Source: Dehalococcoidia bacterium
GTDB taxonomy: Bacteria > Chloroflexota > Dehalococcoidia > Lucifugimonadales > UBA826
Direction of reading: 5' to 3'
NCBI GenBank assembly: GCA_029936675.1
Contig: JAPYSB010000007.1
Span: 1 to 64,000 of the forward strand
DNA length: 64,000 nt
In this document: one piece after another, positions 1 through 64,000 of the stretch
Numbering within the stretch: position 1 is the first letter of the stretch
How the letters are laid out: every line of letters begins with the position of its first letter
Program-made: the position numbers and the translations under genes
The notes under the pieces: model-generated
Told to the model about the DNA's origin: nothing
The model's database searches: none
Seen by the model: only the letters and a program-made list of their open reading frames with translations

Positions 1-196
1 GGGTCAACTTCTCTATTCCTGACCCATTTCCCTATCTAATTCTCTTGTCCCCACATGCTTGCTAGCTGCGTTGTAGAGACTTCTCCAACCTATTACACGC
101 AAAATATTAGCAGACTCTTCACTTCCGTCAATATTATTTGCGCCGCATTTGTCCCAATATTTTTTTCTTAGCTTTCGAGCAAAATCTGAACTTTTC

Positions 197-1477
197 CTAT
201 TCCTTACCTAAGCCAATGAGGAATTCCTCATTGTTCTTAGTTTTCCTCATTCTATCCATTACCTTCTCCATCGCTTCGCCCGATGAGTTGGAATTGTTGG
301 AAGAATCAGATTCAATCATGGTTATCATTCTTCTGAGTAGCCAAACCTTCTTTAAAGTCTCTTCACTCAAAAGCAGCTCCTCCCGTCTGGTACCGCTCTT
401 ATATATGTCCAGGGCGGGGAAAGTTCTTCGCTCGGCCATTTTACGGTCGAGGTGGACTTCCATGTTACCCGTTCCCTTAAATTCTTCATAGACGACATCA
501 TCCATTCGGCTACCGGTATCGACCAGGCAAGCAGCCAGTATGGTAAGACTGCCTCCTTCTTCTGTGTTTCTGGCAGCACCGAAAAATTTCTTTGGTGGAT
601 ATAAAGCAATAGGATCCATACCACCAGAAAGAGTTCGGCCACTACTGGGTACGGCCAAATTATAGGCCCTGGTAAGCCTCGTAATACTATCTAACAAAAT
701 AACCACATCCTCACCCGACTCGACCAACCTTTTTGAGCGTTCAAGGACCAGCTCGGCTACTCTGATGTGATCTTCTACTGGTTCATCAAAAGTCGACGAG
801 TAAACTTCGCCTTTGATAGAGCGCTTCATGTCCGTTACTTCTTCCGGCCTTTCCCCAATAAGAGCAACCATGATGTGAATATCAGGCGCGTTCTCTGAAA
901 TACCTTTGGCGAGCTCTTTTAACAGGGTTGTCTTTCCTGCCTTTGGAGGCGATACGATCAATCCCCGCTGACCTCTACCCACTGGCGACATCATGTCAAT
1001 CAACCTTGTTGACAACTGTTTGGGTTCTGTTTCCATCACTATCAATTTTTCAGGGAAAATTGGAGTCAGTTTTTCAAACTGCACCCTTTTCTTCGAAGAA
1101 TCAGGCTCGGTTTCGTTCACCTGGCCTACTTTGACCAATCCAAAGTATCTTTCGCCGTCCTTCGGAGGTCTGACATTGCCAACAACATGATCTCCAGGCC
1201 TTAAACTAAAGCGCCTTATTTGTGATTGCGATACATAAACATCCCCGGATCCTCTCTGGTCACTATTTTGCCGAAGAAACCCGTATCCCTCATTGAGAAC
1301 AGAAAGTATCCCGTCGGCATCAACCGTCTCATCTTTTTCAGAATAGGCTTTAAACATTTTTCTTAAAATGTCCATTCTGCGAGGAGTTGCGCCGTCTTCT
1401 ACAACGCCTTCTTCAACAGCAAAATCTAAAAGTTCCTCATCATTTTTTTCTTGAAGTTCAGCCAACTTCATCTTCAT
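197..1477 (-). CDS. rho: Transcription termination factor Rho
   Basis: 426-aa ORF with RNA-binding domain ([19 protein letters not shown]), Walker [12 protein letters not shown], and [11 protein letters not shown]. Confidence 0.97.
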
Positions 1478-1641
1478 ACCTCGACTTCTTCTTCTCTATG
1501 TGTTTGATTTGATCCCAATTTTTCAATTTAGGGCAACGTAAGAATGTATTACTTACGCCCTTAATTACCGTTGGGATGTAATACTGGTATCACTTTTACA
1601 GCAAACTCGGCACGACCAACCGACTAATCGATCCTCGAGCA

Positions 1642-1836
1642 CTAGAGTTTTAAAGTGTAGGGTAGCGCGTTTTTTTTGAAATCCACGCCATCGTAACCAG
1701 AAATGAAACTCGCATAAAAATTGGGAATTTCATCGTCAGAACCGATGCTGCATCCAGCAGCACTGTGAGAATAATAGCACTTTCGTCCTTCAGCGTCCAG
1801 AATAAATACGGTCCAATTATCTAGAATTAGGTCCAA
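1642..1836 (-). CDS. Hypothetical 64-aa ORF overlapping the pyrG 3' end
   Basis: ORF only; TTG start, no clear Shine-Dalgarno, no recognised family. Confidence 0.2.
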   Translation of the reverse strand: MDLILDNWTVFILDAEGRKCYYSHSAAGCSIGSDDEIPNFYASFISGYDGVDFKKNALPYTLKL

Positions 1837-3433
1837 GCCCGCCTGCAGCCGCTATAAATTCTCTAAACAAAGGATGAGGCCTGGTTGGACGAGATAGAAA
1901 TTCCGGATGAAACTGTGTACCGGCCATGAACGGATGGGACTTATATTCCACGATCTCAACCAACTTTCCGTCGGGTGAAATTCCTGTCGGGAGAAGTCCG
2001 ACCGATTTAAGATCCTCTTTATAGGCATTATTAAACTCAAACCTATGACGATGTCTCTCCATTATTTTTTTGGTGCCATAGGCTCTAGAGATGATGCTTC
2101 CATCTTCAATAACACACGGGTAGACACCTAGCCTCATCGTGCCGCCTTTTTCTTTAACATCAACTTGATCCGACATGAGGTCTATAACCGGATCTTTTGT
2201 ATCTGAGTCAAATTCAGATGAATTTGCCCCCTCCTTGCCTAATAAATTGCGGGCGGCCTCGATAACCATAACCTGCATTCCAAGGCATAAGCCTAGGTAA
2301 GGAACGTTATTTTCTCTGGCAAATTTCACTGTGTCGATCATGCCTTCGACTCCCCTATACCCAAACCCGCCCGGGACCACTATCCCGTCAACATTTGACA
2401 GGTAGTCAGCTGCCCCGCCTTTCTCAACATCTTCGGCCCCGATCCAATCTATATCAATATCTCTACGGTGAAATAAACCTGCGTGTATTAAAGCTTCCTT
2501 GACAGACATATACGAATCATGGAGATCCACATATTTACCAACAACAGCGATTTTGAGCCGTTCTTTTGGACTTTTGATCAAATCGACCAAATCTGACCAG
2601 CCATTCAACCCAAGTTTCTGATCCTCAACATCAATAGCCATAGCATTAGTGATTAAAGCCGCAAGACCTTGCTCTTCAAGTATCAATGGAACTTCATATA
2701 TGCTGGCCACCGTGGGAACCATAAGAACCCCCTCCAGGGGTACATCACAGTGAATCATTATTTTTTTTCTCAAATCCTCAGGAATCTTCTCGTCACTGCG
2801 GCAAACAATGGCATCAGGCTGAATACCAATGCTCCTGAGTTCTCTTACGCTGTGTTGTGTGGGTTTAGTTTTAAGTTCATCCGTGGAAGAAATATGCGGA
2901 AGGAATGTGAGGTGCATGTAAAAGACGTTATCTCTACCAACCTCATTCCTCATTTGTCTTATAGCCTCAAGAAATGGTAATCCTTCAATGTCACCAACAG
3001 TACCTCCAACCTCAACTACAATCACATCCGCCCCACTTGATTCAGCCAAATCCAATATGTGCTGTTTGATGTTATCGGTAACATGAGGAACAACCTGGAT
3101 CGTGCCACCTAGGAATTCTCCCTTCCTCTCCCTGGCTATTACGTCGCTATAGACCTGGCCTGCTGTGAGATTGGAAGCTTTGGTCAATTCAACATCCACA
3201 AATCTTTCATAATGGCCCAAGTCGAGATCGGTTTCACTCCCATCATCTGTGACAAATACTTCCCCATGTTGATAAGGAGACATAGTCCCTGGGTCAACAT
3301 TTAAATAAGGATCAAGCTTCAATAAGGAGACAGTCATACCTCTAGATTTGAGTATCTTACCGATAGAACCAACGCAAACCCCTTTGCCTACCGAACTCAC
3401 TACACCACCTGTTACAAATACAAATCTAGTCAT
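1817..3433 (-). CDS. pyrG: CTP synthase
   Basis: MTRFVFVTGGVVSSVGKG N-terminus; GATase motif YLGLCLGMQ; 538 aa. Confidence 0.98.
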   Translation of the reverse strand: MTRFVFVTGGVVSSVGKGVCVGSIGKILKSRGMTVSLLKLDPYLNVDPGTMSPYQHGEVFVTDDGSETDLDLGHYERFVDVELTKASNLTAGQVYSDVIARERKGEFLGGTIQVVPHVTDNIKQHILDLAESSGADVIVVEVGGTVGDIEGLPFLEAIRQMRNEVGRDNVFYMHLTFLPHISSTDELKTKPTQHSVRELRSIGIQPDAIVCRSDEKIPEDLRKKIMIHCDVPLEGVLMVPTVASIYEVPLILEEQGLAALITNAMAIDVEDQKLGLNGWSDLVDLIKSPKERLKIAVVGKYVDLHDSYMSVKEALIHAGLFHRRDIDIDWIGAEDVEKGGAADYLSNVDGIVVPGGFGYRGVEGMIDTVKFARENNVPYLGLCLGMQVMVIEAARNLLGKEGANSSEFDSDTKDPVIDLMSDQVDVKEKGGTMRLGVYPCVIEDGSIISRAYGTKKIMERHRHRFEFNNAYKEDLKSVGLLPTGISPDGKLVEIVEYKSHPFMAGTQFHPEFLSRPTRPHPLFREFIAAAGGLGPNSR

Positions 3434-3651
3434 TGGTAAACCTTTTAAACTGAGAAAAAAGAACAGTCATTTTGAACTTCCGTGGGCCAGGTTTGGCGAG
3501 GCTGTATTGTCAGCACCAGCGGGGCAATTTCTTGCGGTTTGATTACAAGTTTGAGTGGGACAGATATCTGCAGGAAGAGTTCCCAGTCCAAGAATTGTCC
3601 CAAAATTTGAATCCTGGTGATAAACGATAACCAAGTATCCCCTTTGTCGGT
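3434..3651 (-). other. Long structured 5' leader of pyrG or independent ncRNA (candidate)
   Basis: About 218 nt between a predicted promoter and the pyrG start; at least four inverted repeats (3613-3635, 3557-3601, 3524-3535 with a GAAA tetraloop, 3501-3514). Confidence 0.4.
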
Positions 3652-3657
3652 TTCTGT

Positions 3658-3687
3658 AGTATAGTCACCCTCTTTTTTCTATGTCAA
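3658..3687 (-). promoter_or_regulatory. Predicted sigma70-type promoter upstream of pyrG
   Basis: Minus-strand TTGACA (3682-3687), 18-nt spacer, TATACT (3658-3663). Confidence 0.6.
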
Positions 3688-3766
3688 ACAAGGACCCTTT
3701 CAACACAATCGTATTTGATCTTGGTAGAATTAGTTAAGCACCTTAATTTAAGGAGGTTGAATAACT

Positions 3767-4675
3767 TTGCGTTACTACCGATTAGTTAATTCCATAGGCG
3801 ACGTGTGTTTATCAGCAGAAACAGGAGAAGGATTGCTAGAGAATCTAACTTCCGTGGAAGATGACGTAACAGACGTTTTAGACTTGATCAAGGCATCCTC
3901 TATCACTGGAGAGTCAATCGACGACTTAGCAAGAAGAATATTGGATTCAGGGGATTCGGAACAAATATCACTGTCAGACATAACCCAGGAAAACCCTGAA
4001 TTTGACGGTGGCTGGACAATTGATAGGCCCTTTGACCCACCAGAAGTTTGGGCTGCGGGAGTTACTTACAAAAACAGCGAAATGGAACGCCGCCGTGAAA
4101 GCGACACCCCTGATATATATTCGAAAGTTTATAACGCAGACAGACCTGAGATATTTTTTAAATCCACCTCGGAAAGATGCATGGGACCATTTGATAATGT
4201 GGGAATACGATCTGATTCTTCATGGGACGCGCCGGAACCAGAATTAGCCTTTGTGATATATAAAGGTGAAATTGTTGGCTATACGATTGGCAACGACATG
4301 AGCAGCAGGTCTATCGAAGGAGAAAATCCACTCTACCTACCACAGGCAAAGATGTTTGATAGTAGTTGTTCCATAGGGCCTTGTTTTGCCACGCCAGAGA
4401 CTATTTCAAACCCTCAAGATCTCAGTGTAGATTGTGTAATAGCAAGGAATGGGGAAGAGGTATTTTCAGGGTCCACTTCAACATCTGAAATGGCAAGAAC
4501 TTGCCAGGAAATATGTGAGTGGGTAATAAAAAGCAATTTTGTGCCCGATATGACCACCGTTCTTACTGGCACATCAATAGTACCGCCACCGGATTTTACC
4601 CTTCAAGAAGGAGATAGGGTGATAATATCGATAGAAAATCTGGGTGTGCTAGAAAACAACGTGATTGAAGTCTAG
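3767..4675 (+). CDS. Fumarylacetoacetate hydrolase family protein
   Basis: 302 aa; FAH motifs (PEVWAAGVTY, EPELAFVI, IGNDMSSRSIEGENPLYLPQAK); TTG start with AAGGAGG upstream. Confidence 0.9.
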   Translation: MRYYRLVNSIGDVCLSAETGEGLLENLTSVEDDVTDVLDLIKASSITGESIDDLARRILDSGDSEQISLSDITQENPEFDGGWTIDRPFDPPEVWAAGVTYKNSEMERRRESDTPDIYSKVYNADRPEIFFKSTSERCMGPFDNVGIRSDSSWDAPEPELAFVIYKGEIVGYTIGNDMSSRSIEGENPLYLPQAKMFDSSCSIGPCFATPETISNPQDLSVDCVIARNGEEVFSGSTSTSEMARTCQEICEWVIKSNFVPDMTTVLTGTSIVPPPDFTLQEGDRVIISIENLGVLENNVIEV

Positions 4676-4932
4676 ATATCCAAATCGTTTTCACTTTGAG
4701 AACTTATTTCGATTTTTTCCTCAAACGCTTTTTTGATGTCAGTAATCTTTATCTCAGTATCAGATAGTCTTTTGTTTGCCTCTTCCGCTAATTTCATTCC
4801 TTTCTCATAAACCTCTGAAGCTTTGTTTAAAGGTAATTTTCCGTTTTCCAGGTCTGAAACGGATTTTTCCAACTCATCCATTATTTCTTCAAAAGATAAA
4901 GCGTCCAATTCATTTTCTGACATGGTACTCAC
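4672..4932 (-). CDS. xseB: Exodeoxyribonuclease VII small subunit
   Basis: 86 aa; LSFEEIMDELEKSVSDLENGKLPLNKASEVYEKGMKL; next to xseA. Confidence 0.93.
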   Translation of the reverse strand: MSTMSENELDALSFEEIMDELEKSVSDLENGKLPLNKASEVYEKGMKLAEEANKRLSDTEIKITDIKKAFEEKIEISSQSENDLDI

Positions 4933-4953
4933 AAGCCCTCCAAAAGCCCAATA

Positions 4954-6180
4954 CTATAAAAGATTAAGTTGATGTTCCTCTGGGACTCCGAGCCCCATAT
5001 TTTCTCCGACTGTTTTGGCATCAATGACACCATCGCTCACTGTGATCGCTATATTTTCACCACTGCCTATATCACCTACTCTGCTAATGACTTTACCGTC
5101 GGAGGATTTTTGAAGTACCGAATACCCTCTTGCTATAGTTGTATGAGGAGCTAAGGCAGTCATTTTTTCCGCCAGTCCTCTCAAATACTCCTTTGTTAAT
5201 TCATTCTTGTGAACAACGTTTGAATTCGCCCTGGTTATCAAATCATCAAGTCTTATCTTATGTGTCACAAGATCTGGCAATGCACGATCAAGCTTGGTCA
5301 CCGAATATTTCAATTCATTTCGCCCAACGTCGATCCTAGCAGAACAATACAAATACATCTGCGATGTATAGTAATTTAGTTTACCCTTTAATTCCTCTAA
5401 ATCTGGGACCGCCAGCTCTGCGGCAGCTGTTGGCGTAGAGGCTCTTAAATCGGACACCAAATCGGCTATGGACCAGTCTGATTCGTGTCCTACCCCACTA
5501 ATCACCGGAGTAGCAGAAGCAAATATAGCTCTTGCTACAACCTCCTCATTAAATGGCCATAAATCTTCTGGGGACCCTCCACCTCTGGCTACGATGATTG
5601 TATCTATCCCACCAACCCGATTTAGGGAGTTTATAGCCTCTGCTATCAATGTGGCCGCAGTGTTCCCCTGCACAGGGGTATGCGCCAGCACCAATTCTAC
5701 TCTTGGAAATCTTCGAGCAACCGTCTGCTGAATATCCTGCCACGCAGCAGCATCTTTAGAGGTAACGATCCCCATTACAGACGGAAAAGAAGGGATGGGT
5801 CTCTTCCTTCCTCGGTCAAAAAGGCCTTCAGAGTCCAACTTGTTTTTCATCTCTTCGAACCTGGCCTGGAGGATGCCATCCCCAGCCGGTTCTATCAGAT
5901 TAGCTATAAGTTGCAACCGGCCACTTGGGGCATATACTGAGACTCGGCCAAATACGAATACCTCCGCCCCTAATTCCAAATGTTCAACACCAATGCCGCC
6001 TCTGAATAAAGCAGAATCCAACACTCCATCCTCATCCTTCAGGGTGAAATATGCGTGTCCAGATGCGGACCTTGTGGCTCGAGAAACCTCCCCAATTACA
6101 CATACATCACTTAGGATCGGGTCGGACCCGAAAAGGTTATTGAGGTGCAGTATAACTTGTGAAACACTTAAAGCAGGCAT
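4954..6180 (-). CDS. xseA: Exodeoxyribonuclease VII large subunit
   Basis: OB-fold N-terminus; GIVTSKDAAAWQDI; ARGGGSPEDLWPFNEE; GHESDWSIADLVSDLRASTPTAAAE. Confidence 0.97.
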   Translation of the reverse strand: MPALSVSQVILHLNNLFGSDPILSDVCVIGEVSRATRSASGHAYFTLKDEDGVLDSALFRGGIGVEHLELGAEVFVFGRVSVYAPSGRLQLIANLIEPAGDGILQARFEEMKNKLDSEGLFDRGRKRPIPSFPSVMGIVTSKDAAAWQDIQQTVARRFPRVELVLAHTPVQGNTAATLIAEAINSLNRVGGIDTIIVARGGGSPEDLWPFNEEVVARAIFASATPVISGVGHESDWSIADLVSDLRASTPTAAAELAVPDLEELKGKLNYYTSQMYLYCSARIDVGRNELKYSVTKLDRALPDLVTHKIRLDDLITRANSNVVHKNELTKEYLRGLAEKMTALAPHTTIARGYSVLQKSSDGKVISRVGDIGSGENIAITVSDGVIDAKTVGENMGLGVPEEHQLNLL

Positions 6181-6184
6181 TCAG

Positions 6185-6748
6185 CTAAACTCTAGAAATA
6201 TAACTTCCGGTTCTGGTATCTACCTTGATGACATCACCTTGATTTACAAAAAGAGGTACTTGAAGCTCAAATCCGGTTTCCAATGTAGCCAATTTAGTCG
6301 CCCCTTGCGCTGTATCGCCTTTTACCCCCGGAGGTGAATCGTCGACTTTTAAATCAGCTGTTGTAGGTAACTCCAAAGAAATAGGGTTATCTTCAAAGAA
6401 AATTAATTCCACCTCAGTCTGTTCAATCATAAAATCGAGCGAATCAGCGATTTGCTCTTTATCCATGGGGAATTGGTCGAAGGTTTCAGTGTCCATGAAA
6501 TAATAAAAATCTCCATCCGGGTATATATATTGTGCTTTTCTCCTATCGACAGACGCAGGAGTGAAGCTAACGTCGTAACCTGAAAAGGTCTTGTCAATAA
6601 TCCGACCGGATCTCAAATTCCTAAACCTTATCCTCATCACTGGAGCTCTCTGTTGCATCTTGCTTCTTTCGTAACCCACGACTGAATATGGCTCACCGTC
6701 GAGCTCTATCGACATGCCTTTTTTTAATTCACCGTATCCTATCGTCAT
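6185..6748 (-). CDS. efp: Elongation factor P
   Basis: 187 aa; EF-P KOW/OB domains; C-terminal GDVIKVDTRTGSYISRV. Confidence 0.97.
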   Translation of the reverse strand: MTIGYGELKKGMSIELDGEPYSVVGYERSKMQQRAPVMRIRFRNLRSGRIIDKTFSGYDVSFTPASVDRRKAQYIYPDGDFYYFMDTETFDQFPMDKEQIADSLDFMIEQTEVELIFFEDNPISLELPTTADLKVDDSPPGVKGDTAQGATKLATLETGFELQVPLFVNQGDVIKVDTRTGSYISRV

Positions 6749-6796
6749 TGTGATAACCCCTATACAAAATATGTGTGAAGCAAAAGACCCATCTAA

Positions 6797-7861
6797 CTAT
6801 TTCGGAGCGTTAGTTAACAAAGATACCTCAGTTTCCTCGAGCAATACCATGTCCTCTATTCTAACTCCACCCCACCCGGGCAGATAGATGCCAGGTTCCA
6901 CTGTAAAAATCATACCTTTTCCCAAAATATCCTCAGAGGAAGGAATTACCATTGGCATCTCATGAACATTAAGGCCAATACCATGGCCTAATCCATGCGA
7001 AAAATTTTGCCCAAATCCATGATTTGTTATTACTTCCCGAGCGATTAGGTCTAACTCTTTACCAATCACACCTTCCTTCACAGCTCCTATTGCGGTGATC
7101 TGAGCTTCCAGAACCACCTCGTATACACATCGAAATTTTTCGTCCTCACCATCAACCAAAATTGTTCGTGTTATATCGCTTCTATATCCATTCAGTAAAG
7201 CGCCCATGTCGATAACTAGCGGATCACCCGTTTTGATAATTGTGCTTCCAGCCCTATGGTGTGGTTTAGCAGAATTAGCGCCTGTCGCTACTATAGTGTC
7301 AAAGGCGACACCGTCAGCTCCGTTTTCCCTCAAAAATTTTTCTATAACCCATGCTATTTCAAACTCAGATTTGCCTGGTTTTGATTCTTTGATGCCAAGT
7401 GTTACGGCATCGTCAGCAAGGGAAGCAGCTTTTCGAATTAGCTCTATCTCATCTTTGTCTTTAACAGATCTGGTTTTTTCTACTACTCCCTTGGACGAAA
7501 TCAAATTTACTCTAGGGTTCAGCAATTTTTCCAAACCTATGAATTCAGAGTATGTTAAATGGTCTGATTCAAACGCAACATTAGTTATGGAACAAAGCCT
7601 TGATACTTCCTCTAACGCACTAAACCCAGATGATAAGGAAACCGTAATTTGATCGCAGGTCTGTTCTCGACCTTGCTCCATATATCTCGAGTCAGTAAAA
7701 AGAAAATCATTATTTCCGGAAATCAATAAAAACCCGTTGCTTCCGGTGAATCCGCTCAAGTAACGAACATTTACCAAATTTGACACCAAAAAAGCATCTG
7801 CATTTAAAACATTGCAGGCTTTCTTAATCTGTTTTCGTCTTTTTTGGTACTTAGATTGCAT
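6797..7861 (-). CDS. Xaa-Pro peptidase (M24 family)
   Basis: 354 aa; HGLGHGIGLNVHE, FTVEPGIYLPGWGGVRIED. Confidence 0.95.
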   Translation of the reverse strand: MQSKYQKRRKQIKKACNVLNADAFLVSNLVNVRYLSGFTGSNGFLLISGNNDFLFTDSRYMEQGREQTCDQITVSLSSGFSALEEVSRLCSITNVAFESDHLTYSEFIGLEKLLNPRVNLISSKGVVEKTRSVKDKDEIELIRKAASLADDAVTLGIKESKPGKSEFEIAWVIEKFLRENGADGVAFDTIVATGANSAKPHHRAGSTIIKTGDPLVIDMGALLNGYRSDITRTILVDGEDEKFRCVYEVVLEAQITAIGAVKEGVIGKELDLIAREVITNHGFGQNFSHGLGHGIGLNVHEMPMVIPSSEDILGKGMIFTVEPGIYLPGWGGVRIEDMVLLEETEVSLLTNAPK

Positions 7862-8291
7862 TTTCGAGATAATGGATCAACAGTTCGATAGCATACAAAT
7901 ATCCAGAAGTCCCAAACCCGGCAACTTGTCCGATAGCCACAGATTCCACCACAGAAGTTCTCCTATATTTTTCCCGCTGATGTATGTTGGATATATGTAT
8001 TTCCACTAAAGGGATTTTTGCATCTATCAATGAATCCCTGAGAGATAATCCATAATGGGTCAAAGCTCCAGCATTAATCACAATACCATCTGAAGTAGAC
8101 GCTTCGTTTTGAATAAAACTAATCAATTCGCCTTCTGAGTTACTTTGGAAACAAATTGTTTCGACGCCGGCCTCTTTGGAAAATTTTTCAATCGTTGTAA
8201 TAACGTCACTAAATAATTCAGACCCGTAATGAGATTCATCTCTTTTACCTAAGTTGTTAAGATTAGGTCCATTGACAACCAGTATTTTCAC
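7851..8291 (-). CDS. aroQ: Type II 3-dehydroquinate dehydratase
   Basis: MKILVVNGPNLNNLGKRDESHYG; VEIHISNIHQREKYRRTSV. Confidence 0.96.
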   Translation of the reverse strand: MKILVVNGPNLNNLGKRDESHYGSELFSDVITTIEKFSKEAGVETICFQSNSEGELISFIQNEASTSDGIVINAGALTHYGLSLRDSLIDAKIPLVEIHISNIHQREKYRRTSVVESVAIGQVAGFGTSGYLYAIELLIHYLENAI

Positions 8292-9236
8292 TTATATTTT
8301 CTCCTCCAATTCCTTCGCCATCGGATGTGCATCCAAATAGCTTTTCCTTGCCTCTACACCTGTCACATGGGTATATATTTGGGTTGTTGCAGGGCTGGAA
8401 TGTCCTAGCAAATCCTGAACAACCCTGAGATCTGCCCCCCCATTTATTAGATGCGTTGCAAATGAATGTCTCAAGGTATGAGTGTGAACCTCGTTGCCTA
8501 ACCCTGCCAGCCGCGCATATTTTTTTACCAAATTCTGTATTGACCTAATGCTAAGCCTCGACCCCTGTTTACTTAAGAATAATGAATCGCTTTTATCAAA
8601 GTCTTTAATCTTCGGTCTATCCACAATTATGTATCTTTGTAGGCTAGATTTAGCAGCAAGTCCGAGTAATGTCAGCCTCTCTTTATCTCCCTTACCGATC
8701 ACTTTAACAGTCTTGGAATGAAAATCCACATCGCCTATATTCAGCCCGTGGGCCTCACTTACCCGCAGGCCCGAAGCATAAAGTAACTCTAAAAGAGCTA
8801 CATCTCTATTTCTAAGTGTTTCAGAATATATTCCCGATTTAGGTGAATCAATTAGCCTTACAACCTCGTCGTTGGTCAAAAATCGAGGTAATTTCACTTC
8901 CTTTTTCATTGTAGAGCGCCTAGGAACAGGATCTACTGACAATACACCTTCGGTTACCAGCCACCTATAAAATCCTCTAAGTACGGAGAGTTTTCTAGAG
9001 ATACTAGATCTTTGGTAATTTTTATCGACCAAAAAGACCAAAAACCCCCTCACGGTTCTACGGTCAACGTCTCTTAAATCACCAACTTCCATCATCTCCA
9101 GAAATTTCACAAATGTTTGCAGATCTTGAAGGTAGGTTTTGACTGTGGCATCAGACAAGCCGCGGTAGCCCACTATATGTTCTAAATAGGCCTCAATATA
9201 TGAATTAATGTCTTTTCCGGTTGGTTCATATCCCAT
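8292..9236 (-). CDS. Tyrosine recombinase XerC/XerD family
   Basis: 314 aa; ASGLRVSEAHGL, HTLRHSFATHLINGGADLRVVQDLLGHSSPATTQIYTHV. Confidence 0.93.
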   Translation of the reverse strand: MGYEPTGKDINSYIEAYLEHIVGYRGLSDATVKTYLQDLQTFVKFLEMMEVGDLRDVDRRTVRGFLVFLVDKNYQRSSISRKLSVLRGFYRWLVTEGVLSVDPVPRRSTMKKEVKLPRFLTNDEVVRLIDSPKSGIYSETLRNRDVALLELLYASGLRVSEAHGLNIGDVDFHSKTVKVIGKGDKERLTLLGLAAKSSLQRYIIVDRPKIKDFDKSDSLFLSKQGSRLSIRSIQNLVKKYARLAGLGNEVHTHTLRHSFATHLINGGADLRVVQDLLGHSSPATTQIYTHVTGVEARKSYLDAHPMAKELEEKI

Positions 9237-9304
9237 GAAAATAGGATATTAACGTCTCCCAATATTTACCAGCAGTTAAGACACTAATTATTCGCTGTGC
9301 TGGA

Positions 9305-11452
9305 TTAGCTGGCTAATCCAGCATTAACGGTCTCTGCCTCTTCCTCAAATTCTGTAATAGACCCACGAAATCCACATTCTTTCGACGGACACCTAACGTT
9401 ATCCCTACCTGATGGTAGCAATATTCCATCACAATCAGGACACGGATTGCTAATGGGTTTGGTATTTACAGCAAACTTACAATCTGGGTAGTTGGTACAA
9501 CCGAAGAAAATTCCTCTTTTGCTTTTACGTTCTGCTAACTCGCCCACATTACATTCGCGGCACTTTATCCCTATAGTCAAAGGTTTAGTATTTTTACAAT
9601 CTGGAAACCCGGAGCAGGCGATAAACCTGCCATTTCTGCCTCCTCGTATAACCATGGGCCGCTCACATTTTTCGCATACCTCGTCACTCTCTTCATCGAT
9701 CTTTTCTCTAGGGACCCTCACAGCCTCGACTTTAGCTGTCTCAATCGCTTGGTCAAACGGTTCATAAAATTCTTGCAGCATAGGATTCCATTGCATCAAT
9801 CCTTCCGCTATATCATCAAGCTGCTTTTCCATGCCTGCTGTAAAACCAACATCAACAATATCTTCAAAATGTTCTTTTAAAAACTCGGTCACTGCAATTC
9901 CTAATTTAGTGGGAGTAATACGACCGCGATCTCGACGAACATAGTCTCTTTCCAGGATAGTACCTATTATCGAAGCATAGGTACTTGGTCGACCGATTCC
10001 TTCACTCTCCAAATTTCTTATTAAAGATGCTTCAGTGAATTTAGGAGGTGGTTCTGTAAAATGCTGTTCTTTGATAAGTTCATCGCAGTGCATTTCCTGA
10101 CCGTTGGTAAGGATTGGAAGGCCTTTCTCTTCCTCTTCGGTTTCATCGTCCTTGGCCTCTGTGTAAAGGATTCTAAAACCGTCAAATTTCAAAACAGACC
10201 CAGTGGCCCTGAACGTATAAACTTTTGATGAAGAGGCACTTTTCGAATCAAAATCAACGCTAGTCCTGTCATATAGTGCCTCGGCCATCTGGCTTGCTAC
10301 CAAACGCTTCCATATAAGATCGTACAAACGATATTGGTCTCTATCTAATTTATCCCGTAATGCCTCTGGAGTCCTCAACACTGAAGTCGGCCTTATAGCT
10401 TCATGAGCTTCCTGGGCACCCCGCACCTTTTTTGAAAAAGTCCTGGGCTTTTCAAGAGAATAGTCTGAGCCATACTTGCCGTTTATATATTCATTTGCCT
10501 CAGTGAGTGCTCCCCCTGAAATATTAGTGGAGTCCGTTCGCATGTAGGTTATCAATCCCTCAACACCGGCGGGGCCCATGTCGATCCCCTCATAGAGTTG
10601 CTGAGCAAGTACCATGGTCCTAGAGGCGGAAAACCTCAATCTTCGAGAGGCTTCCTGCTGCAAAGTACTCGTAATAAAAGGAGCAGAAGGTCTTCGTTTA
10701 CTTTCTTTGGTTATGTAACTTCGAACTACAAATCCAGAACCTTTCAAATCTTTAAGTATTAATGCAGCGTCGTTTTCATTATTTATTTCGGGCTTTTTCT
10801 TCGAACCTTCAATCGAGACCAAAGAAGCTTCCAGCAAGTTTTCTTTAGGCTTTATCCCCAGCAAGGCATCGATAGTCCAATATTCCACCGGCTTGAATGC
10901 TTCTATTTGGTGCTGGCGGTCAACAACCATTCGCAAGGCAACAGACTGGACACGTCCAGCAGAGGTACCTTTCTTTACCTTGCTCCACAATACCGGGCTC
11001 AACGTGTATCCGACCAACCTGTCCAATATCCGTCTAGCTTGCTGAGCGTCTACCAAATCCACATCAATATCTCTTGTGTTCGCAAAAGCCTCTTCAATCG
11101 CTGGTTTGGTTATCTCGTGGAAAACAACTCTCCGAGTTTTCTCAATATCGATATTTGCTGCCTCTATAAGATGCCAGGAAATAGCTTCGCCTTCCCGATC
11201 CGGGTCTGTTGCCAGATAAACCAAACCTGCACTTGCTGCAGCCTTTTTTAATTCCGCAACTATTTTTCTTTTATCAGCCGATACCGTATAAGTAGGTACA
11301 AATCCGTCTTCACGGATATCTACTCCTAATTTCTTTCTAGGCAAGTCTCTGACATGCCCCATAGAAGCTTTTACATCATAGTTCTTCCCGAGAAATCTAC
11401 CGACTGTTCTAGCTTTTGCGGGAGATTCCACGATTACAAGGTCTTTAGCCAT
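9305..11452 (-). CDS. topA: DNA topoisomerase I
   Basis: 715 aa; Toprim VIVESPAKARTVGRFLG, YMRTDSTNIS, C-terminal four-Cys zinc ribbons. Confidence 0.98.
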   Translation of the reverse strand: MAKDLVIVESPAKARTVGRFLGKNYDVKASMGHVRDLPRKKLGVDIREDGFVPTYTVSADKRKIVAELKKAAASAGLVYLATDPDREGEAISWHLIEAANIDIEKTRRVVFHEITKPAIEEAFANTRDIDVDLVDAQQARRILDRLVGYTLSPVLWSKVKKGTSAGRVQSVALRMVVDRQHQIEAFKPVEYWTIDALLGIKPKENLLEASLVSIEGSKKKPEINNENDAALILKDLKGSGFVVRSYITKESKRRPSAPFITSTLQQEASRRLRFSASRTMVLAQQLYEGIDMGPAGVEGLITYMRTDSTNISGGALTEANEYINGKYGSDYSLEKPRTFSKKVRGAQEAHEAIRPTSVLRTPEALRDKLDRDQYRLYDLIWKRLVASQMAEALYDRTSVDFDSKSASSSKVYTFRATGSVLKFDGFRILYTEAKDDETEEEEKGLPILTNGQEMHCDELIKEQHFTEPPPKFTEASLIRNLESEGIGRPSTYASIIGTILERDYVRRDRGRITPTKLGIAVTEFLKEHFEDIVDVGFTAGMEKQLDDIAEGLMQWNPMLQEFYEPFDQAIETAKVEAVRVPREKIDEESDEVCEKCERPMVIRGGRNGRFIACSGFPDCKNTKPLTIGIKCRECNVGELAERKSKRGIFFGCTNYPDCKFAVNTKPISNPCPDCDGILLPSGRDNVRCPSKECGFRGSITEFEEEAETVNAGLAS

Positions 11453-11609
11453 TATTTATAGTCACCAAACAAATTAATTAATTAAACAAGATTTTTAGAA
11501 AGCCTTCCTAAACAGTCCACAATAATACTTTACCAAAATACTCCATCGCCCATACTATCCTTAGGTCCATTAAGCAAGCATTCAAATTACCCAGAACCCA
11601 CATCAATGG

Positions 11610-11699
11610 CGGAGAGAGTGGGATTCGAACCCACGGTTCCCCTTGTGAGGGAACACGCGATTTCCAGTCGCGCCTATTCGGCCACTCTAGCATCTCTCC
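11610..11699 (-). tRNA. tRNA-Ser (GGA)
   Basis: Minus-strand GGAGAGA acceptor, anticodon loop CTGGAAA, long variable arm, GTGGGTTCGAATCCCAC T-arm; followed by genomic CCA (11607-11609). Confidence 0.95.
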
Positions 11700-11726
11700 A
11701 TATTGATCGTTCCGGGTCCTCTACGG

Positions 11727-11813
11727 CGGAGAGAGTGGGATTCGAACCCACGATGAGATTACTCCCATACTGGTTTTCGAGACCAGCGCCTTAGTCCGCT
11801 CGGCCATCTCTCC
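11727..11813 (-). tRNA. tRNA-Ser (CGA)
   Basis: Minus-strand GGAGAGA acceptor, anticodon stem CTGGT/ACCAG with loop CTCGAAA, long variable arm, T-arm; CCA not encoded. Confidence 0.95.
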
Positions 11814-12008
11814 CAACCCTGACAAACGAGTATATCAGTCGATTTATAACAATTGAAATCTTAATCGGTTTCTAAGATAAGGAGAGGTGTTCTGAAACTA
11901 GCTGCCATCTCCTTCCACATATCCCAACGGTCTAGCAGTCTACGATTTTTCACCTGCAAAATTTTATTCTTACAAACCTGAAAAACCCGGCTTTACAGGG
12001 TAGTGAGT

Positions 12009-12191
12009 TTAGACATCCTTTGGGGAAAAAATAGAGCCTTTTTTAGATGAAGGCGGTCTCCTGTTCAAGGCAGAAGCCATCATTCTCGAACCTACAATAC
12101 TTATTGCTGCTGCCCCAATTATACCAATCGGTAACCCTTTCAAAAAAGTTCTACGCGAAAAAGATTTTTTCCGTTGAGATGCCTGGTCCAT
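12009..12191 (-). CDS. Small protein with twin-arginine (Tat) signal-like motif
   Basis: 60 aa MDQASQRKKSFSRRTFLKGLPIGIIGAAAISIVGS; SRRTFLKG followed by a hydrophobic stretch. Confidence 0.55.
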   Translation of the reverse strand: MDQASQRKKSFSRRTFLKGLPIGIIGAAAISIVGSRMMASALNRRPPSSKKGSIFSPKDV

Positions 12192-12272
12192 ATAACCACC
12201 TTACCAATTTACTGAGTTTCCATTCAAATTATAAGGATATCAATCTAATGGATCAAGAATAAATCCCAAACC

Positions 12273-14720
12273 CTAAATAGCAATCGATTCGTACTTTGCC
12301 TTCTTTTCAAGAATAAGTTTTTCTTCCACTAAGTCAACGTATATACAGTCCCCATTATCAAAATCTCCTTTTATCAGGGCAGTTGACAGAGGATTTTCAA
12401 TATTTTTTCTAATGCTACGCCTAAGGGGTCTGGCCCCATATTCTCTGTCAAATCCGTCAGACGCAACCCAAGATTTAGCGGCTTCGGACAACTCTAGATC
12501 AATATCATGTTCCACGAGTTTTTTTCTTAGGTTTTCTATCATGATATCCACTATTTGGCGTTGATCTTCTTCTGAAATAGGTTGAAATATTAAAATTTCA
12601 TCGACCCTGTTCAAGAATTCTGGCCTGAATGATTTCTTTAGCGCGTCTTCTATTGAAATTCTTAATTTTTCGCTATCTTTTGAGTTATCTGTGTCTCTCA
12701 AAAACCCTAACGACTCAGAAGCACTAATCGACGAACCTAAATTACTGGTCATGATTATTACTGTGTTTTTGAAATCTACGACTCTACCTTGGCCATCAGT
12801 AAGCCTACCGTCTTCGAGAATTTGCAACAATATATTGAAAACATCAGGATGTGCTTTTTCTATCTCATCAAAAAGGATAACCTTGAAAGGCTTTTTCCTC
12901 ACGGCTTCTGTCAGTTGACCACCATCAGAATATCCCACGTATCCCGGGGGAGAGCCTATCATCCTTGCTACTGAGTGAGGCTCCATATATTCACTCATAT
13001 CCAGACGCACCATATTTTCCTCATCGTCAAATAAGTACCAGGCAAGCGATCTAGCCAGTTCAGTTTTGCCAACTCCCGTTGGTCCTAAAAATATAAAACT
13101 CCCTATTGGTCTATTTTCATCCTTGATTCCAGCACGTCCTCTTCTTACGGCTTCACAAACTGCTGCAACTGCTTCTTGTTGACCAACAAGCCTACTTTGG
13201 ATACGAGATTCCATGCTAAGAAGTTTGTCTGCCTCACTTTCTAACAATCTTTCAACAGGTATGCCTGTCCAAGTAGCAATGAGGGAAGCTATATCCTCAG
13301 AAGTTACCTGCCGTTCAGAGGTTTCAAAAATGTTTAATTGGTTTTTTTCGTCTGTATAGTTTTCCTCGATTCGAGCTATTTCCACTTTTATTTCTGACGC
13401 CTTCTCAAAATCTCCCGTCTCAGAGGAAGCTATCTCTTCTATCTGTAGTTGGCGCAGTTTAGATTCTTTTTCTCTCAAAGACATTGGATGGAGCTGTTCA
13501 TCGATTCGGATTTTACTTGCTGCTTCGTCTATTAAATCGACAGCTTTATCTGGGAGCAATCTTCCAGATATATATCTATGGCTCAACACTGCTGAGGAAT
13601 TGAGAGCTTCATCTTGTATTTTCAGCCTGTGATGGGCTTCATATTTGGGTCGAAGAGCTTTCAGCATCTCTATACTCGTGGCTATATCCGGCTCTTCAAC
13701 CAGAATTGGCTGGAATCTTCTTTCAAGAGCGGCATCAGACTCAATGTACTTTGTGTATTCTTCCTCGGTCGTAGCACCTAGACACTGAAGTTCGCCTCTG
13801 GCGAGAGCAGGTTTCATCATGTTGCTGGCATCAAGGCTACCGTCTGTAGCCCCGGCACCAACCACCGTATGAATTTCGTCGATAAAAAGCATGACTTGAC
13901 CGTTCGACTGTTTTACTTCGTCCATAACAGCTTTTAGCCTTTCTTCGAACTCACCGCGGAATTTTGATCCAGCAAGTAAAGACCCCATATCTAAGGCAAG
14001 AATTCTCTTTGACCTAAGTTCAAAAGGGACATCTCCAGCAACTATCCTTTGTGCCAGACCCTCTGCTAAAGCTGTTTTACCTACGCCAGCCCCACCGATC
14101 ATTACTGGGTTGTTTTTTGTTCTCCGTATCAAAGTCTGCATGACTCTAGATATTTCTACATCACGCCCAACAATAGGGTCCAAACGGCCTTTTTCGGCCA
14201 ACAGAGTCAAATCTGTGGCAAATTTTTCTAAAGACCTATATCGACTTTCGGCTCTTTGATCTGTAATTCTATGGGAGCCCCGAATACCTTGAAGAGCTTT
14301 ATACACCTCCTCAGTTGTGACTTTAAAATCACTCAGTAGTCCGGCTGATACTCCTGTCTCTTCCTCAGTGAGGGCTATAAGAATGTGTTCCGTTCCAATA
14401 AATTCATCATTTAATCTTTGGGATTCGTCGTGCGCCCTTTCAAACAATTCAGATAATCTGGGTGTAATAAAAATTTGATTTACTTGACCAGCCATCCTGC
14501 CACCTTTTTCCAGGTTAGCGTGAAGAGTGGCATGCAGAACGTCTAGATTCACCCCCAAAACATTGAAAATTTCCGAAGGGACCCCCTTTTCTTGCTCTAT
14601 TAAAGCCATAAACAGGTGTTCGGAATCCCACTGGTTGTGTCTATATCTGTTGAGTATATCCTGAGAGGCAGCTATTACCTCTTGAGCCTGTTCAGTAAAC
14701 CTATCTGGACTTAAAACCAT
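12273..14720 (-). CDS. ATP-dependent Clp ATPase subunit (ClpC/ClpB family)
   Basis: 815 aa; Clp N repeats, Walker A GGAGVGKTALAEGLAQRI and GPTGVGKTELARSLA, UVR-like linker GDFEKASEIKVEIARIEENY. Confidence 0.95.
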   Translation of the reverse strand: MVLSPDRFTEQAQEVIAASQDILNRYRHNQWDSEHLFMALIEQEKGVPSEIFNVLGVNLDVLHATLHANLEKGGRMAGQVNQIFITPRLSELFERAHDESQRLNDEFIGTEHILIALTEEETGVSAGLLSDFKVTTEEVYKALQGIRGSHRITDQRAESRYRSLEKFATDLTLLAEKGRLDPIVGRDVEISRVMQTLIRRTKNNPVMIGGAGVGKTALAEGLAQRIVAGDVPFELRSKRILALDMGSLLAGSKFRGEFEERLKAVMDEVKQSNGQVMLFIDEIHTVVGAGATDGSLDASNMMKPALARGELQCLGATTEEEYTKYIESDAALERRFQPILVEEPDIATSIEMLKALRPKYEAHHRLKIQDEALNSSAVLSHRYISGRLLPDKAVDLIDEAASKIRIDEQLHPMSLREKESKLRQLQIEEIASSETGDFEKASEIKVEIARIEENYTDEKNQLNIFETSERQVTSEDIASLIATWTGIPVERLLESEADKLLSMESRIQSRLVGQQEAVAAVCEAVRRGRAGIKDENRPIGSFIFLGPTGVGKTELARSLAWYLFDDEENMVRLDMSEYMEPHSVARMIGSPPGYVGYSDGGQLTEAVRKKPFKVILFDEIEKAHPDVFNILLQILEDGRLTDGQGRVVDFKNTVIIMTSNLGSSISASESLGFLRDTDNSKDSEKLRISIEDALKKSFRPEFLNRVDEILIFQPISEEDQRQIVDIMIENLRKKLVEHDIDLELSEAAKSWVASDGFDREYGARPLRRSIRKNIENPLSTALIKGDFDNGDCIYVDLVEEKLILEKKAKYESIAI

Positions 14721-14777
14721 GTTATCGCCCCATTACAAATAATATTTTCATCGCCCGGCTTATATAATATCAATAAG

Positions 14778-14798
14778 GTTGACACGATTCAACTCAAG
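14778..14798. promoter_or_regulatory. HAIR-like HspR operator upstream of clp
   Basis: gTTGAca-CGATTCA-ACTCAAG; TTGA-N11-TCAA spacing identical to HAIR (CTTGAGT-N7-ACTCAAG), one arm exact; overlaps a possible minus-strand promoter TTGAAT-N17-TATTAT. Confidence 0.6.
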
Positions 14799-14902
14799 GT
14801 CGTGTAATATAGCTGCTGGAACCCCTTATTTATCATTGATTCTTAGTTACCTTGGGAAATTCATAGCATGACCATCAGTAACATGTAATACAATCAATAC
14901 AC

Positions 14903-15553
14903 ATGCTAATAGATATTCACACCCACACATATCCAACCTCAGACGACAGCACCTTGACCCCAGAAGAACTCATCACTCGAGCAAAATTGATTGGCTTGGA
15001 TGGAGTTTGTTTGACTGATCATGACGGATTTTGGAATCCTTCAGAAGTGGAAAAACTCGGCAAAGATAATGATTTTCTTGTAATCCCAGGTTGCGAAGTA
15101 ACCACTGAAGAGGGTCATTTACTAGTGTATGGCTTGAGTGAATATATTTTCGGAATGCACAAATCAGCCTTTGTAAAAGACCTTGTAGATGAGGCAGGCG
15201 GCGCTATAGTGGTTGCCCACCCATACCGAAGAGTGTATCGCGAAACCGCTCCTCAGGATAAAATTTCCTATTCCGAAATGATAAACCGAGGGTTGAGAAA
15301 TGAGGTGTTTGGAATGGTGGACGGCATAGAAATAAGAAACGGCAGGGGAACGGAAAAAGAAAATGAATTTTCTGGTAACCTGGCCAAGGAACTTAAAATG
15401 CCTGGGACTGGGGCAAGCGATGCACACAAGCTATCTGATATAGGCACGTATGCCACAGAATTTTATGACAAAGTCACTGGATTAGATGATTTCATAGTTT
15501 CGATAAAATCGGGCACATATGATGCCAGAAAATTGGATGTTCATCCTGTATAA
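14903..15553 (+). CDS. PHP-domain metal-dependent phosphoesterase
   Basis: MLIDIHTHTYPTSDDSTLTPEELI, CLTDHDGFWN, GASDAHKLSDIGTY. Confidence 0.9.
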   Translation: MLIDIHTHTYPTSDDSTLTPEELITRAKLIGLDGVCLTDHDGFWNPSEVEKLGKDNDFLVIPGCEVTTEEGHLLVYGLSEYIFGMHKSAFVKDLVDEAGGAIVVAHPYRRVYRETAPQDKISYSEMINRGLRNEVFGMVDGIEIRNGRGTEKENEFSGNLAKELKMPGTGASDAHKLSDIGTYATEFYDKVTGLDDFIVSIKSGTYDARKLDVHPV

Positions 15554-15560
15554 CAGTCCG

Positions 15561-16535
15561 TTATCGAAGTTCTGATATCAGCAGATCAAAGGATTCTTGT
15601 TCAGTTAATTTCCCTTCCCTCACACGAATATTAGATTTCAAAAGATTATCGTGCATATTCATTATCTTGGCCTGAGAAATTTTTTTTTCCATCTCCAAGG
15701 TCTTCTGCAAGGGATAGCCAGACAAATTAATATGTTTGCCAATATCCCCTGTTGGAATTTTCCGACTCAATAAATGTTTAGCCAGTATTAAAAAACGAAG
15801 TTGCCTCTCTATCATCCTCACAATCCCAGAAGGAGATTCTCCCAGACTTATAAGCATTGATGAAGCATTTAGAGCATCTCTAGTCCGGCCTTCTATTACT
15901 GAATCTACAACTCTAAAGACATTTTGCTGCCGCACATAAGGCACCATGAGGATTACGTCTTCTCTAGTTATTAAACGGCCACGCGAGTAGGTTTTGATTT
16001 TATTTAGTTCGGAATCGATTAAACGCAATTCACTTCCTACAGAATCCGCTATAAGAGTTACCGCAGTGCGTTCGATGTCTAGACCCATTTTCGAAGAACG
16101 GGTGTTTATCCATTCTAATAGATCTCGATGTCCAAGCGGTGAAAATTTTTCAACCTGTCCAAGTTTGAGAATAGTGGACAAGAATTTATTAGAAGGTAAT
16201 GATTCTCTCTCAATTAGCAATAAATTGGCTGTTGGGGGCAAATTCGTCAATAGATCTGGAAAATTGAGCCACTCGGTTAAATCTTTTTTTGAACCTGCGG
16301 ATCTTTTATTAACACCACCCAACCTATTAAGTAAACCCTCGACAATGACCAATCGTCTATCAGCCATAAATGGGACTGTTGATAACGATGTTAACAGTTC
16401 GTCTACGGTTACAATATTCCCGTCTAACATGGTGGTGTTGATATCCGACATTTCGGGTGGGGTTACTGTTAGGCGAAACTCGGATACTCGCTCTGAAAGC
16501 CTAAATTCATCTTTCCCTTCCAAAACAACTATCAA
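15561..16535 (-). CDS. holA: DNA polymerase III subunit delta
   Basis: 324 aa; VLEGKDEFRLSERVSEFR, SELRLIDSELNKIKTYS, MIERQLRFLILAKHLLS. Confidence 0.88.
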   Translation of the reverse strand: MIVVLEGKDEFRLSERVSEFRLTVTPPEMSDINTTMLDGNIVTVDELLTSLSTVPFMADRRLVIVEGLLNRLGGVNKRSAGSKKDLTEWLNFPDLLTNLPPTANLLLIERESLPSNKFLSTILKLGQVEKFSPLGHRDLLEWINTRSSKMGLDIERTAVTLIADSVGSELRLIDSELNKIKTYSRGRLITREDVILMVPYVRQQNVFRVVDSVIEGRTRDALNASSMLISLGESPSGIVRMIERQLRFLILAKHLLSRKIPTGDIGKHINLSGYPLQKTLEMEKKISQAKIMNMHDNLLKSNIRVREGKLTEQESFDLLISELR

Positions 16536-16630
16536 TTTTTCACCCCAATGATAATCTCAACAAGTCTTATATCCTGAAATAGAATAGAATCTAAGATAGA
16601 CATAAAATAATCATACCCAAAGCGAAAAAC

Positions 16631-16948
16631 ATGGGCCGATTACCAATAATTTTCTTGAAATTAATGCTTGATAGAAAAATCCCTATCAAATACAAGCTTT
16701 TACCTGCCCTAGGTCTTGCCTATGTCATCTTACCATTTGACATCGTCCCTGACATGCTGCCCATCCTTGGGTTTTTAGATGACATTATCATCCTTGTCGG
16801 CACGATAATAATTTTTATGATTTTTGGCCCGCTCAGAAAATTATCCGATGCAATGAAAAATTCCAAAACAAAAGAAAATCGACAGAAAGAAACCGATATT
16901 GTTGAAGGGGAATATCGCATAATCGACGAGCCTACCGACTCCCAGTAA
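16631..16948 (+). CDS. DUF1232 (YkvA-like) membrane protein
   Basis: KYKLLPALGLAYVILPFDIVPDMLPILGFLDDIIIL. Confidence 0.85.
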   Translation: MGRLPIIFLKLMLDRKIPIKYKLLPALGLAYVILPFDIVPDMLPILGFLDDIIILVGTIIIFMIFGPLRKLSDAMKNSKTKENRQKETDIVEGEYRIIDEPTDSQ

Positions 16949-17014
16949 TTTAATAAGAACTATAAGTCCATATGTTATAATTCTCATTCTTGTCAAACAC
17001 AAAAAACGGACACA

Positions 17015-17047
17015 AACCCGTCATAAATACGATCAGACTTACGGGTT
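17015..17047 (+). promoter_or_regulatory. Candidate leader hairpin upstream of rplI
   Basis: Perfect 7-bp inverted repeat AACCCGT-N19-ACGGGTT ending 15 nt before the rplI ATG. Confidence 0.35.
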
Positions 17048-17062
17048 ACAGGAATATTAACA

Positions 17063-17704
17063 ATGAGAGTTGTCTTTATAGAAGATGTTGAAGGGGTTGC
17101 ATTAGGGGGAGAGATTAAGGAAGTAAAAAATGGCTTCGCAAGAAATTACCTTATTCCTAAAAACCTTGCCGCACCGGCAACACACAATAACCTACAAAGA
17201 ATTCATAAACTCACAAAGAACGCCGCCACTTCCAGGACATATCGGCTGGATGAAATGAAAAATTTGGCAGGGACCTTAGATGGGACGGAAATAAGTATCG
17301 AAATGAGAGCTGGGTCCAACAATCGGCTTTACGGATCCGTAACTGGCACCATGGTAGCCGATGCATTGGCGGAAGAAACTGGCATAGAAATTGAAAGAAG
17401 ATTGGTGCAACTTGATGATCCCATCAGAGAAGTAGGGACATACGAAATACCACTAAGACTTTACTCAGACGTGAATGCTCTAATAAAAGTCACCGTTTAC
17501 GCCACCGGAACCGACCCTTTTGAGATGGTTGCTCAAGAAGACAAAGAGTCTGATGAAGACAAGTTGTCGTCGAAAGGTGACTTGGATGGTACCCCTGAAG
17601 AGATCTCGGATTCAAATATAGCAGAAAACGTCCCAGAATCTTCTGTTGAGCTCGAGGAAAGTAATACGACAGACGCTGAACCAGAGGAAGACTCTCAAGA
17701 GTAA
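17063..17704 (+). CDS. rplI: 50S ribosomal protein L9 with acidic C-terminal extension
   Basis: MRVVFIEDVEGVALGGEIKEVKNGFARNYLIPKNLA; 213 aa with an acidic tail. Confidence 0.95.
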   Translation: MRVVFIEDVEGVALGGEIKEVKNGFARNYLIPKNLAAPATHNNLQRIHKLTKNAATSRTYRLDEMKNLAGTLDGTEISIEMRAGSNNRLYGSVTGTMVADALAEETGIEIERRLVQLDDPIREVGTYEIPLRLYSDVNALIKVTVYATGTDPFEMVAQEDKESDEDKLSSKGDLDGTPEEISDSNIAENVPESSVELEESNTTDAEPEEDSQE

Positions 17705-17804
17705 CCGGAAACTGAATTGTCGATAACATTTCGACTTGATTGCGTGGAAGCGATCATGTGATAATCGACAACCCATACGCCAAATTGGACCCCGGGAGAT
17801 TGGG

Positions 17805-19175
17805 TTGTACACCGATAGAACTCTGCCACACGATATCGAAGCTGAACACTCGGTCATAGGATCTTTGCTATTAGACGGAGATTCATTGTCAAAAGTGTCT
17901 TCTATATTGAAACCCACTGATTTTTACCTGGAAAAAAACCGATACTGCTTTGAGGCTTGTTTGGATTTAGCTGGGAGAAATGAGGTCATAAACCAGGTAA
18001 CTGTAGCTCATGAATTGTCTCTCCAAGAAAAATTGGATTCTATAGGAGGATCAGTTCATCTATCAGATATTGTCAATGGAGTGCCAAGCCCAGCTCACAT
18101 ACTGCATTTTGCTCAAATAGTCCAAAGAACCTCGATTATGCGGCAACTTGTGCAAGCTGCTGGTTCGATTGCGAACATAGGGTATGAAAGTTCCCCTGAC
18201 ACCAACGAATCGTTAAACAGGGCAGAAGAGCTCCTTTTCGGCATCCGTTCTGAACGAGGAACAAGGGATTTCGCTGCATTACGTGATGTTCTAGACAACT
18301 ATATGGCTGAAAGTCTACAACCGGACATAAACAGGTTAGCCCCCGTCCAAAGTGGTTACAGTCAATTTGATCAGCTTTTGGGAGGGGGAATGCAGCGATC
18401 TGACCTATTAATAGTGGCCGCTAGGCCTAGCCTGGGGAAAAGTACCCTGGCCTTTAACATGGCTGCAGCAGCAGCAGCTAATGGTAACAATGTTGGTATT
18501 TTCAGTCTAGAAATGAGTGCTGAACAGATAGCCCTCCGTCTTCTTTCAAGTGAAGCCCATGTCGATAGCCATAGACTGCGGCTTCAATTAATCAACGAAA
18601 TGGAAGAGCAAAGACTCTTCGATGCAATTGGCAATCTTTCTGACCTTCCCCTATACATTGACGACACTCCATTTCAAACGATCGTTGAGATGCGTAGTAA
18701 AGCCAGACGCCTTCAAGCAGAGCGAGGTCTAGACCTAATAATAGTGGACTATTTGCAGCTGATAAATGGCAGTGGTGGTAGAAATAGCAACAGGGTTCAG
18801 GAAATGGGAGAAATATCAAGATCATTGAAGGGTATGGCTAGAGATCTTAACGTACCGGTGTTAGCCTGCTCACAACTAAGTCGGGCAATAGAACAACGTC
18901 CAGATCACCGGCCCATGTTATCCGATTTACGAGAAAGTGGCAGCATAGAGCAGGATGCTGATGTGGTTGCTTTCATACATCGCGAAGACAGATACGTCGA
19001 CCCTGAAGCCTGGGAAAAACGATATCCCACCCAAGAATATCCAGCTAACATTGCAGACATAATAGTAGCTAAACATAGAAATGGTCGAACTGGGGGAATA
19101 AAGCTTTATTTTCAAGAACGTTTCGTTAAATTTGAGGATCTAGAAATTTATCAGCAAGACTCAGTAAGTGCATAA
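17805..19175 (+). CDS. dnaB: Replicative DNA helicase DnaB
   Basis: LPHDIEAEHSVIGSLLLDG, ARPSLGKSTLAFNMA, VDYLQLINGSG, SDLRESGSIEQDADVV; TTG at 17805 preceded by GGGAG (ORF track starts at 17736). Confidence 0.95.
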   Translation: MYTDRTLPHDIEAEHSVIGSLLLDGDSLSKVSSILKPTDFYLEKNRYCFEACLDLAGRNEVINQVTVAHELSLQEKLDSIGGSVHLSDIVNGVPSPAHILHFAQIVQRTSIMRQLVQAAGSIANIGYESSPDTNESLNRAEELLFGIRSERGTRDFAALRDVLDNYMAESLQPDINRLAPVQSGYSQFDQLLGGGMQRSDLLIVAARPSLGKSTLAFNMAAAAAANGNNVGIFSLEMSAEQIALRLLSSEAHVDSHRLRLQLINEMEEQRLFDAIGNLSDLPLYIDDTPFQTIVEMRSKARRLQAERGLDLIIVDYLQLINGSGGRNSNRVQEMGEISRSLKGMARDLNVPVLACSQLSRAIEQRPDHRPMLSDLRESGSIEQDADVVAFIHREDRYVDPEAWEKRYPTQEYPANIADIIVAKHRNGRTGGIKLYFQERFVKFEDLEIYQQDSVSA

Positions 19176-19828
19176 TGCCATTTCAAGGTTTTATAAAAGG
19201 GGTGAGGTACATACCCGTTCCTGCTCCTGTATTCGGAGAATTATTGCAGGAAATTCAAGATATAACTGAGTTAAAAATAATTCTTCGGATTATCCGTTTG
19301 CTGCACAATAAAAAAGGTTTGGAAAGGTATGTGTCCATAGACGAACTGCTGGCAGACCGTGTTCTTTCAATCGGCATGGGCTCGATGGATCTGGATAGTC
19401 GGAGAACACATATCCTTCAGTCTTTAGAATCGTCAGAGAAACGGAAAATATTAATTAAGATCAACAGGAAAAATACAGGCACATTCGCATATTTCTTGAA
19501 CACGGAATTCGAAAGGCAAGCAATCGGGAAAATGAAGGATTCTGAACACCAATCCGACTTTGAGCCTTGGGAAACCGGCGAAGATAGACCAAATATATAT
19601 TCTCTTTATGAACAAAATATTGGTATATTAACTCCGATTGTGGCAGAAAAAATCGGAGAAGCTGAACAAAGATACCCTGTGGAGTGGATAGAGGAAGCAA
19701 TAACAGAGGCTGTATCTCTAAATTCAAGAAATTGGAGATACATTTCGAGAATACTAGAACGGTGGGAAATAGAGGGAAAACAAAATGGAGAATCTAGGAA
19801 GCATTCTGGCAAAGCTAGATACATTTAA
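19175..19828 (+). CDS. DnaD-domain replication initiation protein
   Basis: C-terminal YEQNIGILTPIVAEKIGEAEQRYPVEWIEEAITEAVSLNSRNWRYISRILERWEIEG; start overlaps the dnaB stop. Confidence 0.82.
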   Translation: MPFQGFIKGVRYIPVPAPVFGELLQEIQDITELKIILRIIRLLHNKKGLERYVSIDELLADRVLSIGMGSMDLDSRRTHILQSLESSEKRKILIKINRKNTGTFAYFLNTEFERQAIGKMKDSEHQSDFEPWETGEDRPNIYSLYEQNIGILTPIVAEKIGEAEQRYPVEWIEEAITEAVSLNSRNWRYISRILERWEIEGKQNGESRKHSGKARYI

Positions 19829-21137
19829 AGCTAACAGAAGCAACGATCTCTCTCAAGATATAGATCTAAATCCACCTATAATTTGTGATATATGCAACGA
19901 TAAAGGCTGGCTAACCCCCAAACTTCCAACGGGTCACCAAGATTTCGGGTCGATAAAATCTTGTGTGTGTCGAAAAAATGTAAAACAGGAAGAACTGACG
20001 ACGAGGCTACTTTCATACAGTAACTTAGGGTCTCTCTCACGCTACACTTTTGAAACTTTAGATCTGAAAAATGAAACAGCTCAACAGGATGCGGACGACA
20101 TCTTTCGTGAGGCTTTCATAAACTGTTCCAATTATTCCGAACGCCCGAGCGGCTGGATATTGATCAACGGTCCCCATGGATCCGGCAAAACACACCTTTC
20201 CGCGGCAATAGCTAACAGGTGTATTTCAACAGGAAAACCCGCGTTCTTTATATATGTACCTGATTTAATGGACCATCTCAGAGCTAGTTATACAAATAAT
20301 TCAGACTTTGAATATGACGACTTATTTGACCAAGTTAAGAATGCGCCAATATTAATCCTCGACGGTATAACTGACCACAGCGTAAGTAGCTGGTCGGCGG
20401 AGAAATTGAATCAGATCCTCAATCACCGATCAAACGGAAGACTCCCCACTATTTTGACGACTTCTGAAGATATCAATTCTTTAGACCCGTTTATTAGAAG
20501 CCGAATATACGATTCAAATCTTTGCAATATAGTCACAACGGATTCAAGAATTAGTAGTTATGATGAAATGTCTTCTCTCGGGGCTATTCCTAAAGAGCTT
20601 TCACAAATGAACTTCGATACCTTTAACTCAAAAGGGAGGAGGGGAAATTCCAATTTAGAACCAGTGTTTGAAAGTGCCAAAAAATACAGTCAGACCCCAG
20701 ATGGATGGCTCACCTTCTATAGCGATAATTCAGGAGTGGGTAAAACCCATTTGGCAGTTGCTATCGGGAATTACCGCAAATCAGTTGGCGAGGATGTTTT
20801 CTTTGCATTCGTACCAGAATTGATGGATGAATTGAGATCCGGGTTCTCTCCCGACAGCTCACTTAGCTCATCTCGTATTTTCGATAGGGTTAAGGATTCC
20901 TCATTATTAATTTTGGATGACTTGGGAAATGAACAAGATACAAACTGGTCCCAAAAAACGATATATCATCTTTTGGTTTACCGACACAATCACAGACTAC
21001 CAACGATTATAACGACCAGGACAGATTTCACCAGCATAGCCAGTAAAAGCGCGCAAGCCTCCAGAATTCAAGATGCGAAAATAGGCCAAATTCTGAACAT
21101 ACAAGCTCCAGATTACAGAATGGGCAGAACCCGATAA
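19785..21137 (+). CDS. Tandem-domain DnaC/DnaI/IstB-like AAA+ helicase loader
   Basis: Two loader-like AAA+ modules: GPHGSGKTHLSAAIANR/LILDGI and DNSGVGKTHLAVAIGNY/LLILDDLG; N-terminal CxxC...CxC; C-terminal ASRIQDAKIGQILNIQAPDYR. Confidence 0.85.
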   Translation: MENLGSILAKLDTFKANRSNDLSQDIDLNPPIICDICNDKGWLTPKLPTGHQDFGSIKSCVCRKNVKQEELTTRLLSYSNLGSLSRYTFETLDLKNETAQQDADDIFREAFINCSNYSERPSGWILINGPHGSGKTHLSAAIANRCISTGKPAFFIYVPDLMDHLRASYTNNSDFEYDDLFDQVKNAPILILDGITDHSVSSWSAEKLNQILNHRSNGRLPTILTTSEDINSLDPFIRSRIYDSNLCNIVTTDSRISSYDEMSSLGAIPKELSQMNFDTFNSKGRRGNSNLEPVFESAKKYSQTPDGWLTFYSDNSGVGKTHLAVAIGNYRKSVGEDVFFAFVPELMDELRSGFSPDSSLSSSRIFDRVKDSSLLILDDLGNEQDTNWSQKTIYHLLVYRHNHRLPTIITTRTDFTSIASKSAQASRIQDAKIGQILNIQAPDYRMGRTR

Positions 21138-21158
21138 ACACAGGAACCAAACCTTTAA

Positions 21159-21524
21159 ATGACAATAGCTGAAGGCTGTATATTCTGCGAAATAATTTCC
21201 GGAAAGGAACCGGCTGATTCCTACCACGAGGAAAAAGATTTTGTGGTCTTTGAAAATAACCTTAGATGGTTTTCAACTCAATTGCTTTTCGTACCCAAAT
21301 TACATATGACCCAGTCTAATTTATGGTCATCGAAAAGTTTGATATCTGAAATCGGATTTCTTGCTAATGAAATGGGTCAGAAAAGGTGTCCATCGGGTTA
21401 TAGAATTCTCTCCAATTTTGGAGAGGACGGTATGCAGTCCCAGAAGCATGCACACCTGCACCTAGTTGGTGGAAGTAAATTGGGAATGTACGTATGGGGT
21501 AAGCTGAGGAAAAACCCGCTGTGA
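21159..21524 (+). CDS. HIT-family hydrolase
   Basis: CIFCEIISGKEPADSYHEEKDFVVFEN and QKHAHLHLVGG (HxHxH). Confidence 0.9.
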   Translation: MTIAEGCIFCEIISGKEPADSYHEEKDFVVFENNLRWFSTQLLFVPKLHMTQSNLWSSKSLISEIGFLANEMGQKRCPSGYRILSNFGEDGMQSQKHAHLHLVGGSKLGMYVWGKLRKNPL

Positions 21525-21616
21525 GAAAGTAGCGAAAATTCCCGAATATCTCTATTACCCTCCAAATGGCAAAATGCGGTTATATGATGTCAACCATATT
21601 AAATATGTCTTCATCG

Positions 21617-22672
21617 CTACGAATTAAGTGCATTATCAGCCCATAGGATTATTTCTTCAGTTTTGTCCCAACCAACACAGGCATCTGTAATTGATACACC
21701 ATACTCCAGGGTACCTGGATCATTACCAAGTTTCTGACTTCCAGGATTTATATTGCTCTCAAGCATCACTCCCACAATGCTATTGTTCCCGCCTGCTCGC
21801 TGTGAAATCACATCTTCAAACACCGAAGGCTGTCTTTCGTGATCTTTATTAGAGTTACCATGACTGCAATCAATTATTAATCGCTGGTCCAACCCCCCGT
21901 TGGATAAAACTTCATTAGCCGATTTTATTGAATCTGAGTCATAGTTAGGACCTAATTTACCCCCTCTCAACACCAAATGGCCATCTGGATTACCACCAGT
22001 TCTTAAAACACACACGTGCCCATCAGGCCCAGTCCCTACATATGAATGCTGGCTGCGGGCGGCCAATATACCATCCACCGCGGTCTCAAAACTTCCATCC
22101 GTACCATTCTTGAACCCAACCGGAATTCCAATTGCACTCGCCATCTGTCTATGGGTTTGACTCTCAGTTGTCCTTGCACCTATTGCAACCCAAGAAACTA
22201 AATCTTCAAAATAATGCGGGACTACAGGGTCCAAAACCTCACAAGCTGCAGGCATTCCCATGTCATTGATTTCTTGCAGCAATCGCCTTGCTCGCTGTAA
22301 TCCTTGTGAAATATCAAATGTCTCATCGAGCCCAGGATCATTTATCAGACCCTTCCAACCTACCGTTGTTCTAGGTTTCTCAAAATATACTCTCATCACA
22401 ACATATATTTTTTCACTAAGCCGATCTCTCAGTTCAATCAGTCTTCGAGCATAATCCAGAGCGGCTTCCTCGTCATGAATAGAGCAAGGTCCCGTTATTA
22501 TCATTACTTTATCGGCATCGCCATGGAGAATATTTTTTATTGTCTTTCTAGCCTCTTGAACGGTTAAAGCGGCATTATCAGATCTGGGAAATCTGTCTAC
22601 TAGCTCTAGGGGGCTAAACAAGTGATTTGAAGAAAACCCCAACCCTTGGACATGGCTTTTTTGACTGCTCAT
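21617..22672 (-). CDS. 3-deoxy-7-phosphoheptulonate synthase (AroF/G/H type)
   Basis: VMIITGPCSIHDEEAALDYA, VMRVYFEKPRTTVGWKGLINDP, IDCSHGNSNKDH; ATG at 22672 with GAGG upstream (track starts at TTG 22684). Confidence 0.96.
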   Translation of the reverse strand: MSSQKSHVQGLGFSSNHLFSPLELVDRFPRSDNAALTVQEARKTIKNILHGDADKVMIITGPCSIHDEEAALDYARRLIELRDRLSEKIYVVMRVYFEKPRTTVGWKGLINDPGLDETFDISQGLQRARRLLQEINDMGMPAACEVLDPVVPHYFEDLVSWVAIGARTTESQTHRQMASAIGIPVGFKNGTDGSFETAVDGILAARSQHSYVGTGPDGHVCVLRTGGNPDGHLVLRGGKLGPNYDSDSIKSANEVLSNGGLDQRLIIDCSHGNSNKDHERQPSVFEDVISQRAGGNNSIVGVMLESNINPGSQKLGNDPGTLEYGVSITDACVGWDKTEEIILWADNALNS

Positions 22673-22742
22673 TTTAATCCTCAATTTTTGAATTGAATTT
22701 TTTTGCTACTTTTGCTACTTTTATGATCTATTCATAAAACCC

Positions 22743-22778
22743 AAAAAAAAAAGCCCCAATCGCTACCGATTGTGGGCT
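22743..22778 (-). terminator. Rho-independent terminator in the DAHP synthase leader (attenuator)
   Basis: Minus-strand AGCCC(A)CAATCG-gtag-CGATTGGGGCT followed by a T-run. Confidence 0.85.
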
Positions 22779-22801
22779 CCTGTCTGACTTTGGATATATT
22801 C

Positions 22802-22891
22802 CTAGAGTTTACACAAGTCCTTTATCGGCAGCTGACTTAAGCTACTAAAATAATAATAAAAGTGTGTGTGTTTATAGAATTTATTTTCCAT
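22802..22891 (-). CDS. Aromatic-rich leader peptide of the DAHP synthase attenuator
   Basis: 29 aa MENKFYKHTHFYYYFSSLSQLPIKDLCKL; TTT TAT TAT TAT TTT block upstream of the terminator; not in the supplied ORF track. Confidence 0.75.
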   Translation of the reverse strand: MENKFYKHTHFYYYFSSLSQLPIKDLCKL

Positions 22892-22901
22892 AGCATGCCG
22901 G

Positions 22902-22930
22902 ATAGTATACTCTTTCACAAATGGTGTCAA
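22902..22930 (-). promoter_or_regulatory. Predicted sigma70-type promoter of the DAHP synthase leader
   Basis: Minus-strand TTGACA (22925-22930), N17, TACTAT (22902-22907). Confidence 0.65.
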
Positions 22931-22962
22931 TAAATCTCTAACCCAAATTAAGAAGCATAAAT

Positions 22963-23940
22963 ATGTCTAATATCCCTTCTGAAATGATTCCTTGTTGCGC
23001 GGCATCCAGGAACTCCAAGTTGCCCATTTATACCTCTAAAGTGCGAGGGACTAAAAAATCTCAACCGGAATTCATTAACCCAAAAAACATGGCCACCATT
23101 ACAGGTGGCACATTTCAGATGGGTGCTGATTACGAGTTCGGCTTTCCAGGTGATGGAGAAGGGCCAATAAAGGAAGTGAGACTGGATTCCTTCCTAATTG
23201 ACATCACCGCTGTTACAAACAGGAATTTTGCTGACTTCGTAAAAGAAACAAAATACAAAACCGACGCGGAGCAATTTGGCTGGTCATTTGTATTTTATAA
23301 ATTCATTGCTCCCCGAAATGCGCGATCTGCCAATCAATCTCCTGCGGGTACCCCGTGGTGGAGAAGAGTAGACGGGGCGTCTTGGAAACACCCAGAAGGT
23401 ACTGGTTCCAATATAAGAACTAGAATGAGCCACCCGGCTGTCCATATCTCATGGAATGATGCAACTGAGTTTGCCTCTCACTACGGAAAACGTCTGCCAA
23501 CTGAAGCAGAATGGGAATTTGCAGCACGTGGTGGCGAAAAACAACAATTATACCCTTGGGGAAATGAACTCCATCCAGAAGGCCAACACATGTGCAATAT
23601 ATGGCAAGGGGAATTTCCAACCATCAACTCGGAAGATGACGGATTTGCAGGCACTGCTCCGGCCAAAAATTATCCTCCAAACGGCTATGGGTTGTATAAC
23701 GTAGTCGGGAACGTATGGGAATGGCAGCAAGATTGGTTCAGCAATTCCTCCAACGACATGGATGCCAAATACGACCCTAAGGGTCCGGATTTTGGTACAT
23801 CAAAAACCATAAAAGGAGGCTCCTACCTCTGCCACGAATCATATTGTAATCGCTATCGGGTGGCCGCCAGAAGTTCAAATACACCGGATAGTTCCACCGG
23901 CAATCTGGGATTTAGATGTGTTTCCGACATTAAAACCTAA
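22963..23940 (+). CDS. Formylglycine-generating enzyme (sulfatase-modifying factor) family protein
   Basis: KRLPTEAEWEFAARGG, GNVWEWQQDWF, GGSYLCHESYCNRYRVAARSSNTPDSSTGNLGFRC with both active-site Cys. Confidence 0.93.
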   Translation: MSNIPSEMIPCCAASRNSKLPIYTSKVRGTKKSQPEFINPKNMATITGGTFQMGADYEFGFPGDGEGPIKEVRLDSFLIDITAVTNRNFADFVKETKYKTDAEQFGWSFVFYKFIAPRNARSANQSPAGTPWWRRVDGASWKHPEGTGSNIRTRMSHPAVHISWNDATEFASHYGKRLPTEAEWEFAARGGEKQQLYPWGNELHPEGQHMCNIWQGEFPTINSEDDGFAGTAPAKNYPPNGYGLYNVVGNVWEWQQDWFSNSSNDMDAKYDPKGPDFGTSKTIKGGSYLCHESYCNRYRVAARSSNTPDSSTGNLGFRCVSDIKT

Positions 23941-24050
23941 AATTGTCGATAGCGGAACTAAAAACCTTGCGATACAATTTTGCTGGCTGAGCCAGATCCT
24001 GAATACTTCAGCAAAGAGTATTAGTTCACATTATGCGAATGGGTAGTTAG

Positions 24051-26717
24051 GTGACCAATAAAATGACTAGTGATGAAATAAGGGAAGCCTTCTTAAAATA
24101 CTTTGAAAATAAAGGACATCTCAGAGTCCCAAGCTCATCTTTAATACCCGTCGGTGACCCTACTCTCTTGTTGACAATCGCCGGAATGACTCAATTCAAA
24201 CCATATTTTTCTGGCCAACAGACCCCGCCAAGACAAAGATTGACCTCTGCTCAAAAATGTTTCAGAACCCCGGATATAGATATAGTCGGGGATGCCACTC
24301 ACAACACATTATTTGAGATGTTAGGTAACTTTAGTTTCGGCGACTATTTCAAAAATGAAGCCATTGAATATGCTTTGGGATTTCTAATTGGTGAATTAAA
24401 TCTCCCAAAGGAAAAACTTTACATTACTGTCCACCACACGGACGATGAAGCCCAGGAAATATGGGAAAACATCGGGGTTCCCAAGGAACGTATATATCGA
24501 TTCGGGGATGAAGACAATTGGTGGGGTCCTCCGATACATGGCAATGAAGGGCCATGCGGGCCATGTAGCGAATTACATTATGATTTTGGATCGGGCAAAG
24601 GGTGTCTCAAAAATGACTGCGCTCCTAATTGTGAAAATCTAATGTCAACTGGTGAAAAATGCACTCGGTTCGTGGAACTATGGAACTTGGTATTCATGCA
24701 GTACTACCATCACCCCGATGGAACCAGAGAAAAATTACCTGCACCAAGTATTGACACTGGGATGGGTTTGGAAAGAGCCACCATCGTCATGCAAGATGTA
24801 GAAACAATGTACGAGACAGACATATTCGCTTCTCTGGTAACGCAAGTTTGTTCAATCAGTGGACACAAATATGGGAAAGATTTGGAGACTGATTATGCTA
24901 TTAGAGCAATTGCAGAACATACAAGAAGCTCCACATTTTTGACGGCTGATGGAGTGGTCCCGGGTAACGAAGGCAGGGGTTATGTACTAAGACGAGTTAT
25001 TCGGAGAGCCATCAGGCTTGCTCGAAAACTTGGATTGCAGGAATCATTTATGTCACCTATTGCTGAATCCGTGATAGAAAAAATGGGAGTGACATATCCT
25101 GAACTATACAACCATAAGGAATTTATTCTAAGCGTCCTGACATTAGAGGAGGAACGGTTCCAACAGGCTTTCGAGAATGGCTTTACCATGCTAGAGGAAG
25201 CTATGGGAAATTCTTCCACTTTGGAAGGGGATCTAGTTTTTAAGCTTTGGGATACTTATGGGTTCCCAATGGAAATGACTCAGGAAATAGCTGCAGAGAG
25301 AAATATTACGGTGGATATGGCTGGTTTCGAAAAAGAGATGGAGGCACAGAAAAAACGGGCCCGATCTCACGCACAATTCGATGGCGATCACGCGCGAGTT
25401 CGTTTATACGAAGAGTTAGGGGTTGGTAATACTAATTTCACCGGCTATGAAACACTGGACGGGAAAAGCGTTGTAGTCGGATTAATTTCAATGGGCCTAT
25501 CTGTTGCCGAAGTTTCGCAAGGTCAAGAATTGGAGATGATTTTACAAGAAACTCCATTTTATGCCGAGGGAGGCGGACAGGTGGGGGATGGTGGCACCAT
25601 TGGTAACTCCGAATGTGAAATGGCAGTGCACGACACAAAAGAGTCAATCCCCGGTCTCATTGTGCATTACGGATTTTTGTCAAAAGGAACCATTTCAGTC
25701 GGGGACACAGTGCAGAGTCATGTTGATCCAACAAGAAGAGATGACACTGCCAGAAACCATACTGCTACCCATATGCTGCACGCCGCCCTGCGACATGTGC
25801 TAGGGCCCCATGTAAGACAGGCAGGGTCCCTTGTTACAGCATCCAGACTCCGATTCGATTTCAGTCATATAAGGGCTGTTACTCCAGAGGAGATGTGGCA
25901 GGTGCAATTCCTAGTCAACGAAAAAATAAGACATAATGCAGAGATTAATAGGAGTGAAGATACCTACAGCGGAGCAATTGAAAAAGGTGCCCTGGCTTTT
26001 TTTGGTGATAAATATGGAGACACAGTACGATTGGTAGAAATTGCTAATGGGGATACTTTCAGTTTTGAAGTATGTGGTGGAACCCACGTGAACCAAACTG
26101 GTGAAGTTGGAGTTGTATATATTTTGGGTGAATCTAGTATTGGCGCAGGCATGAGAAGAATAGAAGCTATCAGTGGCAGAGAGGCAGAGAGGCTTGTTTG
26201 GCAAAACATGCAACGAGATTCCAGAATCGCGGATATATTGCAAACCACCCCATCGGATATTGAAGACAGGGTAACAGCTATCTCAGAACAAATATCTTCG
26301 GCTAATAATCAAATCCAAAAATTGGAAAGACAAATGTCGGCCTTGGCTGCCACAGCCTTGTTAGATGAGGTACAAATAGTCAACGAAATCAAGATCTTAA
26401 TATCAGTTACAGAGGATCCATCAGCAGAACTATTACGATCAACAGGAGATTGGCTCCGAGACAAGTTAGGGACAGGTGTAGTTGCTATAGGTTCTATAGT
26501 AAATGGGAACCCAATGGTAGTTTGCATGATAACTCCAGATCTGGTCGAAAAGGGTTTGAACGCTGCAAAAATAGTGCAAGAAGTGGCCAAAATAATCGGC
26601 GGCGGCGGCGGCGGAAGACCCGAATCGGCCCAAGCCGGCGGAAAAGACCCCAATAAATTAAGGGAAGCTTTGTCCATTGTTCCTAGCATGATTTCAGACC
26701 TATCTGGAGGAGAGTAG
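24051..26717 (+). CDS. alaS: Alanyl-tRNA synthetase
   Basis: 888 aa; FLKYFENKGHLRVPSSSLIP, HTATHMLHAALRHVLG, VCGGTHVNQTGEVG, GGGGGGRPESAQAGG. Confidence 0.98.
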   Translation: MTNKMTSDEIREAFLKYFENKGHLRVPSSSLIPVGDPTLLLTIAGMTQFKPYFSGQQTPPRQRLTSAQKCFRTPDIDIVGDATHNTLFEMLGNFSFGDYFKNEAIEYALGFLIGELNLPKEKLYITVHHTDDEAQEIWENIGVPKERIYRFGDEDNWWGPPIHGNEGPCGPCSELHYDFGSGKGCLKNDCAPNCENLMSTGEKCTRFVELWNLVFMQYYHHPDGTREKLPAPSIDTGMGLERATIVMQDVETMYETDIFASLVTQVCSISGHKYGKDLETDYAIRAIAEHTRSSTFLTADGVVPGNEGRGYVLRRVIRRAIRLARKLGLQESFMSPIAESVIEKMGVTYPELYNHKEFILSVLTLEEERFQQAFENGFTMLEEAMGNSSTLEGDLVFKLWDTYGFPMEMTQEIAAERNITVDMAGFEKEMEAQKKRARSHAQFDGDHARVRLYEELGVGNTNFTGYETLDGKSVVVGLISMGLSVAEVSQGQELEMILQETPFYAEGGGQVGDGGTIGNSECEMAVHDTKESIPGLIVHYGFLSKGTISVGDTVQSHVDPTRRDDTARNHTATHMLHAALRHVLGPHVRQAGSLVTASRLRFDFSHIRAVTPEEMWQVQFLVNEKIRHNAEINRSEDTYSGAIEKGALAFFGDKYGDTVRLVEIANGDTFSFEVCGGTHVNQTGEVGVVYILGESSIGAGMRRIEAISGREAERLVWQNMQRDSRIADILQTTPSDIEDRVTAISEQISSANNQIQKLERQMSALAATALLDEVQIVNEIKILISVTEDPSAELLRSTGDWLRDKLGTGVVAIGSIVNGNPMVVCMITPDLVEKGLNAAKIVQEVAKIIGGGGGGRPESAQAGGKDPNKLREALSIVPSMISDLSGGE

Positions 26718-26738
26718 CATCTGAACCCCGGAAGTATA

Positions 26739-27137
26739 TTGGCTCTAGATGTAGGAACTGTTCGTATAGGGGTAGCTGCCAGTGACCCTACACAGACGAT
26801 TTCCACTCCACTACGGAGTCTAACTCGAAAAAACCCATTCTCAAAAATAAGGGAAATATGCTCAGATAGAGGCGTCGTATTGATCCTAATCGGGATGCCG
26901 TATTTACCTTCTGGAAAATCAGGTACTCAGGCGCAAATAACGGCCGAGTTTATTGATGACCTGAAAATATCTACTGAGATCCCCATACGAACCATAGATG
27001 AAAGAATGACAACTATTGAAGCAAAAACCCGACTTAAAGAGGCAGGTCATAAAAACACCAGCAGGACCAGAAACAAAGGAATCATTGACTCTGCTGCCGC
27101 AGCAGTATTGCTGGACGAATATATTAGTTCCCTTTAA
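26739..27137 (+). CDS. ruvX: Holliday junction resolvase-like protein YqgF/RuvX
   Basis: LALDVGTVRIGVAASDP, LIGMPYLPSGKSG, IDERMTTIEA, IDSAAAAVLLDEYI. Confidence 0.9.
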   Translation: MALDVGTVRIGVAASDPTQTISTPLRSLTRKNPFSKIREICSDRGVVLILIGMPYLPSGKSGTQAQITAEFIDDLKISTEIPIRTIDERMTTIEAKTRLKEAGHKNTSRTRNKGIIDSAAAAVLLDEYISSL

Positions 27138-27144
27138 GAATAAT

Positions 27145-28200
27145 TTAAAATCTTACAACCATCTGCACTTGGGTAGATGGTTTTATTAGGGCTTCAAAAG
27201 CTTCCTGTATACCCTCTATGGGCAAGAAATCAGTGTCCAGCAGCATTGGTTCCAGGTCAACCTTGCCATTTGATATCAAATCAAGGGCTACTCTCCAATC
27301 ATAAGGTTCAGCACCAAAAGTGGTATTTAATTGAATTTCTTTTCCTGCCCAATCAACTGGGAGCATTGGCACACTTTCCCAAGCTAAAGCAACGAGCATA
27401 ACACTTCCCTTTTTCCGAACCATATTTAGAGCCGCATCCAAGGTAGACGGGGCAGCCGCACATTCAAATACAACATGGGGGCCATCTCCCTCTGCCAAAT
27501 TAACTACCGAGGAGATTACATCCTCACAGGATGGGTCCACAACGGCATCGGCACCCAATTGTAAAGCCGTATCTCTGCGTGTAGCAGAGGGTTCTGAGAC
27601 TATTATTTTTCGCGCTCCAGCAGCTCTCGCAGCTTGCATAGTTAGTAAACCGATCGGGCCGGCACCCAAAACAGCTACGACATCGCCTAATTTCATATTT
27701 GACAATCTGACTGCCCTGACTGCAACTGAACAGGGTTCCGTCAGTGCTGCCTTTAAATCACTAACGTTGTCAGGAATCGACAAAGGTGTCCAATCATTCA
27801 ACAAAGTGAATTCGGAGTATCCTCTTTTCCGGGTGTCGGAAAATCCTTCTAATCGGTAGTTGTATTGTTCCTGCCTTCTCAAGGGGGCTTCCAAACCTGG
27901 TGGAGGTGTGCCACCGCCCCCAATGACTCTGTCGCCTTCTTTCCACATGGTAACTCCCGGGCCCACGGCGGCTACAGAGCCGCTAAATTCATGTCCCATT
28001 ACAGTGCCAGCTGGAGCAATATCATAAAGAAAAGCATGAACATCAGTCCCACAAATGGCACTATAACTAACTTTCACTAAAATTTCCCCTGGCCCAGGCT
28101 CAGGAACAGGTAGGTCTTCAATAACAAGTTCCTGTTTTCCTTTGTATACAGCTGCTTTCATGTCATCACTCCCAAAATCAATGATATTAAATGAGTGCAT
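27145..28200 (-). CDS. Zinc-binding alcohol dehydrogenase (MDR family)
   Basis: YSAICGTDVHAF, GHEFSGSVAAVGPGV, VAVLGAGPIGLLTMQAARAAGA. Confidence 0.92.
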   Translation of the reverse strand: MHSFNIIDFGSDDMKAAVYKGKQELVIEDLPVPEPGPGEILVKVSYSAICGTDVHAFLYDIAPAGTVMGHEFSGSVAAVGPGVTMWKEGDRVIGGGGTPPPGLEAPLRRQEQYNYRLEGFSDTRKRGYSEFTLLNDWTPLSIPDNVSDLKAALTEPCSVAVRAVRLSNMKLGDVVAVLGAGPIGLLTMQAARAAGARKIIVSEPSATRRDTALQLGADAVVDPSCEDVISSVVNLAEGDGPHVVFECAAAPSTLDAALNMVRKKGSVMLVALAWESVPMLPVDWAGKEIQLNTTFGAEPYDWRVALDLISNGKVDLEPMLLDTDFLPIEGIQEAFEALIKPSTQVQMVVRF

Positions 28201-28252
28201 TATAAATACCTAAGTCAATAAAAGGGGAAAATTAAAAAAGGGAAAATTAAAA

Positions 28253-28291
28253 GCCAGCGGCGTCCTAAGAAAATCTTAGGGCGCCGCTGGC
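28253..28291 (-). terminator. Strong terminator hairpin downstream of acpP
   Basis: 17-bp stem GCCAGCGGCGTCCTAAG-aaaat-CTTAGGGCGCCGCTGGC (one G-T pair) with a T-rich tract on the minus side. Confidence 0.85.
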
Positions 28292-28326
28292 CTGTTTATA
28301 GAGTGCAGGTAAGTCGTGAAAGTGAC

Positions 28327-28581
28327 CTAGTCCTCTACACCCTTATCCCGTAGGTAATCGATGGCTGCCTGAACCGTAGTTATTGATTCGGCGTCTTCGT
28401 CAGATATTTCTATTTCAATATCATCAGAACTAAATTCTTCCTCAAAAGCCATTATCAATTCAACCAAGTCAAGTGAATCTGCGTTCAAATCATCTGTAAA
28501 CGAAGCTCCAGGCAAAACTTCAGCCTCATCTACACTTAATTTTTCTGCTACAACAGCTTGAACTTTTTCAAGTAGCGACAT
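28327..28581 (-). CDS. acpP: Acyl carrier protein
   Basis: 84 aa; phosphopantetheine site [20 protein letters not shown]. Confidence 0.96.
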
Positions 28582-28609
28582 TTGATGCCTCCATTTTATT
28601 TATTACGTT

Positions 28610-29041
28610 CTAAACAGTGATACCAACTTTCATATAAGACCCAAGAACCCCATTGACAAAGCTAGGAGAATTTTCTGACCCAAATCTTTTTGCCAGCTCC
28701 ACGGCTTCGTTAAGCACCGCCTTTTCAGGAACTTTGTCTTTACACCATACTAATTCTGCAATTGCCATTCGAAGAATATTGCGATCCACTATTGCTATTT
28801 GCATCAAAGGCCAATCTGGAGCTAACTCACTGATTATAGTATCGATTGAGGCGAAGTTTTCAAGTACATTTGCAACTATGTCACCAGCAAATATGTGAAA
28901 GTTATTTTCAAATTCATATCGGTTAAAACCCCTTTCAAGAACCTCCATTGCATCATGACCTACAGAGTCATATTCGCACAAAGCTTGCAGACCCAACACT
29001 CTGGCTTCTCTTCTACTATAGATACGGGATTTATATTCCAT
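28610..29041 (-). CDS. nusB: Transcription antitermination protein NusB
   Basis: SRREARVLGLQALCEYD, NEAVELAKRFGSENSPSFVNGVLG. Confidence 0.93.
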   Translation of the reverse strand: MEYKSRIYSRREARVLGLQALCEYDSVGHDAMEVLERGFNRYEFENNFHIFAGDIVANVLENFASIDTIISELAPDWPLMQIAIVDRNILRMAIAELVWCKDKVPEKAVLNEAVELAKRFGSENSPSFVNGVLGSYMKVGITV

Positions 29042-29060
29042 TTCAACTACGAGTTCTTCG

Positions 29061-30011
29061 CTAATTCCTACTAATTGCTACAATAGACTCTATATCATTG
29101 ATACTAGATACATTCGCAGCTCTATCAATCTTTTTTACCATTCCCCCTAAAGCCCGCCCTGGTCCTATCTCGAGAAAATTTGTTATACCTGACTTTATCA
29201 TGAAGTCAACAGATTTTTTCCATTGCACACACCCTGAGATTTGAGTTATCAATTCTCCTTTTATTTCATCACCTGTTTGGAGGGGGTTCCCTGTACAATT
29301 GGCTACAATAGGGACTTCTGGATCATTGAATTTCAGCCCATCGATGAATTCCATAAGGCCAGCTTTCGCAGGCTCCATTAACCCAGAATGAAAAGCCCCT
29401 CCAACTTTCAAAGGAATTACTTTTTTCGCTCCCCTAGCATTTGCCATATCCATAGCTCTAGCTACAGCAATTTTTCCCCCACTTATCACGATTTGTTCTT
29501 GAGTGTTGATATTTGATATATATACGCCAGATTCCCTCGCTATTTCCTGTAACACCATTTCATCCAACCCCAAAATTGCGGCCATAGTCCCCGGGTTTGA
29601 ATCGCAAGCATTTTGCATCAGTTCCCCTCGTTCTTGAACTAGCAAAGCCGTGTCCATAACTGACAAAACTCCTGACGCCGCAAGAGCCGTATACTCGCCA
29701 AGGCTATGTCCTGCCATTAGGTATGGAACAGGCATGAATTCTTGCGTAATATTTTCTTTCATCGCTTCCATACAAGCCAAACTCACTGCCATGATTCCGG
29801 GTTGGGCATTCTTGGTCTCCCGCAAATCATCTTCCGAACCTTCAAACATGATTTTAGATAGAGGCCTACCTAAAGCTTCATCGACCATCTCAAACACTTG
29901 CCTGCCGGAGTCCGAACCTTCGTAAAGCTCCAACCCCATTCCGACAGATTGAGCACCCTGACCAGGGAATAGAAAAGCTGTCTTGGAATTTCTTGCAAAG
30001 GTGAGTGTCAT
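29061..30011 (-). CDS. fabD: Malonyl CoA-acyl carrier protein transacylase
   Basis: AFLFPGQGAQSVGMG, GHSLGEYTALAASG, GGAFHSGLM. Confidence 0.97.
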   Translation of the reverse strand: MTLTFARNSKTAFLFPGQGAQSVGMGLELYEGSDSGRQVFEMVDEALGRPLSKIMFEGSEDDLRETKNAQPGIMAVSLACMEAMKENITQEFMPVPYLMAGHSLGEYTALAASGVLSVMDTALLVQERGELMQNACDSNPGTMAAILGLDEMVLQEIARESGVYISNINTQEQIVISGGKIAVARAMDMANARGAKKVIPLKVGGAFHSGLMEPAKAGLMEFIDGLKFNDPEVPIVANCTGNPLQTGDEIKGELITQISGCVQWKKSVDFMIKSGITNFLEIGPGRALGGMVKKIDRAANVSSINDIESIVAISRN

Positions 30012-30044
30012 ATTAATGTCCTTTAGTAAGCTACGCCCGAGATC

Positions 30045-30236
30045 TTATACAACTGTTTGATCAGAGTTGGTCACGTTACGGCCATTATAAGTGCCACAGC
30101 TCAAGCATGCCCTGTGGGGCATGCGAGGAAGATGACACTGAGGGCAATTAGAAAGTGAGGCAGGTTTTATAGCATTATGAGCATTCCGGCCGCCTTTTCT
30201 TTTCCTGGAGTGTTTTTTCTTGGGTAGTGGTGGCAT
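30045..30236 (-). CDS. rpmF: 50S ribosomal protein L32
   Basis: MPPLPKKKHSRKRKGGRNAHNAIKPASLSNCPQCHLPRMPHRACLSCGTYNGR. Confidence 0.97.
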   Translation of the reverse strand: MPPLPKKKHSRKRKGGRNAHNAIKPASLSNCPQCHLPRMPHRACLSCGTYNGRNVTNSDQTVV

Positions 30237-30253
30237 GTTAGTTCCCTTGTTTA

Positions 30254-30799
30254 TTATTCCGTTGGCCTAAAAGACTCTAATAGAGCAGCCAATTTAGTAT
30301 TTTTTTTGTTATTTCTGCAATTACATTTTTCTTCATTGAGGTTTATACCGCAATCTATGCACAACCCTTTACAATGTTCCTTGCATTTAGAATTGATAGA
30401 TGCGTGCAATGAAGTATATTGGCACACCGCATCAGATAAATCCAATACATTATCTTCTCCGATATAAAAATTGTCTTCACCAATTCCTTCTAATTCATTT
30501 CTTTCACCAGTAACTAAATTAAACAACGGGAAGTACTCTTCCTCTATCGCTAAACCTAAGGGTTCAATATATTGGTCTAGACAATTCCCGCATTGCCTAC
30601 CGATTTTAGCCGACAAACAAGCACTTACCCATACTCCTACATCAGTTTTGGTAAGTAAAACTGAACCATCAACATCGCACTTAAATTCAGACCGACCCAT
30701 TTTGATGGTACCGCTTACACTTTCTAACTTTTTGTTACCACTACTCGCCTTTAGCAAGGTAGCTACTTTAAAGTCCATAGCACGCCTCATGGTGTCCAT
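30254..30799 (-). CDS. DUF177 / YceD family protein
   Basis: CLDQYIEPLGLAIEEEYFPLF, CKEHCKGLCIDCGINLNEEKCNC; adjacent to rpmF. Confidence 0.88.
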   Translation of the reverse strand: MDTMRRAMDFKVATLLKASSGNKKLESVSGTIKMGRSEFKCDVDGSVLLTKTDVGVWVSACLSAKIGRQCGNCLDQYIEPLGLAIEEEYFPLFNLVTGERNELEGIGEDNFYIGEDNVLDLSDAVCQYTSLHASINSKCKEHCKGLCIDCGINLNEEKCNCRNNKKNTKLAALLESFRPTE

Positions 30800-30940
30800 T
30801 CAAAGAAATAATTCAAACAAACACTATATCTTTGGCAAGGGAACTCGGTCAACCAGAATACAAGCTATTTTCAATCAATTATTTAACACTTAATGTATTT
30901 AGAATAAAAGTGTTTGAAAATCCGTTAAGGTTAGATTACA

Positions 30941-32494
30941 TTGACTGAAGTAACAAAAATATCCCATGGAACCTACCAACTACCCGATGAAAAAGGCAAA
31001 ACAATGACATCTCCAGAAAAAACCTATGACGTAGTGATAGTGGGGGCGGGAAACGCCGCCTTAACTTCAGCACTATCTGCGGCATCAAAAGGTGCGAAAG
31101 TGGCAATTCTCGAAAAAGCCCCTGAACACCTACGAGGAGGTAATTCTTATTTCACAGGTGGGCTTTTCCGATTTGCATACAATGGGATAGAAGATATTTC
31201 AAAGTTATTACCTGAAATAACATCAGAAGAAAAACAAAATATAGATGTGGGATCTTACAATGAATCTGAATTTTATTCTGATGTTATGAGGGTTACTGAA
31301 GGTTTGTCAGACCCTTCCTTACTTCAAATACTAACATCTCAATCATTCCTCACCATGCTATGGATGCGAAATCAGGGGGTCCCATGGATACTTGCCTACG
31401 GCAGACAAGCTTTTAAACATGAGGGTAAACAAAAATTCTGGGGAGGATTGATTGTAGAAGCAGTCGGTGGAGGTAAGGGATTGTCCGATAGGCTTTTTGA
31501 ATTGGTTGAACGAAACAATATCGAAGTACTGTATCAAACTAGCGGCACAGATTTATCGGTCGATCAACAAGGACACATCGAAGGAGTAATTGCAAAATCA
31601 AAATCTGGATACGAGAAAATCTCCTGTAAATCAGTTGTGCTTGCTTGTGGAGGCTTTGAAGCAAACTCAGAGATGCGAACCAGATATTTAGGACCAGGTT
31701 GGGAACTAGCAAAGGTTAGAGGAACCCAATATAACACCGGTGATGGTATAAATATGGCTCTCCGAATCGGGGCACAATCTCACGGGCACTGGAGTGGGTG
31801 CCATGCGGTTGCTTGGGATTTAAATGCACCTCCTCACGGTGATAGAAATGTGGGAGACCTTTTTCAAAAACACTCTTACCCATTTGGACTGATAGTAAAT
31901 GTTGAAGGAGAAAGATTTGTCGATGAAGGTGCGGATTTGAGAAATTACACCTATGCAAAATACGGCCGCGAAATATTAAAACAACCTCAAAGGGTTGCCT
32001 TTCAACTTTTTGACCAAAAGACTAAACATCTATTAAGAGATGAATATTTTATTCCCCAAATGACGATGGCGGAAGCTGAAACAATAGAAGAATTGGCTGT
32101 CGGGTTAGACATTAACCCTGGACAGTTACAAATAACTGTCCAGGAATTCAATGGGGCAGTCCAAGACGGTGATTTTAATCCTACCGCTCTTGACGGGAAG
32201 CACACTGAGGGAATTACCCCCCCAAAGTCCAACTGGGCGCAAAAATTAGATAAACCTCCTTATTTAGGGTATGCAGTAACCTGTGGAATAACATTTACAT
32301 TTGGTGGTCTGAAAATAGATACGAACACACAAGTCCAAGACAATTCTGATATGCCCATACCTGGGCTTTACGCTGCAGGGGAACTCACTGGAGGGTTGTT
32401 TTACAACAACTATCCTGGAGGATCCGGTCTAATGTCCGGCGCAGTATTTGGGAAAATAGCCGGTGAGAATGCCGCAAAGGAAGCCTTAATTTAG
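30941..32494 (+). CDS. FAD-dependent flavoprotein, tricarballylate dehydrogenase (TcuA)-like
   Basis: DVVIVGAGNAALTSALSAASKGAKVAILEKAP, GLYAAGELTGGLFYNNYPGGSGLMSGAVFG. Confidence 0.85.
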   Translation: MTEVTKISHGTYQLPDEKGKTMTSPEKTYDVVIVGAGNAALTSALSAASKGAKVAILEKAPEHLRGGNSYFTGGLFRFAYNGIEDISKLLPEITSEEKQNIDVGSYNESEFYSDVMRVTEGLSDPSLLQILTSQSFLTMLWMRNQGVPWILAYGRQAFKHEGKQKFWGGLIVEAVGGGKGLSDRLFELVERNNIEVLYQTSGTDLSVDQQGHIEGVIAKSKSGYEKISCKSVVLACGGFEANSEMRTRYLGPGWELAKVRGTQYNTGDGINMALRIGAQSHGHWSGCHAVAWDLNAPPHGDRNVGDLFQKHSYPFGLIVNVEGERFVDEGADLRNYTYAKYGREILKQPQRVAFQLFDQKTKHLLRDEYFIPQMTMAEAETIEELAVGLDINPGQLQITVQEFNGAVQDGDFNPTALDGKHTEGITPPKSNWAQKLDKPPYLGYAVTCGITFTFGGLKIDTNTQVQDNSDMPIPGLYAAGELTGGLFYNNYPGGSGLMSGAVFGKIAGENAAKEALI

Positions 32495-32599
32495 AGTATT
32501 CTTGACCAAATTCACATATAAATCTAAAGTATGGGTTCTTGCTACGATAATAAAACTATCGATTGACCTAGATTAGTCAATATAGGGGAGAATCTCATA

Positions 32600-33487
32600 A
32601 TGCCATACGGTAGTGGGGACTATACATACGAAGTCGATCAAGACTGGGGCAGGTTGCCAGAGGGGTACGAATTCAATCAGGTGGCAGGGGTAGCGGTGGA
32701 TAAGGAAGATAATGTCTACCTTTATAACCGAAGTGAACATCAGGTCATGATATTTAAAAAAAATGGGGATTTTTTAAAATCCTGGGATGTTAAATTTTCC
32801 AATCCTCATGGCATGCATATAGGACCAGATGGGAATTTTTATTTTGCTGACCGTGATGCCCATGTCGTCCTTAAATACAGTCCAGACCAAACACTTCTAC
32901 TTACTCTCGGCACCTACAATGTTGAATCAAATACCGGCTACAGTGGAAATCTGATGGTAGTTCCGCACCCGGCTGGACCCTTTAATCTGCCGACGGGGGT
33001 AGTTGTCGCCGACGACGGTAATATTTTCGTGTCGGATGGTTACGGAAATTGTAGATTCCATAAGTTCTCCCCTGATGGAGCATTACTAGATACTTGGGGT
33101 GAAGCTGGAAAAGATAACCCCATGGATTTTCATCTTCCCCATGGAATAGCCCTAAACAAAGATGGATTACTAGCAATCTGTGACCGCGAAAACCACAGAA
33201 TCCAATTTACCGATCAAGATGGGGAATTCATGTTTATTTGGGATGGATTCTTACAACCAACCGATATAGCCTTCGGACCAGATGGAGAAGCATACGTATC
33301 GGAATTGCAACACAGAATTTCAATATTAGATGCAGAAGGAAATTTGATAAGCCGGTGGGCAGATGAGAGTAGCTCATCCGCGGGTCATTTCATTGCCCCT
33401 CACGGGATCGCTGTGGACTCTTCGAAGGATATCTATGTTGGAGAGGTTTTGGAAGGAAGGCGAATACAAAAATTTATTAGGCAATAA
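32600..33487 (+). CDS. NHL-repeat beta-propeller protein
   Basis: Repeated NHL blades (VAVDKEDNVYLYNR, IALNKDGLLAICDRENHRIQ, HGIAVDSSKDIYVGEV). Confidence 0.88.
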   Translation: MPYGSGDYTYEVDQDWGRLPEGYEFNQVAGVAVDKEDNVYLYNRSEHQVMIFKKNGDFLKSWDVKFSNPHGMHIGPDGNFYFADRDAHVVLKYSPDQTLLLTLGTYNVESNTGYSGNLMVVPHPAGPFNLPTGVVVADDGNIFVSDGYGNCRFHKFSPDGALLDTWGEAGKDNPMDFHLPHGIALNKDGLLAICDRENHRIQFTDQDGEFMFIWDGFLQPTDIAFGPDGEAYVSELQHRISILDAEGNLISRWADESSSSAGHFIAPHGIAVDSSKDIYVGEVLEGRRIQKFIRQ

Positions 33488-33519
33488 TCAAAAAGTAAAA
33501 ATAATCTAGGAGATATTAA

Positions 33520-35163
33520 ATGAACGGTGACCAATTAATGGCCAGTTTACTGAAGAAAGAAGGAACTGAATGGATTTCCTGTTTCCCGGCTCAAACCTTG
33601 ATTGAGGCTTGCTCACAGGAAGGAATCAGACCTATCCTCTGCAGACAAGAACGAGCTGGGGTAAATATGGCCGACGCATACAGTCGGATCCACAATGGTA
33701 ACAAGATCGGGGTCTTTACCATGCAACATGGTCCAGGCGCAGAGAATGCATTTGGAGGAGTAGCACAAGCTTATGCTGATAATGTACCCATGCTACTGAT
33801 ACCAGGGGGATCTACTGAAAGAAGAGTAGGGGTTCATCCTGGATTTGACGCAATCCCAAACTATCAACATATAACTAAATGGGCAGGCCGTATAAACACA
33901 ATCGAACGCATACCAGAAATGGTTAGCCAAGCATTCACCCATTTGAGAAATGGAAGACCTGGTCCTGTATTACTCGAATTGCCAGGTGATGTTGCCCATG
34001 CTGAAGTTCCAGCAGGTATAGAAGAATACCAACCCAGTCGGTCATATAAATCATATGCAGCAAATGAGGATGTGAGGGATATAGTCACCGCTTTGCTAAA
34101 GGCAGAAGCACCCGTTATAAACGCAGGCCAAGGCACATTGTATGCCGAAGCCACAGACGAACTAATAGAATTTGCCGAGTTAGTCAATGTTCCGGTCATG
34201 ACTACCCTCGCTGGTAAAAGTGCCTATCCAGAAGATCACGCCTTAGCATTAGGCACTGGAGGCAATACGGGCACCTTAATGGTTGACAGATTCCTCCAAA
34301 ACACAGATTTCGTTTTGGGAATAGGAACTAGTTTCGCAATATCAAACTTCACTGCACCAATGCCACCAGGGGCCACCAAAGCACAAATTACCAACACCGC
34401 TGAGGACATTAACAGAGACTACCGTGTCGAATACGGTGCGGTCGGTGATGCTAAATTAGTTTTACAGCAATTGATTGAGGAAGCAAAATCTCAGCTAGGT
34501 GAGCATGGCAGAGGTGATGTGCACGGGGTAAAAGAAAAGATATCGATAATAAAAGACGAATTCATGAAAGAATGGGGACCAAGATTAAATTCAGATGAGA
34601 CCCCTATGAGCCCATACCGAGTATTCAATGAGATGATGAAGGCCATCGATCCTAGAAATGCTATAGTCACTCATGACTCTGGGTATCCTAGAAATCAGCT
34701 TGTTCCATTTTGGCCGGCTCTCACTCCCCGCTCCTATATCGGTTGGGGTAAGTCAACACAACTGGGGTACGGCTTAGGGTTAGCGCTTGGCGCCAAAGTT
34801 GCAGCACCGGATAAGATAGTCATAAATGTTATGGGAGACGCTGCATTTGGTATGTCAGGTTTGGATATAGAGACTGCTAGTCGATCCGGACTTGGAACAA
34901 TAACGATCGTATTGAATAATGGTGTCATGACACACTATTACGACCACTTTCCACACGCTACTGAGAATTGGAAGAGTAATGAATTAGGCGGTATATATTC
35001 CGATACCGCAAAAAGTCTGGGAGCACATGGTGAGCGAATACATAATCCGGATGAAATAGGTCAGGCAATGACAAGAGCTGTAGAAGCTGCTAAGGGTGGG
35101 CAACCTGTACTACTGGAAATGATTACCAAAGAAGAAGAAACTATCTCAACCTATGGAAGATAG
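33520..35163 (+). CDS. Thiamine pyrophosphate-dependent enzyme (acetolactate synthase large subunit-like)
   Basis: RQERAGVNMADAYSRI, HGPGAENAFGGVAQA, NVMGDAAFGMSGLDIETASRSGLGTITIVLNN. Confidence 0.9.
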   Translation: MNGDQLMASLLKKEGTEWISCFPAQTLIEACSQEGIRPILCRQERAGVNMADAYSRIHNGNKIGVFTMQHGPGAENAFGGVAQAYADNVPMLLIPGGSTERRVGVHPGFDAIPNYQHITKWAGRINTIERIPEMVSQAFTHLRNGRPGPVLLELPGDVAHAEVPAGIEEYQPSRSYKSYAANEDVRDIVTALLKAEAPVINAGQGTLYAEATDELIEFAELVNVPVMTTLAGKSAYPEDHALALGTGGNTGTLMVDRFLQNTDFVLGIGTSFAISNFTAPMPPGATKAQITNTAEDINRDYRVEYGAVGDAKLVLQQLIEEAKSQLGEHGRGDVHGVKEKISIIKDEFMKEWGPRLNSDETPMSPYRVFNEMMKAIDPRNAIVTHDSGYPRNQLVPFWPALTPRSYIGWGKSTQLGYGLGLALGAKVAAPDKIVINVMGDAAFGMSGLDIETASRSGLGTITIVLNNGVMTHYYDHFPHATENWKSNELGGIYSDTAKSLGAHGERIHNPDEIGQAMTRAVEAAKGGQPVLLEMITKEEETISTYGR

Positions 35164-35197
35164 ACGATAGGATTCTGTGTACACACTGATTTTTATT

Positions 35198-36115
35198 CTA
35201 TATTGTCGCCGTGTACACAGAATTCATAGCTAATGGTCTGAATTTGCGTTTGTATTGCCTCAACCCATCAATATTTAGATCGCTGGCGTCATTGACCAAC
35301 TTGTAATCCCTTAACATCCCAAAAGTTTTCCACCTAAGATATTCCGATAACCCATCAATTCCTATCACAGTCTTTGCCACAAAAAAGCAGGCCGTATTTT
35401 GGTTTATAGGGCCAGCCATAGAAAACCCAACCAATTTTTTCTCTACCTCCACCCCCCAAGCCATTAAATCTCCTGTATCAAAATCACCAATGGAATTAAG
35501 GGCAGCTCGTGTATAGCCCCAATCCAACAGAAATTTATTTTTCCTCCCTTGAAGGGAACGCCATTTCCCCAGCATTTCCAAGGCTGCAGGCACATCGTTT
35601 TTTTCCATTTGAAAAAATATGGGATTTTTTCTGGTTGCCCTATTAATTTTCTTTCTAATATCCCTAAACATTCCGCCTTCTAAACGAAAGACCACATTTG
35701 GATCATAAAGATATTCATTCTCTCTCTTTTCAATATGGATATCATCCCTAAATATATTTCGGAGATGTAAAACGTCTGAAGAATCAACCCACAAAATTCG
35801 CATTTCTGATTGATTCAGAGAATCCTTAACGCGTGAAAGATAAGTCTTTGTTTCCGAAGTCAAAGTGGAGGGGGGTATAACGAGGTCAATTCGATTAGAG
35901 TTTTTCCCAGTTATATGTTGGAACAAGAAAAATGAGTCTCCTTTTCGAGTCAGGTAGAGAGGCCTTCCAGGCGGTAAGCTATAGCAAGCAAGGTAGGGAG
36001 CAAAATAAACCCAGGCATTTCTTTCTATTTTGTTGAATATTGCCCTCAGCGAAGCAATATCAAAAATTGTTAAAATTTTGTAATTGTCTGATATATCTTG
36101 AAATAATTTCCTCAG
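35198..36115 (-). CDS. DUF2156 (LPG synthase C-terminal-like, GNAT-fold) protein; probable CTG start
   Basis: EYLYDPNVVFRLEGGMFRDIRKKINRATRKNP, VNDASDLNIDGLRQYKRKFRPL; frame open upstream to CTG at 36115 with AAGGAG 8 nt before; track ORF begins at 35926. Confidence 0.75.
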   Translation of the reverse strand: MRKLFQDISDNYKILTIFDIASLRAIFNKIERNAWVYFAPYLACYSLPPGRPLYLTRKGDSFFLFQHITGKNSNRIDLVIPPSTLTSETKTYLSRVKDSLNQSEMRILWVDSSDVLHLRNIFRDDIHIEKRENEYLYDPNVVFRLEGGMFRDIRKKINRATRKNPIFFQMEKNDVPAALEMLGKWRSLQGRKNKFLLDWGYTRAALNSIGDFDTGDLMAWGVEVEKKLVGFSMAGPINQNTACFFVAKTVIGIDGLSEYLRWKTFGMLRDYKLVNDASDLNIDGLRQYKRKFRPLAMNSVYTATI

Positions 36116-37122
36116 CTTAAAGTCTCCTTGGAATTCGTATAAATGAGATTGCGGGGAGTCGGGTCTGAGGTTTTTAGATATCCAGATGAGAAAAATTTCC
36201 CCATCTTGCTTATCCCAGCATGCTTTTGTGCGCCGACGTATTCGTTGAAAGCGGGGATTAGTTCTTGAGGTGAGAGACCCATACTTGCTATATTTTTGAA
36301 CAAACGGGCATTTTCAGCTGGAATTAGATTCGAATAGGATACAAACCCTAAACCGTTCGTTCGTTCTTTTAACATCTCCGTACCAACGGAAATGAACCTC
36401 GTCAAACCCTCCACCGTATACGGTGGATCTGTAATAAATACATCCTGAGAATTTTTGTAACATGAGGGGATTTCCTCAATAAAATCGATTTTATTCAGGC
36501 GTATCTCAAAATTAAGTTTAAAGCTCATAGATTCAATGAAATTTAATATTCTCTCATCAATATCAAAAACGTTTAAGCTATTTATTTTTAATCCGAATTG
36601 TGTAGCAAAAAGAATCATGGCAAGTGAAGTCAAATCATCATCCCCTAATATTGCTATATCCCTTCCCTCTATTGAGTCATTTTGATGGAAATACATAAGC
36701 CTTTTAAAACACGTCAGGGAGGTCGCATGCGATTGATCAAGACTATAGTCAGGAGAAGGTCTTTGTTTCGTCAATTCATCGAATTGAGAGGCCAACCTGG
36801 TTACTGTATCTGAAACTTCATACTGCCAATGAAAGTCAGGGATCTTAGTGTCAAGTATTCCAATAGAACGCAAAAGCTTGATTCCCGTGTCTGTCAAGAT
36901 CGCACCCCCTTTCCTTGAAAGGAGTTTCCTTTTCTCTAATTCCCGGCGAGTTGCTGAGAGTGCCGGTACAGGTATGCCGGTCGCCCTCGAAATATCATGT
37001 ATAGGCACCGTTTCCCCTCTAAATATTTCCCTCATGATTAGCCTAACCCCCTGATATCCTTCCTGCAATCGGGAATCCACAGAAACTTGAATTAAAATTT
37101 CCTCGGCCTCGGACTTATCCAT
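36112..37122 (-). CDS. N(4)-bis(aminopropyl)spermidine synthase (BpsA)-like protein
   Basis: N-terminal winged-helix-like region, AILGDDDLTSLAMILFATQFG, DVFITDPPYTVEGLTRFI. Confidence 0.85.
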   Translation of the reverse strand: MDKSEAEEILIQVSVDSRLQEGYQGVRLIMREIFRGETVPIHDISRATGIPVPALSATRRELEKRKLLSRKGGAILTDTGIKLLRSIGILDTKIPDFHWQYEVSDTVTRLASQFDELTKQRPSPDYSLDQSHATSLTCFKRLMYFHQNDSIEGRDIAILGDDDLTSLAMILFATQFGLKINSLNVFDIDERILNFIESMSFKLNFEIRLNKIDFIEEIPSCYKNSQDVFITDPPYTVEGLTRFISVGTEMLKERTNGLGFVSYSNLIPAENARLFKNIASMGLSPQELIPAFNEYVGAQKHAGISKMGKFFSSGYLKTSDPTPRNLIYTNSKETLS

Positions 37123-37275
37123 AAATTACACATACCCCTCGATAATACTAATTTTATGCTGTCGGAATGATAAAACGTAATTCCACAGCTTGCTTCATCC
37201 ACAAATGACAAGTAATGGAAATGTTATACTCCGCCTCATCTTAGCGGTAAGTACGAAATTTAGGGAGAGCAAGTT

Positions 37276-38922
37276 ATGTTGGTAATAGATGCTATTTCAC
37301 AAATTCTAAAGAAAGAAGGTGTGAAGTACCTTAGTGCTTTTCCCACAACCTCAGTTATAGAGGCAGCGGCCGAATCAGGCATCAAACCGATAATATGTAG
37401 ACAAGAACGGGTCGGGGTGGGGATTGCCGACGGTTATTCGAGAATTACCACAGGTAGCCCTCCTGGCGTTTTTGCAATGCAATATGGCCCTGGAGCCGAA
37501 AATGCCTACCCAGGAGTGGCAACAGCATTCGCCGATTCAGTACCTGTGCTATTTTTGCCCCTTGGTCACAGAAGGGATCGTGATAGGGTCTTTCCGCATT
37601 TTAATTCAGTTGATAGCTTCTCTTCCGTTACTAAATATGTCGAGCAACTAAATGAAGCAGGGTCAGTTGCAGACACAATGAGAAGAGCTTTTTCACGTTT
37701 AAAAAACGGCCGGCCAGGGCCAGTAATGGTTGAAATACCTATTGACGTCGCCGAGCAAGAAATCGAGGCATCGACAATCTCACGGTACGAGAAAGCAATG
37801 ACTGTGCGTTCTTCAGCTGAGGAGGAGGCCGTACTGAGGGTAGCTAAAACTATCCTTAGTTCAAAAACGCCTCTAATATACGCAGGGCAGGGAGTGCTAT
37901 ATTCTGGTGCGTCTCGAGAGTTACAAGAATTAGCAGAACTAACTAACATACCTGTCACTACCACAATGGCAGGCAAAGGTTCTATTGATGAACGCCATCC
38001 TTTATCTCTTGGTAGTTCATCTGTCGTAATGAATGGCGCCGTTCTACACTACATGAAAACAAGTGACACATTGCTGGCAATAGGCACCAGCCTCACAAAG
38101 CATGGAATGGTAACCACAATCCCAGACGGGAAAAATATTATTCATATCACTAATGATCCTATTGACATTGGAAACTATTATCAGCCTGACGATGCCTTAC
38201 AGGGGGATGCGAAATTAGTCATTCGGCAATTAATAGAGGCGTGCTCTGATTTACTTTCTACTCGAGATAGGCCGGAATCCCCTGCCAACCATATTAGAGA
38301 AATAAAATCGGAATGGAAAAAGGGTTGGGAGAAAAAATTAACCTCCAAAGAGTCTCCAATAACTCCGTACAGAGTGATAAATGAATTCATGAAAGCCACA
38401 GACCCATCCCAGAACATAGTGACGCATGATTCGGGTAGCCCAAGGGACCAGATCATGCCTTTTTATGAATCGGGAGGCCCAGGCACCTACATAGGCTGGG
38501 GGAAATCACATGGCCTAGGTACAGGTCTAGGGCTGAATATGGGAGCAAAATTAGCCTCTCCCGAAAAATTTGTTGTGAACTTCATGGGGGATGCAGCCTT
38601 CGGCATGACGGGGTTAGATTTTGAGACTGCTGTTAGAAGCGGTATTCCGATTTTAACTGTGGTCCTTAATAATTCAACGATGGCCATAGAGACAGCTCAT
38701 ATGGCTTCCTCACATGAACTGTACAGTACAAGGAACTTGGGTGGTGATTATGCAGACATGGCTAGAGCTATGGGTGGCTGGAGTGAAAGAGTCGATGACC
38801 CGGCAAAAATACAAGACGCATTCTTTAGGGCAAAAAAGGCAACTGAAAACGGACACTCTGCGCTCCTGGAATTTATAACCTCGGAAGAGCAGGATTTTTC
38901 GTTCAGAGGAGCATTACGTTAG
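37276..38922 (+). CDS. Thiamine pyrophosphate-dependent enzyme (acetolactate synthase-like), paralog of 33520-35163
   Basis: RQERVGVGIADGYSRI, YGPGAENAYPGVATA, NFMGDAAFGMTGLDFETAVRSG. Confidence 0.9.
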   Translation: MLVIDAISQILKKEGVKYLSAFPTTSVIEAAAESGIKPIICRQERVGVGIADGYSRITTGSPPGVFAMQYGPGAENAYPGVATAFADSVPVLFLPLGHRRDRDRVFPHFNSVDSFSSVTKYVEQLNEAGSVADTMRRAFSRLKNGRPGPVMVEIPIDVAEQEIEASTISRYEKAMTVRSSAEEEAVLRVAKTILSSKTPLIYAGQGVLYSGASRELQELAELTNIPVTTTMAGKGSIDERHPLSLGSSSVVMNGAVLHYMKTSDTLLAIGTSLTKHGMVTTIPDGKNIIHITNDPIDIGNYYQPDDALQGDAKLVIRQLIEACSDLLSTRDRPESPANHIREIKSEWKKGWEKKLTSKESPITPYRVINEFMKATDPSQNIVTHDSGSPRDQIMPFYESGGPGTYIGWGKSHGLGTGLGLNMGAKLASPEKFVVNFMGDAAFGMTGLDFETAVRSGIPILTVVLNNSTMAIETAHMASSHELYSTRNLGGDYADMARAMGGWSERVDDPAKIQDAFFRAKKATENGHSALLEFITSEEQDFSFRGALR

Positions 38923-38988
38923 CGATGTGTTCCCGTAAATTTTGCAATGTCTTTGCTGCCATATATTAGATAAAAAAGGTTAGTTCAT

Positions 38989-39867
38989 ATGAAGGATATC
39001 TTAAACATTACCTTGTTGGGGACAGGTACTCCTGTTCCTTTAATAGAAAGAATGGGATGCAGTATTTTGGTGCAGGCTGGAGAGGACAGCATATTAATCG
39101 ATTGCGGTAGAGGAGCTGTGCAAAGGATCAACCAGACTGAAACTCATATAAATTCAGTGACCACCGTGTTGTTGACTCATTTACATTACGATCATTACAT
39201 CGGAGTCCCTGATTTATGGCTCACAGGATGGCTCTACGGCAGGACGCAGGCAATGTCAGTGTATGGACCCCCAGGTACAACAAACATGATTCGCCACTTA
39301 TCCAAGGCCTTTGAGATAGATGTCCACATACGAAGAGATCTAGACGAGAAATTTGATCCAGAAGGCGCACTAATTTCAGGAAATGACATTGTTCCCGGAT
39401 TTATTTATGAAAAATCAGGGTTGCAGATTCAATCCTTTGAGGTAGATCATTATCCTGTTCCAGATGCGATGGGATACATAATCACTTACGGGAAGAGGAA
39501 AGTAGTCATCTCAGGTGACACTAGATACATGCCTACCATGGCTTCAATAGCAAAAGAAGCTGACCTTTTGATTCACGAAGTTGCAGCACCTGAGGCAATA
39601 TGGAAAAGATCAACTATGATCGGTAGAAACCCTGAACACACCAAGAAAATTATCGATCATCATGCGACGCCGTCACAAGTAGGCTCGATTTTCGCAGAAT
39701 CAAAACCTAGGTTAGGAGCCTTGTATCATATTGTGGGAGGCCCTGGAGCGGAAGAAGAGATATCAGAAACCATCAAAAAAGTGTACGACGGAGATTTCCT
39801 CATACCAGATGACCTCACTGTTATTGAAATTGGAGACGAGATCAAAATATCCAAGGTACCTAGTTGA
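38989..39867 (+). CDS. MBL-fold metallo-hydrolase (RNase Z-like)
   Basis: LLGTGTPVPLIERMGCSILV, LLTHLHYDHYIGVPDL, VVISGDTRYMPTM. Confidence 0.88.
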   Translation: MKDILNITLLGTGTPVPLIERMGCSILVQAGEDSILIDCGRGAVQRINQTETHINSVTTVLLTHLHYDHYIGVPDLWLTGWLYGRTQAMSVYGPPGTTNMIRHLSKAFEIDVHIRRDLDEKFDPEGALISGNDIVPGFIYEKSGLQIQSFEVDHYPVPDAMGYIITYGKRKVVISGDTRYMPTMASIAKEADLLIHEVAAPEAIWKRSTMIGRNPEHTKKIIDHHATPSQVGSIFAESKPRLGALYHIVGGPGAEEEISETIKKVYDGDFLIPDDLTVIEIGDEIKISKVPS

Positions 39868-39878
39868 ATATTACCAAC

Positions 39879-41324
39879 CTAACCTCGATCAATTATCTCA
39901 AGTGTCTTCTTCTTCACTAACTCCTTATCATAGCTAGCAAAACTAAGGGCAGCAGTTCGATGAGGGTCACCACTAAAAAACCTTTCGTACAAAACTTGGC
40001 GGCCACCAAATGAACTTATACTAATATCCCAGCCCATACGAAAAAGCTTGGTCCGTTGCTTGGCATCCAGTGTATCAGTCGATAAATACTCCTCAAGCAA
40101 TCCTCCAATATCGGAATCGAAGTCTGCCTCAGTCGGGACAGCTATTAGACTGCTAGATCCAATAAGTTGCAAAATCTCAATTAACCTAGGATATGCAGAG
40201 GTGAAAGAGGATTTCGCAGCAGACAGAGAAGCAGAATCTGGCTCCATGACCCCCCATTCGTTCATTTTAGCATTAGAGATGGAAGCTTCAAGGCAAGCTT
40301 TACTAACCTCATAGGGGGTTATCAATTCTGAAGCAAGAGCTTGTATATATGGAATTTCATTCGTACTTAAAGCTTCTGTCATTAAAGCAGCTAACCCAAG
40401 CACAAATTCCGCCTTAGCCATATTTTTGGTCACTATTTGTTGGTTAATATGGGGTCCTGCTCTAGTGTTCGAAAAAGCGGAATTGGATATTTCAACATTA
40501 TTGAAAATAAATACTTTTTCCCAAGGTACAAATACATCGTCAAATATAACGATTGCATCACCCTCATCAAATTTTGAGGACAGCGGATGGTCAAAAGAAG
40601 ATCTGCCGACAGACAATGCTTCCCTGCACAAGAATTTTAGTCCTGGAGTATCGCAAGATACACCAAAAGCCAAAGCGTACTTTGATGCATCCTTATCGGT
40701 TGGTACAACCGATGATGGAAATACTAATATTTCGTCGGAGAGCGGGGCAAGAGTGGCTAATATACGAGCACCTTTCACTATGATCCCATCGTCTCTCTCA
40801 CGTTTAACATGTAATCCGAGATCATCACCTTTAGCATAGGAAGGGTATTTCTTTGTTTTGCGTACATTTACCAAGGTATGGGTGAGAGTTAAATCATTTT
40901 CCATCACATATCTGAAGTAATTCTGAATATTTTGGCCAAACATTCTATCCTCTCTGCCAAAAAAATCAGAGGCAGCTGAACAAGCCATCAATATTACATT
41001 CATGTAGTCGGGAGTCCTAGCCAAAACTCCGCCACTGAATCTTGCCCAATTAAGCATCATATTGCCTCTTTGAATCAAATGATCCTTTGAGGTGGGTGTA
41101 ATGAAGGAAAGTCCTTCAGGTTTATCATTACTCTCTGGGTTGAAAGTCATTTTTGAAGAAAGGCCAACATCATGTTGCATTTCGTACAAAGATGCTATGG
41201 AGTCGGCACAACCCGAGAAGGCTCTGTGACTGGTTACATCTTCAACCTTCTCACCTTCAATCCAGAGATCTTTTGGGTGTAACCGTAACCTTTCCAGATA
41301 TTGGTTCCCATTCTTAGCTGGCAC
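39879..41324 (-). CDS. 4-hydroxyphenylacetate 3-hydroxylase (HpaB) family protein
   Basis: 481 aa; RFSGGVLARTPDYMNVILMA, VNVRKTKKYPSYAKGDDLGLHVKRERDDGIIVKGAR, DDVFVPWEKVFIF. Confidence 0.9.
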   Translation of the reverse strand: MPAKNGNQYLERLRLHPKDLWIEGEKVEDVTSHRAFSGCADSIASLYEMQHDVGLSSKMTFNPESNDKPEGLSFITPTSKDHLIQRGNMMLNWARFSGGVLARTPDYMNVILMACSAASDFFGREDRMFGQNIQNYFRYVMENDLTLTHTLVNVRKTKKYPSYAKGDDLGLHVKRERDDGIIVKGARILATLAPLSDEILVFPSSVVPTDKDASKYALAFGVSCDTPGLKFLCREALSVGRSSFDHPLSSKFDEGDAIVIFDDVFVPWEKVFIFNNVEISNSAFSNTRAGPHINQQIVTKNMAKAEFVLGLAALMTEALSTNEIPYIQALASELITPYEVSKACLEASISNAKMNEWGVMEPDSASLSAAKSSFTSAYPRLIEILQLIGSSSLIAVPTEADFDSDIGGLLEEYLSTDTLDAKQRTKLFRMGWDISISSFGGRQVLYERFFSGDPHRTAALSFASYDKELVKKKTLEIIDRG

Positions 41325-41352
41325 TTTGCACCTACTATCCCGTCACAAGCCT

Positions 41353-41841
41353 CTAGGATGAGGAGGTGATTTCAGCGTCAGTTAATTTTTTTGCTTTTAC
41401 ACCATCGAGAGAATCTGGGAAATCTCCAGCGAACAAATACCCGTCTTTCGGCCAAGATGATTTGGGCATTTCGTAGAAAATTTCGATCTCGTTACCATCA
41501 GGGTCAGATATGTAAAACCCTAAAGACACTCCATGATCCGCGACGCTTCTAATTTCTAGGCCCTCAGCAATGCACTTCCGATGTATTTCCTTAACATCCT
41601 CCAATGATTCCATTTCCCATGCAAAATGTGCGAGAGAGTGAGTAGCAGAATCCTCTATGCCATCAGATTTAATGAGAGCTAGCTCATGAGAAGCATCCTC
41701 TCGAGCACTCATAAATATCATGGTCCCAGTGGGCCGTCTGGTAGTTACATGTAACCCCAGAATATTTGTGTAAAATTTTTCAGAATCATCAATATCATTT
41801 GCACGCAGGACAATATGTCCTAGCTGTTTTACTTTTACCAT
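41353..41841 (-). CDS. VOC-family (glyoxalase/extradiol dioxygenase-like) protein
   Basis: LGHIVLRANDIDDSEKFYTNILGLHVTTRRPTG, GFYISDPDGNEIEIFYE. Confidence 0.88.
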   Translation of the reverse strand: MVKVKQLGHIVLRANDIDDSEKFYTNILGLHVTTRRPTGTMIFMSAREDASHELALIKSDGIEDSATHSLAHFAWEMESLEDVKEIHRKCIAEGLEIRSVADHGVSLGFYISDPDGNEIEIFYEMPKSSWPKDGYLFAGDFPDSLDGVKAKKLTDAEITSSS

Positions 41842-41946
41842 AATTAGTAACCTCCCACTAAATGACCTTTGAAATAAAATAACCCCAGTGAAACGATATT
41901 TTCTCCTTATAACTCAACAGTTAAACAAGGAAAGGTAGGTTTAATC

Positions 41947-43008
41947 CTATCCCTCTCTTGGAAACCAATAGCACCCATATTCGTCAACGCAGGGGGCACA
42001 ATGGGCAACTATATGACCGGGAGAAACCTCTTTCATGACGATCTCATTAGCGTCACAGGCTGGGTCAGGGGACGGACAGAGAGGGTCGTAACTGCAGGCG
42101 GACGGTGGAGACATCGGGCTCGGAACACCCCCTCTCAATACTATCCTTTCTCTATCAGCCTCCATTAGCGGATCTGGTATTGGAACAGCAGACAACAAAG
42201 CTTTGGTATATGGGTGAACTGGATTATCGTATAGTTCATTTCTCTCTGCTATCTCGACGATATGGCCTAGGTACATAACCGCAATTCGATCACTAATGTG
42301 CTTCACCACTGATAAATCATGGGCGATGAATAGATATGTAAGGCCCAAATCTTCCTGAAGATCTTCAAGCAGGTTGATTATTTGCGCCTGAATCGACACG
42401 TCCAAAGCCGACACCGGCTCATCGCACACTATGAAACTGGGATTAACCGCTAGGGCCCTGGCTATACCTATCCTTTGTCTCTGGCCTCCACTAAATTCAT
42501 GGGGATATCTATCTGCCATGTACGGGCTCAGGCCACAAGTCGTTAGCAACTCCGAAACCCTATCTCTATATTCACCTCTGCTAGCAGTCAGCTTATGCAC
42601 TTTCAAGGGTTCGCCAACTATATCCCCACAGGTCATACGAGGATTCAAAGATCCATACGGATCCTGAAATATCACTTGCATTTCCCTTCTCATTCGACGA
42701 AGTTCGCCTGTGCTTAGGCTAGTCACATCCACGCCATCGAATAAAACTTCACCTGCTGTAGGTTTATACAATTGCAGGATGCATCGGCCAGTAGTTGTCT
42801 TACCACAACCACTTTCACCTACAAGACCAAGGGCCTCACCCTTTTTTATGGTAAAGCTCACATCATCTACAGCTTTTATTTCGGCGACTTTCCTCTGAAA
42901 AATAATGCCTTCGTTGACTGGGAAATACATCTTAAGATTGCTAACTTCAAGTAAAGTATCCCCCACCTGAGCGGTTGAGGCGCCATCTGTTTCTGTAACC
43001 ATTTTCAC
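41947..43008 (-). CDS. Peptide/oligopeptide ABC transporter ATP-binding protein (OppF-like)
   Basis: [49 protein letters not shown]-terminal Opp domain. Confidence 0.93.
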
Positions 43009-43057
43009 TCCACAAAATGCGATTAACTATTTATAACAAAATCTTATAGGTTTTTAA

Positions 43058-44071
43058 CTAAGAATCTCTTGGAAACCATTTACAGCCATATTCTTGTTCG
43101 CAATGAGCGCAATATGCAACCCAGTGGTTAGGCTCTTCTTCTCTGAGAACTGGCTCTCCAGTTAGGCATTCAGGGCTTGGAGACGGGCAATTAGACTGAA
43201 ATCCGCAACCCGACGGCCTATTACCAAGATTAGGGGGCATCCCTTCAATAGCTTCCAGCCGTTCACGAGTATTATCGTCCGCATCCAACCGTGGAACCGA
43301 GTTAAGTAACCCTATCGTGTAAGGGTGCATTGGATTCTTATAAATCTCCACTGCAGTAGAAGTTTCAACGATTTTACCGGCGTACATAACAATCACACGG
43401 TCGGCATATCTAGCAACTACTCCCAGGTTGTGGGTAATTATTATTAAAGCTGTGCCTAAGTCCTTAGACAGATCCTGCATCAGTTCTAATATTTGTGCCT
43501 GAATAGTGACATCAAGTGCAGTAGTCGGCTCATCTGCAATAATTAGCTGCGGATTACAGCTTAGTGCCATGGCAATCATAACTCTCTGGCGCATTCCACC
43601 ACTGAACTGGTGAGGGTAATCATCTAATCGAGTTGTTGCGTCCGGAATACCTACCATAGTCAACAATTCTGTTGCCCTTTCCTTAGCATTGGTTTTGTTC
43701 ATTTTTTGATGCAATTCTAAAGTCTCAGTTATTTGGCGACCTATAGTAAGAACTGGGTTCAGAGATGTCATTGGTTCCTGAAAAACCATAGAAATGCTGT
43801 TACCACGAATACCCCTCATCTCTTTCTCGTCCATCTGGACTAGATCTTCACCACCAAACAATACTTCACCCTCTACTATTCGACCGGGTGGGCTTGCTAC
43901 CAATCGCATTATCGACATGGCACCCACACTTTTGCCACACCCACTTTCCCCAACAATTCCTACTACCTCACCCTCTGCAACTTCATACGAAATTCCATCA
44001 ACTGCCTTCACTACGCCATCTGCAGTGAAAAAATGAGTCTTTAGATTTTTGACTTCGAGCAACGGAGCCAT
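43058..44071 (-). CDS. Peptide/oligopeptide ABC transporter ATP-binding protein (OppD-like)
   Basis: [50 protein letters not shown]. Confidence 0.93.
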
Positions 44072-44201
44072 ACGACATTCCCCCTTGTTGCTTCTTCAGG
44101 TTTTAAATTTAAACCCGAATAACCAAACTTGATTTTGTGTAGCACATTCTAATAAACCGATCCAATAGTAACAACTCATAAATGCAATGATTTCATGGAA
44201 A

Positions 44202-44921
44202 TTATTCAAACATACGACCATCAGCAAACGAATTCAGATTTTGAATAACCATATCAGCAGCATAATCCGTGCTAATTTCACTAGAGTTAATAGTGAAATG
44301 GAATAGATTGGGATTATCTGGTTCATCCAGTTCAAAATACTTTTTAAAAAAATGATTTCTGGCCTGATCTCTCTGTTCAAGAGTGGCAATAGCCTTTCCT
44401 CTATTGATAGTTTCTCGACTCATCAAGGTTTTCACTCTGTCCTCAAATGAAGCTACCACTCCCACTCGCAAAACATTAGGCATGTCCTTCAAAATCACGT
44501 GCCCACCTCGCCCAATGAATACAACATCCCCATCCGCGGCCATTTCTTTCATGGTAGATTCTATAGCCTCGATATATACGTCGTCCTCCACTTCATGACC
44601 TCTCGTTATTATCGGCTGTGGGATATCCTCATACTCTTCTGTTAATAAGGCCGTAATACCTGGCCCGAAATATGGATCACCAGCCGCCCCGGTAACAGCT
44701 GAACGCTCAAGAAGTCTCTGTATCACGTGTATCCATTTCTCCGATCGGGTTGGAAGTTTTTCTTCTATTTGGTGTAAAGCCTCGACGGTAGCACCCACAT
44801 TTTTTGCTATATTGGACAGAAAGATCCTATCTACATAGTCAGCCTTTAATCTTCGGGCAACTAAAGGACCTATGTCCCTCGCTCCTCCTCCGGACATACC
44901 TCCAAGTGTTATCGTGTACAT
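44202..44921 (-). CDS. Cytidylate kinase-like family protein
   Basis: MYTITLGGMSGGGARDIGPLVARRLKADYVDR, VVFIGRGGHVILKD. Confidence 0.8.
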   Translation of the reverse strand: MYTITLGGMSGGGARDIGPLVARRLKADYVDRIFLSNIAKNVGATVEALHQIEEKLPTRSEKWIHVIQRLLERSAVTGAAGDPYFGPGITALLTEEYEDIPQPIITRGHEVEDDVYIEAIESTMKEMAADGDVVFIGRGGHVILKDMPNVLRVGVVASFEDRVKTLMSRETINRGKAIATLEQRDQARNHFFKKYFELDEPDNPNLFHFTINSSEISTDYAADMVIQNLNSFADGRMFE

Positions 44922-45034
44922 TTATCACCTCCATTGGATTAGGCTTATTCCGAATCTAAATTTCATGGAGTCAAAAGCAGTGAAAAACCTCTAAATCGAA
45001 TGCTGACAAACATTAGTGCGTCTGTCAACTTTTA

Positions 45035-45547
45035 TCAGAAATCTACCAAAGAGAACAACAATTCATCATCCAAAATTTCTGGAATGCAAAGATCCTTCAA
45101 AATTATGACAGTGTTGATACCTACTATAATCCCGCCCATTTCTTCGATTAATGCCCTTGAAGCCTGGATAGTTCCACCAGTGGCAACCAAGTCATCAACT
45201 AATACCACCCTTTGAGAGGGCTGTATCACATCTGAATGAATTTGAAGTACGTCGGAGCCATATTCCAGATCATATTTAATCTCCCGAACCGAATATGGTA
45301 ATTTACCTTCTTTCCTTATTGGCACAAATGGTAGCTTCATCTCGTATGCAAGAGCGGATCCAAAAATAAACCCTCTTGACTCTATACCAACGATCACATC
45401 AGGAGAAATTATTTTTGACTTTTTTGCGAAAGCATCAACACAATATCGAAATGACTCTTGATGATAGAGTAAAGGTGTAATATCTCTAAACAATATTCCT
45501 GGTTTAGGGAAATCTGGAATATCTCTTATATATTGCTTTAAGTTCAT
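45035..45547 (-). CDS. apt: Adenine phosphoribosyltransferase
   Basis: IRDIPDFPKPGILFRDITPLL, GIESRGFIFGSALA, VVLVDDLVATGGTIQA. Confidence 0.97.
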   Translation of the reverse strand: MNLKQYIRDIPDFPKPGILFRDITPLLYHQESFRYCVDAFAKKSKIISPDVIVGIESRGFIFGSALAYEMKLPFVPIRKEGKLPYSVREIKYDLEYGSDVLQIHSDVIQPSQRVVLVDDLVATGGTIQASRALIEEMGGIIVGINTVIILKDLCIPEILDDELLFSLVDF

Positions 45548-45671
45548 TACCTAACCATTAGGACCGTGATTTACATGGCATTACGATGATAAATCCAAAC
45601 TCAATGGGATTGGAGGAAATCTTATATGGTAAGTGAGGAAAGGGAAACCATAATCAAAAAAGGTTCCGAGT

Positions 45672-45703
45672 CAAAGTACCTAACTCTCAAAGTACCTAAC
45701 TCT
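45672..45703. repeat. Two-copy 16-bp tandem repeat
   Basis: CAAAGTACCTAACTCT x 2, exact. Confidence 0.9.
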
Positions 45704-45758
45704 TTGTAAAAAGGATGTATGGCCTTTCCTTGAATCACATGGCGGTAAGGTAATTTGT

Positions 45759-46283
45759 TTGATGAGAGGTCTCATTGGCCTGACTCCCACCACATTAGTG
45801 CAAATAACTTCCTATAATGACATTCATTCATGGGACGGTAACCAAGACTCATGGTCCTCTCTCCGGGAACAATTTGTCGAACGGGAGACTGTAAGGGTAT
45901 TGAAACCCATTTCCCAGCGACCAAAGAACGTGATCCCGGTAGAAGATAGAAGACCCGTCTATGGATACCGTAAATTTATGATCTCACCGAATGATATTTC
46001 CGAGTTCGTCACCTGTTCAGAAAACGGAATGTGGCCAAAAATCGAGTCGACGGGGGCTTGCATATTAGGCATATGGACTACCACTTCCAGCACACCGATG
46101 GAAGTAATACTTCTTACTGGGTATCATAGCCCCTCCCATTGGGAACAGACTAGATATGCATCAGGAAATATGGGCGCTTCTAAAGAGTTGTGGAATAGAG
46201 AAATGTCATATAAATCTCAAAGGGTAGAGTTGACAAAGACTACTAAAGTAAGCCTAATGGCATCTTTGGACATTGATCACTGA
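45759..46283 (+). CDS. NIPSNAP-like (dimeric alpha-beta barrel) protein
   Basis: LVQITSYNDIHSWDGNQDSW, YGYRKFMISPNDISEFV, ILLTGYHSPSHWEQTR. Confidence 0.5.
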   Translation: MMRGLIGLTPTTLVQITSYNDIHSWDGNQDSWSSLREQFVERETVRVLKPISQRPKNVIPVEDRRPVYGYRKFMISPNDISEFVTCSENGMWPKIESTGACILGIWTTTSSTPMEVILLTGYHSPSHWEQTRYASGNMGASKELWNREMSYKSQRVELTKTTKVSLMASLDIDH

Positions 46284-46327
46284 ATTCAATTTCTTAAGGT
46301 ATATGTTAATCCAATGGAGGTAACAGA

Positions 46328-46612
46328 ATGATTGGAGTTCTAACACATCACTGGGCCGAGCAAGGCAAAGTCGAAAATGCTATACATATTTTAGACGGAA
46401 ACGGTGAAGCTCAAAGTAAGGCGCCAGGGTTCATAAATAGAACCACCCTGCTATCCAAAACAGACCCAACGCAAATCAGTTCTTTGGTAGTTTGGGAAAG
46501 CGATCATATTTACGATAAATGGAAGGAAAGCGCCGAAAGGGCAAAAGCGATGAAAAATGCAGAGGATCTGTGGAGCCGGACCCCCGAATCAGAAAGGTTC
46601 GACATACCTTAG
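46328..46612 (+). CDS. Antibiotic biosynthesis monooxygenase-like small protein
   Basis: 94 aa; MIGVLTHHWAEQGKVENAIHILDGNGEAQSKAPGFINRTTLLSKTDPTQISSLVVWES. Confidence 0.6.
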   Translation: MIGVLTHHWAEQGKVENAIHILDGNGEAQSKAPGFINRTTLLSKTDPTQISSLVVWESDHIYDKWKESAERAKAMKNAEDLWSRTPESERFDIP

Positions 46613-46631
46613 ATAAGGTGCCTCTTTAAAG

Positions 46632-47879
46632 TTAGTCCTCAAATGAGCTGAAAACAACGCATGCATTCTGACCACCAAACCCAAAATTATTAGAAAGAAC
46701 TGTATTCACTTTAGCTTTTCTCGCCACATTGGGAACATAGTCCAAATCACAATAAGGGTCCGGATTATTGTAGTTGATAGTAGGTGGAATAAGATTTGAC
46801 TGTATAGTTTTTACGGTGGCGACTGCTTCGATAGCACCTGCTCCACCTAGGGCATGCCCCATCATGGATTTATTCGAACTTATGGGAATTTTATAAGCTA
46901 GATCACCAAAGGCGAGTTTGATTGCTTTGGTCTCCGAAACGTCATTTAATGGCGTTGAGGTTCCATGAGCATTGATATAATCAATATCTTCTAGTTGCTT
47001 GTCGGCATTACCAATAGCCCATTTGATAGCTCTCGCAGCGCCTTCTCCATTTGCATCAGGCTGCACAGCATGATATGCATCTGATGACACGGCATAGCCA
47101 ATAATTTCTCCCTTGATATCTGCACCTCTTTCTTGGGCGTGGTCTAAGGTTTCCATTATGAGTATTCCAGCTCCTTCGGCCGGAACGAAGCCATCTCGGT
47201 TTGAATCAAACGGTTTACTCGCATCTTGGGGATTCCCATTAAATCTACTTAGCGCCTTTATAACGTGAAATCCTGCAAGCCCAATTCTGCTTATACCTGC
47301 CTCACAACCGCCGGCCACTATGACATCCGCTGCACCTCTTCTGATGGCCTCATATGCCTCTCCAATCGCTTGATTGCCTGCAGCACATGCAGTTATAACA
47401 GTCGAGGAATACCCTTTCAAATTGAATATTCGACTAACTTGGGCTGCAGCCATATTAGGAAGTATCATCGGTATGAAAAAAGGGCTTACTTTCATCCCGC
47501 CTCTTTCAAACAGGATCTTTGCATTGTCTTCTGTAGTAGGAAAGCCGCCATTACCATTACCCATCACCACTCCCACTCGGTCGTTATTTAATGACAAATC
47601 TAAACCGGAATCTTCAATTGCGGTGGCAGCAGCAGCTACGGCGAACTGGGAAAATCTGGCCATTCTTCGGGCCTCTTTTGGATTTGTATATTGGCCCGCG
47701 TCAAATCCTGTAACTTCCCCCGCTATGTCACTCGGGAATCCTTCAGTATCACATAAGGTAATTTTGCTTATTCCAGAGTGTCCTTTAGACAAGCTACCCC
47801 AAAATTCCTCTACTGTTTGGCCTAAAGGGGACATCACTCCTAACCCGGTTATTACTACCCTTGTACCGTCTTTTGCCAT
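46632..47879 (-). CDS. fabF: 3-oxoacyl-[acyl-carrier-protein] synthase II
   Basis: MAKDGTRVVITGLGVMSPLG start; TACAAGNQAIGEAYEAI, NAHGTSTPLND, KSMMGHALGGAGAIEA; upstream part of the ORF (to 48002) lies in folC. Confidence 0.95.
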   Translation of the reverse strand: MAKDGTRVVITGLGVMSPLGQTVEEFWGSLSKGHSGISKITLCDTEGFPSDIAGEVTGFDAGQYTNPKEARRMARFSQFAVAAAATAIEDSGLDLSLNNDRVGVVMGNGNGGFPTTEDNAKILFERGGMKVSPFFIPMILPNMAAAQVSRIFNLKGYSSTVITACAAGNQAIGEAYEAIRRGAADVIVAGGCEAGISRIGLAGFHVIKALSRFNGNPQDASKPFDSNRDGFVPAEGAGILIMETLDHAQERGADIKGEIIGYAVSSDAYHAVQPDANGEGAARAIKWAIGNADKQLEDIDYINAHGTSTPLNDVSETKAIKLAFGDLAYKIPISSNKSMMGHALGGAGAIEAVATVKTIQSNLIPPTINYNNPDPYCDLDYVPNVARKAKVNTVLSNNFGFGGQNACVVFSSFED

Positions 47880-47937
47880 TGCTATTGCCAACCTTTTACT
47901 GTCATTTAATCGTTTTGATTCATACCCATCTATTATT

Positions 47938-49299
47938 TTAGGGCAAATTTGGATAAATCTCAGGCGGAATCTCTTTAATAACTTCAGAAACCTCTGCAGC
48001 AACAGACAGAGACCCAGTACCCAATATTAAATCACTCTGGCCTGCCAAACTAAAGGCGTGGTCTAACCCTTCAGAAACACTGCCATATGCCTTGGTCGTG
48101 ACAATATCGCAATTGGCAGAAGCTATTCTAACAATTTCCGCCCCGATAGCCTTGGGATGCCTCGAAGATACTGGAATTAGCACGGGATTTAGTGACTTCA
48201 AAGGTTCCAGCATATTGACGATATCATGGCCTCCAATCGCACCAAAAACTATTATAACTTTGCAGTTATCCATATGATCATTAACAGTTTCCACCAACCG
48301 CTCCATTGAGTATGGATTGTGGGCCCCATCGACTATTAAAGTCGGGCCTGATGTTTCTAACACTTCGAACCTGCCTGGCCAACAAACCTTGGACAGCCCA
48401 ACTTCAACTGAATCGTCATCAATTAGATATCCTGATTGCTTTAAAGTCTCAATAGCGCATATGGCAGTAAGGGCGTTTTCCGTCTGGTGAATTCCAAGTA
48501 ATGGTAGTTTGAATTCGTAATTTCGTAGTGGGGTTCTTACGTGGAGATACTGGCCAGACAAATCTTTATTTTTAACATCGACAGAATAATCATCGCTAAC
48601 TTTTTTTACCGGTGCATTACAATCAGCTGCAATTTCTGTCATAACATTCATCGATTCCCAGTGCTGAGGAGATATGATTACGGGAATTTCATCTTTTATG
48701 ATTCCTGCTTTCTCAGAAGCGATTTTAGCTAAGGTATCTCCTAATATATTGACATGGTCAAGGCTGATAGAAGTGATTACGGAAACGATGGGTAATAATA
48801 TGTTCGTCGCGTCCAACCTACCACCTAATCCCGTTTCCACCACCTGGAAATCGACATTCGATTCACGAAAAAAATGGAATGCTGCTGACACCATAAATTC
48901 AAACCAAGTAACTTCACCATATTGACTGTTTTGCCCAGCCTCCAAAACCACCGGCCAGATTTGTTTAACAAGATTGGTAAAATCATTTTTGGAGATCGGT
49001 TCAGGCCCTATCCTAATCCTTTCAGTTAACGAATGTAGATGAGGTGAAGTTGCTAAGCCCACTTTGTATCCAGCTGAACCTAATATAGCGGTAATCATGG
49101 CTGCGGTGGTACCTTTTCCTTTGGTGCCAGCTATGTGGACAGAAGGAACGCCTAAGTGGGGGTTGCCCAACAAAGCACATAGGAGACGCATCCTTTCCAA
49201 GTGAAAAAATGAATGTTCAGGACTATGCTTGCCTCTTTCAAAATCGGCTAAAGTAAGCGTCTGTTCAACGGCACGGTAATAGGCACGATCTTTTTCCAA
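47938..49299 (-). CDS. folC: Folylpolyglutamate synthase / dihydrofolate synthase
   Basis: VHIAGTKGKGTTAAMITAILGSAGYKVGLATSPHLHSLTERI, VVETGLGGRLDATNI, VDGAHNPYS. Confidence 0.95.
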   Translation of the reverse strand: MEKDRAYYRAVEQTLTLADFERGKHSPEHSFFHLERMRLLCALLGNPHLGVPSVHIAGTKGKGTTAAMITAILGSAGYKVGLATSPHLHSLTERIRIGPEPISKNDFTNLVKQIWPVVLEAGQNSQYGEVTWFEFMVSAAFHFFRESNVDFQVVETGLGGRLDATNILLPIVSVITSISLDHVNILGDTLAKIASEKAGIIKDEIPVIISPQHWESMNVMTEIAADCNAPVKKVSDDYSVDVKNKDLSGQYLHVRTPLRNYEFKLPLLGIHQTENALTAICAIETLKQSGYLIDDDSVEVGLSKVCWPGRFEVLETSGPTLIVDGAHNPYSMERLVETVNDHMDNCKVIIVFGAIGGHDIVNMLEPLKSLNPVLIPVSSRHPKAIGAEIVRIASANCDIVTTKAYGSVSEGLDHAFSLAGQSDLILGTGSLSVAAEVSEVIKEIPPEIYPNLP

Positions 49300-49304
49300 G
49301 AGCG

Positions 49305-51320
49305 CTAGAACTGGGTCTGAAGGGGTAACGATCCTGTAGCGGCTGAGGACTGTAAAGATTTAAAATCTACCACACCAGTCGCCTTTATACCTGATTTGTT
49401 AGATGCAGTACGGGATTTACGCGAGCCACCACGTTTGGAGGAATTCAAGGTATCAATAGAACCTGCTTCAGTGATCAAAGAATTTATTCTTTCAACCAAC
49501 GTTTTAGCTTTCTCTATACTATCTTCAGATATGTGGACTTTGAAATCCTCGAAGTTTTCCAGAAGATATGCTGCAGGCACATATCGATCAAAAACACCCC
49601 CGGCGGTTCCCGTTTTCGCGAAATATGCTTTCAGTCTTTCCACGATTCTTGGATTACTCTCCGTGATGGACCTCATAGTCAATGTTTGTTCAAGTTGATT
49701 AGCATAAGAAAGGTTGACCAATTCCAAATAAATCTTTGGCTCAAATAAATCCTCGATATCCGCGTTTCTTACTCTAGTAACTTGCACCCACTTTACAGGG
49801 TTCTCGCCTTCTAATTCGTTTTTCCTGTTAATAGCCTCTATCTTTTCCTTGTTGGTAGGAGTTAAATCCATCATCACTGCGACACTAACATAGTTATCCC
49901 CGAGAAGCGTGACAAAGGTGGAAAGGTTATCCGTGCCACCTACAGGTATTACTACCCACCTTGGATCAATCCTTATACCTGACTCAGCTGCCACCATATC
50001 ACCCAAAACTTGCAGGTATATCAAATCCGAAGGAGAGTTAACCATCAAACAGTGGGGAGATAGAAATAGAGTCTGGGCCATCTGGTACCCCAAAGCCATC
50101 TGCAAGGGGAATACAGTCTCCTTGTCATTATTAACAGGATCATCACTTATCACAGTGCCTACACCATCCATGTCTTGAACTAATCTAATTCGATGCAATT
50201 TCTCCAAATCAATCATAAAAGGTGAATGGGTAGTGTAAAGAACCTGGCATCTTGGTGAAAGCCTTTCATCCATGAATCTCAAGAAATCTTTTTGGGCCAT
50301 TGCATGAAGTGCTGTGCCCGGCTCGTCGAGTAGAATTATCAAGTCGCCACTTTCTGTTTCTTCCAGATGCGAAAAATACGACAAAAAAGAGAAAAACCAA
50401 ACAAACCCCTTCGACCTCTCATCAAACGAGACGGTGACACGGTGCCTCGCATTTTCTATTCTTACGTGTAAAATTTTTCCTTGGTTCAAAGGAGCAGCAT
50501 CCCTAGGGTCGGCCTGAGATACATCAAATTCAACTTTTAACTGGCGATTTTGTTGCCAATATTCAAATATCTCATCAGTTATGGTTATTGAGGCAGATTC
50601 TAACTCAACTTTTATGTCCTCATACCCTAAATCTTTTTCCAAATCCTCTAGAGAAACTCCCGATAAAGTTAACAGAGACAGGAATGTCCTATCGGCGTCA
50701 TCAAAAGGTCCTCCATTTTCTGCCCTCTGCCTGAGCTCATTGATAGATATTTTTCCTCTCATGAGACTGTAATTATCAAAGTAAACGAATTTAGGGAGCC
50801 ATTTTTCCAAAAATTGCTCTGAAATTCTCTCCGAAACATTATTAACATCTTCCACAGGCTGCACAGCACTTTGAAAAGAAGTTGGGGCAGGTGTGGAAGG
50901 CTGAGTAAACGCCGTCACGTTAAGAGGTTGAGAAACTGATTCTGCAAGGCTAATTTTCCAATTTCGTTCATTTTTGTAATTCTTGGTGACAATAACCTTG
51001 TTTGAAGCTAATATCCCATTACCAAAATTCGCCTCGATTTCAGATATTTCCTCATCATTCAGCTCAAATTCTGCCTGTGCCACCTCGCATGGATTTTGAT
51101 CATGAATTTTTTTATATTTGATGTACCCTTTTCGAGGGTAATCTCTAATGCTAAAAGTATCTTCATCACCGGAAATAGAGTTAATCTTCCTAATAGCTTG
51201 AAGAAATGCTGTTTTACCAGACTCGTTTTTACCCACCAGAGCCGTAACATCATCAACTCTAACCCATGAGGAATCGTCAATACTTCTATAGTTGATTACC
51301 CTAGCCTGAGTTAGTTTCAT
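49305..51320 (-). CDS. OLD-family AAA ATPase with degenerate Toprim region
   Basis: 671 aa; TALVGKNESGKTAFLQAIRKIN, DLIILLDEPGTALHAMAQKDFLRFM, VLYTTHSPFMID; Toprim-like segment LMVNSPSDLIYLQVLGDM. Confidence 0.82.
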   Translation of the reverse strand: MKLTQARVINYRSIDDSSWVRVDDVTALVGKNESGKTAFLQAIRKINSISGDEDTFSIRDYPRKGYIKYKKIHDQNPCEVAQAEFELNDEEISEIEANFGNGILASNKVIVTKNYKNERNWKISLAESVSQPLNVTAFTQPSTPAPTSFQSAVQPVEDVNNVSERISEQFLEKWLPKFVYFDNYSLMRGKISINELRQRAENGGPFDDADRTFLSLLTLSGVSLEDLEKDLGYEDIKVELESASITITDEIFEYWQQNRQLKVEFDVSQADPRDAAPLNQGKILHVRIENARHRVTVSFDERSKGFVWFFSFLSYFSHLEETESGDLIILLDEPGTALHAMAQKDFLRFMDERLSPRCQVLYTTHSPFMIDLEKLHRIRLVQDMDGVGTVISDDPVNNDKETVFPLQMALGYQMAQTLFLSPHCLMVNSPSDLIYLQVLGDMVAAESGIRIDPRWVVIPVGGTDNLSTFVTLLGDNYVSVAVMMDLTPTNKEKIEAINRKNELEGENPVKWVQVTRVRNADIEDLFEPKIYLELVNLSYANQLEQTLTMRSITESNPRIVERLKAYFAKTGTAGGVFDRYVPAAYLLENFEDFKVHISEDSIEKAKTLVERINSLITEAGSIDTLNSSKRGGSRKSRTASNKSGIKATGVVDFKSLQSSAATGSLPLQTQF

Positions 51321-51503
51321 ATCTTCTCCACCTCTACGATTTACACCTTATCGTACCTTTTATATTTCTTACCATAGAGAACACGTTCCCATTATATGAA
51401 TGGCCAGTTCAAACTAACCATAGGGAGGCGTCAAAGGCAAGGCATTTATGTACAATGTTTGATAGGCTTGGTATTCCCATCTTGAAACCTGTTTGCGTGC
51501 AAA

Positions 51504-52409
51504 TTATACTTGGCTATACCCACTACCCACACGATCTCGATCAACCCCTGTACCTTTGGCTTCATTTATCCAACCGAATTCTTTAAGAATCTGCTGACTA
51601 TATGTCACTCTACCTGTTACTTTATCTATGGGTTCAGTAGCCAATAATAGTGCCGCCTTGGCCATTAATTCCGGATGCTCACCTCGTGGGTCATCCATGC
51701 CTGTTACCAAATTATGAAAAACGGTTCCGGGTGTAGGAACTACTTGGGAGGGAGACACACAAGTTACCGAAATTCCATCACCATATACTTCCTGAGCTAA
51801 GCCTTGGGTAAATCTCTCTAAAGCTGCCTTCTCGGCTCCATAGCAAGTACCACCAGGGTTTGAGGGAACATTTGAATAGGGGCCACGACCTGGACCGATC
51901 GCCGCTCCGGAGGAAATGTTTACGATACTCCCAGATCCAGTTGAGATCATATCTTCCAATGCTAACTGGCTTAGAATAAATGGGGCGTGGAAATTGACTG
52001 CCCAAGACCTCATCCAGCGGTTAATCGGATAGTCCCTCACAGGAATAAAATATGTCAAGGCAGCGTTATTAACCAGCACATCGACTTTTCCATATAATTC
52101 ATGTGTCTCGGCAAAAAGGCGCTCGCAGTCTTCAGGCAGTGAAATATTGACAGTAACTGGTTCGGCCTCACCTCCAGCTTCCTTGATATCACTCACTGTT
52201 TTTTGTAATGAACCTTCCAGGGGATGATCCCCCTCTTTTAAAGTTCTTGCTGCACAAACTACTTTCCCTCCTTCTTTGGCAAAAATCCTAGCAATCTCTG
52301 CTCCAATGCCTCGGCTCGCACCAGTTACTACGACAGTTTTTCCATCCAAAGTACCCATAACATTTCTCCTTATATAATTCCCATAACAAGCTGACCACCC
52401 TACCACCAA
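51504..52409 (-). CDS. Short-chain dehydrogenase/reductase
   Basis: KTVVVTGASRGIGAEIARIFAKEGG, VDVLVNNAALTYF; Met at residue 18 (MGTLDGKTVV) is the likely start. Confidence 0.9.
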   Translation of the reverse strand: MVVGWSACYGNYIRRNVMGTLDGKTVVVTGASRGIGAEIARIFAKEGGKVVCAARTLKEGDHPLEGSLQKTVSDIKEAGGEAEPVTVNISLPEDCERLFAETHELYGKVDVLVNNAALTYFIPVRDYPINRWMRSWAVNFHAPFILSQLALEDMISTGSGSIVNISSGAAIGPGRGPYSNVPSNPGGTCYGAEKAALERFTQGLAQEVYGDGISVTCVSPSQVVPTPGTVFHNLVTGMDDPRGEHPELMAKAALLLATEPIDKVTGRVTYSQQILKEFGWINEAKGTGVDRDRVGSGYSQV

Positions 52410-52557
52410 ATAGGAATTCGTTAAAGGATTTTATTTTACAAGGTCATCTTCACACAAGATATCCGTTCGATTTGTTGACCCATTTATTGATAAAAATTTA
52501 TAATCTTCGGTAAATGATCCTTACTTTGCACCGAGTCCATGAGAGGTTCTACCAGTT

Positions 52558-54003
52558 GTGAATTTGAGACCAGTTATATTGGCAGGTGGTTCAGGTAAAC
52601 GTTTGTGGCCGCTTTCCCGAAATCAATACCCTAAACCTTTTCTCACCAATAATAGTCATACATCTTTAATCCAAAACACCGTGCAGCGATCACTGAATTT
52701 GGATTTAGCTCTCCCTGTCATCGTTTGCAACGAACAAAATCGATTTTTACTAATTGACCACCTGAATTCCATATCAGCTCAAGTTGAAAAAATTCTTTTG
52801 GAGCCTTTACCCAAAAATACAGCTCCCGCCTTGACGCTTGCAGCACTCTATCTTTTAGAGAATTTGGGAGACCATATTTTATTTTCAATGCCTTCCGACC
52901 ATTTCATAGAGGAAGATGATGATTTCTTAGAGGCGGTAAGTACTGCCTCTAAACTAGCAGAGGACGGGGGGATAGTTACATTTGGAATAGATGTTGAAAC
53001 CCCTGACGTAAACTTTGGCTATATCCAAAAAGGTAAGTCTTCAAGAAGTGGTTACTATGAATTGAAAGGGTTTCACGAAAAACCAGATTCTAAGACCGCA
53101 CATAGAATGCATGAATCTAAAGAATTCCTATGGAACAGCGGGATGTTTTTTGTAAAAGCTAGTTCATGGGTTCACAACTTAAAAATCCATTCTCCAAGAA
53201 TTTTAGAGGCCTGTGAAAGATCCATTCAAAATGGCACAGAGGATGACATATTCTTTCGTCCTGAACCTGAATCATTAGGTGATTGTCCTAGCAAATCTAT
53301 CGATCATGCAGTCATGGAGAACCTGAAACATTCTGAGAATACCTTCAAGAATTGGGTGGTTCCCTTAAAATCATCATGGTCAGATTTAGGATCGTGGAGT
53401 TCTTTCATGGGGTCTCAAATTCCTGATAAATCCAATAACCTGCTGCAGGGCGATGTTATTACTGATTCTGTCCAAAATTCCATAATCGTGAGCGACCATC
53501 GGACTGTGGCGGCTTCTCATGTTGACAATCTGATCATTGTGGAGACACCGGATGCAATATTGGTAGCAGATAGGAACCAAGAACACGAAATTAAAGACTT
53601 AGTGAATAAAATTCCAGCTGAAAGCACGGCGATTTTCGAAAGCCACAAGAAAGTATTTCGACCATGGGGGCATTATGAAATTGTTGATAGCGGAGAAGAA
53701 TTCCAGGTTAAACGGCTAACTGTGTTGCCGAAACACGCGCTTTCACTGCAAATACATAACCACAGAACAGAACATTGGGTGGTGGTATCTGGAGTTGCAA
53801 CAGTTACAAAGGGCAGTGAGAAAATGACACTAGAAAAGAATCAATCAACATACATACCAAGGAAAGTCCAGCATAGATTGGAAAATAAAAAAGACGAAAA
53901 TCTTGAAATAATAGAAGTACAATCGGGTTCATACTTTGGAGAAGACGACATTGTTAGGCTTGAAGATAGGTATGATAGGGCTTCCGGCACATCAAATTTA
54001 TGA
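52558..54003 (+). CDS. Bifunctional mannose-1-phosphate guanylyltransferase / mannose-6-phosphate isomerase
   Basis: LAGGSGKRLWPLSRNQYPKPFL, FSMPSDHFIEEDDDFLEAV, FRPWGHYEIVDSGEEFQVKRLTVLPKHALSLQIHNHRTEHWVVVSG; GTG start. Confidence 0.95.
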   Translation: MNLRPVILAGGSGKRLWPLSRNQYPKPFLTNNSHTSLIQNTVQRSLNLDLALPVIVCNEQNRFLLIDHLNSISAQVEKILLEPLPKNTAPALTLAALYLLENLGDHILFSMPSDHFIEEDDDFLEAVSTASKLAEDGGIVTFGIDVETPDVNFGYIQKGKSSRSGYYELKGFHEKPDSKTAHRMHESKEFLWNSGMFFVKASSWVHNLKIHSPRILEACERSIQNGTEDDIFFRPEPESLGDCPSKSIDHAVMENLKHSENTFKNWVVPLKSSWSDLGSWSSFMGSQIPDKSNNLLQGDVITDSVQNSIIVSDHRTVAASHVDNLIIVETPDAILVADRNQEHEIKDLVNKIPAESTAIFESHKKVFRPWGHYEIVDSGEEFQVKRLTVLPKHALSLQIHNHRTEHWVVVSGVATVTKGSEKMTLEKNQSTYIPRKVQHRLENKKDENLEIIEVQSGSYFGEDDIVRLEDRYDRASGTSNL

Positions 54004-54025
54004 GCAACAGATAAGGGTAATTTAT

Positions 54026-54196
54026 ATGAAGGAAATACCACTCATATTTCCATTTGCGTTGTTGGTCATAATAGTAGCGTTGATGTTTTCCACAGCCTAT
54101 GGATTAGCTGATAGTACGATAAAATCAAAAGGGGCCTCAACAAGTCAATATAAATGGGAAGAAAAAGCTGCTTTTTGGGTTTGTCCTTTTCATTAA
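54026..54196 (+). CDS. Small single-pass membrane protein (56 aa), function unknown
   Basis: MKEIPLIFPFALLVIIVALMFSTAYGLADSTIKSKGASTSQYKWEEKAAFWVCPFH; in-frame ATG inside the longer track ORF. Confidence 0.4.
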   Translation: MKEIPLIFPFALLVIIVALMFSTAYGLADSTIKSKGASTSQYKWEEKAAFWVCPFH

Positions 54197-54223
54197 ATTC
54201 CAGTAGTAAATTAGGAGATTAGT

Positions 54224-54973
54224 ATGAAAAATCTCGACGGTAAAGTAGCCATCGTCACGGGTGCCGCGACAGGAATTGGTTACGGAATATCCAAACGTCT
54301 CGCCAACGACGGAGCAAACTTGGTAATGGTAGATTTGGACGCCAGTATGATGGAGCAATCAGCTAGTGAAATTGCGGCCAGAACACAGGAAGTAGAAATC
54401 TCCATTGGTGATGTTTCCGACCCTAAAACAGCTCAAGAAGCGGTCAATAAAGCAATTACTAAATGGGGAAAGATAGACATACTAATAAATAATGCCGGTA
54501 TAGGTGGGGTTAACGGAAATATTTGGGAATTAGACGTGGAGGAAATGGATAGAGTGTACCGAACTAATCTTCGAGGGGTCTTTTCCTTTTGTCACGAGGT
54601 AATCCCTCATATGTTAGAAAAAGATTACGGGAGAATTGTTAACATCGCCTCTATCGCTGGTAAGGAAGGAAATCCACGTATGGTTCCGTATTCGTCCACC
54701 AAAGCTGCGGTGATCGGCCTTACAAAATCTATAGGCAAGGAACTGGCAGGCACCGGAGTTTTAGCAAATTGTGTTACTCCTGCAGTGGTTCAAACTCGTA
54801 TATTAGAGGAATTCACTCCGGAGCAAGTTCAATATATGGTCGATAGAATACCTATTGGAAGAACTGGTGAAATATCCGAAATAGCTGCTTTGGTGGCTTG
54901 GCTGTCGTCTAATGAATGCTCTTTCAGTACAGGCGCCGTATTTGACATAAGCGGAGGCCGCGCCACTTACTAA
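54224..54973 (+). CDS. Short-chain dehydrogenase/reductase (FabG-like)
   Basis: KVAIVTGAATGIGYGISKRLANDGANLVMVD, DILINNAGIGG, YSSTKAAVIGLTKSIGKEL. Confidence 0.92.
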   Translation: MKNLDGKVAIVTGAATGIGYGISKRLANDGANLVMVDLDASMMEQSASEIAARTQEVEISIGDVSDPKTAQEAVNKAITKWGKIDILINNAGIGGVNGNIWELDVEEMDRVYRTNLRGVFSFCHEVIPHMLEKDYGRIVNIASIAGKEGNPRMVPYSSTKAAVIGLTKSIGKELAGTGVLANCVTPAVVQTRILEEFTPEQVQYMVDRIPIGRTGEISEIAALVAWLSSNECSFSTGAVFDISGGRATY

Positions 54974-55025
54974 CCTTAATTTGAATAAAGCGGTTAGGGA
55001 AATATTGGAATTAGATAAGTTTCCC

Positions 55026-55496
55026 TTATATCTGAAAGGTGTTTACTCCTACTTCAGCACCAACTGAAACAACCCCGCCTTTCTCTACAAATGCCAAGAG
55101 ACCCCTTTTTCCGTCAATTTCTTCCTTCAAACCAGGTCGTATTTCATCCATGCGAGAGCAAGGTTCGCAAACTCCGGTGATTTCCAATACCACGTCGGCA
55201 CCTAAAGACACCCTATCCCCAGCGGAAATAGTTGATAAATCTAATCCTTCCAAAGTTACGTTTTCACGGACTTGACCAGGCTCAAGATCAAAATGGTTCA
55301 ATGTCTCTACATCCATGATCAATACCTGCCTTTTTGAACGCAGCCCATCGGAGCGCAAATGCCTGTCACCGTGCATACCGTGCCCGGTAACAAACTTAGC
55401 CTGAACAACCTCTTCCATCGGCTCACGGCTTCCCAAACATAATCGTAATGAAACTATTGAACCAGCCATAATCAGTAACCTCCATGGGGCCTTCAT
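55026..55496 (-). CDS. MOSC-domain protein
   Basis: GHGMHGDRHLRSDGLRSKRQVLIMDVETL, PGQVRENVTLEGLDLSTISAGDRVSLGADVVLEITGVCEPCSRMDE. Confidence 0.88.
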   Translation of the reverse strand: MKAPWRLLIMAGSIVSLRLCLGSREPMEEVVQAKFVTGHGMHGDRHLRSDGLRSKRQVLIMDVETLNHFDLEPGQVRENVTLEGLDLSTISAGDRVSLGADVVLEITGVCEPCSRMDEIRPGLKEEIDGKRGLLAFVEKGGVVSVGAEVGVNTFQI

Positions 55497-55609
55497 GCTT
55501 CTGTCCCCATTCTACACCTTTTTAAAAAACGGTCCGTTGTATAATCGCCCTCACATCCAATAAATTAAAACCATAAGATAAATAGGCCAAACAAATTAAG
55601 GACAGTTAT

Positions 55610-56560
55610 ATGGATTCACAAGTAACAATTGGTAATGGTGCTTTTAAATATAACGTAGTCGATAATTGGGAACAGATGCCATCTGGCTACTCGTGGCCTG
55701 AAACGGCTGGTGTTGCTACGGACGAGAATGACAATGTATACGTTTTTAACCGCGGTGAGCATCCTATGATGGTATTTGATAAAGATGGAAAATTCCTAAA
55801 ATCATGGGGAGAAGGTGTATTCACGAGAGCGCATGGTGTAAGTAGAGGACCAGACAACACCTTATATTGCACCGATGATGGCGATCATACAGTTAGGCAA
55901 TGCACCCTTGACGGAAAGGTGTTAATGACAATAGGAAACCCCGGAAATCCTTCAGGATTATTCAGTGGAAAACCTTTCAATAGATGTACTCATACCGCAA
56001 CAGACCCAGAAACAGGTGACATTTTTGTGACAGATGGATACGGGAACTCTCGAATACATAAATATTCCCCTGACGGAAATCTCTTGCACTCATGGGGAGG
56101 GCCTGGAACTGGCGAAGGTGAATTTAACATCATACACAACATTGCAACAGACAAAAATGGGTATATTTACATCTGCGACAGAGAGAATCACAGGGTACAA
56201 GTTTTCGATAAGAGCGGAAATTTCGAAGCCGCTTGGTCAAATGTTCACAGGCCCTGTGCTATTTACATAGATGCGCAACAAAGAATTTATGTTGCCGAGT
56301 TAGGTTATGGAAACAATGTAAGTAAAAATGTACCGAACATAGGCCCCAGGGTGAGTGTTTTGGATCAATCCGGAAAAGTATTAGAACGAATTGGAGATAT
56401 GGGATATGGATTTGAAATCGGTCAATTCGCTGCGCCGCATGGCTTGTGCCTTGATTCCAGTTTGAGCATATATGTCGCAGAAGTAGCTAGAACAAATATG
56501 AGTCATTACACTACTCCTCCTGATGTTCTCAGAAGCTTCCAAAAACTAGTCAAAGCCTAG
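55610..56560 (+). CDS. NHL-repeat beta-propeller protein, paralog of 32600-33487
   Basis: VATDENDNVYVFNRGEHPMMVFDKDGKFLKSWG, IFVTDGYGNSRIHKYSPDG, IYICDRENHRVQVFDKSG. Confidence 0.88.
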   Translation: MDSQVTIGNGAFKYNVVDNWEQMPSGYSWPETAGVATDENDNVYVFNRGEHPMMVFDKDGKFLKSWGEGVFTRAHGVSRGPDNTLYCTDDGDHTVRQCTLDGKVLMTIGNPGNPSGLFSGKPFNRCTHTATDPETGDIFVTDGYGNSRIHKYSPDGNLLHSWGGPGTGEGEFNIIHNIATDKNGYIYICDRENHRVQVFDKSGNFEAAWSNVHRPCAIYIDAQQRIYVAELGYGNNVSKNVPNIGPRVSVLDQSGKVLERIGDMGYGFEIGQFAAPHGLCLDSSLSIYVAEVARTNMSHYTTPPDVLRSFQKLVKA

Positions 56561-56642
56561 TAACTGCCCATAGTAGATGCTAATCTACCTCGAACAATCA
56601 ATCCGAAAGAACCATTAACCAATCGAACGAAGGAGGCTGGAA

Positions 56643-57629
56643 ATGGCAGCAACTAAAGCACACAGTAAGTTGGTCCAACAAATGACCGAAGCTGGTTCCA
56701 AATTTTTAGAAAGCCTTTCGCCAGACCAAAAAAACAAAGCTTGTTTCGAATATTTGGATGGAGAAAGAATATTTTGGTACTACCCCCCTATGAACCGTCA
56801 CGGCTTAGCCTTGAGGGACATGGAATCCAACCAAAGGGATTTAGCCTTTAAGTTGATGTCAACTGGTCTGACTAACAAATCATATGAGCAAGCTAAACAA
56901 ATAATTGCTCTTGAAGACGTATTGGGACCTCTTGAGAAAGAGAGCGGTGTGAAATCATTCAAAAGAGATCCTGAATTGTATTATTTCACTATATTTGGAA
57001 CACCTGGTGGAGATGGCCCCTGGGCCTGGAGGGCAGAAGGACATCACGTTTCGCTACATTTCAGCGTCTGGAAAGGTGAAATCATATCTATGACGCCTTT
57101 TTTCTTTGGTGCTAACCCTGCCGAGGTCAGACAAGGACCCAAAAATGGTCTGCGAATCCTGAGCCATCGGGAAGATATTGCGTTCGACTTAATGAATAAC
57201 TTTGATGAAGGGCAGAAAAAGAAGGCGATAATTTATGGAGCCGCACCCTACGACATAATTACATACAACAGCTCCAAAGTTTCCTTACCTGCTCAGGAAG
57301 GCCTATCGATCTCAAAAATGACAGGAACGCAACGAGAAATTATCGAGTCTTTAATATCGGAATACATCAATCAAGTGCCCGAAGAATTGGCACAGAAAAA
57401 ATTTGACGACCTTGAAAAATATGGGTTGGGAAATGTTCATTTTGCCTGGGGTGGTGCTACTGATGCTAGCGGTGAACACTACTACAGAATTCACGGAGGA
57501 AATTTCGTGGTGGAATTCGACAACAGACAAAACAGTGCGAACCATATACATTCTGTATGGCGAGATGTAGACAACGATTTCGCCGAAGATGTCATGAGGC
57601 AGCACCTGCTGGCCTACCACGTACTCTAG
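56643..57629 (+). CDS. DUF3500-family protein
   Basis: 328 aa; WYYPPMNRHGLALRDM, YYFTIFGTPGGDGPWAWRAEGHHVSLHFSV, FFFGANPAEV, RIHGGNFVVEFDNRQNSANHIHSVWRD. Confidence 0.85.
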   Translation: MAATKAHSKLVQQMTEAGSKFLESLSPDQKNKACFEYLDGERIFWYYPPMNRHGLALRDMESNQRDLAFKLMSTGLTNKSYEQAKQIIALEDVLGPLEKESGVKSFKRDPELYYFTIFGTPGGDGPWAWRAEGHHVSLHFSVWKGEIISMTPFFFGANPAEVRQGPKNGLRILSHREDIAFDLMNNFDEGQKKKAIIYGAAPYDIITYNSSKVSLPAQEGLSISKMTGTQREIIESLISEYINQVPEELAQKKFDDLEKYGLGNVHFAWGGATDASGEHYYRIHGGNFVVEFDNRQNSANHIHSVWRDVDNDFAEDVMRQHLLAYHVL

Positions 57630-57634
57630 GATCA

Positions 57635-57677
57635 TTTTTTTAAGAGGGAGGAAATGGATTTCTCCCTCTTAAAAAAA
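57635..57677. terminator. Bidirectional terminator between DUF3500 and dnaK
   Basis: TTTTTTAAGAGGGAG-N11-CTCCCTCTTAAAAAAA between convergent genes. Confidence 0.9.
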
Positions 57678-57679
57678 TA

Positions 57680-59575
57680 TTAAACCTCTCTAAATTCACC
57701 TTCGACGGTATTCTCTGGATCATCCTGTGAAGGAGTTTCTTCCTCCGGCGGCGCTCCAGCTGCCTCACCGGTTTTGCTGTACACTTCCTGACCTATCTTT
57801 TGAAGAGTTTCCTGAAGTTGCTGAAGGGCCGATTCAATAGTGGCATTGTCTTCCCCCTCCAAAGCAGCCTTCAAATCAGATATTTTTTGCTCCACCTCAT
57901 CTTTAAGTGAAGCATCAACATGCTCCTCATTTTCTTTAACCAATGTCTCTGCTGCGAATACAGCCGATTGAGCCGTATTTCGAATTTCAACCATCTCACG
58001 TTTTTGCCGATCTTCTTCTGCATGTTGCTCAGCTTCATCAATCATTTGGTCTATTTCATCTTGAGATAATCCTGAACTGGCAGTTATTGTGATTCTTTGT
58101 TCTTTACCTGTACCTTTATCAGTGGCTGAAACATTTAGAATTCCATTGGCATCTATATCAAATGTGACCTCCACCTGAGGAACGCCTCTCGGGGCTGGTA
58201 AAATACCATCGAGATTAAATCTTCCGATGGTCTTATTCTCAACTGCCATTGACCTTTCACCTTGCAATACGTGTACCTCAACAGAAGGCTGGTTATCAGA
58301 GGCAGTTGTGAAAGTTTCACTTTTTGAAGTGGGTATAGTCGTATTTCTCTGTATCAACGGTGTAGTTACACCTCCTAAGGTTTCTATACCCAAAGTCAGC
58401 GGAGTTACATCTAACAGCAAAATATCCTTAACATCACCTTGCAAGACACCAGCCTGCACAGCAGCACCGATCGCCACGACTTCATCTGGATTTACTCCTT
58501 GATGAACCTGTTTACCGAAGAAATCTTCTACTGCCTTTTGTACAACCGGCATCCGAGTCATACCGCCCACCAGGATAATCTCATCAATTTCAGATGAACT
58601 AACTTCAGCATCAGTCATAGCCTTCCTACAAGGCTCTATTGTTTGTTGGACTAAATCATTCACTAATTGCTCTAATGTTGACCTTTCCATTGTCTCAACT
58701 AAATGTTTCGGGCCAGAGGCATCTGCTGTAATAAACGGTAAATTGATTTCTGTCTGCATTAAGGTAGAAAGTTCGATTTTTGCCCTCTCTGCTGACTCTC
58801 TAAGTCTTTGTAGGGCCATTCGATCACTCTTCAAATCAATCCCTTGGTCTTGTTTGAACTTATCGCAGATCCAATCAATAATAAGTTGATCAAAATCATC
58901 CCCTCCCAAATGAGTGTCTCCGTTGGTTGCTTTAACCTCAAAAACCCCATCCCCCATCTGAAGAACCGTAATATCAAAGGTGCCACCCCCCAGGTCATAT
59001 ACTGCTATAGTCTGGTCGCTTTCATTATCTAAACCGTATGCAAGTGCTGCCGCTGTCGGTTCATTAATGATTCTCATTACCTCTAGGCCTGCGATTTTTC
59101 CAGCATCCCTCGTAGCATTCCTTTGACTATCATCGAAATATGCCGGCACAGTAATCACCGCTTGGGTAATTTCTTCACCTAGTTTGGATTCTGCATCCTG
59201 TTTCAGCTTCTGAAGAACCATAGCAGCAACTTCTGGAGGAGCGTAGTTCTTATCTCCCATAGAAACATGAGCATCACCATTTGCGTGTTCAACCACCGAG
59301 AAGGGAATTAACTCCTTATTCCTAGAGACAGAATCATCCCCATATTTCATTCCCATGAAGCGTTTTACTGAAAAAACCGTATTATCGGGATTTGTAACCG
59401 CCTGCCTCTTAGCTGTTGTTCCAACATATCTTTCATTAGATCTAGGATTAATACCTACCACTGATGGGGTTGTCCGATTACCTTCAGCATTTTCAATCAC
59501 CCGAGGTTCACCACCTTCTATAATTGACATACATGAATTGGTAGTCCCTAAATCAATACCGAGAATTTTCGGCAT
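57680..59575 (-). CDS. dnaK: Chaperone protein DnaK
   Basis: [38 protein letters not shown]; 631 aa. Confidence 0.99.
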
Positions 59576-60165
59576 TACTTGTCCTCCTGTTTACTTAATT
59601 CGTCTTTTTGATTTTCTTGCTCAGTAAATTTTGAAACGATTACTCTTGCAGGCCTGATGATCCTTTCATTTAGTCGATATCCTTGCTGAATCACATTAAG
59701 TATCAACCCATCTTCAATATCAGAATTTTCTTCATACAAAAGGGCCTCATGTTCTCGAGGGTCAAAAGATTTACCCAGAGATTCGATCTGACTCACCCCT
59801 TCCAATTCCAGTGCTTTCTCCAAATTCCGTAGTACCAATTCGACTCCCTCTGTCCATTCAATTTGGGCCTCCTCAGGGACATTTTCAATAGCCCTTTCTA
59901 AGTCATCAACTATAGAAATAAATCTTGAAATCACTCCGAATTGAACTGCCCTTTTGGCCTCTTCCATTTCCTGGTTAGCCCGATTTCTATAGTTAACTAA
60001 ATCAGCTTGTGCCCGTTGGGCGATCAATTTGTAATGGTCTATTTCTTCGCTTAAATCAACTGGTGTTTCCGGTGCATCTGTCGAATCTTTTTCACTCCCA
60101 AGGTTATTCGACTCTTGATCGTCTGACTCTGGGGTTGGATCTCCGGATATTTCTTTTTCTTCCAA
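59575..60165 (-). CDS. grpE: Nucleotide exchange factor GrpE
   Basis: [52 protein letters not shown]; stop overlaps the dnaK start. Confidence 0.95.
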
Positions 60166-60195
60166 ATATTCTCTCCATGAGATAAAAATACAAAT

Positions 60196-60675
60196 TTAAG
60201 AAGGCCTAGTCTTTAATATCTTGAACATTTCATTCAGACAATTTTCCAAATATTTTTTCAATTCACCCTTTTCAGCCTGATCCAAACCCGATTTCATTTT
60301 CAGCATCTGGTTAAACATACCTAGTGAAAGCTCTACGCCTGCTAAATTCAGACCTATGTCACCTACTAAATGTTTGATAAGTCTCAGCCTGACTATATCT
60401 TCCTCAGAATATAATCTGAGCATCCCAACAGTTCTTGAGGGCCTTACCAACCCCGACCTTTCGTATTTACGCAAGGTCTGTGGATGCATTTCTAACAGCC
60501 GTGCAGCCACACTAATAACATAGAGTCCATCCGGTGAGGCATAGGCACTTTCATTGCTTCTCGTTCGTGGCCTACCCGGCCCTGACCTAGGAGTACCTTG
60601 GCTCACAGAAACCCCAAGTCGAATCACGCGCTGGTTCGAAGCAGGACCTTGTCTTCCAGAGTCTCTATGTGGCAT
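60196..60675 (-). CDS. hspR: MerR-family heat shock repressor HspR
   Basis: YVISVAARLLEMHPQTLRKYERSGLVRPSRTVGMLRLYSEEDIVRLRLIKHLVGDIGLNLAGVE; upstream of grpE-dnaK. Confidence 0.88.
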   Translation of the reverse strand: MPHRDSGRQGPASNQRVIRLGVSVSQGTPRSGPGRPRTRSNESAYASPDGLYVISVAARLLEMHPQTLRKYERSGLVRPSRTVGMLRLYSEEDIVRLRLIKHLVGDIGLNLAGVELSLGMFNQMLKMKSGLDQAEKGELKKYLENCLNEMFKILKTRPS

Positions 60676-60742
60676 AAAATATTTCTATACTCCGATTGGA
60701 TGTATACTGAAACTTAGGTTTTTAATTGAATAAATGTTATAA

Positions 60743-60763
60743 GTTGATCCGTTTCGTGTCAAC
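60743..60763. promoter_or_regulatory. HAIR-like HspR operator upstream of hspR-grpE-dnaK
   Basis: GTTGATC-CGTTTCG-TGTCAAC; TTGA-N11-TCAA within a 7-bp IR (AAGTTGA/TCAACTT, 60741-60765); overlaps a minus-strand TTGACA and abuts TATAAC. Confidence 0.65.
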
Positions 60764-60838
60764 TTACATTATATCGATCATTAACTACATTCCAACCAAT
60801 ATTCTAATGTCAGCGAGCACACTTATGAGAAAACGGTT

Positions 60839-61480
60839 ATGACACCTGATTTAGTTATTTTTGACTGTGATGGTGTACTTGTTGATAGTGAAATCATATC
60901 TAACTCAGTGCTTTCCGAGTCATTGGAAACGATTGGGCTAAATATCACACCAGAGGTATGTATCGATTTATTCCTTGGAAAATCCTGGGATTATTGTTTT
61001 AGTGTGATAAAAAAGCGCTTGGGAACAGAACCTCCTCATAATTTTCATGAAACTTACATGGAAAAACTGTTAGCCCAGTTTGAAAAAAACTTGAAACCGG
61101 TCGAAGATATACATTTCGCCTTGGAAAACATACCTTACCCAAAATGTGTGGCATCCAACGGGCCACACCTAAAAATAAGTAAAACCTTATCTATCACAGG
61201 TTTACTGGAGAGATTTGGTGAGCACGTATACAGTGGAGATGATGTGAAATCCGGAAAACCAGCCCCAGACCTTTTTCTACACGCAGCAGTGAAAATGAGT
61301 GCTACTCCCTCAAATACTTTGGTGATAGAAGACTCAACAGCTGGTGTAGAGGCGGCCTATAGTGCTGGGATGACTCCGCTAGCATTCTGCTCAAAAAAAA
61401 CTAACCCAGCATTTGGACAATCGAAAACCATAGTTTTCCGTAGCATGAGAGAATTGCCCGATCTGATAAATAGGTTGTAA
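60839..61480 (+). CDS. HAD-superfamily phosphatase
   Basis: LVIFDCDGVLVDSEIISNSVL, CVASNGPHLKISKTL, GKPAPDLFLHAA, VIEDSTAGVEAAYSAGM. Confidence 0.93.
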   Translation: MTPDLVIFDCDGVLVDSEIISNSVLSESLETIGLNITPEVCIDLFLGKSWDYCFSVIKKRLGTEPPHNFHETYMEKLLAQFEKNLKPVEDIHFALENIPYPKCVASNGPHLKISKTLSITGLLERFGEHVYSGDDVKSGKPAPDLFLHAAVKMSATPSNTLVIEDSTAGVEAAYSAGMTPLAFCSKKTNPAFGQSKTIVFRSMRELPDLINRL

Positions 61481-61499
61481 TCAGCAATCGGAGGAAGTT

Positions 61500-62321
61500 G
61501 TGAACGACGAAATTGAATCTCTATTGAAAGGGTCTATTGATCTTAACGTATACGCTGCCCCTGACGTCCCCAAAAGGCGAATGGATGCCTTGGAAACGGC
61601 GAGAGCAGCCTACGAAGCTGGAATGGGCGGGTTCGTATTAAAATCACACAATTACCTCACATACCCTATGACCTACGCTTTATCTCAAATGTATCCAGGG
61701 CTAGGAATATACGGATCAATTTCATTAAATTCACCTGTAGGAGGAATTAATCCAGAAGCGGTGGAAACAGCGGCTCGATTGGGTACAAAAGTTGTCTTTA
61801 TGCCTACTATTTCAGCCAGGTTTCACCTATCAAAAACCAGCTCTGGGAAAAGTCTATATATATTAGACGAATCAGGGAAGCTCACTGATGACACTCTTGA
61901 CGTAATTGATATCGTTCAGGCAAACGATATGGTCTTGGCCTCAGGATATATTTCACCATTAGAGACGATGAAATTATTTGGCGCCGCCAAAAATCATGGC
62001 GTAAAAAAAATGATCGCAACTCATCCTGAAGAACTCCTTGAAGACCAATTGAAAGATTTGACCACCCTAGGAGTCTACATGGAATACAGCTTCCTTTCAT
62101 GTATGCCTTTAACAGCAAAAATAAGTCCTGTGGATTTGTCAGCGCAGATACTCAAAGCTGGCATTGAAAGATCCGTAGTAACAACTGCTTTTGGGCAGCC
62201 AGTAAACCCTCCACCATCTGAAGGCATGAGAATGGCCATAGCCGCCTTGCTGGATTCAGGAATGTCACCGGAGAATATTTCTAGCTTAGTAAAAGATAAC
62301 CCTAGCGAGTTATTGAGCTAG
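61500..62321 (+). CDS. DUF6282-like (amidohydrolase-like) protein
   Basis: GSIDLNVYAAPDVPKRRMDALETARAAYEAGMGGFVLKSHNYLTYPMTYALS, VVFMPTISARFHL; GTG start with GGAGG upstream. Confidence 0.65.
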   Translation: MNDEIESLLKGSIDLNVYAAPDVPKRRMDALETARAAYEAGMGGFVLKSHNYLTYPMTYALSQMYPGLGIYGSISLNSPVGGINPEAVETAARLGTKVVFMPTISARFHLSKTSSGKSLYILDESGKLTDDTLDVIDIVQANDMVLASGYISPLETMKLFGAAKNHGVKKMIATHPEELLEDQLKDLTTLGVYMEYSFLSCMPLTAKISPVDLSAQILKAGIERSVVTTAFGQPVNPPPSEGMRMAIAALLDSGMSPENISSLVKDNPSELLS

Positions 62322-62363
62322 TTAAGAAATCTCCGCTCCTAATAATGAGACCTGAACCTCGTT

Positions 62364-62777
62364 TTACCTATCATCTTTATTCTGATTTTGTCTTGCTATA
62401 TTGAATACTGAAAAAGCTAGCAACAACCAACCAAATATAAATAGTAAAGCCCCGAAAGGAGCTACAGCACCGAGCCAATTAAAGGAGCTCAGACTTATCG
62501 TGTACAAGCTACCGCAAAATATGACCGTCCCCGCCAAAACCAACCACGGTATATAAAAAAAAAGCCTGTTGAATTCAAATTTGAAATTCAATATTATCCC
62601 GATAAGAATCAAAGTCACTGAGTGAAACATCTGGAATCTGACGGAAGTTTCATAAGTATCTTTAGAATCCATATCCATGACAGGATCGAGCCAATGAGCT
62701 CCCAGTGCTCCAACCAAAACGGACAAGAAAGCTAATATTGAACCCACACCTATCCAATAACTAGCAATAGTTTTCAA
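62364..62777 (-). CDS. DUF423 membrane protein
   Basis: ASYWIGVGSILAFLSVLVGALGAHWLDP, VRFQMFHSVTLILIGIIL, FCGSLYTISL, VAPFGALLFIFGWLLLA. Confidence 0.9.
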   Translation of the reverse strand: MKTIASYWIGVGSILAFLSVLVGALGAHWLDPVMDMDSKDTYETSVRFQMFHSVTLILIGIILNFKFEFNRLFFYIPWLVLAGTVIFCGSLYTISLSSFNWLGAVAPFGALLFIFGWLLLAFSVFNIARQNQNKDDR

Positions 62778-62780
62778 ATA

Positions 62781-62969
62781 TCAACCTTGGTCAATGACAT
62801 CAGTAAGTTCTCTATGGGAAATATCTGTCAATTCTTTCAATTGATTGGCTAATCTTATCCGTTCTTCCAATAGCCAGTTGAACTGAGCATCGCATCCAGC
62901 AATTGGGCCGGGATAATATCTTATTTCTTCATTTAATTCTTTTAATTTATTCTTGCGATCCGATTCCAA
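62781..62969 (-). CDS. Small protein (62 aa), function unknown
   Basis: MESDRKNKLKELNEEIRYYPGPIAGCDAQFNWLLEERIRLANQLKELTDISHRELTDVIDQG; immediately upstream of DUF423 in the same orientation. Confidence 0.6.
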   Translation of the reverse strand: MESDRKNKLKELNEEIRYYPGPIAGCDAQFNWLLEERIRLANQLKELTDISHRELTDVIDQG

Positions 62970-63149
62970 TTTATTACCTCGGCCATCCAGATAATTGCTC
63001 AGGCAGCATGATAGCAGGAAGAAACTTGATCTTTACACCTTCCTGTTCAAAAAGCCTTTGGGGATAAATTAATTTTGTATTGTAAGGATACACGAGGGTA
63101 CAATTCCAAACATCTACCAAAAGACATTTTTTTATACACGGAGTTACGG

Positions 63150-64000
63150 ATGAGCGAGATGCCCGCAGCGATATCAACTGGGTTGGGAGAATGGCGATGT
63201 GATGCTATAGACATCCCAAAAATGGAACCTGGCAAAGTATTAGTAAAAACGAATCTCGCATCGATATGTGGTAGCGACTTGCACATAACTTATATGGGTT
63301 GGAATGTGCATGAATTCCCTCTTCCCCACGGTTACCCCGGACACGAAGGTATTGGACAAATAATAGACCCTGGTGATACAGATTTTGCCGAAGGAGAATT
63401 AGTACTCACTGTGCCAAATATTTGGAACTCCAAGTGCTTCGCAGGCTACCAATTAATTGATCCTAATTTCCTTCTACGGGTACCATCAGGTGTTCCAGAG
63501 GCGCATCTGTTAATGGCACAACAGCTTGGGACAGTGGTTTTTGGAACAAGAAAATTACCGACATTAGTCGGAAAAACTATAGCCATTTTAGGACAAGGTT
63601 CTGTTGGTTTATTCCATGATTTTATGTTACGGAAACTCGGAGCTCATAAAATCATAGGGATCGAACCGGTGGCAGAGAGGTTACAAGCTGGCCGCAATAT
63701 GGGAATCGACGAAGCAATTGATGTTACAGGCGACAAAGCTACAGAGGCCGTGATGGATCTTACATCTGGTGAAGGTGCAGACTTGGTAATAGAAGCTGTA
63801 GGCAGTGTTGACACTTTGAACCAATCTTTGAAATTAGTTAAGCCTTTCGGAAAATTAGCAGTGTTTGGGTTGCCTCCAACCATGGAAAAAATTCCTTTTG
63901 ATTGGGATACTTTTTTTCGAAAATGTATAGACATGCATTCAGTGTTTGGAGCCCAAGATGAGCCTGGTTTGCCAGCATTCCAACTAGCTGTGGACTACAT
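63150..64000 (+). CDS. Zinc-dependent MDR-family dehydrogenase, truncated by the window edge
   Basis: Frame open from ATG 63150 to window end (absent from ORF track): LASICGSDLHITYMG, GYPGHEGIGQI, TIAILGQGSVGLFHDFMLRKLGAHKIIGIEP. Confidence 0.88.
   Translation, partial: MSEMPAAISTGLGEWRCDAIDIPKMEPGKVLVKTNLASICGSDLHITYMGWNVHEFPLPHGYPGHEGIGQIIDPGDTDFAEGELVLTVPNIWNSKCFAGYQLIDPNFLLRVPSGVPEAHLLMAQQLGTVVFGTRKLPTLVGKTIAILGQGSVGLFHDFMLRKLGAHKIIGIEPVAERLQAGRNMGIDEAIDVTGDKATEAVMDLTSGEGADLVIEAVGSVDTLNQSLKLVKPFGKLAVFGLPPTMEKIPFDWDTFFRKCIDMHSVFGAQDEPGLPAFQLAVDY

Follow-up and report, generated by a model that had tools for sequence, protein, structure and literature searches.

The DAHP synthase gene of this Dehalococcoidia bacterium is very probably controlled by a ribosome-mediated transcription attenuator that responds to the supply of tyrosine (and phenylalanine). 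The window analysed here (the whole stretch of 64,000 nucleotides) carries a gene for a class I-alpha DAHP synthase, which catalyses the first step in making Tyr, Phe and Trp, and upstream of it a leader region with a short ORF and a terminator whose T-run ends ~70 nt ahead of the gene. No second I-alpha copy and no I-beta copy were found when the genome was searched. Furthermore, no leader of this kind was found in this genome before trpE or the prephenate dehydratase gene, and control therefore seems to be placed on the entry step of the pathway. The gene upstream of trpE (locus L183, contig C3 of the same genome) resembles tryptophanyl-tRNA synthetase by eye, and no Trp leader was found there. 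The elements of the leader region and the gene are as follows.

22925..22930, minus strand: -35 box TTGACA, read from the sequence; a TTGAC box is present in 28 of 33 relatives
22902..22907, minus strand: predicted -10 box TACTAT, after a 17-nt spacer, called from its consensus match alone
22802..22891, minus strand: near-leaderless leader peptide ORF MENKFYKHTHFYYYFSSLSQLPIKDLCKL, 29 codons from ATG 22891 to TAG; position, Y/F run and synonymous changes conserved
22847..22861, minus strand: putative control codons TTT TAT TAT TAT TTT (FYYYF); the Tyr/Phe run is kept across the order
22828..22845, minus strand: protector hairpin of segment 1 with segment 2, 6 bp (GUAGCU 22845-22840 / AGCUGC 22833-22828), -6.6 kcal/mol
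22824..22832, minus strand: segment 2, GCUGCCGAU, 5' strand of the antiterminator, covarying with segment 3
22762..22770, minus strand: segment 3, AUCGGUAGC, common to antiterminator and terminator (end of the terminator 5' arm plus loop), supported by covariation
22743..22778, minus strand: intrinsic terminator, stem-loop 22778-22752 with T-run 22752-22743, -16.6 kcal/mol, covarying stem
21617..22672, minus strand: class I-alpha DAHP synthase, 351 aa, ATG 22672 with GAGG at 22682-22679 (TIGR00034 aroFGH, 459 bits; PF00793)

An earlier note, made from the letters of this DNA, had claimed a TTGACA-N17-TACTAT promoter, a 29-codon ORF with FYYYF, a terminator with T-run behind it, a 9-bp antiterminator with one G-U pair and a small competing hairpin. 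All of these are present when the minus strand is read directly, the terminator (AGCCC(A)CAATCG-GTAG-CGATTGGGGCT, ten T in the run) starting 23 nt past the leader stop and the small hairpin measuring 6 bp. The -10 box can alternatively be read as TATACT (22909-22904) with a 15-nt spacer. Segments 2 and 3 form the antiterminator with -13.6 kcal/mol, and the fold of the 160-nt leader has z = -3.9, none of 200 shuffles being equally stable. The leader thus combines the hallmarks of an attenuator, namely an ORF with a Tyr/Phe run, a terminator before the gene, an antiterminator exclusive with this terminator and a protector beside the control codons.

In the proposed mechanism, the transcript would begin with the leader AUG or a few nucleotides ahead of it, and the ribosome would load on the near-leaderless ORF. 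When charged tRNA-Tyr or tRNA-Phe runs short, we infer that the ribosome stalls on FYYYF, masking the 5' arm of the protector; segment 2 would then be free for segment 3, no terminator would form and DAHP synthase would be made. If Tyr and Phe are ample, the ribosome would proceed over segment 2, which would later refold with segment 1, while segment 3 would pair with the 3' arm of the terminator and transcription would end at the T-run. In folding calculations with the ribosome edge placed at codons 11-16 and the RNA ending after segment 3, the pairing probability of segments 2 and 3 is 0.98-0.99; from about codon 21 on, the ribosome covers segment 2 (assuming an E. coli-like footprint). Without a ribosome, the equilibrium probability of the antiterminator is 0.99 before the 3' arm of the terminator is made and 0.82 on the full leader, unlike in the E. 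coli trp case, and a slightly longer RNA folds as terminator plus protector. As the antiterminator is favoured without a ribosome, the moving ribosome rather than the protector alone would be expected to drive termination, and its passage over segment 2 may matter for termination as much as the protector hairpin.

The leader with its Tyr/Phe run is located directly upstream of the orthologous gene in all genomes of the genus (8/8), in 13 of 15 genomes of the family (these eight and five of the seven others) and in approximately 20 of 47 sampled loci elsewhere in the order, about half of the loci sampled in the order being without it; presence was judged by hand curation, since a strict hairpin finder, which overlooked terminators with bulges, returned the leader in 26/62 loci only. 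Examples from the rest of the order are MRVPNRYAYYYYYFTGPTAAGEGQVRGT (L030), MNSVRTYYWNYYFLGLAGGGLLREQ (L026) and MNNSYTYGYFGYSFYFTGVTADRVMVP (L022). In the own family, the leader is absent from L009 and L010, which looks like loss. In L023, promoter and terminator are retained and the Tyr/Phe run is degenerate. At many leader-free loci, DAHP synthase stands behind a gene for an AroH-like chorismate mutase (identity by eye); an apparent AroH-like gene precedes, and no leader lies directly upstream of DAHP synthase, in L028, L111, L115, L116, L118, L119, L120, L121 and L123.

The earlier note had proposed aligning the leaders of relatives, and when this is done the F/Y codons are found at the same place. 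Among 19 non-redundant leaders, each of the two positions ahead of the final Phe codon is Tyr in 15, with TAT and TAC exchanged, and this exchange with Tyr kept points to selection on the peptide rather than on the RNA alone. In 34 leaders, Tyr accounts for 13.2% and Phe for 8.6% of the residues, which is 4.4 and 2.2 times an assumed background. The response to Phe/Tyr that the note had suggested is thus supported by the conserved codons and by compensatory changes in the stems (see below), and can be refined to a putative response to Tyr more than to Phe; we infer Tyr to be the main signal.

An attenuator of the same build that senses Phe only or mainly, with the Tyr codons of little effect, appears unlikely, though there is something to be said for it. 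The last codon of the run is Phe in 17 of the 19 non-redundant leaders, some leaders in other classes are Phe-rich, and aroF of C. glutamicum, according to PMC11802643, responds to Phe and not to Tyr limitation despite its Phe-Tyr-Phe leader. However, Tyr outnumbers Phe in the leaders of both enzyme classes: the best 8-residue window has on average 3.15 Tyr and 1.68 Phe before I-alpha genes, and 3.76 Tyr and 1.90 Phe before the I-beta genes described below. The enzyme may point in the same direction, as YVG of the window protein aligns with FVG of the Tyr-sensitive AroF and with FLS of chain 9j7h, so that it has Gly where this AroF has Gly, a single residue which does not prove the effector. 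We take this position, which sets effector specificity, to correspond to Gly226 in yeast Aro4 and Ser211 in E. coli AroG, Gly presumably being the Tyr-sensitive AroF/Aro4 type.

In a MAFFT alignment of 28 leaders (19 of them non-redundant at <70% identity), the 9-bp antiterminator pairs in 78.8% of the cells; its covariation score is 0.237, compared with 0.179 +- 0.019 for shuffled data (reached in 0/500) and a maximum of 0.109 when the segments are slid. The 11-bp terminator stem scores 0.362 against 0.237 in shuffled data (0/500), and according to RNAalifold 10 of 12 terminator pairs carry compensatory changes. Because kinship may inflate such tests, whole 3' segments were swapped among the 19 leaders with <70% identity: the observed score was reached in 0/1000 swaps for the 6-bp antiterminator core, in 36/1000 for the full 9-bp antiterminator and in 0/1000 for the terminator. 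The compensatory changes for which the earlier note had suggested to look are therefore seen in both stems. In 26 of 28 leaders, a protector hairpin that begins a few bases past the final aromatic codon reaches z below -1. Segments 1 and 3 are near-identical (ACCGGC) in many relatives, where they are rivals for segment 2 (GCCGGU).

These data also bear on the reading that the hairpin is an ordinary terminator, constitutive or controlled by a ligand (riboswitch, T-box, protein-bound leader), and that the short ORF is meaningless, which we consider very improbable. The hairpin is indeed strong, and the antiterminator forms at equilibrium without a ribosome. Moreover, ORFs in which at least 5 of 8 residues are F/Y number 11 across both strands of the AT-rich 64-kb window, and one arose in 5/2000 shuffles of the 188-nt region; the ORF alone is thus weak evidence, and it is the comparison that carries the case. 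Such an ORF is present in 22 of 62 orthologous upstream regions, against a mean of 0.76 and a maximum of 3 after shuffling, and synonymous changes leave the aromatic residues intact, their position being in register with the protector hairpin. In addition, a search of the window at Rfam gathering scores found no T-box or other Rfam RNA at the leader. The sole Rfam matches in the window are two closely spaced tRNA genes (11610-11813, minus strand).

Translation of the leader ORF, which is not preceded by a Shine-Dalgarno sequence, would thus rest on near-leaderless initiation. This the earlier note had suggested for the single leader, and it appears to be a feature of the group, judging from promoter spacing: in 28 of 33 relatives the distance from the TTGAC box to the start of the leader is 36-41 nt, which puts the start codon ~0-5 nt from the predicted transcription start. 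The note had also pointed to a second ATG 5 nt upstream. This ATG (22896) exists, and as it lies at the expected transcription start, i.e. in the classical leaderless position, its frame MLWKINSINTHTFIIILVA (IIILVA) could in principle be the true leader, of Ile/Leu/Val type. We rejected this frame as scarcely credible: it is not conserved (the start is GTG in L005-L008, and in L006 a stop ends the frame after seven codons), DAHP synthase has no part in making branched-chain amino acids, and the frame conserved across the order is always the Tyr/Phe one. Finally, a chance meeting of an AT-rich ORF with the terminator of a neighbouring gene, with no regulation at all, can practically be dismissed, for although F/Y-rich ORFs arise easily in AT-rich DNA, the element recurs across the order, both stems covary, and the upstream neighbour is divergent, so that the terminator cannot serve it.

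Leaders of this kind are found beyond the order as well. A covariance model (R1) built from I-alpha leaders only matched three leaders in other orders (L150, L151, L152) with E = 3e-4 to 8e-4. They precede a DAHP synthase of class I-beta (TIGR01361 plus a ferredoxin-like domain, tested for L151), and the next gene in L150 and L151 is aroB by eye. As the filter of the 393-genome R1 scan was too strict for presence counts, presence was counted from the regions upstream of protein matches: I-beta loci at >=60% identity carry the leader in 21/21 cases (L153-L173; e.g., MLNVKSFKNYYYFTKTSLLGR in L160 and MRKYYVYYYFTWCPQGTSGRYGVVA in L163), and no leader is present at any inspected locus of an I-beta copy with <50% identity. 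All these leaders (L150, L151, L152 and L153-L173) are Tyr-rich and have terminators of the CCTCCC/GGGAGG type. The I-beta loci with a leader probably include Dehalococcoides and Dehalogenimonas (family f54). Common descent of the I-beta and I-alpha leaders is possible, and we tentatively suggest that the Tyr-dominant near-leaderless attenuator may be a standing module of Dehalococcoidia, retained before DAHP synthase while the enzyme was exchanged for one of the other class (I-alpha or I-beta), organohalide-respiring lineages included. A second R1 match in the own genome (L146, E = 3.1) is weak, has no aromatic gene nearby as read, and was discarded. In other Chloroflexota classes, aromatic-rich leaders are present at 3 of 20 sampled I-alpha loci (L186, L188, L192), two of them being rich in Phe and Trp (GFFYFWFSYF in L188). 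Two deltaproteobacterial DAHP synthase loci, L063 and L086, have aromatic leaders (KAYRYYYCYYY and FFFWFYF) with terminators within 420 nt upstream.

According to a 2010 survey that itself contributed a Firmicutes case, leader-peptide systems had until then been recorded in Proteobacteria and Actinobacteria only (PMC2965389). Our search of the open literature found no report of such attenuation in Chloroflexota, including Dehalococcoides or SAR202, which does not establish that no such report exists; the leaders described here would place peptide-leader attenuation of aromatic synthesis in this phylum. They would also account for some 55 small ORFs of related genomes, and regulation may outlast the replacement of the enzyme (I-alpha vs I-beta). 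In addition, the naturally varied set of leaders bears on how translation starts on a near-leaderless ORF and on whether an attenuator can sense Tyr, given that PMC1262725 assigns phenylalanine to attenuators and tyrosine to T-boxes.

This kind of attenuator is itself known, and the points that appear notable, as far as comparison of sequences goes, are the dominance of Tyr, the near-leaderless start and the presence before two classes of DAHP synthase. E. coli pheA (pheL) and trp (trpL) likewise unite control codons with protector, antiterminator and terminator hairpins in a single leader; however, these use Phe or Trp codons and a Shine-Dalgarno-led leader and control other genes (PMC11802643 and general knowledge). 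Conserved triple complementarity has been described for trp attenuators (PMC1262725). The actinobacterial trp and leuS attenuators (PMC1262725) and the Firmicutes his leader (PMC2965389) were likewise predicted by comparison from a leader peptide and alternative hairpins, but concern other amino acids and genes. The ilvBNC leader of C. glutamicum has three hairpins, one of them an anti-antiterminator, and its leaderless peptide lacks a ribosome binding site (PMC11857589, PMC4046766), whereas its control codons are branched-chain ones and the operon is a different one. By its logic and target gene, the closest known case is aroR-aroF of C. glutamicum (Neshat et al. 2014), likened here by its description in the literature. 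According to PMC11802643 and PMC4046766, its leader aroR lies upstream of aroF, contains Phe-Tyr-Phe and responds to Phe limitation only. Both systems place a short leader with aromatic codons and a putative or known attenuator before a DAHP synthase gene; in contrast to the actinobacterial system with its Phe-Tyr-Phe, the one proposed here belongs to Chloroflexota, has a Tyr-dominant run and precedes two classes of DAHP synthase.
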